From Limisphaerales bacterium (lineage in GTDB: Bacteria > Verrucomicrobiota > Verrucomicrobiia > Limisphaerales > UBA11358), in assembly GCA_003134375.1 (NCBI GenBank), contig PLAY01000016.1, positions 1-38,291 on the forward strand: DNA of 38,291 nucleotides, in the 5' to 3' direction. Position numbers and translations under genes: made by a program. A model generated the notes under the pieces. It was given only the letters and a program-made list of their open reading frames with translations. It was not told the origin of the DNA and made no database searches. Below are positions 1 to 38,291 of the stretch, piece after piece (position 1 is the first letter of the stretch; every line of letters begins with the position of its first letter).

Positions 1-66
1 GAAACCAAATGGGAAATCCCAGATCAAATGATTTGAACAACCAAAACCATCAACCAACGAATCCAT

Positions 67-282
67 ATGAAAGGTCCTCTGCTGGTCGTGTTTGTCATCG
101 TCATCGTCCTCCTGGTGATCTGGGATGGAATATGGAAACTGATCGCCTTGTGGAAGAGTGCGCGCCACAACCAACTGGCGTGGTTCATCTGTCTCGCCAT
201 CTTCAACACCGCAGGTATTTTGCCCATCCTTTACATTCTGTGTTTTCAGAAGACCGGGCCGCCGGCGCCACCAAGAATGTGA
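67..282 (+). CDS. Small two-helix membrane protein, DUF5652-like
   Basis: A 71-residue protein of unknown function. Residues 3-20 and about 38-60 are strongly hydrophobic and should form two membrane helices. Between them lies a short aromatic and basic stretch with WDGIWKLIALWKSAR. The second helix has NTAGILPILYI followed by a Phe-Gln-Lys end. That W-x3-WK...ALW...AR / NT-GILPI-Y pattern is what I recall for DUF5652 proteins, which are short and often sit alone. The ATG at 67 is the only start giving the full first helix. It is followed 56 bp later by another small membrane protein on the same strand, so the two may be cotranscribed. The family name is from memory; the two-helix topology is visible. 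Confidence 0.7.
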   Translation: MKGPLLVVFVIVIVLLVIWDGIWKLIALWKSARHNQLAWFICLAIFNTAGILPILYILCFQKTGPPAPPRM

Positions 283-338
283 GTCATGCCGGAAAATTTC
301 GCCCCTGAATCCGGAATAACCATTTAAGAACGGTCCTG

Positions 339-842
339 ATGAAAAAAAACGCGGTTCCATTCGTCGTGCTCGGGCCTCTTTGCGCGGGCTATTTGATCTT
401 CATCGCCGGGTCAGCCTCGCTGCTGCCGGAGCGGGTGGCATCCCACTTTGGCGGCGGCGGCGAGGCAAACGGTTGGATGAACCGTTCCGCAGACCTGGCC
501 TTTTTGGGCGGGCTGGGCGTGGGCCTGCCTTTGTTTTTTATCGTCCTCTCTCTTGTGACCGGATTGGTGCCGGCACGGTTTGTGAACCTCCCGCACCGCG
601 AGTATTGGCTGTCGCCGGAGCGCCTGGCGCAGACCCGCGCCTATATCTCGCGCCAGATGATTTGGATGAGTTGCCTGATGATCTTGTTTCTGGCGGGAAT
701 CCATTATTTGACGATTCTCGCCAACCGCGCAACGCCGCCGCATCTGCCGATGGGTTTGTTACTGGCGCTAACCGGCGGTTTTTTGTCCGGAGTCGCGGCA
801 TGGAGCGTCGTTTTCATCCGTCATTTCCTAAAAACCGCTTGA
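339..842 (+). CDS. DUF1648-domain membrane protein
   Basis: A 167-residue integral membrane protein. The N-terminal half has a hydrophobic helix (about residues 7-28), then the stretch LPERVASHFGGGGEANGW (about 29-46). This fits the DUF1648 signature, in which a 'P..V..HF...G.ANGW' motif follows the first helix; SdpI-type proteins carry the same domain. Further helices are near residues 54-76, 108-126 and 138-160. No catalytic motif is visible. Its last 43 bases overlap the start proposed for the downstream sigma factor, so the two genes are probably translationally coupled. Function is unknown; a role in envelope sensing next to a sigma factor would be speculation. Confidence 0.72.
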   Translation: MKKNAVPFVVLGPLCAGYLIFIAGSASLLPERVASHFGGGGEANGWMNRSADLAFLGGLGVGLPLFFIVLSLVTGLVPARFVNLPHREYWLSPERLAQTRAYISRQMIWMSCLMILFLAGIHYLTILANRATPPHLPMGLLLALTGGFLSGVAAWSVVFIRHFLKTA

Positions 843-1585
843 CCTCCGATGCATCCACGCCGTCCACAGGCGCCCCGGGCGACGTCTTCGCCACGACGCA
901 TTGGACGGTCGTGCTCGCCGCCGGACGACGCAGCACGCCGCAATCCGACCACGCGCTGGAGGAGCTTTGCCGCGCCTACTGGTTTCCGCTCTATGCTTAC
1001 GTTCGCCGGCACGGTCACACGAAGGAGGACGCCGAGGATTTGACCCAGGCCTTCTTCGCGCGCTTTCTTGAGAAAAATTATCTCGCCGGCCTGAGCGCCG
1101 AACGCGGCCGTTTCCGCGCCTTCCTGCTCGCGTCGTTGAAGCATTTTCTCGCCAATGAATGGGACAAATCCCGGCGCCGGAAACGCGGCGGCGTGACGCC
1201 GCTGTCCTTGGACTGGCAGACCGCTGACGCGCAATTTCAAATCGCCGACCCGACCGAGCCAAGTCCCGACAAGGCCTTCGACCGCGAGTGGGCCGTGACC
1301 TTGCTCGCCAAGGTCATCGAACGGCTGCAAACCGAGTACGAGGCGGACGGTCGGGGAAAACAGTTCGCGGAACTGAAAATTTTCCTCACCGCCGGCAAGG
1401 GTGCGTTGTCCCACGCCGCTGCCGCGAAAGCGTTGGGCATGGATGAAGGCGCGGTGCGCGTGGCGGTACACCGCTTGCGGAAGCGCTACCGGCAACTGCT
1501 CCGCGACGAAATCGCGCAAACCCTGGCTGATTCGGCAGACGTGGATGAGGAAATGCGCGCGCTGTTCGGAGCGTTTTCAGGGTAG
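800..1585 (+). CDS. ECF-like RNA polymerase sigma factor (sigma-70 family)
   Basis: A 261-residue sigma factor. The early FATTHWTVVLAA motif (residues 30-41) and the region-2 stretch LCRAYWFPLYAYVRR...EDAEDLTQAFFARFLE (57-91) are typical of the ECF-like sigma factors expanded in Verrucomicrobia and Planctomycetes. Region 4 is a helix-turn-helix near 203-235 (AAAAKALGMDEGAVRVAVHRLRKRYR). The linker between them is longer than in classical ECF sigmas, as usual in this group. The ATG at 800 lies inside the upstream gene. An in-frame TTG at 839, overlapping that gene's TGA, would give a protein starting just before FATTHW and is a real alternative. No anti-sigma factor or kinase follows, although such sigmas often neighbour Ser/Thr kinases. 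The TAG stop lies inside a repeat hairpin. Confidence 0.88.
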   Translation: MERRFHPSFPKNRLTSDASTPSTGAPGDVFATTHWTVVLAAGRRSTPQSDHALEELCRAYWFPLYAYVRRHGHTKEDAEDLTQAFFARFLEKNYLAGLSAERGRFRAFLLASLKHFLANEWDKSRRRKRGGVTPLSLDWQTADAQFQIADPTEPSPDKAFDREWAVTLLAKVIERLQTEYEADGRGKQFAELKIFLTAGKGALSHAAAAKALGMDEGAVRVAVHRLRKRYRQLLRDEIAQTLADSADVDEEMRALFGAFSG

Positions 1586-1627
1586 CACCCGCGTCTCGCG
1601 GGTCAAATTCGGCGTCCCGCCGAATTT
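1582..1627. repeat. GTAG-foot double hairpin after the sigma factor
   Basis: GTAG at 1582-1585 is followed by ACCCGCG (1587-1593) and CGCGGGT (1597-1603) with a 3-nt loop. A second hairpin has a 10-bp stem (1605-1614 with 1618-1627) around the loop TCC. The TAG of the foot is the sigma factor's stop codon. The hairpins might also act as a transcription barrier, but no T-tract follows. Confidence 0.75.
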
Positions 1628-1690
1628 CGTCGTGAACCACAGATTGCCGCAGTTCATTTGAGCATCAAGTAATCGTACATTTCGCGGTTG

Positions 1691-1730
1691 TTTCCGGCGC
1701 GACGCCGGAAACGACAGGCCGGAGGCCTGT
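1691..1730. repeat. Two adjacent short hairpins
   Basis: TTTCCGGCG (1691-1699) pairs with CGCCGGAAA (1703-1711) around CGA. ACAGGCC (1714-1720) pairs with GGCCTGT (1724-1730) around GGA. They lie in the non-coding stretch between the sigma factor and mqnE, which consists mostly of such palindromes (1582-1869). I see no promoter-like element that I can defend there. Confidence 0.65.
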
Positions 1731-1782
1731 GCCACCCACAAGCCAAGTGCATTTGCCTTGCCGCGCAAAAGGTGCTAACTCT

Positions 1783-1869
1783 GTAGCCGCGCTTGTGAAA
1801 GCGCGGATTGGTCCGCCGATTTGCATCCACCCTCCGCAGTATTGCTACGGAGGACGGGTCGGCGGCTAC
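1783..1869. repeat. GTAGCCGC...GCGGCTAC palindromic element (87 bp) before mqnE
   Basis: The element has perfect 8-bp terminal inverted repeats. Its left end is a GTAG foot followed by the hairpin CCGCGCTT-GTGA-AAGCGCGG. The same left end recurs at 31256. An internal stem pairs CCTCCG with CGGAGG. The right end stops 7 bp before the mqnE ATG, so the element makes up nearly the whole mqnE leader. Confidence 0.8.
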
Positions 1870-1876
1870 GAGTAAA

Positions 1877-3199
1877 ATGAATTTCTTCGTTCAACACAGC
1901 GAATTGCGCGACCTCTACGACAAGGTGGCCGCCGGGGAACGTATTTCCGAGGCCGATGCGCTCCGGCTGTTTGAGTCGAAGGATTTGAACGCCGTCGGCG
2001 CCATCGCGGACCTGGCGCGCCAGAAAAAGATCGGCAACCGCGCCAGCTACATCATCAATCGTTACATCAACTACTCGAATTACTGCATCCTGTCGTGCCA
2101 GTTCTGCTCGTTCGCGCGCAAGAAACGCGACGCCGACGGCTTCGAGCTAACCGTCGAACAAATTGTGCAAAAGGTGCGGGAAGCCTTGAAACTCGGCATC
2201 ACCGAACTGCACATCGTTGGCGGGCTGCATCCATCGCTGCCGTTCAGCTATTACACCGACATGCTCAAGGCGTTGCGGGCGCTGGATGCGCCTGCTCCAT
2301 GTAGCGCAGCCGTCCCGGCTGCGAGTTCCAGCAGCGTCTCGCTGCCAGACAACGGGAAAACGGGTAATCCTCGCACCGGGACGGCGCGGGAACTCGCAGG
2401 CGAGGACGCCTGCGCTACGCCAAACACCTACGGCAGCGCTCCCAGGTTGCATCTCAAATGCTTCACCGCGATTGAAATTTTACACCTCGCCTGGCTCGCG
2501 AAAAAATCCGTCGAACAAACTTTGGTTGAACTGAAGGCCGCCGGGCTGGATTCGCTCACCGGCGGCGGCGCGGAAATTTTTCGACCGGAAGTCCGCTCGG
2601 CCATCGCCCGGGGCAAGGAATCCGCGGCGGAATATCTGGACGTGCATCGCACGTGGCACAAGCTGGGCGGGCGCAGCACCTGCACGATGCTCTACGGCCA
2701 CGTCGAATCGCTGGCCGACCGCGTGGACCATCTGCGACAGTTGCGCGCGTTGCAGGACGAGACGCGCGGCTTCGTGGGCTTTGTGCCGCTGCCGTACCAG
2801 CCGGAAGACAACGACATCCCGGTGGAAAATCCGCCGACCGGTTTCGATGCGCTGCGCACCATCGCCGTGAGCCGCGTCTATCTCGACAACTTCGACCACA
2901 TCACCGCGTATTGGGTGGGCATGGGGCTGAAGCTGGCGCAGGTGGCATTGAGCTACGGCGCGGACGATTTGCACGGCACCATCATCGAGGAACATATCTT
3001 CCACATGGCCGGCGCGACCTCGCCGCAATTGCAGACCGAGACGGAAATGATTAAAGCCATCCGCGAAGCCGGCCGCACGCCGGTGCAACGCAACACGTTT
3101 TACGAACCAATCAAGATTCTGGAAAGCGCACCCGTGCCAGACGCGACCGAAAATTCAGCACGTTCCAAAGTGTTGGAAGACAATCTGGCAACGGCGTAA
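1877..3199 (+). CDS. mqnE: Aminofutalosine synthase MqnE (radical SAM), with in-frame repeat insertion
   Basis: A 440-residue radical SAM enzyme. MqnE joins 3-[(1-carboxyvinyl)oxy]benzoate to S-adenosylmethionine to make 6-amino-6-deoxyfutalosine in the futalosine route to menaquinone. The cluster-binding CxxxCxxC motif is at Cys70, Cys74 and Cys77 (NYCILSCQFCSF). It is followed by LHIVGGLHPSLPFSYY (111-126) and LHLKCFTAIE (191-200), both characteristic of MqnE. Between RALD (134-137) and LHLK, where the family normally has only a few residues, there is a low-complexity stretch of about 53 residues encoded by a palindromic repeat. The C-terminal half continues normally (LTGGGAEIF, GFVPLPYQPEDN, HMAGATSP), so the gene appears intact and in frame. 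The ATG at 1877 is chosen because residues from MNFF onward align with the family; upstream codons are repeat. mqnA follows 57 bp later. Confidence 0.93.
   Translation: MNFFVQHSELRDLYDKVAAGERISEADALRLFESKDLNAVGAIADLARQKKIGNRASYIINRYINYSNYCILSCQFCSFARKKRDADGFELTVEQIVQKVREALKLGITELHIVGGLHPSLPFSYYTDMLKALRALDAPAPCSAAVPAASSSSVSLPDNGKTGNPRTGTARELAGEDACATPNTYGSAPRLHLKCFTAIEILHLAWLAKKSVEQTLVELKAAGLDSLTGGGAEIFRPEVRSAIARGKESAAEYLDVHRTWHKLGGRSTCTMLYGHVESLADRVDHLRQLRALQDETRGFVGFVPLPYQPEDNDIPVENPPTGFDALRTIAVSRVYLDNFDHITAYWVGMGLKLAQVALSYGADDLHGTIIEEHIFHMAGATSPQLQTETEMIKAIREAGRTPVQRNTFYEPIKILESAPVPDATENSARSKVLEDNLATA
2301..2418. repeat. 118-bp GTAGCGCAG...CTGCGCTAC element inside mqnE
   Basis: The ends GTAGCGCAG and CTGCGCTAC are perfect inverted repeats. 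The left half reads GTAG + CGCAGCCG-TCC-CGGCTGCG + AGTTCC. The right half, read on the opposite strand, is GTAG + CGCAGGCG-TCCT-CGCCTGCG + AGTTCCC. The element is therefore a head-to-head pair of near-identical hairpin units, like a BIME. It lies wholly within the mqnE reading frame (about residues 142-181) without introducing a stop. Confidence 0.9.
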
Positions 3200-3210
3200 G
3201 CCGATGCTAC

Positions 3211-3242
3211 CTTTGCGGCTTTGCGCCTTCGCGCCTTTGCGT
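3211..3242. repeat. 8-bp tandem array (CTTTGCGN x4)
   Basis: Four octamers in a row: CTTTGCGG, CTTTGCGC, CTTCGCGC and CTTTGCGT. They are followed by TAAAA and fill most of the 57-bp gap between mqnE and mqnA. The array leaves little room for a separate promoter, which fits cotranscription of the two genes. Confidence 0.75.
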
Positions 3243-3256
3243 TAAAATCTTCGCGC

Positions 3257-4027
3257 ATGTCTGCTGACACCCCGAAATTTCGCATCGGCTCGGTGCCATA
3301 TCTCAACGCCGTGCCACTTACGCGCGGCATCGAGAGCGAAGTCATTTTCGCCACGCCCGCCCGGCTCGCCGAAATGCTCCGCCGGGATGAGCTCGACGCC
3401 GCGCTCGTCAGCGTTACCGAGGTTTTGCTCAATGACCGCTACGACATCCTCGACGGCGTCGCCATCGCATCGCTGGGGGAGGTGTACAGCGTGCTGCTGG
3501 CGCACTGCGTGCCGCTGGAAAGCATCACGGAAGTTTTTTGCGACCCGGCTTCGCTGGCCAGCATGAACTTGTTGAAGGTTCTGCTGGCGGAACGCGGCTT
3601 GAAGCCAGAATTCAAACCGTTGCCCGACTACGACACCGCCTCGCAACGCGATGCCGTGCTGCTGATCGGCGACCGGGCGATTGATTTTCAACGCGCCACG
3701 CCTGTGCATGAAATTTTCGATCTCGGCACGGCGTGGTATGAACTGACGAATCTGCCGTTCGTTTATGCCGTGTGGGCGTTGCGGCGTGGGATTGAAAACA
3801 AGGCCCTGTGCCGCGAACTGCGCGAGACGAAGGATTTCGGGATGGAAACGCTGGATTACCTCATCGAAACCCGCGAGGAATATGACGAGGATTTCCGCCG
3901 TGATTACCTCGGCTGGCATGTCCACTACCATCTGGCCGAGGACGAGAAGCGCGGTATCGCGAAATTTGCCGAACTGCTCCAAAAACACGGCTTCGGGCCG
4001 GTGTATGAACCCAAATATGTGAGTTGA
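3257..4027 (+). CDS. mqnA: Chorismate dehydratase MqnA
   Basis: A 256-residue soluble protein of the MqnA/MqnD fold (periplasmic-binding-protein-like). It dehydrates chorismate to 3-[(1-carboxyvinyl)oxy]benzoate, the substrate of MqnE encoded just upstream. Visible family features are the opening FRIGSVPYLNAVPL (residues 8-21), the ASLGEVYSVLL segment, LIGDRAI and the FDLGTAWYELTNLPFVYAVW segment. Length is normal for the family. ATG at 3257 is preferred because the RIGSVPYLN motif follows directly; an upstream in-frame start would be encoded by the octamer array. No Shine-Dalgarno sequence is obvious. The remaining futalosine genes (mqnB, mqnC, mqnD) are not in this window. Confidence 0.94.
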   Translation: MSADTPKFRIGSVPYLNAVPLTRGIESEVIFATPARLAEMLRRDELDAALVSVTEVLLNDRYDILDGVAIASLGEVYSVLLAHCVPLESITEVFCDPASLASMNLLKVLLAERGLKPEFKPLPDYDTASQRDAVLLIGDRAIDFQRATPVHEIFDLGTAWYELTNLPFVYAVWALRRGIENKALCRELRETKDFGMETLDYLIETREEYDEDFRRDYLGWHVHYHLAEDEKRGIAKFAELLQKHGFGPVYEPKYVS

Positions 4028-4040
4028 AGAATTTTCAGGG

Positions 4041-4128
4041 GAACATCGAACATCCAACATCGAACGCTGAACACCCAATGTTCCCCTTCGATGTTCGATG
4101 TTGGATGTTCAGTGTTCGATGTTTCCTC
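4041..4128. repeat. Inverted 7-bp arrays (GAACATC type) between convergent genes
   Basis: On the left are five heptamers (GAACATC, GAACATC, CAACATC, GAACGCT, GAACACC). On the right are complementary units (GATGTTC, GATGTTG, GATGTTC, AGTGTTC, GATGTTT). An 18-bp perfect stem can form between 4048-4065 and 4093-4110 with a loop of about 27 nt. Lying between convergent mqnA and the nucleotidyltransferase, it could act as a two-way terminator, though there is no T-tract. The right arm encodes the last residues and stop of the minus-strand gene. Confidence 0.85.
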
Positions 4129-4867
4129 TTTCCAGCTTCGCCAGCGTCTCGGGATCGCGCACGTCCACCCAGCGGCCTTGAATTTCCAGGCCCGCCAGCT
4201 TTTGCCCGCCGGCCACGATGGCGCTGATGGCGTCGGTCAGTTCGTATTCGCCGCGCGGGGACTTTTGCAGCATGGCCGTGAAATCGAACAGCGACGGGCG
4301 AAAAATATAAATCCCCGCGTTATACCAGACCGGTGCGTTGGGTTTGAGCCAGCCGTCGCGGCGCAATTGCTCCAACTGCTCCGCCGATGGTTTTTCCACC
4401 AGCCGCTTGAGGCAGAATTGTTCGTCGAAAAAGTTCAGGCCGCCCTTGGTCACGTCTTCGCCGCGCGTGACGGTGATGACGCCGGCAAAATTGCCTTCGC
4501 CGAAGCGCCGGAGCATCTGCGGATACGTTTCGGGCGGAACCAGAATGTCGCCGTAAGTCAGGAGAAACGGGGAATCGCCGATGAAAGCCTTCGCCAGTTC
4601 CGGCGCCTTCCCGGTGCCGTCCTGGACGACCTGCCGTCCAAACGCAATGCGCGCGTTCCATTTCGACCCGTCGCCGAAATGATTTTCGACAGCCTCGGCG
4701 TGCCAGCCGGTGACGATGAAGATGTCGCGGACGCCCGCCGCCAGAATGCCGGCGACAATGTATTCGAGGATGGGTTTGCCCTGGTGGCGAAGCATGGGCT
4801 TGGGCAACTCGTTGGTGAGTTCCCGCATGCGCGTGCCTTTGCCGGCGGCCAGAATGACAGCTTTCAC
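4109..4867 (-). CDS. Sugar-1-phosphate nucleotidyltransferase (RmlA/GlmU-like)
   Basis: A 252-residue single-domain nucleotidyltransferase. Such enzymes transfer a nucleotidyl group from an NTP to a sugar 1-phosphate for polysaccharide or cell-wall synthesis. The nucleotide-binding loop LAAGKGTRM (residues 6-14), LPKPML (21-26) and the metal-binding YGDIL are present, as are VEKP, YNAGIYIF and GRWVDVRDPETL, a typical C-terminal end. There is no left-handed beta-helix acyltransferase domain, so it is not a full GlmU. The sugar specificity cannot be read from the sequence. The start is GTG at 4867, placed immediately before the beta-strand AVILAAG. The last four residues (NIEH) and the TGA fall within the adjacent heptamer array, so the native C-terminus has probably been rewritten. 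Confidence 0.9.
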   Translation of the reverse strand: MKAVILAAGKGTRMRELTNELPKPMLRHQGKPILEYIVAGILAAGVRDIFIVTGWHAEAVENHFGDGSKWNARIAFGRQVVQDGTGKAPELAKAFIGDSPFLLTYGDILVPPETYPQMLRRFGEGNFAGVITVTRGEDVTKGGLNFFDEQFCLKRLVEKPSAEQLEQLRRDGWLKPNAPVWYNAGIYIFRPSLFDFTAMLQKSPRGEYELTDAISAIVAGGQKLAGLEIQGRWVDVRDPETLAKLERGNIEH

Positions 4868-4881
4868 GGACGGAATTTAAC

Positions 4882-4910
4882 CACGGATGAACACGGATGA
4901 ACACGGATTT
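4882..4910. repeat. 10-bp tandem array (CACGGATGAA)
   Basis: Two full copies of CACGGATGAA and a third partial copy lie 15 bp upstream of the nucleotidyltransferase start on the minus strand. The rest of the 400-bp gap to 5267 holds the palindrome at 5124-5254. The stretch 4911-5123 shows nothing I can name. Confidence 0.7.
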
Positions 4911-5123
4911 TTAATGCCAAGATACCAAGCCGGTAGCAATGCGACTGGAAATTTCCGATCACCGTCAACTTGCTGCCTCTATCCAAAGTTGACAGGTTGC
5001 GCGCAAGATATCATCTGGACTTGCTTTTTCAGCCATCGCCACCCGCGCTGCGTTTGCTGCTGCTTTCGCTGCTGACGAAGTTGCCTCTTCCACTCTTTTC
5101 ACTCCCCAACGTGATGGCGTCGC

Positions 5124-5254
5124 GTAGGACAGGCGTCGCGCCTGTCTCCATCTTCACCACTCACATTCACCGTTCGGTGTGACTGCATTCGCGGCCATTC
5201 TTTCAACAAGACCAAGGGCTTTCCAGTTAGAGACAGGCGCGACGCCTGTCCTAC
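5124..5254. repeat. 131-bp palindromic element with 25-bp perfect terminal inverted repeats
   Basis: Left arm 5124-5148 and right arm 5230-5254 are exact reverse complements. Each arm is GTAG plus the hairpin GACAGGCG-TCG-CGCCTGTC. This is the least diverged element in the window. It ends 13 bp beyond the stop codon of the PfkB kinase gene. Confidence 0.9.
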
Positions 5255-5267
5255 GGCATCGTTCCGG

Positions 5268-6167
5268 CTAAAACTTCGTCAGCTTTTCCAGTTCCTTCAC
5301 GCGGCGGTCAATGTCGGCGCGTTTGATCGCCGTGGTGCGCGTCAGGCCGAAGCCTTCACAGCAGAATGACGCCGTGACGCTGCCGTAAATCATCGCGCGC
5401 CGGAGGTTGGCATCAATCGAGCCTTTGGCGGCGGCGAGATAACCCATCATGCCGCCTACGAATGAATCGCCCGCGCCGGTGGGGTCCACCACCGTGGACA
5501 GCGGATACGCCGGACAGAGGAAAAATCCCTTCGGCCCGGACAGGATGGAGCCGTGCGACCCTTTTTTTATGATCACATACTTTGGACCCAGCTTGTGGAT
5601 TTTTTTCACCGCGGCAAACATGTTGTCCTCCTTGGTCAACTGGTACGCCTCGCCATCGTTGAGCACAAATCCGTCGAGGCGCGGGAGCAGCCGCAACAAA
5701 TCCACCAGCGCGATGTTCAGCCACAGGTCCATCGTGTCGGCCACGACGAATTTGGGCTGGCGCATCTGATCCAACACGTGAAGCTGGAGCGCGGGTGCGA
5801 TGTTCGCCAGCAGCACGAACGGCACGGCCTGGTGTGCCTTGGGCAGCGTGGGCGTGAAGGTCTCAAACACGCCGAGCTCGGTCAGCAGCGTGCGGCGGTT
5901 GTTCAGGTTCGCCTCGTATTCGCCCGACCAATGGAAGGTTTTGCCGGGCAGAATCTGCAGGCCGTCGAGATCAATTTTATGCCGGCGGTAAAGTTCGAGG
6001 TATTTCTTCGGAAAATCGTCGCCGACCACGCCGATCAATTTGACCGGGCCGAAAAAGCTCGCGGCGACGGCGGCATGGCTGGCCGAGCCGCCGAGCAGGC
6101 GCGGATTTTCCGCGTTCGGAGTTTTGATGGAGTCCAGCGCGGTTGAACCGACAATTAAAACGCTCAT
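5268..6167 (-). CDS. PfkB-family carbohydrate/nucleoside kinase
   Basis: A 299-residue ribokinase-fold kinase that phosphorylates a sugar or nucleoside hydroxyl with ATP. The N-terminal GGSASHAAVAAS segment (residues 26-37) and the anion-hole/catalytic signature DPTGAGDSF (228-236, catalytic base Asp234) are intact. VVGDDFP and the VIIKKGSHGS strand are also typical. The substrate cannot be assigned; it resembles the adenosine-kinase-like or unclassified PfkB proteins of Verrucomicrobia rather than ribokinase itself. The ATG at 6167 overlaps the TGA of a tiny upstream ORF as ATGA. That suggests coupling and an operon running from the glyoxalase-like gene through the small ORF to this kinase. 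Confidence 0.9.
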   Translation of the reverse strand: MSVLIVGSTALDSIKTPNAENPRLLGGSASHAAVAASFFGPVKLIGVVGDDFPKKYLELYRRHKIDLDGLQILPGKTFHWSGEYEANLNNRRTLLTELGVFETFTPTLPKAHQAVPFVLLANIAPALQLHVLDQMRQPKFVVADTMDLWLNIALVDLLRLLPRLDGFVLNDGEAYQLTKEDNMFAAVKKIHKLGPKYVIIKKGSHGSILSGPKGFFLCPAYPLSTVVDPTGAGDSFVGGMMGYLAAAKGSIDANLRRAMIYGSVTASFCCEGFGLTRTTAIKRADIDRRVKELEKLTKF

Positions 6168-6316
6168 GTTAAATTTCTATTGCACTGGTGACGATAAGGC
6201 TTCACCAAACCAGCAAACGCATCAAGATATTCCGCGAGTGGTCGGCGCGGCGATTTTTTCTTCGATTGTCGAACGGTTTTCCGGGCGACGGCACGTGTTG
6301 ATTTTGCATTTTTCAT
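6164..6316 (-). CDS. Possible 50-residue basic protein
   Basis: A 50-codon ORF between the glyoxalase-like gene (stop 13 bp upstream) and the PfkB kinase, whose ATG overlaps its TGA by four bases. The first half is very rich in Lys and Arg (KNAKSTRAVARKTVRQSKKK). It is followed by SPRRPLAEYLDAFAGLVKP, which could form one amphipathic helix. I do not recognise it with confidence; it loosely recalls short antitoxin-like proteins whose C-terminus would here be shortened. The tight junctions on both sides are the main argument that it is translated. The lack of a visible Shine-Dalgarno sequence and the tiny size argue against. Confidence 0.4.
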   Translation of the reverse strand: MKNAKSTRAVARKTVRQSKKKSPRRPLAEYLDAFAGLVKPYRHQCNRNLT

Positions 6317-6329
6317 GGCAGGTGAAATT

Positions 6330-6725
6330 TCAGTGACCGCTCTTGCCCTTTTGTATGAGTTCGATTTCATAGCCTTCCGGCGCGTCAATGAAGGCAAATA
6401 CCGTGCCAGGGGAAGTGGTGGTGGGGCCGTCGGAATACTTCAGGCCGTGTTGGGCGAGGTGTTTGCCGAATTCCTCAAGATTGTCCACCTCGAACGCGAG
6501 ATGGGTAAGGTCGGCTTGCACCTGCACCGGGCCGGCGGCGGGAAAGCAGCAGATTTCAACCTGCTCCTCGCTGCCGGACGCCTTGAGAAAAACCAGTTCC
6601 GAACCACGCGGCGATTTGTGCCGCCGGATTTCCTCGAGGCCCAGCACGTTGCGGTAAAACTTTATCGTGCGTTCGAGATCGTTGACGCGGTAGCGCGTGT
6701 GCAACAGCTTTGTAACTTTGCTCAT
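6330..6725 (-). CDS. VOC-superfamily protein, glyoxalase I-like
   Basis: A 131-residue single-module VOC (vicinal oxygen chelate) protein very like lactoylglutathione lyase, which isomerises the hemithioacetal of methylglyoxal. LLHTRYRVNDLERTIKFYRNVLG opens the first beta-alpha-beta module. HLAFEVDNLEEF opens the second, and the end is FAFIDAPEGYEIELIQK. The likely metal ligands are His9, a Glu in the EEQVEIC strand, the His of HLAFEV and the Glu of YEIELI, matching the His-Glu-His-Glu set of GloA. Length is normal. Because many VOC proteins share this layout, methylglyoxal as substrate is likely but not proven. It appears to be the first gene of an operon with the small ORF and PfkB kinase. 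Confidence 0.85.
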   Translation of the reverse strand: MSKVTKLLHTRYRVNDLERTIKFYRNVLGLEEIRRHKSPRGSELVFLKASGSEEQVEICCFPAAGPVQVQADLTHLAFEVDNLEEFGKHLAQHGLKYSDGPTTTSPGTVFAFIDAPEGYEIELIQKGKSGH

Positions 6726-6740
6726 ACGCGAAATTTATCA

Positions 6741-6768
6741 GTCCAATGTCCGATGTCCAACGTCCAAT
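6741..6768. repeat. 7-bp array, GTCCAAT type, four units
   Basis: GTCCAAT, GTCCGAT, GTCCAAC and GTCCAAT in tandem, 15 bp upstream of the glyoxalase-like gene start. The array occupies the position where its promoter would be expected. Confidence 0.8.
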
Positions 6769-6793
6769 GTCGTCTCCGCATTGTTTCGGCAGG

Positions 6794-6856
6794 AACGCCG
6801 GATTTATCCGGCAGAGCATTCGATCATGCGAGCCGCTGCCGCATGAATGCGGCGTT
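6794..6856. repeat. Nested palindrome with AACGCCG/CGGCGTT ends
   Basis: The terminal 7-bp inverted repeats AACGCCG (6794-6800) and CGGCGTT (6850-6856) enclose two hairpins: GCCGGAT-TT-ATCCGGC (6797-6812) and GCCGCAT-GA-ATGCGGC (6838-6853). It has the same pair-of-hairpins layout as the GTAG elements but a different foot. Confidence 0.75.
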
Positions 6857-6890
6857 CTGTCGCAGTGCATGGTTGCGCCCCGCATTGTTC

Positions 6891-6925
6891 GACTTTGGGC
6901 CTTGGGCTTTAGACTTTAGACTTTG
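6891..6925. repeat. 7-bp array, GACTTTG type, five units
   Basis: GACTTTG, GGCCTTG, GGCTTTA, GACTTTA and GACTTTG in tandem. Read on the opposite strand this is the GTCCAAA family found inside ribD. It ends 9 bp from the stop codon of the DUF2339 gene. Confidence 0.78.
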
Positions 6926-6934
6926 CCCCACCGC

Positions 6935-9900
6935 TTACAACCATTCCTTAATTTTCTCCTGGTATTTGTTGTAAATGAAGCCGAGCACGAGCAACACGAT
7001 GCCAAGCGCCATGAAACTCAGAATGCGATAGAGCGTTTCCAGTTTCCAAACATCGAAAATGACGACGCGTCCCAGCGCGAAAGCGAGCACCCCGAGGCCA
7101 AGCCAGCGATACACCCGTTCGCGCAACACCATGCCGACCGCGAAGAATACGAGCGCCAGCGCCGACCAGCTTGCGGTCAGGTAAAATCCGCTGGCATTCT
7201 GGCAAACCCAGCGCGTGAGAAACAGCCAGAGACTGAGTCCGCCAACCATGATCACGGCGGCGTGGACGCGGGAATCCAGGTCATAGTATTCGGGCAAACG
7301 TTTCGCCATTTGTCGTTGTCCGAGCAGAATTACAATCACGACGAGATTCGGCCAGTACACCGTCGGGGCCTCAAGCAGCGGCAGCCAGAACAAAGCCAGC
7401 GCCGTCAGCGTGAATGCCGCACTGGAAAGCAGTATTTCCCGGCTACGGTACAACCCGGCAAAAAGGAACATCAACAAACCGAGCAATGCCAGCAGCCAGA
7501 TCCGTTCCCGCGCCGGAATGTATTCGCAAACCCACCAAACTGTCATTACCAGCGCCGCCCAGCGATAGAGCAATGCGATTTGCAGCAACGGTGTGCGGGC
7601 CGGTTCGCTGGCATCGGCTTGGCGCTGGAACCACCTCACGGCGCCGAAGGAGAGCAGGCCGAACGCGGCAATCGGCGCGAGCGGGAAATACCAAAGTGGC
7701 TTGGTCTGCGAAAGCTGCCACACAAACTGCGCGCCGCTGATGAGCAAAAAGATTTGCCCAAAGGCCGCCAGGAACCACATGCGTGTGAACACGCCGTAAA
7801 CCGTGATGCCGACGGCGAGCAGACTGGTCAACGTCAGCCAGGCGGGCGCGTCCACCAGCGGATTGAGCCAGAAATACAGCACTCCCACGATTGCCAGCGC
7901 GTAAACGCCCTGCCAGCACAACGGCCCCCGCGAGTCAGTCATCAGAACTTTTTGCCGCTGCCACCAGTGGCTCAATCCCAGCGTGACGGCGATCATCAAG
8001 GCGGGATTCCACCACGGCGGCAAAGTGGAAGGCAGGATGAAGCGCAACAGCCACGCGAATTGGCCAAGCAACAGAAAGCCCTGGCCCAGCAGGACCAGTT
8101 CGCGCAGGCGCAGCAGGTAAATCGAGAAGGTCAGCGCCAGCGCTTCGACCGCCAATGCCAGCGGAAAGTTGGACGGGGTTGTGTTATACCACGTCGTCGC
8201 CAGCCAACTGACGAGGGCGAGAATGGTGAAATACGCCGGAACCGGTCGAATCGGATATTCCTCCTCCTCCGCCACGCTCCGGCGGTGAGACCAAAAGGCG
8301 TTGAAAGTCATCAAGGCTCCGAGCGCCGCGCCAAGATAAAGCCCGGGCAGGTCGTTCCGCTCCAGACTGGCGATTCCCCAGCCGACCGCCAGCACGCCCG
8401 AAAGGTACGCCCCAATTTGCAAGATGAGACTTTGTCTTAGCAGCCCGAGCGTCAGCAGCACGACGCTTTCCGTGCCGAGCAAGAGAGCAAGTTTCAACCC
8501 GGCGAATTTTGTAATCAGCCCGACCGTCGCGAGCAGCAGGCCTTGCGTGAGGTAAGAATTTTTTGTGAGCGGTTCCGCGGCCAAAGTCCAGCGCGCCAGT
8601 ACCGCCAGTCCGAGGAGCACGACGCCGTAGCCGAGCGAGAATTTCCAGAAGCCGCCGTGATGCACCTGCAGCATCGTCAGCAGAAACATTGTGAAGAACG
8701 CGCCGTTGTTCAGCGTGAGAAAGCTCGCGCGATTCGGGCCGGCAAACTTTTCGTGTTTCGACAGGAAAACCGCCGCCGTGAAGCAGAGCCAGTAGCTCAT
8801 CAGAAAGGCCGCGCCCGTCCACAATCCTTCTTCCGGCGAAGCCCAGTGCCAGGAACTGCCGTCAAAGAAGCGCCAGAAACCATACGCGGTGTAAGTGGCC
8901 ACGAGGCTGGCCAGCGAAAGCACCGCCCAACGATTGCGCACGAGGAAAAACACGGCGGCGAGCGTCAGCACGAGATTGGAGTAAAGCGTGAACGAACCGG
9001 CGCGCGTGATGACGGACGTGTAGTAAGCCAGCCCGACAGCAAACAAGGCGAGCACCTCGGACTTTTTACGATCCGCAATCCAGACCATGAAGGCCGCCCA
9101 GGCCAGCAACAATGCGCCATCCAGCAACGCACTGCCGATGATGCACAACTGCTGGATGTGATGCGCGGCGTAAGTTGTGAAATACACCGCGGCCAATCCA
9201 CCGGCGAAGAGCACTTGCGCATAATTCTTCAAGGATTCCTTCGCCGCCTTGCGCTGCCACCAGGCGCCGAACCCGAGCAAAATCGTGCTGGCGGCGTAGA
9301 GCAGCAAAACCTTTTCCACCGGGCCGAGCAGGCCGATAAAATTCTGGTAAGCATAGCTCCCGAAAAAAACGAGGCCGGTCAACAGCATGACTATTCCGAT
9401 GCGCACGAGCCAATAAGTGCCAAGGCGCATTTCGAAGGAGGGCTTCGGCGGTGGCGAAGCCGGCACAGATCGGGCGGCAAGGCGCGGCGGCACTGGCGGC
9501 GGTGACACAACGGTTGTGGACAGGCGCGTTGAACAGTTGCAATGTGGACAAAGAATCGTGTCGCCCAACGCACTGGCGGGGAATTCGATGTGCCCACCAC
9601 AAAACGCGCACAAACACTTCAAGAACTTCGCCTGGACGGGTTCCACGTGCAGCTTCAGTTGTGGGGGCATTGGTCGCACGGAGCTTTGCGGCACAACCGG
9701 CGCAGGCGCGGGGGCAATCGGAGGGGCAACCGGTTGCGGCACAGGCGGGGTTCCCGGCGGAATCGGCAACGGGATCGGTGGCGGTATTGGAATCTGGCGT
9801 GGCGTTTCAGCGGGCGCGGCACTTCGCGCAATTTCCGGTTGTGAAGCGTTGGGAAGTTTGACGACGATTCGCGGTGGCAGAGGCGCGGCGGGTGTCGTTG

Positions 9901-10024
9901 GCGATGCCGGGTTCAGTTTGGTTTCCAGAAGTTTCAGTCGTCCGGCCAGCGCCGACATTTCCTGCTGCAATTCAGAATGCCGCTGCTTGAGCCACTCCAA
10001 GTCCCAACGTTCTTGATCGTTCAT
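6935..10024 (-). CDS. DUF2339 polytopic membrane protein with zinc ribbon
   Basis: A 1029-residue protein. Residues 1-37 form a short coiled-coil-like helix (ERWDLEWLKQRHSELQQEMSALAGRLKLLETKL). A long Pro/Ala-rich linker follows (about 40-125). Then comes a probable zinc ribbon with Cys139, Cys142, Cys159 and Cys162 (CAFC...CPHC), then another Pro-rich linker. From about residue 200 (FEMRLGTYWLVRIGIVMLL) to the end there are some twenty-five hydrophobic helices, the hallmark of DUF2339 predicted membrane proteins of unknown function. The coiled-coil-plus-linker start is normal for the family; the zinc ribbon is unusual to my knowledge. The last stretch (WRLGLGVLAFALGRVVIFDVWKLETLYRILSFMALG) fits the family's C-terminus. 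The ATG at 10024 overlaps a doubtful upstream small ORF. I cannot infer a function beyond an envelope role. Confidence 0.85.
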   Translation of the reverse strand: MNDQERWDLEWLKQRHSELQQEMSALAGRLKLLETKLNPASPTTPAAPLPPRIVVKLPNASQPEIARSAAPAETPRQIPIPPPIPLPIPPGTPPVPQPVAPPIAPAPAPVVPQSSVRPMPPQLKLHVEPVQAKFLKCLCAFCGGHIEFPASALGDTILCPHCNCSTRLSTTVVSPPPVPPRLAARSVPASPPPKPSFEMRLGTYWLVRIGIVMLLTGLVFFGSYAYQNFIGLLGPVEKVLLLYAASTILLGFGAWWQRKAAKESLKNYAQVLFAGGLAAVYFTTYAAHHIQQLCIIGSALLDGALLLAWAAFMVWIADRKKSEVLALFAVGLAYYTSVITRAGSFTLYSNLVLTLAAVFFLVRNRWAVLSLASLVATYTAYGFWRFFDGSSWHWASPEEGLWTGAAFLMSYWLCFTAAVFLSKHEKFAGPNRASFLTLNNGAFFTMFLLTMLQVHHGGFWKFSLGYGVVLLGLAVLARWTLAAEPLTKNSYLTQGLLLATVGLITKFAGLKLALLLGTESVVLLTLGLLRQSLILQIGAYLSGVLAVGWGIASLERNDLPGLYLGAALGALMTFNAFWSHRRSVAEEEEYPIRPVPAYFTILALVSWLATTWYNTTPSNFPLALAVEALALTFSIYLLRLRELVLLGQGFLLLGQFAWLLRFILPSTLPPWWNPALMIAVTLGLSHWWQRQKVLMTDSRGPLCWQGVYALAIVGVLYFWLNPLVDAPAWLTLTSLLAVGITVYGVFTRMWFLAAFGQIFLLISGAQFVWQLSQTKPLWYFPLAPIAAFGLLSFGAVRWFQRQADASEPARTPLLQIALLYRWAALVMTVWWVCEYIPARERIWLLALLGLLMFLFAGLYRSREILLSSAAFTLTALALFWLPLLEAPTVYWPNLVVIVILLGQRQMAKRLPEYYDLDSRVHAAVIMVGGLSLWLFLTRWVCQNASGFYLTASWSALALVFFAVGMVLRERVYRWLGLGVLAFALGRVVIFDVWKLETLYRILSFMALGIVLLVLGFIYNKYQEKIKEWL

Positions 10025-10242
10025 AAATGGTTTCGACCGTTATGCCGCTGTTTTGACGTGAAAAGATGCCTCAGGTTAAGGGGGCCGACGACCAAATCCG
10101 GTCTGGTAAGTGTTTGCATAGGCTCGCATTTAAAATGCAGCACCATCCAAAGTTCAGCGCAGGCTACGGACAATAATGCCGACAGGCCAGCCCAAAAGTC
10201 GAATCCGCCGGGAACCGCACGGGCACGCTGATTGGTTTTCAT
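10021..10242 (-). CDS. Doubtful 73-codon ORF upstream of the DUF2339 gene
   Basis: An ATG-initiated ORF whose TGA overlaps the ATG of the DUF2339 gene (ATGA). Residues 14-36 (FDFWAGLSALLSVACAELWMVLHF) are hydrophobic enough for one membrane helix; the remainder is polar and undistinguished. Third codon positions are not clearly GC-biased, unlike neighbouring genes, and I do not recognise the protein. It may be a chance reading frame in the 379-bp gap. Confidence 0.25.
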   Translation of the reverse strand: MKTNQRARAVPGGFDFWAGLSALLSVACAELWMVLHFKCEPMQTLTRPDLVVGPLNLRHLFTSKQRHNGRNHL

Positions 10243-10403
10243 GCGCCCAAGTTGGCGAAACTCTGCTTACAGCCGTTAATTGATAAACCTTTCGGGGATA
10301 TTGATTGAACCGATGTCCGTTGGATTCAACGCCAGACTGATCTTTCGCGGTTGAAAATTTCCATTTCCCGGCCCCCATTTCTGCGGCATGATGGAGTTGA
10401 ATT
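10243..10403. other. Intergenic upstream of nusB; no feature identified
   Basis: With the doubtful ORF to its left, this forms a gap of nearly 380 bp between the divergent DUF2339 and nusB genes. It is more AT-rich than the genes and must contain promoters for both, but I could not pick out convincing -35/-10 pairs. No hairpin repeat of the GTAG type is present. Confidence 0.4.
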
Positions 10404-10904
10404 ATGGGCAAACGCCGTGAAGCGCGCGAACGTGCCGTGCAATTTCTGTTTCAGCACGATTTGAACCCGCCGGAAAACCTGGACCGGGCGCTCAATGAAT
10501 TCTGGGACACGCAGCGCGCGGCGGCCATCGCCGGGGAAAAAGGCCCGGCGACGTGGGGCCAGCCGGTGGAGCTGCCGCCGCCCACCGCCGAGGAGGGCGA
10601 AATGCGTCTGTTCGCCGATCCGCTGATTCGCGGCGCCCTGGAGCATCGCGACGCGATTGACGAGCACATCAAAAAACACGCGAAAAATTGGGAGTTCCAT
10701 CGCATCGCCGCGGTGGACCGCAACATCATGCGGCTGGCGATTTACGAAATGCTGTTCCGCGAGGACATCCCGCCCATTGTCAGCATCAACGAGGCGGTGG
10801 ACATCGCCAAAAAATTTTCCACGCAGGACAGCGGCAAATTCGTCAATGGGATTCTCGACAAGGTGCGCAGCGAGTTGATGCGTCCGGCGAGGATCGTCAA
10901 ATGA
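10404..10904 (+). CDS. nusB: Transcription antitermination factor NusB
   Basis: A 166-residue all-helical RNA-binding protein. NusB with NusE (ribosomal protein S10) binds boxA RNA in rRNA antitermination complexes. The start GKRREARERAVQFLFQHDLNP (residues 2-22) carries the basic RNA-binding helix. The C-terminal half has the conserved AAVDRNIMRLAIYEML...IPPIVSINEAVDIAKKFSTQDSGKFVNGILDKV. It is about 25 residues longer than E. coli NusB because of an insertion around residues 35-70 (GEKGPATWGQPVELPPPTAEEG). Its TGA overlaps the ATG of the PHP gene (ATGA), indicating coupled translation in a nusB-PHP-ftsY operon. Confidence 0.95.
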   Translation: MGKRREARERAVQFLFQHDLNPPENLDRALNEFWDTQRAAAIAGEKGPATWGQPVELPPPTAEEGEMRLFADPLIRGALEHRDAIDEHIKKHAKNWEFHRIAAVDRNIMRLAIYEMLFREDIPPIVSINEAVDIAKKFSTQDSGKFVNGILDKVRSELMRPARIVK

Positions 10905-11782
10905 AATTTGCCGACCTCCATCTGCACACACACTTTTCCGATGGCACGTTTTCGCCGGAGGAATTGACCGGGCACGCCCGGCGGCTCGGCTTCGCGGCGC
11001 TGGCGTTGACAGACCACGATTCGGTGGAAGGCTGCGCGCCCATGGCGGCGGCTTGCAGCGCGGTGGGCATCGAGGTCATCACCGGCACGGAACTTACCGC
11101 TGAGCACAACGACATCGAGGTGCATCTGCTCGGTTATTTTCTGGACACGCAAAATCAAAAGCTGCTTACGGAAATCGCCAAGTTCCAGTCCGTCCGCCAG
11201 AACCGCATCCGCGAAATGGTGGCCAAGCTCAATCAATTGAACGTACCGCTCCAGGCGGAATCCGTCTTTGCGCTGGCCAACTGCAAATCACCCGGCCGCC
11301 CGCACGTGGCGCGGGCGCTGGTGAAGGCCGGACTTTGCAAGTCGTCCGATGAGGCGTTCGAGCGTTTTCTCAAGAAAAATCGTCCGGCGTGGGTGCCGAA
11401 AGCCAAGATGTCCGCGCTGGAAGGCGTCGAATTGATTCACCAGGCCGGCGGCCTGGCAGTCATGGCGCATCCCGGTTTGAACCGCACCGACGAAATCATC
11501 CCTGCGCTCGTGGAGGCCGGGTTGGACGGCATTGAATGTTTTCACACCAAGCACTCGACCAAAACCGCCGAGCGCTATCTGGAAATCGCCGACAAATTTC
11601 ATCTGCTCGTGACCGGTGGCTCGGATTGCCACGGCTTCAGCAAGGGCAAGCCGCTCATCGGCACCGTCAAACTGCCCTACGAACACGTGGAAAGACTCAA
11701 GGCGAAGGTCGAGAGCCGAGGGTCGAAGGCAGGAATTGCAACCGCTTCGGCTCTCGACCCTCGACCTTCGACCCTCGACTGA
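10901..11782 (+). CDS. PHP-domain phosphoesterase (RNase AM / nucleoside bisphosphatase type)
   Basis: A 293-residue PHP-domain protein, similar to the YciV/TrpH group that removes phosphate from 3',5'-nucleoside bisphosphates or trims RNA 5' ends. The metal-site motifs are DLHLHTHFSDG (residues 5-15), ALTDHDSVEG (about 34-43), the GTELTAEHND strand, GGLAVMAHPGL and VTGGSDCHG. All are present and well ordered. The ATG overlaps the nusB stop. The last ~24 residues (from VESRG to the end) and the TGA are encoded by a CCCTCGA-type heptamer array, so the original C-terminus has been replaced or extended. The catalytic core is untouched. The location between nusB and ftsY fits a housekeeping RNA or nucleotide role, but the exact substrate is inferred from the family. 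Confidence 0.88.
   Translation: MKFADLHLHTHFSDGTFSPEELTGHARRLGFAALALTDHDSVEGCAPMAAACSAVGIEVITGTELTAEHNDIEVHLLGYFLDTQNQKLLTEIAKFQSVRQNRIREMVAKLNQLNVPLQAESVFALANCKSPGRPHVARALVKAGLCKSSDEAFERFLKKNRPAWVPKAKMSALEGVELIHQAGGLAVMAHPGLNRTDEIIPALVEAGLDGIECFHTKHSTKTAERYLEIADKFHLLVTGGSDCHGFSKGKPLIGTVKLPYEHVERLKAKVESRGSKAGIATASALDPRPSTLD
11709..11778. repeat. CCCTCGA heptamer array with inverted arm, at the PHP gene 3' end
   Basis: Four heptamers CTCTCGA, CCCTCGA, CCTTCGA and CCCTCGA occupy 11751-11778. An inverted partner lies at 11709-11729 (GTCGAGAGCCGAGGGTCGAAG). The two arms can pair into a long stem, and the whole is translated as the C-terminal tail of the PHP protein. A near-identical four-unit array lies inside ribD at 16435. 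Confidence 0.85.
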
Positions 11783-11786
11783 GACC

Positions 11787-12698
11787 ATGGGACTATTCCA
11801 GAAATTCAAAGCCGGCCTGCAAAAAACGCACAGCAAGCTGGCGCACGAAATCAAACGCATTGTCGCGCGTTCGCCCAGGCTCGACGCGGCCTCGCTGGAG
11901 GAACTTGAAGCCGCGCTCATCGCCGCCGACCTCGGCCTGGCCGTGACCGCGCAGATTGTCGCTGCCGTGAAGCACGCCTACGAAACGCAGGGCGGCGCGG
12001 GACTGGACGTGTTCGCCATTGCGCGGGCCGAAGTGGAGAAGGGCCTTGGCTCGAATAAAACTGATTTGGTCAGGGCCGCACATGGCCCAACTGTGGTTTC
12101 CGTTGTCGGCGTCAACGGCACGGGCAAGACGACCACGGCTGCCAAGCTTGCGTATTTGGTTCAAGCGCAAAAGAAAACCGCGTTGCTCGCCGCGTGCGAC
12201 ACGTTCCGCGCCGCGGCCATCGAGCAAATCAAACTCTGGGGGCAGCGGTTGAAGGTTGAAGTCATCGCCGGCGCTTATGGCGCGGATGCGGCGTCGGTGG
12301 CGCATGATGCCGTCGCCGCCGCGCAGGCGCGCAAAGCCGATTACCTGTTCATTGACACCGCGGGCCGCCTGCACACGAAGCATAATTTGATGCAGGAACT
12401 GCAAAAGCTGCATCGTGTCATCGGCCGGCAACTGCCCGGCGCGCCGCACGAGGTCCTGCTCGTGCTCGACGCGACGACCGGCATGAACGCGCTGAACCAG
12501 GCGCGCGAGTTCAACAAGATCGTGCCGCTTACCGGGCTGGTGGTGACCAAGCTCGACGGCACGAGCAAGGGCGGCATGGTGGTGGCGATCCAGAAGGAAC
12601 TCGGCCTGCCGATCAAATTCATCGGCCTCGGCGAGCAGCCGGACGACTTGCAGCCCTTCGACGCGAAGCAGTTCGCGCAGGCGTTGTTCGAGGAATAA
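11787..12698 (+). CDS. ftsY: Signal recognition particle receptor FtsY
   Basis: A 303-residue SRP-family GTPase. FtsY receives SRP-bound ribosomes at the inner membrane and hands them to the Sec translocon. The N-domain (residues 1-95) starts with GLFQKFKAGLQKTHSKLA, an amphipathic helix of the type that contacts lipid. The G-domain has the P-loop GVNGTGKTTTAAKLA (108-122), DTFRAAAIEQIK, DTAGRLHT, TKLDGTSKGG and FIGLGEQPDDLQPF. The acidic A-domain seen in E. coli is absent, as in many bacteria. The ATG at 11787 comes 4 bp after the PHP stop and is preferred because MGLFQKFK matches the family start; there is no clear Shine-Dalgarno since the leader is repeat. Confidence 0.96.
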   Translation: MGLFQKFKAGLQKTHSKLAHEIKRIVARSPRLDAASLEELEAALIAADLGLAVTAQIVAAVKHAYETQGGAGLDVFAIARAEVEKGLGSNKTDLVRAAHGPTVVSVVGVNGTGKTTTAAKLAYLVQAQKKTALLAACDTFRAAAIEQIKLWGQRLKVEVIAGAYGADAASVAHDAVAAAQARKADYLFIDTAGRLHTKHNLMQELQKLHRVIGRQLPGAPHEVLLVLDATTGMNALNQAREFNKIVPLTGLVVTKLDGTSKGGMVVAIQKELGLPIKFIGLGEQPDDLQPFDAKQFAQALFEE

Positions 12699-12712
12699 AC
12701 TTTGAAACCACC

Positions 12713-13141
12713 ATGCCTTGTCATTTAGAAGCTACAGGTCGGAATTTTGATGTGGACAGGTTTCTCAAGCAAACCGAACTGAAACCTTACCTGGTTTTCC
12801 GGAAAGGCGAACCGCGGTTCAAACACATCCGAAAGGATGAATTAATGAAGTATTCAGGCCTCCGCGTTAACGTCAGCAAGGCTGGCTTCGACAATCTTGG
12901 CGGACAAATTCAGGGCGCAATTCGTTTTTTGAAAAAAAACAAAACCGCACTTCGCAAATTGTCCGGCTTCCCTGGAGTCAAGTGCGTTTACCTGGATTTT
13001 GGTTATGAGTGGCGGGAAGCGGTCGCCCAGTTTGATTACTTGCCAACTGAACTGATTCGCCTGGCCGGTTTGTCGGGTATTGGCATTGAAATGTCGCTAT
13101 ATCTCCCTTGCGCGAAGAAAGGGCGGAAAAAACGCATTTAA
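12713..13141 (+). CDS. Conserved-looking 142-residue protein of unknown function
   Basis: A soluble protein without signal peptide or membrane segment. It starts CHLEATGRNFDVDRFLKQTELKPYLVFRKGEPRF and continues with NVSKAGFDNLGGQIQGAIRFLKKNKTALRKLSGFPGVKCVYLDFG. It ends with YLPTELIRLAGLSGIGIEMSLYLP and a basic tail. The alternation of strand and amphipathic helix suggests a compact alpha/beta fold, perhaps like the small immunity-type or DUF4279-like proteins, but I cannot name a family. It follows ftsY by 14 bp, yet codon use is more AT-rich than in ftsY, so it may be a later arrival. Confidence 0.7.
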   Translation: MPCHLEATGRNFDVDRFLKQTELKPYLVFRKGEPRFKHIRKDELMKYSGLRVNVSKAGFDNLGGQIQGAIRFLKKNKTALRKLSGFPGVKCVYLDFGYEWREAVAQFDYLPTELIRLAGLSGIGIEMSLYLPCAKKGRKKRI

Positions 13142-13187
13142 GGAAAGTCGTTTCAGCGGCACGACTCGTGAGTAATATATTTGCACG

Positions 13188-13217
13188 GTACGGCAGCTCT
13201 CTGCCGAAAGCCGCTAC
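13188..13217. repeat. GTAG-foot hairpin (minus orientation)
   Basis: CTAC at 13214-13217 is a GTAG foot when read on the minus strand. CGGCAG-CTCT-CTGCCG (13191-13206) is a hairpin next to it. The repeat lies in the 140-bp gap before the spermidine synthase-like gene. No other feature is seen in that gap. Confidence 0.55.
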
Positions 13218-13281
13218 GTTTCGCAGCCCAAGGTTTTTGAAGCTTGTTTCGGGCGGGCGTGACGTGTAGAGGGTAGGCCGC

Positions 13282-15504
13282 ATGAATCAATTCACGCGCC
13301 GGGTCTTGTTTTTCCTGTTTTTTTTGTCCGGGTTTTGCAGCCTCGCTTATCAAGTGATTTGGACTCGCATGGCGTTTGCCTCCTTCGGAATCATTACTCC
13401 GGTGCTTTCCGTGGTGTTGTCGGTCTTCATGCTGGGACTGGCCGTTGGATCTTGGGCGGGCGGACGATTCATTGCTCCACTGGTTGAGAAAACCGGGCTT
13501 TCGGCGGTCGTTTTTTACGCAGGCGCGGAATTCTTGATCGGGCTGGGCGCGTTTGCGGTCCCCAGATTATTTGCCCTGGGCGAGCACTTTTTGCTGACCA
13601 GCGGCGAGACGGATTCCTTCCGTTATCTTTCCTTATCGGCGCTGGTTCTGGCGTTTTCCATTCTGCCCTGGTGTCTGTTCATGGGTGCGACCTTTCCCTT
13701 GATGATGGCTTACGTCCGGGAGCGGGACTGTAAAAACACGGCCAGTTTCAGTTTTCTCTACCTGGCCAACGTGCTGGGCGCGATGAGCGGCACGCTTTTA
13801 ACCGCGGTGGTTCTGGTGGAACTGTTGGGGTTTCGCCACACGCTTTGGGTGGCGGCCGCGGGCAATTTCACCATTGTCGCCATCGGCGGATGGCTGGGCT
13901 GGAAGCAACGAGGTTTTATGACCGATGTTTTAACGGAGGCGGAACCCTCAACCGGCTCAGGCAATCCGTCCTTGCCCGCCAATGCCCGCGGCCGCCTCAT
14001 TAAATGGATTTTGTTTTCAACCGGTTTTGTGGCCATGGCGATGGAAGTGGTTTGGACGCGCGCGTTCACGCCGGTTTTGAAAACGCAGGTTTATTCCTTC
14101 GCGCTGATTGTCTTCACTTATTTGGGGGCGACTTTTTTCGGTTCGTGGAGGTATCGCCGGGATCTTCGGAGAAATCGCCTGCATTCAACGGGCAAATTGA
14201 TTTCCGCGCTGGCGATCACATCGCTTCTGCCAGTGCTGGCCAACAATCCGCATTTTTTTGGAGCAGACTACTGGACAGCTCCGATTAATGTAATCAGCGT
14301 AATCATTCTGTTGGGCAGCATCTGTCCGTTTTGCGCTTTGCTGGGGTATCTGACTCCGAGCCTGATTGACGAATACGCCGCCGGTGAGCCGGCGGTTGCC
14401 GGAAAGGCTTATGCGGTCAATGTCCTCGGTTGCATTCTGGGGCCGCTGTTCGCCTGTTATGTTTTATTGCCCCAGTTGAGCGAACGTTACGCATTGATCC
14501 TGCTCGGCCTGCCGTTTTTCATCTTTTGGTTCTTTTTTTTCAAATCCCAACTCCCAGGGCAGCGTTGGGGATGGGGGCTGGCCATCGGAGTTGCTCTGGT
14601 TTGGTCTTCGTTCTGCGCCGAAGATTTTGAAGGCATGCTGTTCAAAACCGAGAAGCACACAACCGTGCGACGGGATTATACCGGCTCGGTGATTTCCTTT
14701 CGCGAAGGCTGGCGGAGAAGCCTTTTGGTCAATGGTATTGGCATGACCATACTGACACCCATCACCAAATTCATGGTTCATCTGCCGCTGGCTTTTCATC
14801 AAGGAAAACCTGAATCGGTTCTGGTTGTTTGTTTCGGCATGGGGACAACTTATCGTTCAGCTTTGAGCTGGGATATTGACACAACGACGGTGGAACTGGT
14901 GCCGAGTGTGGTAAAGGCATTTGGGTTTTATCACGCGGATGCGGCGCAGGTGCTCAATAATCCCAACGGACATGTCGTCATCGATGATGGCAGACGCTAT
15001 CTCAAGCGCACCGCAAAAAAATTCGATGTTATCGTGATTGACCCGCCGCCACCGGTGGAAGCGGCGGGTTCCAGCCTGCTCTATTCCACGGAATTTTACA
15101 CCTTGGTCAAACAGCATTTGAAACCTGGTGGAATAGTTCAAGTCTGGTTCCCCGGTGGAGAACCGGTGATGGGACAGGCGGTAATTCGCTCCACTCAGGA
15201 ATCATTTCCGTATGTGCGCGGCTTCTCATCAATCGCCGGGTCCGGAATACATTTGTTGGCCTCCATGGATCCCATCAAAGTGCCAACTCCCGAACAACTG
15301 ACGGCGTGCATGCCTGCCGCCGCAAAGAAAGACCTTTTGGAATGGAGTCTTTCCCAGGATTTGCCCGGCTATCTGGGGCTGGTTGTGGTGCGGGAAATTC
15401 CCCTCAAGAACGTCCTCAACCTTAACCCAAAAATTGAAATCACTGATGACCATCCTTTCAATGAATACTTTCTGCTGCGGCGGTTGGGTCTGTCCTGGCG
15501 TTGA
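13282..15504 (+). CDS. Membrane-fused spermidine synthase-like protein
   Basis: A 740-residue two-part protein. Residues 1 to about 430 form a polytopic membrane region beginning FLFFLSGFCSLAYQVIWTRM, the signature start of the 'fused MFS/spermidine synthase' proteins, with AVGSWAGGR and MGATFPLMM loops typical of them. Residues about 440-700 form a Rossmann methyltransferase-like spermidine-synthase domain: SVLVVCFGMGTTYRSAL (glycine-rich motif), VELVPSVV, DDGRRYL and FDVIVIDPPPP. Soluble PAPT enzymes transfer aminopropyl groups from decarboxylated SAM to putrescine; the activity of the membrane-fused forms is largely unknown. The short Ser/Gly/Pro stretch EPSTGSGNPSLP at about 222-233 is a cytoplasmic loop. 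Nothing in the neighbourhood suggests polyamine synthesis. Confidence 0.87.
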   Translation: MNQFTRRVLFFLFFLSGFCSLAYQVIWTRMAFASFGIITPVLSVVLSVFMLGLAVGSWAGGRFIAPLVEKTGLSAVVFYAGAEFLIGLGAFAVPRLFALGEHFLLTSGETDSFRYLSLSALVLAFSILPWCLFMGATFPLMMAYVRERDCKNTASFSFLYLANVLGAMSGTLLTAVVLVELLGFRHTLWVAAAGNFTIVAIGGWLGWKQRGFMTDVLTEAEPSTGSGNPSLPANARGRLIKWILFSTGFVAMAMEVVWTRAFTPVLKTQVYSFALIVFTYLGATFFGSWRYRRDLRRNRLHSTGKLISALAITSLLPVLANNPHFFGADYWTAPINVISVIILLGSICPFCALLGYLTPSLIDEYAAGEPAVAGKAYAVNVLGCILGPLFACYVLLPQLSERYALILLGLPFFIFWFFFFKSQLPGQRWGWGLAIGVALVWSSFCAEDFEGMLFKTEKHTTVRRDYTGSVISFREGWRRSLLVNGIGMTILTPITKFMVHLPLAFHQGKPESVLVVCFGMGTTYRSALSWDIDTTTVELVPSVVKAFGFYHADAAQVLNNPNGHVVIDDGRRYLKRTAKKFDVIVIDPPPPVEAAGSSLLYSTEFYTLVKQHLKPGGIVQVWFPGGEPVMGQAVIRSTQESFPYVRGFSSIAGSGIHLLASMDPIKVPTPEQLTACMPAAAKKDLLEWSLSQDLPGYLGLVVVREIPLKNVLNLNPKIEITDDHPFNEYFLLRRLGLSWR

Positions 15505-15516
15505 TTCGCGCTAACA

Positions 15517-16740
15517 ATGGACACGCGAAAAAAATTCTTTTCCGAAAATTATTTGAATTACATGCGACAAGCCGTCGGTTTGGCGCGGCGCGGTTGCGGC
15601 ACAACGTCGCCGAATCCGGCGGTCGGCGCGGTATTGATGAAGGGCGGAAAACTCATCGGGCGCGGCTGGCACCGGCGCGCGGGCGGACCACACGCGGAAA
15701 TTGAGGCGCTCCGCGATGCGCAAAAACACGGCCATAATCCGCGCGGCGCGACGCTGTTCGTAACGCTTGAACCCTGTTGCACACAGGGCTGCACGCCGCC
15801 CTGCACGGATGCCATCGTCGCGGCGGGAATCAAGCATGTGGTGGTGGGCACGGTTGACCCGAATCCGAAACATTCCGGGCGCGCTTTCAAAATTTTGAGA
15901 CGTGCTGGCATCATTGTAACGCGGTGGGGCGAGGCTGCTGACGGGCCGCGGTCCGGCTCGCGAGGACGCTCGCACCACCAAACTTTGGCCGACGAATGTA
16001 CGCGGTTGAACGAAGCGTTCAACCACTGGATTGTCCATCACACGCCGTTTGTCACGGTAAAGGCCGCGATGACGCTCGACGGCAAAATCGCCACGGCCAG
16101 CGGTGAATCGAAATGGATCACCGGCGAAGCCGCGCGGGCTTGCGGCATGGAATTGCGGCAGGGCGCGGATGCAATCCTGGTCGGAATCAACACGATTCTG
16201 GCTGACAACCCGAGCCTGACGGTTCGGTCAGTCCAAAGTCCAAAGTCCAAAGTCCAGAGTCAACGTCTGCGCCGGATTATTTTGGATTCGATGGCGCGGA
16301 CACCGTTGACGGCGAAAGTGACGGGTGACAAGTGCGCCGCACTGACAACCATCGTCGTCAGCAAGCGCGCGCCAAAGAATCGCGTTGCCGCCCTGTCAAA
16401 ACGAGTGAATGTATGGGTTGCCCCGGCAATCAGGCTCTCGACTCTCGACCCTCGACCCTCGACCCGGATTGATCTTCACTGGCTCATGCGGAAGCTGGGC
16501 GCGGAAAACGTCACGGGCCTGCTGGTCGAGGGCGGCGGCGAGGTGAATGCGTCGTTTCTGCTCGGCGGTTTGGCGCGGCGCGTGACGTTTTTCTACGCGC
16601 CGAAAATTCTGGGCGGGCGTGATGCACACAAGGCCGTTGCGGGCGAAGGCGCAAGGAGCCTGGCGGAGGTGATTCAACTGTGTGACGTGGAATGGAAGCG
16701 AATCGGGCCGGATTTGCTGCTAACGGCGCGGGTAAAGTAG
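15517..16740 (+). CDS. ribD: Bifunctional riboflavin deaminase/reductase RibD with three repeat-derived insertions
   Basis: A 407-residue RibD. The N-terminal deaminase and C-terminal reductase carry out steps two and three of riboflavin synthesis from GTP. The zinc site is HAE at 59-61 with Cys87 and Cys96 (PCC...PPC), and TSPNPAVGAV precedes it. The reductase starts near TPFVTVKAAMTLDGKIA (176-192) and has GESKWITG, DAILVGINTILADNPSLTVR and LLVEGGGEVNASFL. Three stretches do not fit the family: about 136-156 (RWGEAADGPRSGSRGRSHHQT) between the domains; 238-249 (SVQSPKSKVQSQ); and 307-318 (LSTLDPRPSTRI). Each coincides with a dispersed repeat in the DNA. All catalytic motifs survive. Its TAG stop is the foot of a further repeat. 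ribE follows. Confidence 0.94.
   Translation: MDTRKKFFSENYLNYMRQAVGLARRGCGTTSPNPAVGAVLMKGGKLIGRGWHRRAGGPHAEIEALRDAQKHGHNPRGATLFVTLEPCCTQGCTPPCTDAIVAAGIKHVVVGTVDPNPKHSGRAFKILRRAGIIVTRWGEAADGPRSGSRGRSHHQTLADECTRLNEAFNHWIVHHTPFVTVKAAMTLDGKIATASGESKWITGEAARACGMELRQGADAILVGINTILADNPSLTVRSVQSPKSKVQSQRLRRIILDSMARTPLTAKVTGDKCAALTTIVVSKRAPKNRVAALSKRVNVWVAPAIRLSTLDPRPSTRIDLHWLMRKLGAENVTGLLVEGGGEVNASFLLGGLARRVTFFYAPKILGGRDAHKAVAGEGARSLAEVIQLCDVEWKRIGPDLLLTARVK
15941..15978. repeat. Repeat-derived segment 1 in ribD (diverged hairpin)
   Basis: GC-rich segment encoding GPRSGSRGRSHH between the RibD domains. It contains GCGAG-GACG-CTCGC (15960-15973). Read on the minus strand it begins GTGGTGCGAG, like a GTAG-foot unit with one base changed. 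Family RibD proteins lack these residues. Confidence 0.6.
16231..16258. repeat. GTCCAAA heptamer array in ribD, four units
   Basis: GTCCAAA three times then GTCCAGA, translated in frame as roughly VQSPKSKVQS within the reductase domain just after the ADNPSLTVR motif. Related arrays are at 6741 and 6891 in non-coding DNA. Confidence 0.88.
16435..16462. repeat. CCCTCGA heptamer array in ribD, four units
   Basis: CTCTCGA twice then CCCTCGA twice, translated as LSTLDPRPST in the reductase domain. It is the same word family and unit number as the array ending the PHP gene at 11751-11778. Confidence 0.88.
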
Positions 16741-16870
16741 GACGGGCTTCCAGCCTGTCTCCATTTTCAGACAATCAGGACAGACTCAATGTTTTGCTCT
16801 CCGTCAAACTTTCTGGCGTGTTGCGCAAAAAAATCCTAAATTTTGGGGTCGGGCAGGACGCCTGACCTAT
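16737..16870. repeat. Degenerate GTAG palindromic element between ribD and ribE
   Basis: Starts with GTAG and GACGGGC...GCCTGTC (a hairpin with one G-T pair) and ends with GCAGGACGCCTGACCTAT, a decayed inverted copy of the GTAGGACAGGCGTC end seen at 5124. It fills the entire ribD-ribE gap; no FMN riboswitch is recognisable there. Confidence 0.7.
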
Positions 16871-16873
16871 TTT

Positions 16874-17485
16874 ATGTTCACAGGCATTGTTGAAGAAGCG
16901 GGAATTGTCGAGCGCATCAAGCCGGCGGCGAAATCCATTGAACTGACCGTGCGCGCCGGCGCGACCGGTCACGGCTTGAAGCTGGGCGGCAGCCTGGCGG
17001 TGAACGGCTGTTGTCTGACGGCGGTGAAGGTGGCCGCGCGCGGGAAATTCAAGCTCGCCCGATTCGATTTGCTCCAGGAAACATGGCGGCGCACCAATCT
17101 CCAGTTTGCCAAACCCGGTTCGCTGGTGAACCTGGAACGACCGCTCCGCGCGGATGGCGAGTTCGGCGGACATTTTGTGACCGGCCACATTGATGGCGTC
17201 GGCAAAATCATCCGCTGGGAACGCGCCGGACTGGACCACGTGCTCGACATCGCTGCGCCGCCGGAGGTGATGCGTTACATCGTTTTCAAAGGCTCGGTGG
17301 CGGTGGACGGCATCAGCCTCACGGTCGCCGGCGTGCAGAAAAAAAGCTTCCGCATCTGGATCATTCCGCACACCTACGAAATCACGGCCCTGCGGGAACG
17401 GAAGGTTGGTGACGCGGTGAATCTGGAGGCCGATCTGCTGGGCAAATACGCGGAAAAGTTCATCTCGGCGCGCGGCCGGCGTTGA
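16874..17485 (+). CDS. ribE: Riboflavin synthase alpha subunit RibE
   Basis: A 203-residue riboflavin synthase, which dismutates two 6,7-dimethyl-8-ribityllumazine molecules into riboflavin and a pyrimidine. MFTGIVEEAG at the N-terminus is the family signature. The internal duplication into two lumazine-binding barrels shows as VNGCCLTA (about 44-51) and VDGISLTV (about 147-154), with GGHFVTGHIDGVG at the start of the second barrel. Length is normal. The lumazine synthase and the ribBA gene are not adjacent. The leader is repeat DNA and no FMN riboswitch is visible. Pairing with ribD makes the pathway assignment firm. Confidence 0.96.
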   Translation: MFTGIVEEAGIVERIKPAAKSIELTVRAGATGHGLKLGGSLAVNGCCLTAVKVAARGKFKLARFDLLQETWRRTNLQFAKPGSLVNLERPLRADGEFGGHFVTGHIDGVGKIIRWERAGLDHVLDIAAPPEVMRYIVFKGSVAVDGISLTVAGVQKKSFRIWIIPHTYEITALRERKVGDAVNLEADLLGKYAEKFISARGRR

Positions 17486-17566
17486 CTTGGCCGGGTTGAA
17501 CATTCCCGCGCAGGTTGTCTGTGGCGGAAGAAAGTGCGATGTTGACCGGACAGCCTTCCCCGCAAA

Positions 17567-18757
17567 ATGAAAACGCGAGAGACAGAGACGGTGAAAGCAG
17601 CAAAAACGGACCCGGCTTCAAAGCCTCTGCCGCCTGTGGTCCAGCGCCTGAAAAAGGGCGGGACACTGGCTGACCTGCTCGACCGTCACACCAGCGTGGG
17701 CGTGCTTTGGAAACCGGAGGATGGCCGGGTCCGGTGCGTGGCGTGCGGTCACCGGTGCCTGATCGCGCCGGGCCGGCGCGGGATTTGCAAGGTGCGCTTC
17801 AACGACGGCGGCCAACTGCGCGTGCCATTCGGCTACACCGCCGGCGTGGCCTGCGATCCGGTGGAGAAAAAGCCGTTCTTCCATGTGCATCCCGGCAGCG
17901 ATGCGCTGACCTTCGGCATGTTCGGCTGCGATTTTCATTGTTCTTATTGCCAAAACTGGGTGACGAGCCAGATGCTGTGCGACGATGCGGCGTCCGCGCC
18001 TTTCCAGACAGCCACCCCGGAAGAACTGGTTCACGCGGCCCAACGGCACGGCGCGCGACTGGTGGTGTCGAGTTACAACGAGCCGCTCATTACCGCCGAA
18101 TGGGCGGTGGCCGTCTTCCAACCGGCGAAGGCACAGGGTCTGCTGTGCGCTTTGGTTTCCAATGGCAACGCGACGCCGGAAGCGCTCGATTATCTCCAGC
18201 CGTGGATCGTTGCCTGCAAAATTGACTTGAAAGGTTTTGATGACCACCGCTACCGGACGCTCGGCGGCACGCTCGATCGCGTGACCGAAACCATCAAACA
18301 GATCCATCAACGCGGCCTCTGGCTGGAAGTGGTGACGCTCATCGTGCCGGGTTTCAACGACGACCCGAAGGAACTCCGGGACATCGCCCGGTTCCTCGTT
18401 TCGGTGAGCCGCGACATCCCGTGGCACGTTACCGCATTCCATCCGGACTACAAAATGACCGGCCCGCGCCCGACGCAAGCCGACGACCTGCTGCGCGCGG
18501 CGGAGATTGGGACCGAAGCCGGGTTGCGCTTCGTCTATGCCGGCAATGCGCCCGGCCGGGTGGGCGGATGGGAAAACACGCGCTGCCCCGGCTGCGGCGA
18601 AACGTTGATTGCCCGCAGCGGTTACTCGATTCAGGAATACAAAATCACTCCCGCCGGCACGTGTCCGCGCTGTGCCGAGGTGATTCCCGGCCTCTGGCCA
18701 ACAGACGGCCCGGCCGCCGGCCAACACCGCCTGCCGCGCCGGGTGAACTTGAAATGA
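17567..18757 (+). CDS. amrS: AmmeMemoRadiSam system radical SAM enzyme (AmrS)
   Basis: A 396-residue radical SAM protein. The cluster motif is Cys121, Cys125 and Cys128 in MFGCDFHCSYCQNW. Before it is a Cys-rich site CVACGHRCLIAPGRRGICKV (Cys57, Cys60, Cys64, Cys74), and near the C-terminus a zinc-ribbon-like CPGCGE...CPRCAE. PFFHVHPGSDALTFGMFGC and CKIDLKGFDDHRYRTLGG are characteristic of AmrS, which resembles pyruvate formate-lyase activating enzymes. The system's biochemical role is not settled as far as I know. The first ~45 residues are a polar extension. The stop overlaps the start of the AmrB gene as ATGA, so the two are translationally coupled. Confidence 0.93.
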   Translation: MKTRETETVKAAKTDPASKPLPPVVQRLKKGGTLADLLDRHTSVGVLWKPEDGRVRCVACGHRCLIAPGRRGICKVRFNDGGQLRVPFGYTAGVACDPVEKKPFFHVHPGSDALTFGMFGCDFHCSYCQNWVTSQMLCDDAASAPFQTATPEELVHAAQRHGARLVVSSYNEPLITAEWAVAVFQPAKAQGLLCALVSNGNATPEALDYLQPWIVACKIDLKGFDDHRYRTLGGTLDRVTETIKQIHQRGLWLEVVTLIVPGFNDDPKELRDIARFLVSVSRDIPWHVTAFHPDYKMTGPRPTQADDLLRAAEIGTEAGLRFVYAGNAPGRVGGWENTRCPGCGETLIARSGYSIQEYKITPAGTCPRCAEVIPGLWPTDGPAAGQHRLPRRVNLK

Positions 18758-19584
18758 AAATGCGCGCCCAATCCAAGCCCGCAGCAGGAACCCCGACGGT
18801 GCGTTTTCCCGCGGTGGCGGGACAATTTTATCCGGAGAACCCGAAAGATCTGCGGACGATGGTGAACGATTTTCTGGCGGCCGCGAAAATCGTCTCTGAC
18901 AAAATTCCGAAAGCCATCATTGCGCCCCATGCCGGCTACCCCTATTCCGGGCCGATTGCCGGCTCGGCCTACGCCTGCGTGGCCCGCGGACGCGACCGGT
19001 TCAGACGCGTGGTGTTGCTGGGGCCGTCGCACTTCGTGGCGTTTCCCGGATTGGCCGCCAGCAGTGCATCGGTTTTTCAATCGCCACTGGGTCCCATTCC
19101 CGTGGATGAGGAGGCGCTCGCACGGGTTCGCGCGTTGCCGCAAGTGACGACGCTGGATGCCGCGCACCAACACGAACACAGCCTGGAAGTGCATCTGCCG
19201 TTTCTGCAAATCGCGCTGGGCGAATTCAAACTGGTTCCACTGGTCGTGGGCAAAGCCGCGTCGGATGAGGTTGCAGCGGTGTTGAACGAACTCTGGGGCG
19301 GCCGGGAAACCTGCATCGTCGTCAGCTCGGACTTGAGTCACTACCACGATTATCAGACGGCGCAACAAATGGACCGCGAGACGGCCCGCGCCATCGAGTT
19401 GTTGAACTGGCAGACCCTCGGCAGCGACCAGGCCTGCGGTTACCAGCCGATTCGCGGACTCCTGCACGTGGCGAAGACGCGCGGGCTGCGGTGCCGCACC
19501 GTGGATTTGCGGAACTCCGGCGACACTGCCGGCGGCCGCGAACGCGTGGTCGGCTACGGCGCCTTCGTCTTCACGGAAGGCTAA
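18754..19584 (+). CDS. amrB: AmmeMemoRadiSam system protein B (Memo-like)
   Basis: A 276-residue protein of the Memo family, related in fold to extradiol dioxygenases of the LigB type. Visible motifs are VRFPAVAGQFYPENP, the putative metal-site segments APHAGYPYSGPIAGSAY and LGPSHFVAFPG, HQHEHSLEVHLPFLQ, and VVSSDLSHYHDY. The start at 18754 overlaps the radical SAM gene stop. The third member of the set, protein A (AMMECR1-like), is not in this window. The next gene is convergent and only 3 bp away, so the operon ends here with no room for a separate terminator. Confidence 0.93.
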   Translation: MKMRAQSKPAAGTPTVRFPAVAGQFYPENPKDLRTMVNDFLAAAKIVSDKIPKAIIAPHAGYPYSGPIAGSAYACVARGRDRFRRVVLLGPSHFVAFPGLAASSASVFQSPLGPIPVDEEALARVRALPQVTTLDAAHQHEHSLEVHLPFLQIALGEFKLVPLVVGKAASDEVAAVLNELWGGRETCIVVSSDLSHYHDYQTAQQMDRETARAIELLNWQTLGSDQACGYQPIRGLLHVAKTRGLRCRTVDLRNSGDTAGGRERVVGYGAFVFTEG

Positions 19585-19587
19585 AAA

Positions 19588-20004
19588 TCATTCGCCGGAG
19601 ACGGTCACCACGATGGTGCGGCGGCGGGGTTTGATGTCGCATTCCAGGTGGAAGATTTGCTGCCAGGTGCCCAGCACCGGTTTCCCGCCGGCCACCGGCA
19701 CGGTCAATGACGGTCCCAGCAGCGTGGCCTGCAAATGCGAATGGCCGTTGCCGTCGTGCCACGCCTGTTCGTGTCCGTAGTCGCGGCCCGGCGGAATGAG
19801 TTTGTCCAGGAGGCCGGGCAGGTCTTCCAACAAACCCGGCTCGTATTCGATGGCGCCCAGCGCACCGGTGCTGCCGACGTTGAACACGTGTGCCGTCCCC
19901 GTGCGCACGCCGGAGTCATGGACAATCCGCGCCACGTCCGCCGTCAGGTCGTGCATCTGGCGGTGCCCCCGGGTTTCCAGGAGAATTTGTTTTTGATAAA
20001 CCAT
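19588..20004 (-). CDS. YjbQ/UPF0047-family protein (possible secondary thiamine-phosphate synthase)
   Basis: A 138-residue small beta-rich protein. Conserved features of the YjbQ family are GNGHSHLQATLLGPSLTVPV (residues 85-104), LGTWQQIFHLECD (111-123) and the terminal RRRTIVVTVSGE. The family's usual His-Thr-Ser/Thr segment before the 'E.EPGL' motif is here FNVGSTGALGAIEYEPGL (41-58), a variant form. E. coli YjbQ shows weak thiamine-phosphate synthase activity, hence the database name, but the true role is unclear. ATG at 20004 is preferred since MVYQKQILLET matches the family start; longer reading frames are non-coding in look. Divergent from the Deg-like protease gene by 115 bp. Confidence 0.86.
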   Translation of the reverse strand: MVYQKQILLETRGHRQMHDLTADVARIVHDSGVRTGTAHVFNVGSTGALGAIEYEPGLLEDLPGLLDKLIPPGRDYGHEQAWHDGNGHSHLQATLLGPSLTVPVAGGKPVLGTWQQIFHLECDIKPRRRTIVVTVSGE

Positions 20005-20119
20005 GTCCTTCTCTTGCGTGGAATGGAACGGGAACGCAATGCAATTTCCAGCTTCACATTTCGGTTCCCCGACATTTTCTTTGCATGAATCCCACCCATT
20101 ATCTAGCATCGTTCCATCT

Positions 20120-21703
20120 ATGGGATTTGATTCATTTTTCACCGGCTCCAAGGCAACCCGGCTCATGGTTGCCGTTTTGTTCGCCTCAGGTCTCCGTTTC
20201 CACGCCGCCGAACCCGCGTCGCCGGTTACCACCACCAATGTTGCCGCCACCGTCGCCGGTTCCGGCACCATTGAGAATTCGGTGGTGAAGATTTTCGCCA
20301 CGGTGCGTTACCCCAATCCTTACCAGCCGTGGACAAAAGACTCTCCGGAAGATCAAACCGGCAGCGGCGTGGTGATGGAAGGCAAGCGCATCCTGACCAA
20401 CGCCCATGTCGTGGATTATGCCAGCCAGGTGCAAATCCAGGCGAATCAGGCCGGAGATAAAATATCCGCCACGGTGGAAGCCATCGCTCCGGGAATTGAT
20501 CTGGCCGTGCTCAAGCTGGATGATGAAAAATTTTTCGACACGCATCCGCCGCTGGCGCGGGCCAAGACATTGCCGGGCATCAAGGACACGGTCCTGACCT
20601 ACGGATTTCCGGAAGGAGGCAACAGTCTTTCCATCACGAAGGGAATCGTTTCGCGCGTGGAGTTCACCCCGTATAACTTTCCGGTTTTCGGTTTGCGCAT
20701 CCAGATTGATGCGGCCATCAATCCCGGCAACAGCGGCGGTCCGGCGGTCGTGGGCGACAAGATGATCGGTCTGACGTTCAGCCGCCTGAATGAGGCCGAG
20801 AACATTGGCTACATCATTCCCGGCGAAGAGATAGACTTGTTTCTTCAGGACATCGCCGATGGTCATTATGACGGCAAGCCCGCCATGTATGATGAGCTGC
20901 AGACGCTGGAGAATCCTGCTTTGCGGGCGTTCCTCAAACTGCCCCCGAACGTCGAGGGTATGGTGGTTCATAAACCCTACAAGAATGATCCGGCTTATCC
21001 GCTGAAGGAATGGGATGTCATCACCAAAATCGGCGACACTCCGGTGGATGATCAGGGCATGATCAAGCTGGGAGACGACTTGCGCGTGCATTTCGAATAT
21101 GAAATTCAGCACATCACAACCAATGGCACGGTGTCGCTGACCATCGTCCGGGCCGGCAAGGAACTGAAAGTCAACCTGCCGGTTTCAGCAAATTATCCGC
21201 GATTGATTCCCGGGCTGAACAGCACTTATCCCTCGTATTTTATCTACGGGCCATTGGTCTTTTCCGCTGCCACAGATGAATATCTGGGTGGTCTTCTGCG
21301 GACAAAATACGGCGCGACCGTCATGTCGCGTTTGAGCAGCCTGGCCAATCCGCTGGTCACGCGCATATCCGACCAACCCGCGTTTCCCGGCGAAAGTTTG
21401 GTAATCATCGCTTCACCCTTTTTCCCGCACAAGCTGGCCAAGGGCTACGACAATCCAAGGGCACAAGTGGTGAAAGCGGTGAACGGCATCCCGGTTAAAA
21501 ATCTCAATCATCTCGTGGAGATTTTACGCGATGCGAAAGACGAGTTCATCACCATTCAATGTCATACCCGTTACGGCGAAACGATGATTTTCCCGCGGGC
21601 TCAAATGGTTGCCGCCACCGATGAAATCCTGACCGACAACGGTGTCCGCTCGCAGGGTTCGGCGGACACGCTGGCGATTTGGAGCGCCAAACCTTCCAAA
21701 TAG
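20120..21703 (+). CDS. Exported Deg/HtrA-like trypsin-fold serine protease
   Basis: A 527-residue protease. The N-terminus is a hydrophobic signal-like stretch ending near RFHAAEP (about residues 16-35), pointing to periplasmic location. The catalytic triad is His96 (TNAHVVDYA), Asp127 (GIDLAVLKL) and Ser205 (NPGNSGGPAV). After it comes a PDZ-like region around 275-365 (KPYKNDPAYPLKEWDVITKIGDTPV) and a second module near 420-515 (AQVVKAVNGIPVKNLNHLVEIL). This domain order matches the Deg-type proteases of chloroplast Deg9/Deg10-like lineage and many Verrucomicrobia, rather than E. coli DegP. ATG at 20120 gives a slightly extended signal; ATG at 20165 is an alternative. No nearby sigma or envelope stress gene is seen. 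Confidence 0.9.
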   Translation: MGFDSFFTGSKATRLMVAVLFASGLRFHAAEPASPVTTTNVAATVAGSGTIENSVVKIFATVRYPNPYQPWTKDSPEDQTGSGVVMEGKRILTNAHVVDYASQVQIQANQAGDKISATVEAIAPGIDLAVLKLDDEKFFDTHPPLARAKTLPGIKDTVLTYGFPEGGNSLSITKGIVSRVEFTPYNFPVFGLRIQIDAAINPGNSGGPAVVGDKMIGLTFSRLNEAENIGYIIPGEEIDLFLQDIADGHYDGKPAMYDELQTLENPALRAFLKLPPNVEGMVVHKPYKNDPAYPLKEWDVITKIGDTPVDDQGMIKLGDDLRVHFEYEIQHITTNGTVSLTIVRAGKELKVNLPVSANYPRLIPGLNSTYPSYFIYGPLVFSAATDEYLGGLLRTKYGATVMSRLSSLANPLVTRISDQPAFPGESLVIIASPFFPHKLAKGYDNPRAQVVKAVNGIPVKNLNHLVEILRDAKDEFITIQCHTRYGETMIFPRAQMVAATDEILTDNGVRSQGSADTLAIWSAKPSK

Positions 21704-21745
21704 GCAGACCCACCGGCAGCCGGGTGTCGTGACCGGCCAGTATTC

Positions 21746-24016
21746 ATGTTTAAGAAACCAATCCAACGCATCCAGCTTTTGACCGCCATTCTCGCTCCGG
21801 GTTGCTGCCAGCTTGAAGCGCAAACCCCTGAAATCGTCCCGCTCGGCGAGCCGCAACTTTGGCAGCGTGCGGAGTTCCGCGTGAATCACGCGCCCGTTGC
21901 GACGAATTGCTTCGACCCCGACTTGATCCGCCTCGATGCGACGTTCACGTCCTTTTCGGGCCGGGCTTTGACGGTCCCGGCGTTTTGGTATCAGGATTAT
22001 TCACGGACGATGACGAACGGTGCCGAGGTGGTGTCGCCGGTTGGGCCGCCGCAATGGCGGATTCGTTTTACGCCGGCCGAATTGGGCGATTACACGTTGT
22101 CGTTGAACATCGAAACCAATGGCGTGTCCGCCGGCAGGCCGATAACGAATCATTTCAACGTGCCCGTTGCCACGCCGTCCGGACAGCACGGCTATGTGCG
22201 CGTGGCGCCGGACAAGCGGTATTTCGAGACGACCGATGGCCGGCCGCTGCGGCTGGTTGGTGAAAACGTGTGCTGGCCGGAGCATCAGGTGAAGTCAGAT
22301 TACGATGCTTGGTTTGGGGCGATGCGGAACGCCGGTGAAAACTTCGCGCGATTGTGGATGGCCCCATGGTTTGCCGGGCTCGAACACACGCCGGGCACGC
22401 TGAACCGATACAACCTGGAGGCGGCCTGGCAGCTTGACTACGTTTTCGATCTGGCCGGGCAGAACGGCATCTACCTGATGCTGTCTTTCGACCATCACGG
22501 CATGTTTCAGGTGAGCAATCAAAATTGGGGCGGCAGCAACAACTTTTGGAAGACCAATGCCTACAACCAGATCAACGGCGGCCCATGCGAAAAGCCCAAC
22601 GATTTCTTCACCAATGCCAGGGCCAGGACCATCTACCAGAAACGCCTGCGCTATCTCATCGGCCGGTACGGTTACAGTCCCCACTTGCTCGCCTGGCAGT
22701 TTTTCAATGAGATTGACAACGTTTTCGGTCCGCTCAACGGCGATGACGTCGTTGCGTGGCACCGGGAAATGGGGCAATGGCTCCACGTGCACGACCCCTA
22801 CGGACATCTGGTCACCACCAGCCTCACCGGCGGCAGTGAGCGTCCGGAAATCTGGTCGCTGCCGGAAATGGATTTTTCCGTGTACCACTCGTATGACGAA
22901 TCCGCCCCGGGCAAGGGCGCGGCAACGCTTGCCCGCTCGTTTGTGAAAGATTACGGCAAGCCGATGATGATCGGAGAGTTTGGCGTCGATTCACGTTCGT
23001 GGAACATTGCTTCCGACCCGTATCTGCGCGGCTTCCGGCAGGCGGTGTGGAGCGGAGCGCTCGGCGGCTCGGTCGGCACCGCCATGTCGTGGTGGTGGCA
23101 GGACATACATAAGGACGACGTGTATCCGTTGTATGCCGCCCTGAACGGGATTCTGCGCCGCGCCAGCTGGCAGTCAGGCACATGGACCCCGGTTGATTTT
23201 GTCAGCGCCGGCGAACCGCCGGCGGACCTGGTCCGGGCCATCCCCAATGGCGAATTATTCAATGCGCAGCTCACGCTCAATTCCGCCTGGCGCATGCAGC
23301 GCAAACTGTCGGGCCAACTGGCGCTGGCCAACAGTCTGGCCGCCGACCAGGCCTCGCAAAGCCTCATGGCCTATCTGCTGGGCAGACATGATGCCAAATT
23401 CCAGCATCCGCTCCGGATTACCGCGTTCTTTGGCGAAAAAGCGAAGCTGGTGCTGCATGTCAAGACGGTCCATTCCGACGCCGGGTTGATCGTGCGGGTG
23501 GACGGCACGGAAGTGCTCCACACCAACTTCATCCGCGCCGCGGGCGATACCACAACATATCGGGATATCAACCAGGATTTCACGGTCAATTTTCCCGCGG
23601 GCAAAAGAGTCATCGAAATTGCCAATGACGCCGGTGCCGACTGGGTATTGATAGACTCATTGAAATTCGAGCAGGTGCTGCCGGCGGAGTTTGCCGGCGG
23701 CTGGCATTTTGCGCCTGAAGCCGTTGGCCTCCGCAGCGAACAGAAGGCGGTGCTTTATGTCTATTCGCCCTGGGTGATTTTCCCCGCCGGAGCGCACCGC
23801 TACAATCCGCCGCCCTTGACCGGTCAATCCCTGCAACTCACAAATTGGCCGGCGGGAAAATTCAACGTGCAGTGGTTTGAACCCTCCACCGGAAGGGCGA
23901 TTGGCACAACGGAGGTGACGACCGATGGGGCGGTTCTCACGTTGCCGCTGCCAGCCTTTAGGGATGATTTGGCGGCCATCATCACCCCGACAACAACCGA
24001 CCCGCCCCAAAAGTGA
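21746..24016 (+). CDS. Exported DUF5060/cellulase-fold glycoside hydrolase
   Basis: A 756-residue secreted enzyme. A signal-like start (IQLLTAILAPGCCQLEA, with a possible lipobox-like Cys) precedes a DUF5060-type beta-sandwich (about 35-150: LWQRAEFRV...FTPAELGDYTLSLNIE). The TIM barrel follows from about 165 with RYFETTDGRPLRLVGENVCW. Likely acid/base Glu322 (FFNEIDNV) and nucleophile Glu411 (MMIGEFGVD) sit at the expected strand ends of a clan GH-A/GH5-like barrel. The C-terminus (about 555-650) resembles a carbohydrate-binding jelly roll (LVLHVKTVHSDAGLIVRVDG...VIEIANDAGADWVLIDSLKFE). The substrate cannot be told. It starts 42 bp after the Deg-like gene, so cotranscription is possible. Confidence 0.85.
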   Translation: MFKKPIQRIQLLTAILAPGCCQLEAQTPEIVPLGEPQLWQRAEFRVNHAPVATNCFDPDLIRLDATFTSFSGRALTVPAFWYQDYSRTMTNGAEVVSPVGPPQWRIRFTPAELGDYTLSLNIETNGVSAGRPITNHFNVPVATPSGQHGYVRVAPDKRYFETTDGRPLRLVGENVCWPEHQVKSDYDAWFGAMRNAGENFARLWMAPWFAGLEHTPGTLNRYNLEAAWQLDYVFDLAGQNGIYLMLSFDHHGMFQVSNQNWGGSNNFWKTNAYNQINGGPCEKPNDFFTNARARTIYQKRLRYLIGRYGYSPHLLAWQFFNEIDNVFGPLNGDDVVAWHREMGQWLHVHDPYGHLVTTSLTGGSERPEIWSLPEMDFSVYHSYDESAPGKGAATLARSFVKDYGKPMMIGEFGVDSRSWNIASDPYLRGFRQAVWSGALGGSVGTAMSWWWQDIHKDDVYPLYAALNGILRRASWQSGTWTPVDFVSAGEPPADLVRAIPNGELFNAQLTLNSAWRMQRKLSGQLALANSLAADQASQSLMAYLLGRHDAKFQHPLRITAFFGEKAKLVLHVKTVHSDAGLIVRVDGTEVLHTNFIRAAGDTTTYRDINQDFTVNFPAGKRVIEIANDAGADWVLIDSLKFEQVLPAEFAGGWHFAPEAVGLRSEQKAVLYVYSPWVIFPAGAHRYNPPPLTGQSLQLTNWPAGKFNVQWFEPSTGRAIGTTEVTTDGAVLTLPLPAFRDDLAAIITPTTTDPPQK

Positions 24017-24029
24017 ACACCGCGCACGG

Positions 24030-24134
24030 GGAGTCGGCTTCACCCTCGGGTTGATTTTCAAACTGACAAAGATCGACCGCTGGTTTCCGGTGCAGATCAA
24101 GGAGATTGCGGATTTTGAGGAGGAACTGGCGGGG
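24030..24134 (+). pseudogene. carB: Internal fragment of carB (carbamoyl-phosphate synthase large chain)
   Basis: One frame encodes IFKLTKIDRWFPVQIKEI followed by ADFEEEL (24054-24128). This matches the CarB segment that in E. coli reads VFNLTNIDRWFLVQIEEL followed by VRLEEKV. Upstream, RARGVGFTLGL fits the preceding CarB helix less clearly. The match has no start codon and stops matching after EEELAG, so it is an isolated remnant about 30 codons long in the 267-bp gap between the hydrolase and the pseudopilin gene. The E. coli sequence is from memory; a protein search would settle it. Confidence 0.6.
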
Positions 24135-24283
24135 CGAAGAATAAGGTGGTCGCAACTTGCAACCGCTTCAAGCAAGCTGGAAACGCGAAGCTGCAAACGA
24201 GTTGTTCTGTTTTTCAACGGCGGACGTTGGAAAACGTCAAAGAAACTGTTGCCACGTTGTGGGTCCGCTGCTACACACGAATT

Positions 24284-24907
24284 GTGATTGAACAGACCAG
24301 GCGTCCGGTTGCGCGATTCTCCACCGCGGGGTTTTCGCTGCTGGAATTGTTTCTCGTGGCCGTGATTATTTTCATCGTGTTCACGCTGTTTATCAGTGCC
24401 GGCTCGAAAAGCGGCCAGGAAAAAAGGCTGGCGGCCTGCCAGAGCAACCTGCAAAACATCTATGCCGCGTTGAGGACGTTTTCGCAGGACAACAACGGGG
24501 CGCTCCCGGCCGTTCCCGGCGCGCAAACTTCCGAGGCGCCGTTGAGCCTGCTGGTGCCGAAATACACGACCGGGTCGGAATTTTTCATCTGTCCGGGCGG
24601 CAGGGACAAGCCGTTGCCGGATGCCCAACCTTTCGCGGACAGAAAAATCAGTTACGCCTATTACCTGGGGCGGACGCTCGAGGATGGTTCGGACGCGCCG
24701 CTCGTTTCCGATGCGCAGGTGGACACCGCGTCCAAAACGCAGGGGCAGATTGTGTTTTCCCCCGACGGCAAAAAGCCGGGCAACAATCACAACAAGTTCG
24801 GCGGCAATTTTCTTTTTTGCGACGGCAACGTCCAAACCACTCCGGCCCGGCTGGCCTTTCCCCTGCCGCAGGCGACCAACGTCATTTTACTGAACCCGAA
24901 ACCCTAG
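24284..24907 (+). CDS. Type II-secretion/pilin-like prepilin protein
   Basis: A 207-residue pseudopilin. The prepilin peptidase site is STAG/FSLLELFLVAVIIFIVFTLF, with the conserved Glu at position +5 of the mature protein and a single N-terminal helix after it. The C-terminal region has SYAYYLG and NNHNKFGGNFLFCDGNV, a form of the H-x-DG motif that marks the large pseudopilin paralogue group of Verrucomicrobia and Planctomycetes. Here one extra residue separates His and Asp. The start is uncertain: no ATG fits. GTG at 24284 places a normal leader of about 17 residues before the cleavage site; a GTG at 24146 would add 46 residues encoded by repeat-like DNA. Function is presumed surface or secretion-related. 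Confidence 0.82.
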   Translation: MIEQTRRPVARFSTAGFSLLELFLVAVIIFIVFTLFISAGSKSGQEKRLAACQSNLQNIYAALRTFSQDNNGALPAVPGAQTSEAPLSLLVPKYTTGSEFFICPGGRDKPLPDAQPFADRKISYAYYLGRTLEDGSDAPLVSDAQVDTASKTQGQIVFSPDGKKPGNNHNKFGGNFLFCDGNVQTTPARLAFPLPQATNVILLNPKP

Positions 24908-24909
24908 CC

Positions 24910-26979
24910 ATGGAAGTCAAAATCCAGTGCCCGTGCGGAACGCGCTTTGCGTTCGACGTCGAGCCGGTGAACGGCCGGATGCCGGTGCGGGTCAAGTGTC
25001 CCGGCTGCGGCGCGGACGAAACGGATCTGGCCAACGAGGTGATTCGCCAGAAACTCGCCGCGCCCGCAGTCCCAGTGCCGCCGGTTGCCGTCGCCCCGGC
25101 GCCAGTCCCGCAAGCTGCCGCCGCTGCGGTTGCCGTCGCATCCGTGCCCTTTTGTCCCCGGCACCCGAAGAATCCGGCAACGGAAATCTGCCGGGTTTGC
25201 GGCAAACCCATTTGCGGCGAGTGCATGGAACAATACGGTTATGTCTGTTCGACTTATTGCCGGAAGCGCGCCGAACAGACCGGGATGGATGTGCCGGTTT
25301 ATGGAAAACAACGGGCGGTCATCGAGGCCAGGGTTGCCTGGGTGGGCGCGTGGATCTTGCGGGCCGCCGTTTTCCTCGTGGTCGTTCTGGCGGGCGCATG
25401 GATCTGGTACACGTTTTTCGGCTCGCAGCCGCGCGTCATTTATTCAGAGAAGCTGTCCCACGGCGACCGGGCGCGGTTCTATCAATTGCTGGCCCCCAAC
25501 CAGGTGCTTTCCATCAAGGCAAACCAAATGACCTTGTTCGATTTGGCGGAACAAAAGCAACTGTGGTCGGTCGCCTTGAATTCGGTGCTCCCCGCACCGG
25601 TCCCGTCGAATGCCGCCCGGGGCGAAATCGAGGAACCCGTCAGGCTTTATCCCGAGCCGCGCGTCATTGCCACAACGAACGATCTTTGGATTTTGTTTCC
25701 GGGCCACCTCGTGCAATACGACCGGCACACCGGCAACAGCAAACAGGAACTGCTGTTGAACCCGCCGTTCTTCGGCCTGGCGCAAAATGACAGTGGCATG
25801 ACGGTGATTTCCTCCGATGAATCCGGGCGCGAAACCATCACCCGCATCGCGTTTTCCAATGGCACGGTTCAAACCGCCCCGATCGAGTCCGGCGCCGCCG
25901 TGGCATCGCCGGCCAGGAGCCAGCCACCACCCGCCACCATCGAGGTAGCCACCAACAGCGCGGACTATGCGACATTGGCGAAGCTGGCGAACGCCGCCAA
26001 GGCCATGGAAAGGACAAGCTGGGGCGACAGGTTTGTGCCGGACGGAGCCGATGTCGTGCAGATGAAAGTGGATTTAATCGAGCGCAAGACGATTGTTCAT
26101 CAGGCAATGAAGGCCCAGAAAAAATCCGTGGTTGATGACAATCTCACCTCCGGTCAAAGCCTGGAAGCTTCCGAACAGATGATCAACGACATGCGCCGGG
26201 AACAGACCGGCGGCGTGGAAGAGGAAGATGCCAGCCGATACCAGGTCATCTTGCGCCGGTGGCCGGCCAGCACCGCCCCGGATTGGACGGGCGAAGTCAT
26301 CGGCGCCCCCTCGTTTTTCGCGCTCAAAACCCGGGATGTATTGGTGGCGGGGAATTCCATTGATGTTTTCGACAAGAACAACCGGAAACTTTGGACGGCC
26401 ACCCTCACGTACTCCGTCCCGACCCATTATTCGGAGGATTTCGCCACGGAAGCCGATCCGCCGTGCGTTGAATCGGGCAACACCCTGTATGTTTTTGATC
26501 GGGGGATGCTGACCTGTTTCGATGCGGCGACCGGCCAGGTGCGTTGGCGGCTCACCAGCGTCGGGATTTCCCAGGTGCAACCGGACGGCCAGGGGTGTCT
26601 TTACGTGACCAGCACGACGGCCAGCCCGGACACCATTCAATTTTCCCAGCAGTTTAACCTATCCTCCAAGGTGAACCCCGTGATTCTGAAAGTGGATGCC
26701 GCAACCGGACGGGTGCTGTGGCGCAACGAGGGCATCGGTGACAAATGTTTCCTTTCCGGAAAATTTCTTTACGCCGCGCGCGCCGCGAAGAACCCCTTGA
26801 TGACTCCGGGCGAAGATCCGGTTTTATATTTTGATTTGTACCGGCTGGGACCGTCCGACGGACACGTGATGTGGGATTACTCGCAATCCCGTCATCCGGT
26901 GCAAATCCAAGTGCAGGGAAATGAAATCCTGCTCCATTTCCGGGGTGAATTGCAGGTCTTGAAGTTTTTCAGTCTCTAA
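24910..26979 (+). CDS. Zinc-ribbon/B-box-like membrane protein with PQQ-type beta-propeller
   Basis: A 689-residue protein. An N-terminal zinc ribbon (Cys7, Cys9, Cys30, Cys33) is followed by an Ala/Pro/Val-rich linker (about 50-78). A second cysteine-rich finger at 82-117 (CPRHPKNPATEICRVCGKPICGECMEQYGYVCSTYC) recalls a B-box. One transmembrane helix spans about 146-169. The large C-terminal part has repeats typical of PQQ-like beta-propellers, for example TLYVFDRGMLTCFDAATGQVRWRL and VILKVDAATGRVLWR. The fingers would be cytoplasmic and the propeller external. No enzyme residues for quinoprotein dehydrogenases are evident, so it is probably a binding or scaffold protein. It follows the pseudopilin gene by 2 bp, indicating a shared transcript. 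Confidence 0.82.
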   Translation: MEVKIQCPCGTRFAFDVEPVNGRMPVRVKCPGCGADETDLANEVIRQKLAAPAVPVPPVAVAPAPVPQAAAAAVAVASVPFCPRHPKNPATEICRVCGKPICGECMEQYGYVCSTYCRKRAEQTGMDVPVYGKQRAVIEARVAWVGAWILRAAVFLVVVLAGAWIWYTFFGSQPRVIYSEKLSHGDRARFYQLLAPNQVLSIKANQMTLFDLAEQKQLWSVALNSVLPAPVPSNAARGEIEEPVRLYPEPRVIATTNDLWILFPGHLVQYDRHTGNSKQELLLNPPFFGLAQNDSGMTVISSDESGRETITRIAFSNGTVQTAPIESGAAVASPARSQPPPATIEVATNSADYATLAKLANAAKAMERTSWGDRFVPDGADVVQMKVDLIERKTIVHQAMKAQKKSVVDDNLTSGQSLEASEQMINDMRREQTGGVEEEDASRYQVILRRWPASTAPDWTGEVIGAPSFFALKTRDVLVAGNSIDVFDKNNRKLWTATLTYSVPTHYSEDFATEADPPCVESGNTLYVFDRGMLTCFDAATGQVRWRLTSVGISQVQPDGQGCLYVTSTTASPDTIQFSQQFNLSSKVNPVILKVDAATGRVLWRNEGIGDKCFLSGKFLYAARAAKNPLMTPGEDPVLYFDLYRLGPSDGHVMWDYSQSRHPVQIQVQGNEILLHFRGELQVLKFFSL

Positions 26980-27000
26980 ACCGGCGGCCAACCCCAAAAT

Positions 27001-27723
27001 TTATTTCATCGCCGCATAGACGTGATGCACGTCGTCGTGGTCGTCCAGCGCGTTCAGGAAATTCATGACGTCCTGGCGCGCCGCCCCGCTGACTTCGACA
27101 AAATTCTTGGCGAGATAACGCATTTCCGAGGCGATGACATTCCAGCCGGCGGCTTTCAATGCCTTGGAAACGTGATCGAGGTCCTTGATTTCCGTCAGAA
27201 ACCGCGCGCCCTTCTGTCCGGCGGGGATTTCCTCGGCTTCAAGCGGTTCAATCTCCTGCGCGCCGGCTTCGATGGCGTCAGCTTCCGCGTCGCGATTGGC
27301 GTCGGGATGGGTGGCTTCGACCACGCCGAGGTGATTGAAGAAAAACGCCACGCTGCCGGGCTGGCCGAGCGAGCCGGCCTTGAATAGATTGCGGATTTCC
27401 GGCGCCGTGCGGTTGCGGCTGTCGGTGAGACATTCAACGATGACCGGCACCTTGTGCGGCGCGAACCCTTCATAGACGATGGTTTCGTAATTGACCTTTT
27501 CGGTGTCGAGTCCGGCGCCCTTTTTGATGGCGCGTTCGATGGTGTCCTTGTAAACGGAAGCTTTCTTGGCTTTTTCAACGGCGGCGAAGAGGCGCGGATT
27601 GAGGTCGGGGTCGGGACCGCCGAGTTTGGCCGCGACCATGATTTCGCGAACCAGTTTGACGGTCATCTGGCCCTTTTTCTGCGCGTTAATTTCGCGTCCG
27701 GACTGTTTCCATTGTGCGCCCAT
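27001..27723 (-). CDS. YebC/PmpR-family (TACO1-like) regulator or translation factor
   Basis: A 240-residue protein with the three-domain YebC layout. It starts GAQWKQSGREINAQKKGQMTVKLVREIMVAAKLGG (in YebC, 'GHSKWANI.H.K...'), followed by NPRLFAAVEKAKKASVYKDTIERAIKKGAG, YEGFAPHKVPVIVECLTDSRNRTAPEIR and FFFNHLG. This N-terminal variant resembles the YeeN-like branch. YebC proteins have been described as transcription regulators, and more recently as helping ribosomes on proline-rich stretches. The Pro-rich linkers of the neighbouring DUF2339 protein are the sort of sequence that could need this, though that is only a remark. The ATG at 27723 is the natural start. Divergent from the rhamnosidase gene, with a repeat-filled leader. 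Confidence 0.88.
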   Translation of the reverse strand: MGAQWKQSGREINAQKKGQMTVKLVREIMVAAKLGGPDPDLNPRLFAAVEKAKKASVYKDTIERAIKKGAGLDTEKVNYETIVYEGFAPHKVPVIVECLTDSRNRTAPEIRNLFKAGSLGQPGSVAFFFNHLGVVEATHPDANRDAEADAIEAGAQEIEPLEAEEIPAGQKGARFLTEIKDLDHVSKALKAAGWNVIASEMRYLAKNFVEVSGAARQDVMNFLNALDDHDDVHHVYAAMK

Positions 27724-27793
27724 GCGCTGGCAGTGTGGAAAGATAATCGCGCGGGTTCAATGCAAATTGCGCGGCTTGGAATATCCTTGAATG

Positions 27794-28060
27794 CTTGTGT
27801 TCACGAACGAAGGCGGCTCGTAGCGCAGGTTTCCAAACCTGCCGTATCGCCGACTTCCAAGTCGGCAAGGCGTTGGGAATCACCCAGTTTGCGGGTTTGG
27901 AAACCCGCGATACAGCAGACTTGGCAGTCTGCGCTACGGAGTCGGTGTCAAGATGCGCAATGGTGTCCATTGAACCTAGCGGGTGTGCCGTTGCCGCGGC
28001 ACCCGGCGGCGCAGCACCGCCCACCAACCAGAAAACTTGTGTTCACGAACGAAGCCGGCT
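27794..28060. repeat. 25-bp near-perfect direct repeats flanking a repeat-rich intergenic
   Basis: The 25-bp sequence beginning CTTGTGTTCACGAACG lies at 27794-27818 and again at 28036-28060, with one mismatch. A related piece (CTCACGAACG) lies at 31291. Between the copies are the 118-bp palindrome and about 100 bp of GC-rich DNA without obvious function (27938-28035). Confidence 0.75.
27820..27937. repeat. 118-bp GTAGCGCAG...CTGCGCTAC element with four hairpins
   Basis: Same terminal 9 bp and same total length as the element inside mqnE, but a different interior. Successive stems are GCAGGTT/AACCTGC, GCCGACTT/AAGTCGGC, GCGGGTTT/AAACCCGC and GCAGACT/AGTCTGC. It sits 2 bp after the first of the 25-bp direct repeats. 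Confidence 0.87.
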
Positions 28061-28076
28061 TAAGCTGAAGCTCCGC

Positions 28077-30857
28077 ATGTTAACCCCATTCGACAGAAGC
28101 AAGGCACACGGCAGGTGCCTGATCTTGGCCGCCGGTTTCTGGCTGGCGCTGGCCTCCCCAAGTCTGGCGACCGTGACCGTTGGCGATTTGCGCTGCGACT
28201 ATGCCGTGAATCCGCTCGGCGTGGACTCGCCCCAGCCGCGGCTGTTTTGGAAATTGGAAAGCCGGGAGCGCGGCCAGAAGCAGGCCGCCTGGCAAATCCT
28301 CGCCGCATCGTCCGCGAAAAATCTGGCGGCGGACAACGGCGATTTATGGGACAGCGGCAAGGTGGATTCCGGCGAAACAATCCAGATTGCCTACGGCGGC
28401 GGGGAACTGAAATCCGCGCAGCCGGTTTTTTGGAAAGTCCGCGCCTGGGACGCCGGCGGAAAGGTTTCCGCATGGAGCCGGCCGGCGACCTGGACGATGG
28501 GCGTGCTGGCCGGTCCGGATTGGCGGGCCAAATGGATTTCCGCACCGGACACCAATTTTGAAACGCTGCTGCTGCGCCGCGAATTCACCGTGAAGCCCGG
28601 ACTCCAGCGCGCGCTCGTGAACCTTTGCGGCCTCGGCCAGTACGAATTGTCGCTGAATGGAAAAACGGCCAACGACGGTCTGCTCGCCCCCGGCTGGTCG
28701 AAATACGACCGGACCTGCCTCTACGACACCCTCGACGTCACAAAGTTCCTGCACCGGGGAAAAAATGCCGCCGGAATTTTTCTGGGTTGCGGAATGTATG
28801 ACGTGCATGACGCCGCTCCCCGGTGCTTCATTCCTCCAGGCCTGGTTCCCTACACTTTTGGCCCGCTCCAGGCCATCGCCCAATTGCGGCTCGAATATGC
28901 CGACGGCACAGTCGAAATCATCGGCACGGACGAAACCTGGCGGGTGGCGCCGGGGCCCATCACGTTTTCATCGATTTTCAACGGCGAAGATTTTGACGCG
29001 CGGCTCATGCCCGAGGGATGGGACCAGGCCAATTTCAACGACGCGAAGTGGCGATTCGCGCAGGTCACCGGCGGACCGGGCGGGGAATTGCGCGGCCTTT
29101 CCTGCGCCGCGCCGCCCATCCGCGCCTTTGAGGTGTTGCCACAGATTTCCACCCGCCAGCTCACGAACGGCGCGAGGGTTTATGACCTCGGCCAGAACGC
29201 CGCGGTGATCCCGCGCCTCACCGTGAAAGGCCCGGCGGGCGCGGTCGTGCGGATTGTCCCGTCCGAATTGGTGAAATCCGATGGCCGGCTGGACGATACC
29301 ATGTGCGGCGGCAAAACCTGCTGGACCTACACGTTGAAGGGTGCGGGCACCGAAACCTGGTTCCCAAAATTCTTCTACCGCGGCGCGCGTTATTTGCGGG
29401 TGGACTGCCTGCCACCCAAGGGCAAAACGAATTTGCCCGTCGTCAAATCCATTGTCGGCGTTGTCATCCAGTCCGCGTCCGCGCCGGTGGGCGAATTCCA
29501 GTGTTCCGACGGCCTGTTCAATCGCATTCACGCGCTCGTCCGCTGGGCGCAACGCGGCAACATGATGAGCCTGATGACCGACTGTCCGCAGCGCGAAAAG
29601 CGCGGCTGGCTGGAGGAGGACCACCTCAACGGCCCGGCGTTGCGCTACGAGTTCAACCTCGCGCAACTTTTTACGAAGCAAATGAACGACATGGCCGATT
29701 CGCAGTTGACCAACGGCCTCGTTCCAACGACCGCGCCGGAATACACCGTCTTCCGGGACCGGGGGCAGACCAACCGGGATGAGCGCGGCCGGTTTGGCGA
29801 TTCGCCCGAATGGGGCAGCGCGTTCATACTCGTGCCGTGGCAGCAATACGAATTCGACGGCGACCTCGAACTATTCCGCCGCCATTACGACGCGATGACC
29901 AATTACATCGCCTTCCTCGGCAGCCGCGCAAGCAATCACATCGTCAACTATGGCCTCGGCGACTGGTACGACCTCGGGCCGAAGGCGCCGGGCATGGCGC
30001 AGCTCACGCCCATTGCGCTCACCGGGACCGCCTTTTATTTCCAGGACGTGCAAATCATGGCGCAGTCGGCGGCCTGGCTCGGCAAAACGAATGACGCCAA
30101 TGCGTTTTCCGAACTCGCCGGCGAAATCCGTACCGCGTTCAACGACCGGTTTTACCACCCGACCAACCGCAGCTACGCCACCGGCTCGCAGTGCGCGAAT
30201 TCCATTCCGCTCGCGATGGGCCTTTGCGACCCGGCCAATCGCGCCGCCGTCTTGGACGCCGTGGTCGGCGATGTCCGCGCGCGCGGCAACGCGCTTACGG
30301 CCGGCGACGTGGGCTACCGGTACCTGCTCCGTGCGCTCGCCGACGGCGGGCGCTCAGACGTGATTTTTGACCTGAATCACCAGTCCGAAAAGCCCGGCTA
30401 CGGCTTTCAGTTGAAAAAGGGCGCGACGAGTCTGACCGAGGCGTGGAACGCCGGGCGCAGCTCGTCGCAGAACCATTTCATGCTCGGCCAGATCATGGAA
30501 TGGTTTTGCCACGACCTGGCTGGAATCCGGAACGGCCCCGGCAGCCCGGGCTTCAAGCAAATTCTCATCCAGCCCCAGCCCGTCGGCGATATCACGTGGA
30601 CCCAGGCGCAGTTCAATTCCATCCGTGGAAAAATCGTCAGCGACTGGAAGCGCGAGGGGGACAATTTTGCCTTGAAGGTTTCCATCCCGGCGAACACGAC
30701 AGCGACGGTGTTTATTCCGGCCAAAACTTCCGCCGGGGTGACGGAAAGTGGCAAGCCCGCGTCACAAAGCCGGGACGTGAAATTTCTCCGCGAGGAAAAT
30801 GGCTGCGCGGTCTTTGAAATCGGTTCGGGTGAGTACGATTTCGAGTCAAGACCTTGA
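28077..30857 (+). CDS. Exported alpha-L-rhamnosidase (GH78)
   Basis: A 926-residue enzyme releasing terminal L-rhamnose from polysaccharides or glycosides. A signal peptide is visible (CLILAAGFWLALASPSLA, residues 14-31). The N-terminal beta domains carry RCDYAVNPLGVDSPQPRLFWKL, the usual GH78 opening, and NGKTANDGLLAPGWSKYD. The catalytic (alpha/alpha)6 barrel has DCPQREKRGWLEEDHL, with Asp502 and Glu507 matching catalytic-site acids of Bacillus GL1 RhaB and Glu513/514 near its general-acid position. The presumed base is Glu788 in TSLTEAWN. NHFMLGQIMEWF follows. The C-terminal beta domain ends normally. ATG at 28077 is preferred because it precedes the signal peptide; codons before it are repeat DNA. 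Confidence 0.93.
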   Translation: MLTPFDRSKAHGRCLILAAGFWLALASPSLATVTVGDLRCDYAVNPLGVDSPQPRLFWKLESRERGQKQAAWQILAASSAKNLAADNGDLWDSGKVDSGETIQIAYGGGELKSAQPVFWKVRAWDAGGKVSAWSRPATWTMGVLAGPDWRAKWISAPDTNFETLLLRREFTVKPGLQRALVNLCGLGQYELSLNGKTANDGLLAPGWSKYDRTCLYDTLDVTKFLHRGKNAAGIFLGCGMYDVHDAAPRCFIPPGLVPYTFGPLQAIAQLRLEYADGTVEIIGTDETWRVAPGPITFSSIFNGEDFDARLMPEGWDQANFNDAKWRFAQVTGGPGGELRGLSCAAPPIRAFEVLPQISTRQLTNGARVYDLGQNAAVIPRLTVKGPAGAVVRIVPSELVKSDGRLDDTMCGGKTCWTYTLKGAGTETWFPKFFYRGARYLRVDCLPPKGKTNLPVVKSIVGVVIQSASAPVGEFQCSDGLFNRIHALVRWAQRGNMMSLMTDCPQREKRGWLEEDHLNGPALRYEFNLAQLFTKQMNDMADSQLTNGLVPTTAPEYTVFRDRGQTNRDERGRFGDSPEWGSAFILVPWQQYEFDGDLELFRRHYDAMTNYIAFLGSRASNHIVNYGLGDWYDLGPKAPGMAQLTPIALTGTAFYFQDVQIMAQSAAWLGKTNDANAFSELAGEIRTAFNDRFYHPTNRSYATGSQCANSIPLAMGLCDPANRAAVLDAVVGDVRARGNALTAGDVGYRYLLRALADGGRSDVIFDLNHQSEKPGYGFQLKKGATSLTEAWNAGRSSSQNHFMLGQIMEWFCHDLAGIRNGPGSPGFKQILIQPQPVGDITWTQAQFNSIRGKIVSDWKREGDNFALKVSIPANTTATVFIPAKTSAGVTESGKPASQSRDVKFLREENGCAVFEIGSGEYDFESRP

Positions 30858-30953
30858 AATCGTTGCCGGCTCCGTTTCGATTGGGCGTCCCCGTCAATTT
30901 TCCCGCCGTTGACGGGGCTTGAGCTTTTGGCCGTTTTCGCCTATTCGTCGCAC

Positions 30954-31259
30954 ATGCTTGTGGTTCACGTTCATGTTCATGTCAAACCCGAGTGCGTCGA
31001 GGCCTTCAAACAGGCAACCCTCGCCAACGCGCGCGAAAGCCTGAAGGAGCCGGGCATCGCGCGCTTTGACGTCGTCCAGCAGCAGGATGACCCGACGCGG
31101 TTTATGCTGGTGGAAGCATATCGGGATGCCAACGCCGCCGCCGCGCACAAGGAAACGAAGCATTATCCGGTCTGGCGTGACGCCGCCGCACTCATGATGG
31201 CCGACCCGCGCCACAGCGTGAAGTTCAACAATCTTTTTCCCGATGACAAAAATTGGTAG
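30954..31259 (+). CDS. Antibiotic biosynthesis monooxygenase-fold protein (YgiN/LsrG-like)
   Basis: A 101-residue protein of the dimeric alpha/beta-barrel ABM superfamily, which includes the quinol monooxygenase YgiN and Lsr[58 protein letters not shown] and [12 protein letters not shown] are typical, including the strand-helix pairing and the 'H...H...W' ending. Chemistry ranges from oxygenation to isomerisation, so the substrate is unknown. The start ATG at 30954 begins the first beta-strand. The TAG stop is the foot of a repeat hairpin. It precedes an alcohol dehydrogenase gene on the same strand, which suggests a joint catabolic step, but the rhamnosidase upstream need not be related. Confidence 0.85.
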
Positions 31260-31307
31260 CCGCGCTTGTGAAAGCGCGGAGAATCGCATGCTCACGAACG
31301 CGGCCAC
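31256..31307. repeat. GTAGCCGC...GCGGCCAC element (52 bp)
   Basis: The left end, GTAG plus CCGCGCTT-GTGA-AAGCGCGG, is identical to that of the element at 1783. The right end GCGGCCAC differs from the expected GCGGCTAC by one base. The TAG of the foot ends the preceding gene, and the element fills the gap before the dehydrogenase. Confidence 0.8.
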
Positions 31308-31315
31308 AAGCGAAC

Positions 31316-32470
31316 ATGAAATTTGAATTCGCCACCGCTACGCGCATCGTCTTCGGCGCGGGCGCGGTCAATGATGCCGGTGCCATCGCCGGGGATTTTG
31401 GCCGACGGGCGCTGGTTGTGACCGGACGCGATGCGACACGCGCAGAACGGCTCCTGGCCAATCTGAAATCCGCCGGTATGAGTGCGGCAACTTTTCCCGT
31501 CATGGGCGAACCGGAACTGGCGACCGTGGAACAGGGAACAAAACTGGCGAAAGCCGAACGTTGCGAACTGGTGATTGGTTTCGGCGGCGGCAGTGCGATT
31601 GACACAGCCAAGGCCATTGCCGCGATGCTGGCCAACGGCGGCGAATTGCTGGATTACGTAGAAATCATCGGGCGCGGCAAGCCGCTGGCCAAACCATCCA
31701 CGCCATTCATTGCAATTCCAACGACCGCAGGCACGGGCGCGGAAGTGACGCGCAACGCGGTGCTGGCATCGCCGGAACACAAGGTGAAAGTCAGCCTGCG
31801 CAGCCCGTTGATGCTCGCCCGCGTGGCGGTGGTGGATCCCGAACTGACCTATGATTTGCCACCTGCGCTCACGGCCAGCACCGGGCTCGACGCGTTGACG
31901 CAGCTCATTGAGCCGTTTGTTTGTAATCGCGCCAATCCGTTGACGGATGGATTGTGTGTCGAGGGTCTTCGCCGCGCGGCGCGGTCATTGCGCATCGCCT
32001 TCAGCAAGGGACAGGACAAGGATGCGCGGGAAGACATGGCGGTGGCGAGTTTGTTCGGCGGACTGGCCTTGAGCAATGCCGGTCTCGGTGCGGTGCATGG
32101 TTTTGCCGGGCCAATTGGCGGCAGTTTTCCCGCGCCGCACGGCGCAATTTGCGCGGCGTTGCTGCCGCACGTGATGGCGATGAACCTCCGTGCGCTGCGA
32201 CAACGCGATCCCGACGGCCCGGCGCTGTACCGTTACGAAGAGGCGGCGCGGTGGCTGGCCGGCGACATGAAGGCCAAGGCCGACGACGGCTTGAAATGGG
32301 TGCGCGCACTCGTCCTCGATTTGAAAGTTCCGCGGCTCGGCAGCTTTGGCATTCAACGCGAACATTTTCCCGGCCTGGTCGCGAAAGCAGCGAACGCGAG
32401 CAGCATGAAGGCAAATCCCATCGTGCTTACGCCGGAGGAATTGACCGAAATTCTGGAACAGGCGTTGTAA
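31316..32470 (+). CDS. Iron-type (group III) alcohol dehydrogenase with altered metal site
   Basis: A 384-residue dehydrogenase. The NAD(P)-binding segment is VIGFGGGSAIDTAKAIA (86-102) and PTTAGTGAEVTRNAV (135-149). In FucO-type enzymes the metal is held by Asp, His, His, His. Here Asp192 (GLDALTQ), His261 (AVHGFAG) and His275 (PAPHG) are present, but the second ligand position is Gln196 instead of His, and the further conserved His is Gly265. This seems to be a subfamily trait rather than damage, since the surrounding sequence is well conserved. Substrate and metal are therefore open. ATG at 31316 comes 8 bp after the repeat. It probably forms an operon with the upstream monooxygenase-fold gene. 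Confidence 0.87.
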   Translation: MKFEFATATRIVFGAGAVNDAGAIAGDFGRRALVVTGRDATRAERLLANLKSAGMSAATFPVMGEPELATVEQGTKLAKAERCELVIGFGGGSAIDTAKAIAAMLANGGELLDYVEIIGRGKPLAKPSTPFIAIPTTAGTGAEVTRNAVLASPEHKVKVSLRSPLMLARVAVVDPELTYDLPPALTASTGLDALTQLIEPFVCNRANPLTDGLCVEGLRRAARSLRIAFSKGQDKDAREDMAVASLFGGLALSNAGLGAVHGFAGPIGGSFPAPHGAICAALLPHVMAMNLRALRQRDPDGPALYRYEEAARWLAGDMKAKADDGLKWVRALVLDLKVPRLGSFGIQREHFPGLVAKAANASSMKANPIVLTPEELTEILEQAL

Positions 32471-32505
32471 GCCGCGACTGGATGACCAAAGGTTGTCGCC
32501 GTTCG

Positions 32506-34197
32506 TTACTTCACCGCCTGATAAATGGCGTATGTCTGGCCGGGAACCTCAATTTTCAGCGTCTGGCCGTCCTGGGTCGTATGAAGCTCTTTTCCGGCGA
32601 GCAATTTCAGCTTCTGATACCTGACCGGGAAGTTAAATTCAGCCACGGCTGCGCTGGCTGCCGGATTGAAAATCATGAGCAATGTTTCTTCGCCGCTGGC
32701 CCGCGCATAGACGAAGGGATAAGTATTTTCCTTGGCGTAAAGCGGAACGAATTCCGCGTAAGCTGCCAGCGCCGGCTCGGTGTGCTTGAGCCGGATGAGC
32801 TTCCGAACGCGATTCAACAGCGAGTTGGGATCTTTCTCCTCCGCGGCGACATTCGGAGCGTCGGAAGCTGAATCCACCGGCAGGTAAAGCTTGGCCGGGT
32901 CGGCGGTCGAGAAACCGAGGTTCTTTCCGCCGGTCCATTGCATTGGTGTGCGGGCGCCGGCGCGCGGTTTGTAGCAGCCCTCGATCTGCGGCAGGTTCTC
33001 CAACTGGCGCATGCCGATTTCGTTGCCGTAATAAAGGAACGGCACGCCGGGCATCGTCATGCCCCACGCCATGATGATTTCGAGGTCGTCCGTCGTGCGC
33101 TGGTTGTTCAACCGTGCGATGTCGTGGTTGCCCAGCGGCAGGCAGATGTAACCTTTGGACCGCGTGTCCTGCCAGGCGGAATAGTAGCCATCCAGGAAAT
33201 TTTTGATGTTCCCCTTGCCTTCGCGGTCGAAAAAGCTGTGGCCGTCGGTCATCCCGTTCCCGATGCGCCAGCTTTCCTTCTGGTAAATGTCATTGAAGCC
33301 CTCGACCCAGTGGTAGAAATCGGCGTAAAACGCCCCGTCCAGCGCGTCGCGCGGACCGGACCATTCCGAGACGGTGAAGGCTTGCGGGTAATTGGTGTTG
33401 AGGATCTGGCGCACCTCGCGCCAGTAGCCCAGGGTCTCGTGCTTGGGATCTTCGCCCTTGACCAGCGCTCCCGCCATGTCGGCGCGAAAGCCGTCGCAGC
33501 CCATGTCCATCCAGAACCGCAGGACTTTTTTCATCTCCGCCCGCATGGCGAGCACGTCGGGATGATCGGTGGGCAACTGCCATTTTTTCTCCGGGTCAGG
33601 ATTGCCATAGCCCCAGTTGATCGCCGGCTCGTTCCAGAAAAAATTACTCAGGAAATTGCCGTTGCGATGGCCGTAACCGTGGACCCACTGGTTGCCGGAC
33701 TCGTTTTTCCAGACGTTGTCCGACCAGACGTACCAGTTTGAATAGGGACCTGGCTTCTGTTCGCACGAGGCAACGAACCACGGATTGTCGATGGCGGTGT
33801 AGGTGATGACGTAATCGAACAGCACTTTCAAGCCGCGCTTGTGCGCCTCCGCGAACAGCCGGCGGGCGTCGTCGTTGCTGCCGTAGCGGGGCGCGATCTT
33901 GTAGTAATTGCGGATGTCGTAGCCGGCGTCGTTGAACGGCGAATCGAACCACGGATTGATCCAGATGGCGTCCACGCCGAGGCTCTTGACGTAATCCAGC
34001 TTCTGGATGATGCCCGGCAGGTCGCCGATGCCGTCGCCGTTCGAGTCGTAGAATGTCTGCGGATAAATCTGGTACACCACGGCGTGGTTCACCCATTCCG
34101 GGCAGGCCGGAATGATGTCCTTGCCGGTGATGGTGGCGTCTTGGGCGGCGGCGGCAGAGATGAACAGCGCAGCGAGCAGAATGGAATAAATTTTCAT
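32506..34197 (-). CDS. Exported GH13 alpha-amylase-family enzyme
   Basis: A 563-residue secreted enzyme acting on alpha-glucans or alpha-glucosides. The signal peptide is KIYSILLAALFISAAAAQ (residues 2-19). VYQIYPQTFYDSNGDGIGDLPGI and DAIWINPWFDSPFNDAGYDI are the first conserved regions. Catalytic residues are nucleophile Asp240 (GFRADMAG), acid/base Glu278 (TVSEWSGP) and Asp359 (LGNHDIAR). The overall pattern with NGDGIGDLPGI resembles oligo-1,6-glucosidase, trehalose synthase or alpha-glucosidase subfamilies rather than true endo-amylases. The C-terminal domain ends with GQTLKIEVPGQTYAIYQAVK, an all-beta domain C. ATG at 34197 begins the signal peptide; an in-frame TTG 12 bp upstream is unlikely. 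Confidence 0.92.
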   Translation of the reverse strand: MKIYSILLAALFISAAAAQDATITGKDIIPACPEWVNHAVVYQIYPQTFYDSNGDGIGDLPGIIQKLDYVKSLGVDAIWINPWFDSPFNDAGYDIRNYYKIAPRYGSNDDARRLFAEAHKRGLKVLFDYVITYTAIDNPWFVASCEQKPGPYSNWYVWSDNVWKNESGNQWVHGYGHRNGNFLSNFFWNEPAINWGYGNPDPEKKWQLPTDHPDVLAMRAEMKKVLRFWMDMGCDGFRADMAGALVKGEDPKHETLGYWREVRQILNTNYPQAFTVSEWSGPRDALDGAFYADFYHWVEGFNDIYQKESWRIGNGMTDGHSFFDREGKGNIKNFLDGYYSAWQDTRSKGYICLPLGNHDIARLNNQRTTDDLEIIMAWGMTMPGVPFLYYGNEIGMRQLENLPQIEGCYKPRAGARTPMQWTGGKNLGFSTADPAKLYLPVDSASDAPNVAAEEKDPNSLLNRVRKLIRLKHTEPALAAYAEFVPLYAKENTYPFVYARASGEETLLMIFNPAASAAVAEFNFPVRYQKLKLLAGKELHTTQDGQTLKIEVPGQTYAIYQAVK

Positions 34198-34257
34198 AGG
34201 ATGCGCCAAATGGTAAGAAGCCGCGCTTCAAACTCCAATCATTATCTGGCGTGTCTA

Positions 34258-34360
34258 AGAATCCCACAGGGATTCCATCATTCAGCCCGGCGTTGCCCCG
34301 AATGCTTTCGAGGGCGTTTTAGTTCGGCGATTAGTTACCCCAGTCGTCACCGTGGGGAAA
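34258..34360. repeat. Possible decayed repeat in the divergent intergenic region
   Basis: The 250-bp gap between the GH13 gene and the DUF2142-like gene contains AATCCC-ACA-GGGATT (34260-34274), a short hairpin, then a GC-rich stretch with TTACCCC...GTGGGGAA (about 34335-34358). It resembles a dispersed repeat of Verrucomicrobia that I recall only loosely. I see no promoter that I can defend, though both genes must start here. Confidence 0.4.
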
Positions 34361-34447
34361 TCGGGCAGGCGGCCATGTTTGACCGCCGGGAATATCCTCG
34401 AGACATGGACTTGTGATTTGCCGCGCGTGCTTTAATTTGACCGCGCA

Positions 34448-35980
34448 ATGCAAAATGGTGTGAACGCCGCAGATTCCAATCCGCCCGCCACTTCTTCTGA
34501 ATCGCAGGAGCGCAGAATCGTCTGGCTGTTGTGTCTGCTTGCCGCAGTGCATGTTTTTGTTTTTGCGGCGGCGGCCCCGTTTTTCAACAACGTGGACGAG
34601 CAAATCCACCTTGATCTGGCGGTCAAGTATTCACAGGGACACATCCCGCGCTCGCTGGAGCCGGTATCCGCCGAGGTGGTGCCTTACGCCACATTGTACG
34701 GCTCGCCGGAGTATGTGGGAATTCCGGCCAATTACCCCGGCGGACAATTTCCACCGCCACCATGGACGCAGCCCCTGGAAAAAGTCCGCCCGGCCCTGGT
34801 CGCAAAAACGGCGGGGTGGCGGGCCGTGACGAATTATGAAGCGGCACAGCCGCCGCTATATTACACGCTCGCGGCTTTGTGGTGGCATCTGGGAAAGGTG
34901 TGCGGATTTCACGACGGGCCTTTGCTGTATTGGCTCCGCTTCCTCAACATTTTCTTCGTTGTCGCACTGGTCTGGCTGGGTTACGTGGCGGCGCGATTGG
35001 TTTTCCCGGAGCGCGAATTTTTACGGCTTGGGGTTCCGGCGCTGCTGGCCTTCATCCCGCAAAGCGCCTTTTACTCCATTCAAAACGACGTTCTGTCGGC
35101 GCTGGCTTTTGGCGCAGCGTTCATTTTGCTGGTACGGTTGTTGCGCACGGAAATTCCGGGCGTCCGGCTCGGAACACTCACCGGTCTGGCGCTGGCGGCA
35201 ATGTTCCTGACCAAAATCAGCAACCTGCCCTTCCTGGCTGTGTCCGGCTTGGTGGTGCTGTTCAAAATTGGATGTCTGGCCAGGTCGGGAAAATTGCGCG
35301 CCGCCGGACCATCGCTGGCGGCGCTGGTATTGTGCGCGGGCCTGCCGATGATTGCCTGGCTGGCGTGGTGCAAGCACACCTTCGGCGATTTCACCGGCAC
35401 GGCGGTGAAAATTCAATTTCTCAACTGGACGCCCAAACCGTTCGGCGAATGGTGGCAGCATCCGATTTTCACACCGTACGGTTTATGGACCTTTGTGTCG
35501 GGCCTCCTGGCAACGTTCTGGCAGGGTGAATTTCTCTGGCATCGCCTGCCGCTGGCGTCGCCGGTCGTGGACGCGATTTACGCAATTTCATCCGTCGGTT
35601 TCGTCGGGGTGGCCGTCATCGCCCTGCTGTCCCGTTCCACGGATGTGATCGCAGCGCAGCGGCAGGCGCTTGGGTTCGGCTTCGTGAGTTTTCTTGCGGC
35701 AGTGGCGTTTCTGGGGTTCCTGTCCATCATTTACGATTTCCAAGACTGCTTTTATCCGTCGCGCGCCCATCCCTATTTCACGTCCGGCCGGTTGATGCTC
35801 GGCGCGCTGATTCCATTTTTGCTGCTCTACCTTTACGGACTCGACCGCGCCTTGTGCCGCGTGAAAAATAATTGGGTCCGTCCGCTGGTGTTGGCCGGCA
35901 TGATTTTGTTCATGCTGATTTCGGAAATCCTCATTGACTGGCGGCTGTTCCCGAACGCCGACAACTGGTTTCACATGTAA
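34448..35980 (+). CDS. Polytopic membrane protein, DUF2142-like (GT-C fold)
   Basis: A 510-residue membrane protein with about eleven hydrophobic helices. After the first helix is the loop NNVDEQIHLDLAVKYSQGHIPR, which has the acidic pair expected of GT-C glycosyltransferases. A long extracytoplasmic segment contains TNYEAAQPPLYYTLAALWW, the DUF2142 hallmark 'E..QPPLYY'. Helices follow at regular spacing, with the loop YDFQDCFYPSRAHPYFTSGRLMLGALIPFLLLYLYGLD near the end. Members are thought to transfer sugars from lipid carriers, but few have been tested. It faces a second membrane glycosyltransferase-like gene convergently, 53 bp apart. Both may serve surface glycan assembly, an inference from fold only. 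Confidence 0.8.
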   Translation: MQNGVNAADSNPPATSSESQERRIVWLLCLLAAVHVFVFAAAAPFFNNVDEQIHLDLAVKYSQGHIPRSLEPVSAEVVPYATLYGSPEYVGIPANYPGGQFPPPPWTQPLEKVRPALVAKTAGWRAVTNYEAAQPPLYYTLAALWWHLGKVCGFHDGPLLYWLRFLNIFFVVALVWLGYVAARLVFPEREFLRLGVPALLAFIPQSAFYSIQNDVLSALAFGAAFILLVRLLRTEIPGVRLGTLTGLALAAMFLTKISNLPFLAVSGLVVLFKIGCLARSGKLRAAGPSLAALVLCAGLPMIAWLAWCKHTFGDFTGTAVKIQFLNWTPKPFGEWWQHPIFTPYGLWTFVSGLLATFWQGEFLWHRLPLASPVVDAIYAISSVGFVGVAVIALLSRSTDVIAAQRQALGFGFVSFLAAVAFLGFLSIIYDFQDCFYPSRAHPYFTSGRLMLGALIPFLLLYLYGLDRALCRVKNNWVRPLVLAGMILFMLISEILIDWRLFPNADNWFHM

Positions 35981-36033
35981 AGTTATCGGCGTTGACGGCA
36001 ATGCCAGGGGCAGGGAACCGGGCAATGTGGCTC

Positions 36034-38208
36034 TCAACCTTTGCCGTCAAAACCAAGGAATTTGTAGATGAAGATTGAATAGCCGACCGTGTCAACCAGC
36101 ACGGAATGTTCGAGGATTCGCTTCCAGGCATCATGTTCCGCCGGGGAGAGGTAAACTCCCTGCAGGTCGGTGGCGCTGATGGCGATGATCCCTCCCGGCT
36201 GCAACACGTCAAAACCCACTTGCGGCTCAAACAGGCATCCGCCCGGCATATTGTAGTGCGCAATCTGGTAAAAACGCGGGTCCGCCATGCCAAAATAACA
36301 AAGGTAAATGGGCTCCTTGATGTCATGCGCCACGAGCCAGAGTTTCAAGTTTTTGAGGTCTTGCCCCCAGTCGAGATTGGAGTCCGCCAGTTCCTTGAAG
36401 CCGTTGGCGGGACCGCCGGCGAGTTCGTTGAAGTAAGCCAGATAATGCGGGGCCACGGTCTGCCATTTCAAACCACGGGCAGGAAAAAAAACGATCCGGC
36501 TGCTCACCGCGATGGCACCCACCATGACCAGCAAGGCAACGATCCGGGTGGTCCGCCGGCAGCGATCCAATTCCAGAACCAGACCGCCGGCGAGAACATA
36601 AAGGAACGGATAAATGGGCAGCAGATGGCGGACGCCGAGGTTGAGATGCGACATCACGGCCACCAGAAAATACAACCCGGCCGGCGCCAGCAGGAAAACC
36701 GGCACCAAACGCCTTTGGGTACATTTCAGCAGGCTTAAAACCAGCGCGATAATGATGAGCAGGAGGGCCGGGAGAGGTGTTTTGAGCAGGAACACATAAA
36801 AAAAATAACTGTAAAATCCGGTGTTGGAATAATTGCCGAGCAGGAATGTGCCCCGCATATAGGATTTCATTTCGGTATGGGCAAAACCATAAATAAAAGC
36901 TTCCGGCAGCAAGCGATGTTTTTGGGCGAACAAAATCAATTTTCCGCCCAAGCCCGGCGGAACTTCATCCATGATTTTGAGGATGTCATCGTTGCTGACC
37001 TGGCCCAGCGGCGCGGCGGCCAGCAGTTTTTTTGTGGCGGCCGAGCCCCGCACGGCGGCCTCGATTGGAAAATATCCCAGTTCACGATGGGGTATCCGGG
37101 ATTCAACGGCACCGCCGGGCGACCCGGATGCCGGGTTCACGGTCCGCAAAATTTGCGCCTCGGCCTTCGCCGCCGTTTCCGGGTTTTTTGCAGCCGAATA
37201 ACGGAAGGAATACGACGCCCAGATCGTGGCGTAGGTGGTCAGCAATGCGGCGCCAAACAGCCCCGCAAACAATGTCATTTTGGAGGTTCGGGAAGCCAGT
37301 CTCACCTTTCCCGCCGCCCCGATGAGCATTGGTTCCGGCGAAAGCATCCGTCCCAACACCGTCAGCCAGAAGATGGGGAGCAGCAATACGGCGGAAAATT
37401 TCGTGACAAAAGCCAGGCCAAAAAACAGGAGAAACAGGACCACGCTGGCGGCCTCCAGCCGGCGGCAGATCCGCCACAAAAAATAGACCGCACCGAACAG
37501 GAACAGCGATATTCCCACGTCTGTCGTCACCAGTCCGCTATGGGCTATGAAATTGGGGTCAAAACAAAACAGCGCCAGGGACAATATTCCCCTCCCCAAT
37601 CCGAACCATTCCCGCGCCCACAAAAACACCAGCAGAGCCAGGCCCAGCCCCAGCAACAAAATTGGCATCCGGCCCCAAAAAACCAGGTTGTCGGCCGGGT
37701 TGTAAAAACTCTCCGGATCCGGCAGCGCCATGGCCCGCGATGGGTTTGCCTCCGGAGGCGGAAGCGCGCCGGGCCGGATGCCGTATAAAAAATTGCGTCC
37801 AAAATCATAATAGGCAGTGCTGTCCTCAAAACTCATGGCCCAGGCGCGCCGGAGGGATGACTCGCTGTCGGTCTCCGGCTGGGTTGAGACCTCCCCGCTC
37901 TGAAGGTCAACCTGGGCCGGCCAGTTGATCCGCCACAACAGCGGGAGCGCCGCCAGTTGCTTCGCCAGGGGCGGATGGTCGGGACTCAACCGGTAATCAT
38001 CCCAGCGCAGGTAGGAATAGCCGGCCGGCAGAAACGCGACCTCGTCATAGGTGGGTGACGCATTCCGCGAGAAGGAAATCACCGACGCGGCAAAGAGCGT
38101 GCCGAACAACAGCACCACACCGGCTTCCCACACCCGTCGCGGAATGGCAAAAACCCGCGGAGAATGTTCGTGGGGAAGGACCGGCTCGGTGATGTTCTGC
38201 TCCAGCAC
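36034..38208 (-). CDS. PMT/ArnT-like (GT39/GT83-type) membrane glycosyltransferase
   Basis: A 724-residue integral membrane protein. The first helix (about residues 30-48) is followed by RNASPTYDEVAFLPAGYSYLRWDDYRLSPDHPPLAKQLAALPLLW. This has the acidic catalytic-type Asp-Glu and the 'HPPL' motif of protein-mannosyltransferase-like GT-C enzymes, which use polyprenyl-phosphate sugars. About ten to twelve helices follow. The C-terminal region (from about 575: FPARGLKWQTVAPHYLAYFNELAGGPANGFKELADSNLDWGQDLKNLKLWL) is the soluble domain commonly seen in these proteins. DSNLDWGQDLK is a recognisable conserved string. Start codon is GTG at 38208. The acceptor cannot be predicted. The upstream 83 bp carries a hairpin. 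Confidence 0.86.
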   Translation of the reverse strand: MLEQNITEPVLPHEHSPRVFAIPRRVWEAGVVLLFGTLFAASVISFSRNASPTYDEVAFLPAGYSYLRWDDYRLSPDHPPLAKQLAALPLLWRINWPAQVDLQSGEVSTQPETDSESSLRRAWAMSFEDSTAYYDFGRNFLYGIRPGALPPPEANPSRAMALPDPESFYNPADNLVFWGRMPILLLGLGLALLVFLWAREWFGLGRGILSLALFCFDPNFIAHSGLVTTDVGISLFLFGAVYFLWRICRRLEAASVVLFLLFFGLAFVTKFSAVLLLPIFWLTVLGRMLSPEPMLIGAAGKVRLASRTSKMTLFAGLFGAALLTTYATIWASYSFRYSAAKNPETAAKAEAQILRTVNPASGSPGGAVESRIPHRELGYFPIEAAVRGSAATKKLLAAAPLGQVSNDDILKIMDEVPPGLGGKLILFAQKHRLLPEAFIYGFAHTEMKSYMRGTFLLGNYSNTGFYSYFFYVFLLKTPLPALLLIIIALVLSLLKCTQRRLVPVFLLAPAGLYFLVAVMSHLNLGVRHLLPIYPFLYVLAGGLVLELDRCRRTTRIVALLVMVGAIAVSSRIVFFPARGLKWQTVAPHYLAYFNELAGGPANGFKELADSNLDWGQDLKNLKLWLVAHDIKEPIYLCYFGMADPRFYQIAHYNMPGGCLFEPQVGFDVLQPGGIIAISATDLQGVYLSPAEHDAWKRILEHSVLVDTVGYSIFIYKFLGFDGKG

Positions 38209-38245
38209 GGTTTCAATCTAACAAAGACGACTTCAACGTCAACCC

Positions 38246-38269
38246 GCAGTCCGGAATGTTGCGGACTGC
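38246..38269. repeat. Hairpin GCAGTCCG...CGGACTGC
   Basis: An 8-bp perfect stem (38246-38253 with 38262-38269) with an 8-nt loop, 38 bp upstream of the glycosyltransferase start. Similar in size to the other repeat hairpins but without a GTAG foot. The window ends before any partner could be seen. Confidence 0.65.
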
Positions 38270-38291
38270 AACTCATACTAACTTGCAATCA

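What the first reader, a model, noticed from the sequence alone, without database searches (positions are those of the whole stretch)
2301..2418. Complete BIME-like palindromic element inserted in frame within mqnE
The 118-bp element has perfect GTAGCGCAG/CTGCGCTAC ends and two mirror-image hairpin units. It lies wholly inside the mqnE reading frame. Family MqnE proteins go almost directly from the helix ending RALD to LHLKCFTAIE; here about 53 Ala/Ser/Pro/Gly-rich residues intervene. The CxxxCxxC motif and all later motifs are intact and in frame. Since 118 is not a multiple of 3, extra bases must have been gained or lost with the insertion to keep the frame. It looks like an essential radical SAM enzyme carrying a domesticated mobile palindrome as a surface loop.
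Basis: partly seen in the sequence, partly recalled or inferred. Interest (0 to 1): 0.82.

Follow-up and report, generated by a model that had tools for sequence, protein, structure and literature searches.

The report
Mobile palindromes inside menaquinone enzyme gene
A short mobile-type DNA palindrome sits in frame inside a vitamin K2 biosynthesis gene of a bacterium of the Verrucomicrobia group, and relatives carry different palindromes at the same spot, so one loop of this enzyme seems to accept selfish DNA again and again.

Summary
The 118-bp palindrome (2301-2418) lies wholly inside an intact mqnE (1877-3199) and folds far better than shuffles (z -6.9). The two other full-length copies found in the genome flank a REP-associated tyrosine transposase (RAYT) gene, so it looks like a REP doublet (BIME/REPIN). 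Of 86 distinct mqnE sequences, 54 have no insert at this site and 31 carry 12-52 in-frame residues. These 31 fall into six multi-member sequence clusters and six singletons; 22 of 31 fold with z below -2. Five of six types searched recur in their own genomes. The window's gene and its two nearest relatives carry three different palindromes. The window's insert is layered: beside the 118-bp element lies a 17-nt remnant of another, abundant element. dN/dS is about 0.05 and the loop is predicted disordered. lnt of the same genome also carries an in-frame element; an AddB-like gene and a methyltransferase gene probably do. In-frame REPs were known, also in Verrucomicrobia (PMC3733652); recurrent one-site colonisation and nesting are what this adds. 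Expression and activity are untested.

The parts
1877..3199 (+). mqnE, aminofutalosine synthase, radical SAM, 440 aa, intact frame
2084..2107 (+). CxxxCxxC iron-sulfur cluster motif (C70, C74, C77), intact, upstream of the insert
   Evidence: invariant columns in the 45-row alignment
2288..2440 (+). whole insert relative to the empty site: 51 codons (residues 138-188)
   Evidence: comparison with 54 empty sequences of 86
2301..2418 (.). 118-bp A-type REP doublet (BIME/REPIN-like), GTAG at one end, CTAC at the other
   Evidence: same termini and layout as a second subfamily of 118-123 bp in this genome
2430..2446 (.). 17-nt remnant of the right end of a D-type element (GGGAGCGC...GCGCTCCCAGG family)
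   Evidence: exact match to D copies of the same genome; as long a match in 0 of 1000 shuffles, 0 of 359 other mqnE windows, 0 of 2327 other windows
2294..2434 (+). codons of residues 140-186, predicted disordered loop between helix 123-137 and strand 192-197
   Evidence: pLDDT below 50 throughout, block means 28-47

Best explanation
The 118-bp element is a miniature, RAYT-associated REP doublet. It entered mqnE at the codons joining a barrel helix to the next strand, where a different palindrome (D type) had probably inserted before. Shown: in-frame position; empty sites in relatives; different palindromes at the same site; the D remnant; A copies flanking a RAYT; purifying selection on the gene. 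Inferred: the RAYT made the A copy; D came first; the loop hangs out as an unfolded stretch away from the active site, so MqnE still works; selection kept only events that preserved frame and had no stop. The site is then a tolerated landing zone that is recolonised again and again, by fresh insertion or by replacement, and not a new functional domain.
For: A copies flank a RAYT (NF047646, 99.3 bits, cut-off 80) on contig C142. Of 86 distinct sequences 54 are empty, 1 has 4 residues and 31 have 12-52; all 110 fetched rows have both flanks in one frame and no stop in the insert. Six multi-member clusters and six singletons. The empty label needs 16 changes on the careful tree, at least 7 forced by starred branches. 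The window (A) pairs with L046 (D) at 100/89, and L044 (E) joins at 96/80. Matches within own genomes, both strands and the query copy counted: C type 104 in G001, D type 70 in the window's genome and 65 in G031, B type 30 in G040, E type 44 in G046, A type 21 in G022. 22 of 31 inserts fold at z below -2; control stretches average -0.09. D remnant. dN/dS 0.042 before and 0.054 after the insert against the sister gene. Loop pLDDT about 30. A D element is in frame in lnt of the same genome, with empty relatives.
Against: No transcript, protein or activity data. The A type is rare here (3 full copies), so recent mobility is not shown. The F-type insert has one other partial match in its genome, and the B-type query finds only one partial match in G075, although that genome's mqnE carries a B-type insert. 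9 of 31 inserts do not reach fold z -2, including two of three A-type ones (L013, L049). 20 of 31 filled sequences end the helix with Asn against 0 of 54 empty ones, which hints at shared history of filled sites or at local adaptation and so weakens fully independent insertion. The loci are best-scoring ones, not a random sample, so frame-broken genes would be under-represented; two relatives not fetched (G043, G051) show a stop inside a matched stretch, not examined.
Confidence: 0.86

Rival explanations
1. True landing hotspot: the DNA around the helix-strand junction is a preferred target of several RAYT systems, so insertion itself, not only survival, is concentrated there.
For: In the 45-row alignment 23 rows have inserts of 19-52 residues after residue 138, against 2 rows at the only other large site, after 297; right junctions lie within a few nt of the conserved CTGCA codons by eye.
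Against: Unrelated element families would have to share a target; the same pattern follows if only this loop tolerates inserts; no target motif was established.
Confidence: 0.2
2. Serial replacement: one or few old insertions, with the palindrome later swapped through recombination between element ends or exchange of mqnE alleles.
For: 20 of 31 filled sequences, of several element types, have Asn before the insert; 0 of 54 empty ones do. Several types share a D/E-rich prefix. L051 and L062 share a second insert after residue 297 but carry different types after 138. The window shows a D remnant beside A.
Against: Empty rows are interleaved with filled ones; at least 7 gains or losses are forced by starred branches, so repeated precise losses would be needed.
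Confidence: 0.35
3. The loop is a selected functional feature (regulation, partner binding, stability).
For: Inserts persist in 31 of 86 sampled sequences.
Against: Length (12-52), sequence and origin vary; 54 of 86 lack it; the predicted loop is disordered.
Confidence: 0.06
4. Pseudogene, assembly error, or removal at RNA or ribosome level.
For: None direct; the genome is a draft of 201 contigs.
Against: dN/dS about 0.05; conserved residues kept; frame kept in 110 of 110 fetched rows, which removal would not require; an A-type element beside a D-like end recurs in a separate record (L049, 13-nt match).
Confidence: 0.03

Closest known systems
GTAG-tagged REPs, BIMEs/REPINs and RAYTs (Di Nocera et al. 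2013, PMC3733652; passages and one section read; REPIN name recalled)
   Same: GTAG end, imperfect palindromes, inverted doublets, RAYT flanked by copies; [quoted passage not shown] different REPs at about the same site of recB in two Xanthomonas
   Different: Here one site of one enzyme carries many unrelated palindrome types across an order, plus a nested pair; the passages read name no mqnE case (its supplement was not seen)
Rickettsia palindromic elements (RPE) in protein genes (recalled, and mentioned in PMC3733652)
   Same: Palindromes inserted in frame in genes that likely encode working proteins
   Different: RPEs named there carry a CGTC tag and live in an intracellular alphaproteobacterium; this one has GTAG/CTAC ends and a RAYT
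MqnE of Pedobacter heparinus (PDB 6xi9)
   Same: Same family and fold
   Different: The sequence alignment stops at chain residue 167 and resumes at 170, where the window has the insert

Membership tests
REP/BIME/REPIN (GTAG superfamily) | GTAG tetranucleotide at the end of a short imperfect palindrome | tested here: met
   Starts GTAGCGCAG and ends CTGCGCTAC
REP/BIME/REPIN (GTAG superfamily) | Inverted units that can form a larger hairpin | tested here: met
   Fold z -6.9 with a long outer stem
REP/BIME/REPIN (GTAG superfamily) | RAYT gene flanked by copies | tested here: met
   C142: copies at 5712-5816 and 6446-6575; the NF047646 match lies between them
REP/BIME/REPIN (GTAG superfamily) | High copy number in the genome | tested here: inconclusive
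   3 full A copies and one fragment at the end of contig C106; a related subfamily of 118-123 bp with the same ends has 8 copies among fetched loci and one more in the window
REP/BIME/REPIN (GTAG superfamily) | Transposition by its RAYT | not testable with these tools
   Needs experiment
Rickettsia palindromic elements | CGTC tag at one end (as stated in PMC3733652) | tested here: not met
   Ends are GTAG/CTAC; RPE sequences themselves were not compared
MqnE (aminofutalosine synthase) | Passes the curated equivalog cut-off | tested here: met
   TIGR03700 448.1 against 434.55
MqnE (aminofutalosine synthase) | CxxxCxxC motif and MqnE fold | tested here: met
MqnE (aminofutalosine synthase) | Catalytic activity | not testable with these tools
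   Needs assay

The most novel reading that the evidence does not exclude
The helix-strand junction of mqnE is a genuine safe harbour for REP-type elements across the order: a site where unrelated RAYT systems repeatedly insert, overwrite and lose palindromes in frame, leaving a layered record of successive element families inside one core enzyme.
Probability: 0.3. Interest if true: 0.78.

Novelty: new variant of a known kind. Interest (0 to 1): 0.62.

Why it matters
REP-type elements are mostly intergenic and are usually thought to be kept out of genes by selection. Here one defined loop of a core enzyme can be compared across some thirty natural insertions, with empty, filled and nested states, so it could show how proteins absorb selfish DNA, how element families turn over, and whether RAYTs choose their targets.

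Tried and rejected
A known structured RNA: no Rfam match at gathering threshold in 1500-3400. A second intact mqnE in the genome: the window's own gene is the only match from this genome in the printed list; its four other matches are not printed and so are weaker than the last row, E 1.5e-44; the genome is 92.8% complete. Papers: none holding all of aminofutalosine synthase, insertion, palindromic; none holding all of Verrucomicrobia, in-frame insertion, palindromic; the four papers were seen as a listing only. Crude script labels put L039 in E and L121 in G; one search puts L039 with L075 and leaves L121 alone. The label counts still carry these two mislabels; the empty count is not touched by them, but its 'not empty' side includes L031 (4 residues). 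The clusters depend on a threshold that I chose, and its largest one merges B and D types. Of 20 D copies fetched, spanning frames of 12 were scanned with Pfam; one had matches, and in two of these (L183, L187) the element lies near the frame's start and was not counted. Five spanning frames of the A-like subfamily had no Pfam match. The 80 loci are the best of 347 and the 30 loci come from the best matches in 79 genomes, so 31 of 86 is not an unbiased frequency. Fold z-scores use single-base shuffles and RNA energies; single control windows reached -4.7. L121 was left out of the alignment because its stated range held a stop; 44 of the 80 loci plus the window were aligned.

Full report
The window lies in a 4.16-Mb draft genome of 201 contigs. 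Public records with the closest mqnE genes are mostly titled as uncultured Verrucomicrobia or Limisphaerales; a few carry other titles that look like bin mislabels. The gene at 1877-3199 encodes a 440-residue protein that passes the MqnE equivalog cut-off. The next gene, at about 3257-4027, matches the menaquinone biosynthesis family PF02621 (mqnA by recall).

The element is real. Its ends GTAGCGCAG and CTGCGCTAC are perfect inverted repeats and the arms pair over most of the element. As single-stranded DNA it reaches -43.1 kcal/mol, and none of 200 shuffles does as well. A search of the own genome finds two further full-length copies. They lie on either side of the conserved domain of a REP-associated tyrosine transposase on contig C142. 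One more end sits at the very edge of contig C106 and may be a cut copy. A second subfamily with identical ends and the same layout, 118-123 bp, has 8 full copies among the fetched loci and one at 27820-27937 of the window. This is the layout of a REP doublet (BIME or REPIN, names recalled; the GTAG tag is described in PMC3733652).

The site is empty in most of the sequences compared. Two searches gave 110 mqnE loci, 86 distinct. 54 have no extra residue between the helix and the strand starting RL(Q/H)LKCF, one has 4 residues and 31 have 12-52. All 110 keep both flanks in one frame with no stop in the insert. These are best-scoring loci, so broken genes would be under-represented; G043 and G051, not fetched, show a stop inside a matched stretch.

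The filled sites do not hold one element. The 31 inserts form clusters of 7, 5, 5, 3, 3 and 2 and six singletons. 22 of 31 fold with z below -2 and 19 below -3, while control stretches of the same genes average -0.09. The nine that miss -2 are two of the three A-type inserts (L013, L049) and L019, L022, L089, L090, L099, L115 and L121; of these L019, L089, L090 and L121 look to me like plain loops. Five of six types searched recur in their own genomes: C type 104 matches in G001 and 68 in G072; D type 70 in the window's genome, 65 in G031 and 42 in G050; B type 30 in G040 and 14 in G049, but one partial match in G075; E type 44 in G046 and 33 in G057; A type 21 in G022 but 3 in the window's genome, 1 in G046 and none in G031. 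These counts include both strands of a palindrome and the query copy, and for most genomes only 40 candidates were scored. The F type has one other, partial match in its genome.

On a tree of MqnE built with the inserts taken out, the empty label needs 16 changes, at least 7 forced by starred branches (the bootstrap had not fully settled). The window's gene pairs with L046 (D type) at 100/89 and then with L044 (E type) at 96/80. Three neighbouring sequences thus carry three different palindromes at one place. One result points to shared history of the filled sites: 20 of 31 filled sequences end the helix with Asn, and 0 of 54 empty ones do.

The window's insert is layered. At 2430-2446 lies ACGGCAGCGCTCCCAGG, an exact match to the end of D-type copies elsewhere in the same genome. 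None of 1000 shuffles (longest 13), none of 359 stretches of mqnE (longest 9) and none of 2327 other stretches of the window (longest 16) match as long. L049, another A-type insert, has a 13-nt match of this kind. As the sister gene has a whole D element there, the simplest history is D first, then A with loss of the rest of D. This accounts for part of the 35 nt beyond the 118 that bring the gain to 51 codons.

Other genes of this genome are affected. Of 20 D copies fetched with surroundings, one lies in frame in lnt (residues 545-571; TIGR00546 over its cut-off), where relatives align up to about 532 and again from about 580 with no bases between in several genomes, for example G002, G007 and G012. 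One lies in an AddB-like frame (662-686; TIGR02773 below its cut-off on this partial frame) and one in a methyltransferase frame (124-148); I did not test empty sites for these two.

[quoted passage not shown] In-frame REPs are therefore a known kind. I found no report of the mqnE case in the searches named; papers outside the open library were not searched. PMC8049555 (passages only) models how such elements persist and weighs how often insertion is fatal, which is where tolerance as seen here would bear.

Open points: whether insertion is targeted or only survival is; how far types replace each other by recombination; and any proof of expression and activity.

Noticed in passing
window 27820-27937: A second 118-bp element with GTAGCGCAG/CTGCGCTAC ends and different inner sequence, in the first part of a long forward open frame (27795-30857) whose real start probably lies further in, next to a reverse-strand gene starting at 27723.
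   Followed up: partly
window 1584-1630 and 1687-1719: Short palindromic stretches resembling B-type elements upstream of mqnE.
   Followed up: no
window 1783-1869: By eye only: GTAGCCGC and GCGGCTAC frame a stretch that ends just before the mqnE start at 1877; the repeat finder did not list it.
   Followed up: no
L175, L181, L185 (own genome contigs C73, C23, C98): D-type elements in frame inside lnt, an AddB-like frame and a methyltransferase frame.
   Followed up: partly
L042 5739-6632: The longest RAYT frame starts beyond one flanking element, runs through it and stops inside the other, so its true start is probably inside.
   Followed up: no
L014/L045 and L075 (G040 contigs C96 and C128): One genome holds two mqnE genes with different palindrome types at the same site; duplication or a mixed bin.
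   Followed up: no
L051 and L062, after window residue 297: A shared second in-frame insert of 46 residues in mqnE, although the two rows carry different types at the main site.
   Followed up: partly
mqnE residue 137, 86 sequences: The residue before the insert is Asn in 20 of 31 filled sequences and never in 54 empty ones.
   Followed up: no
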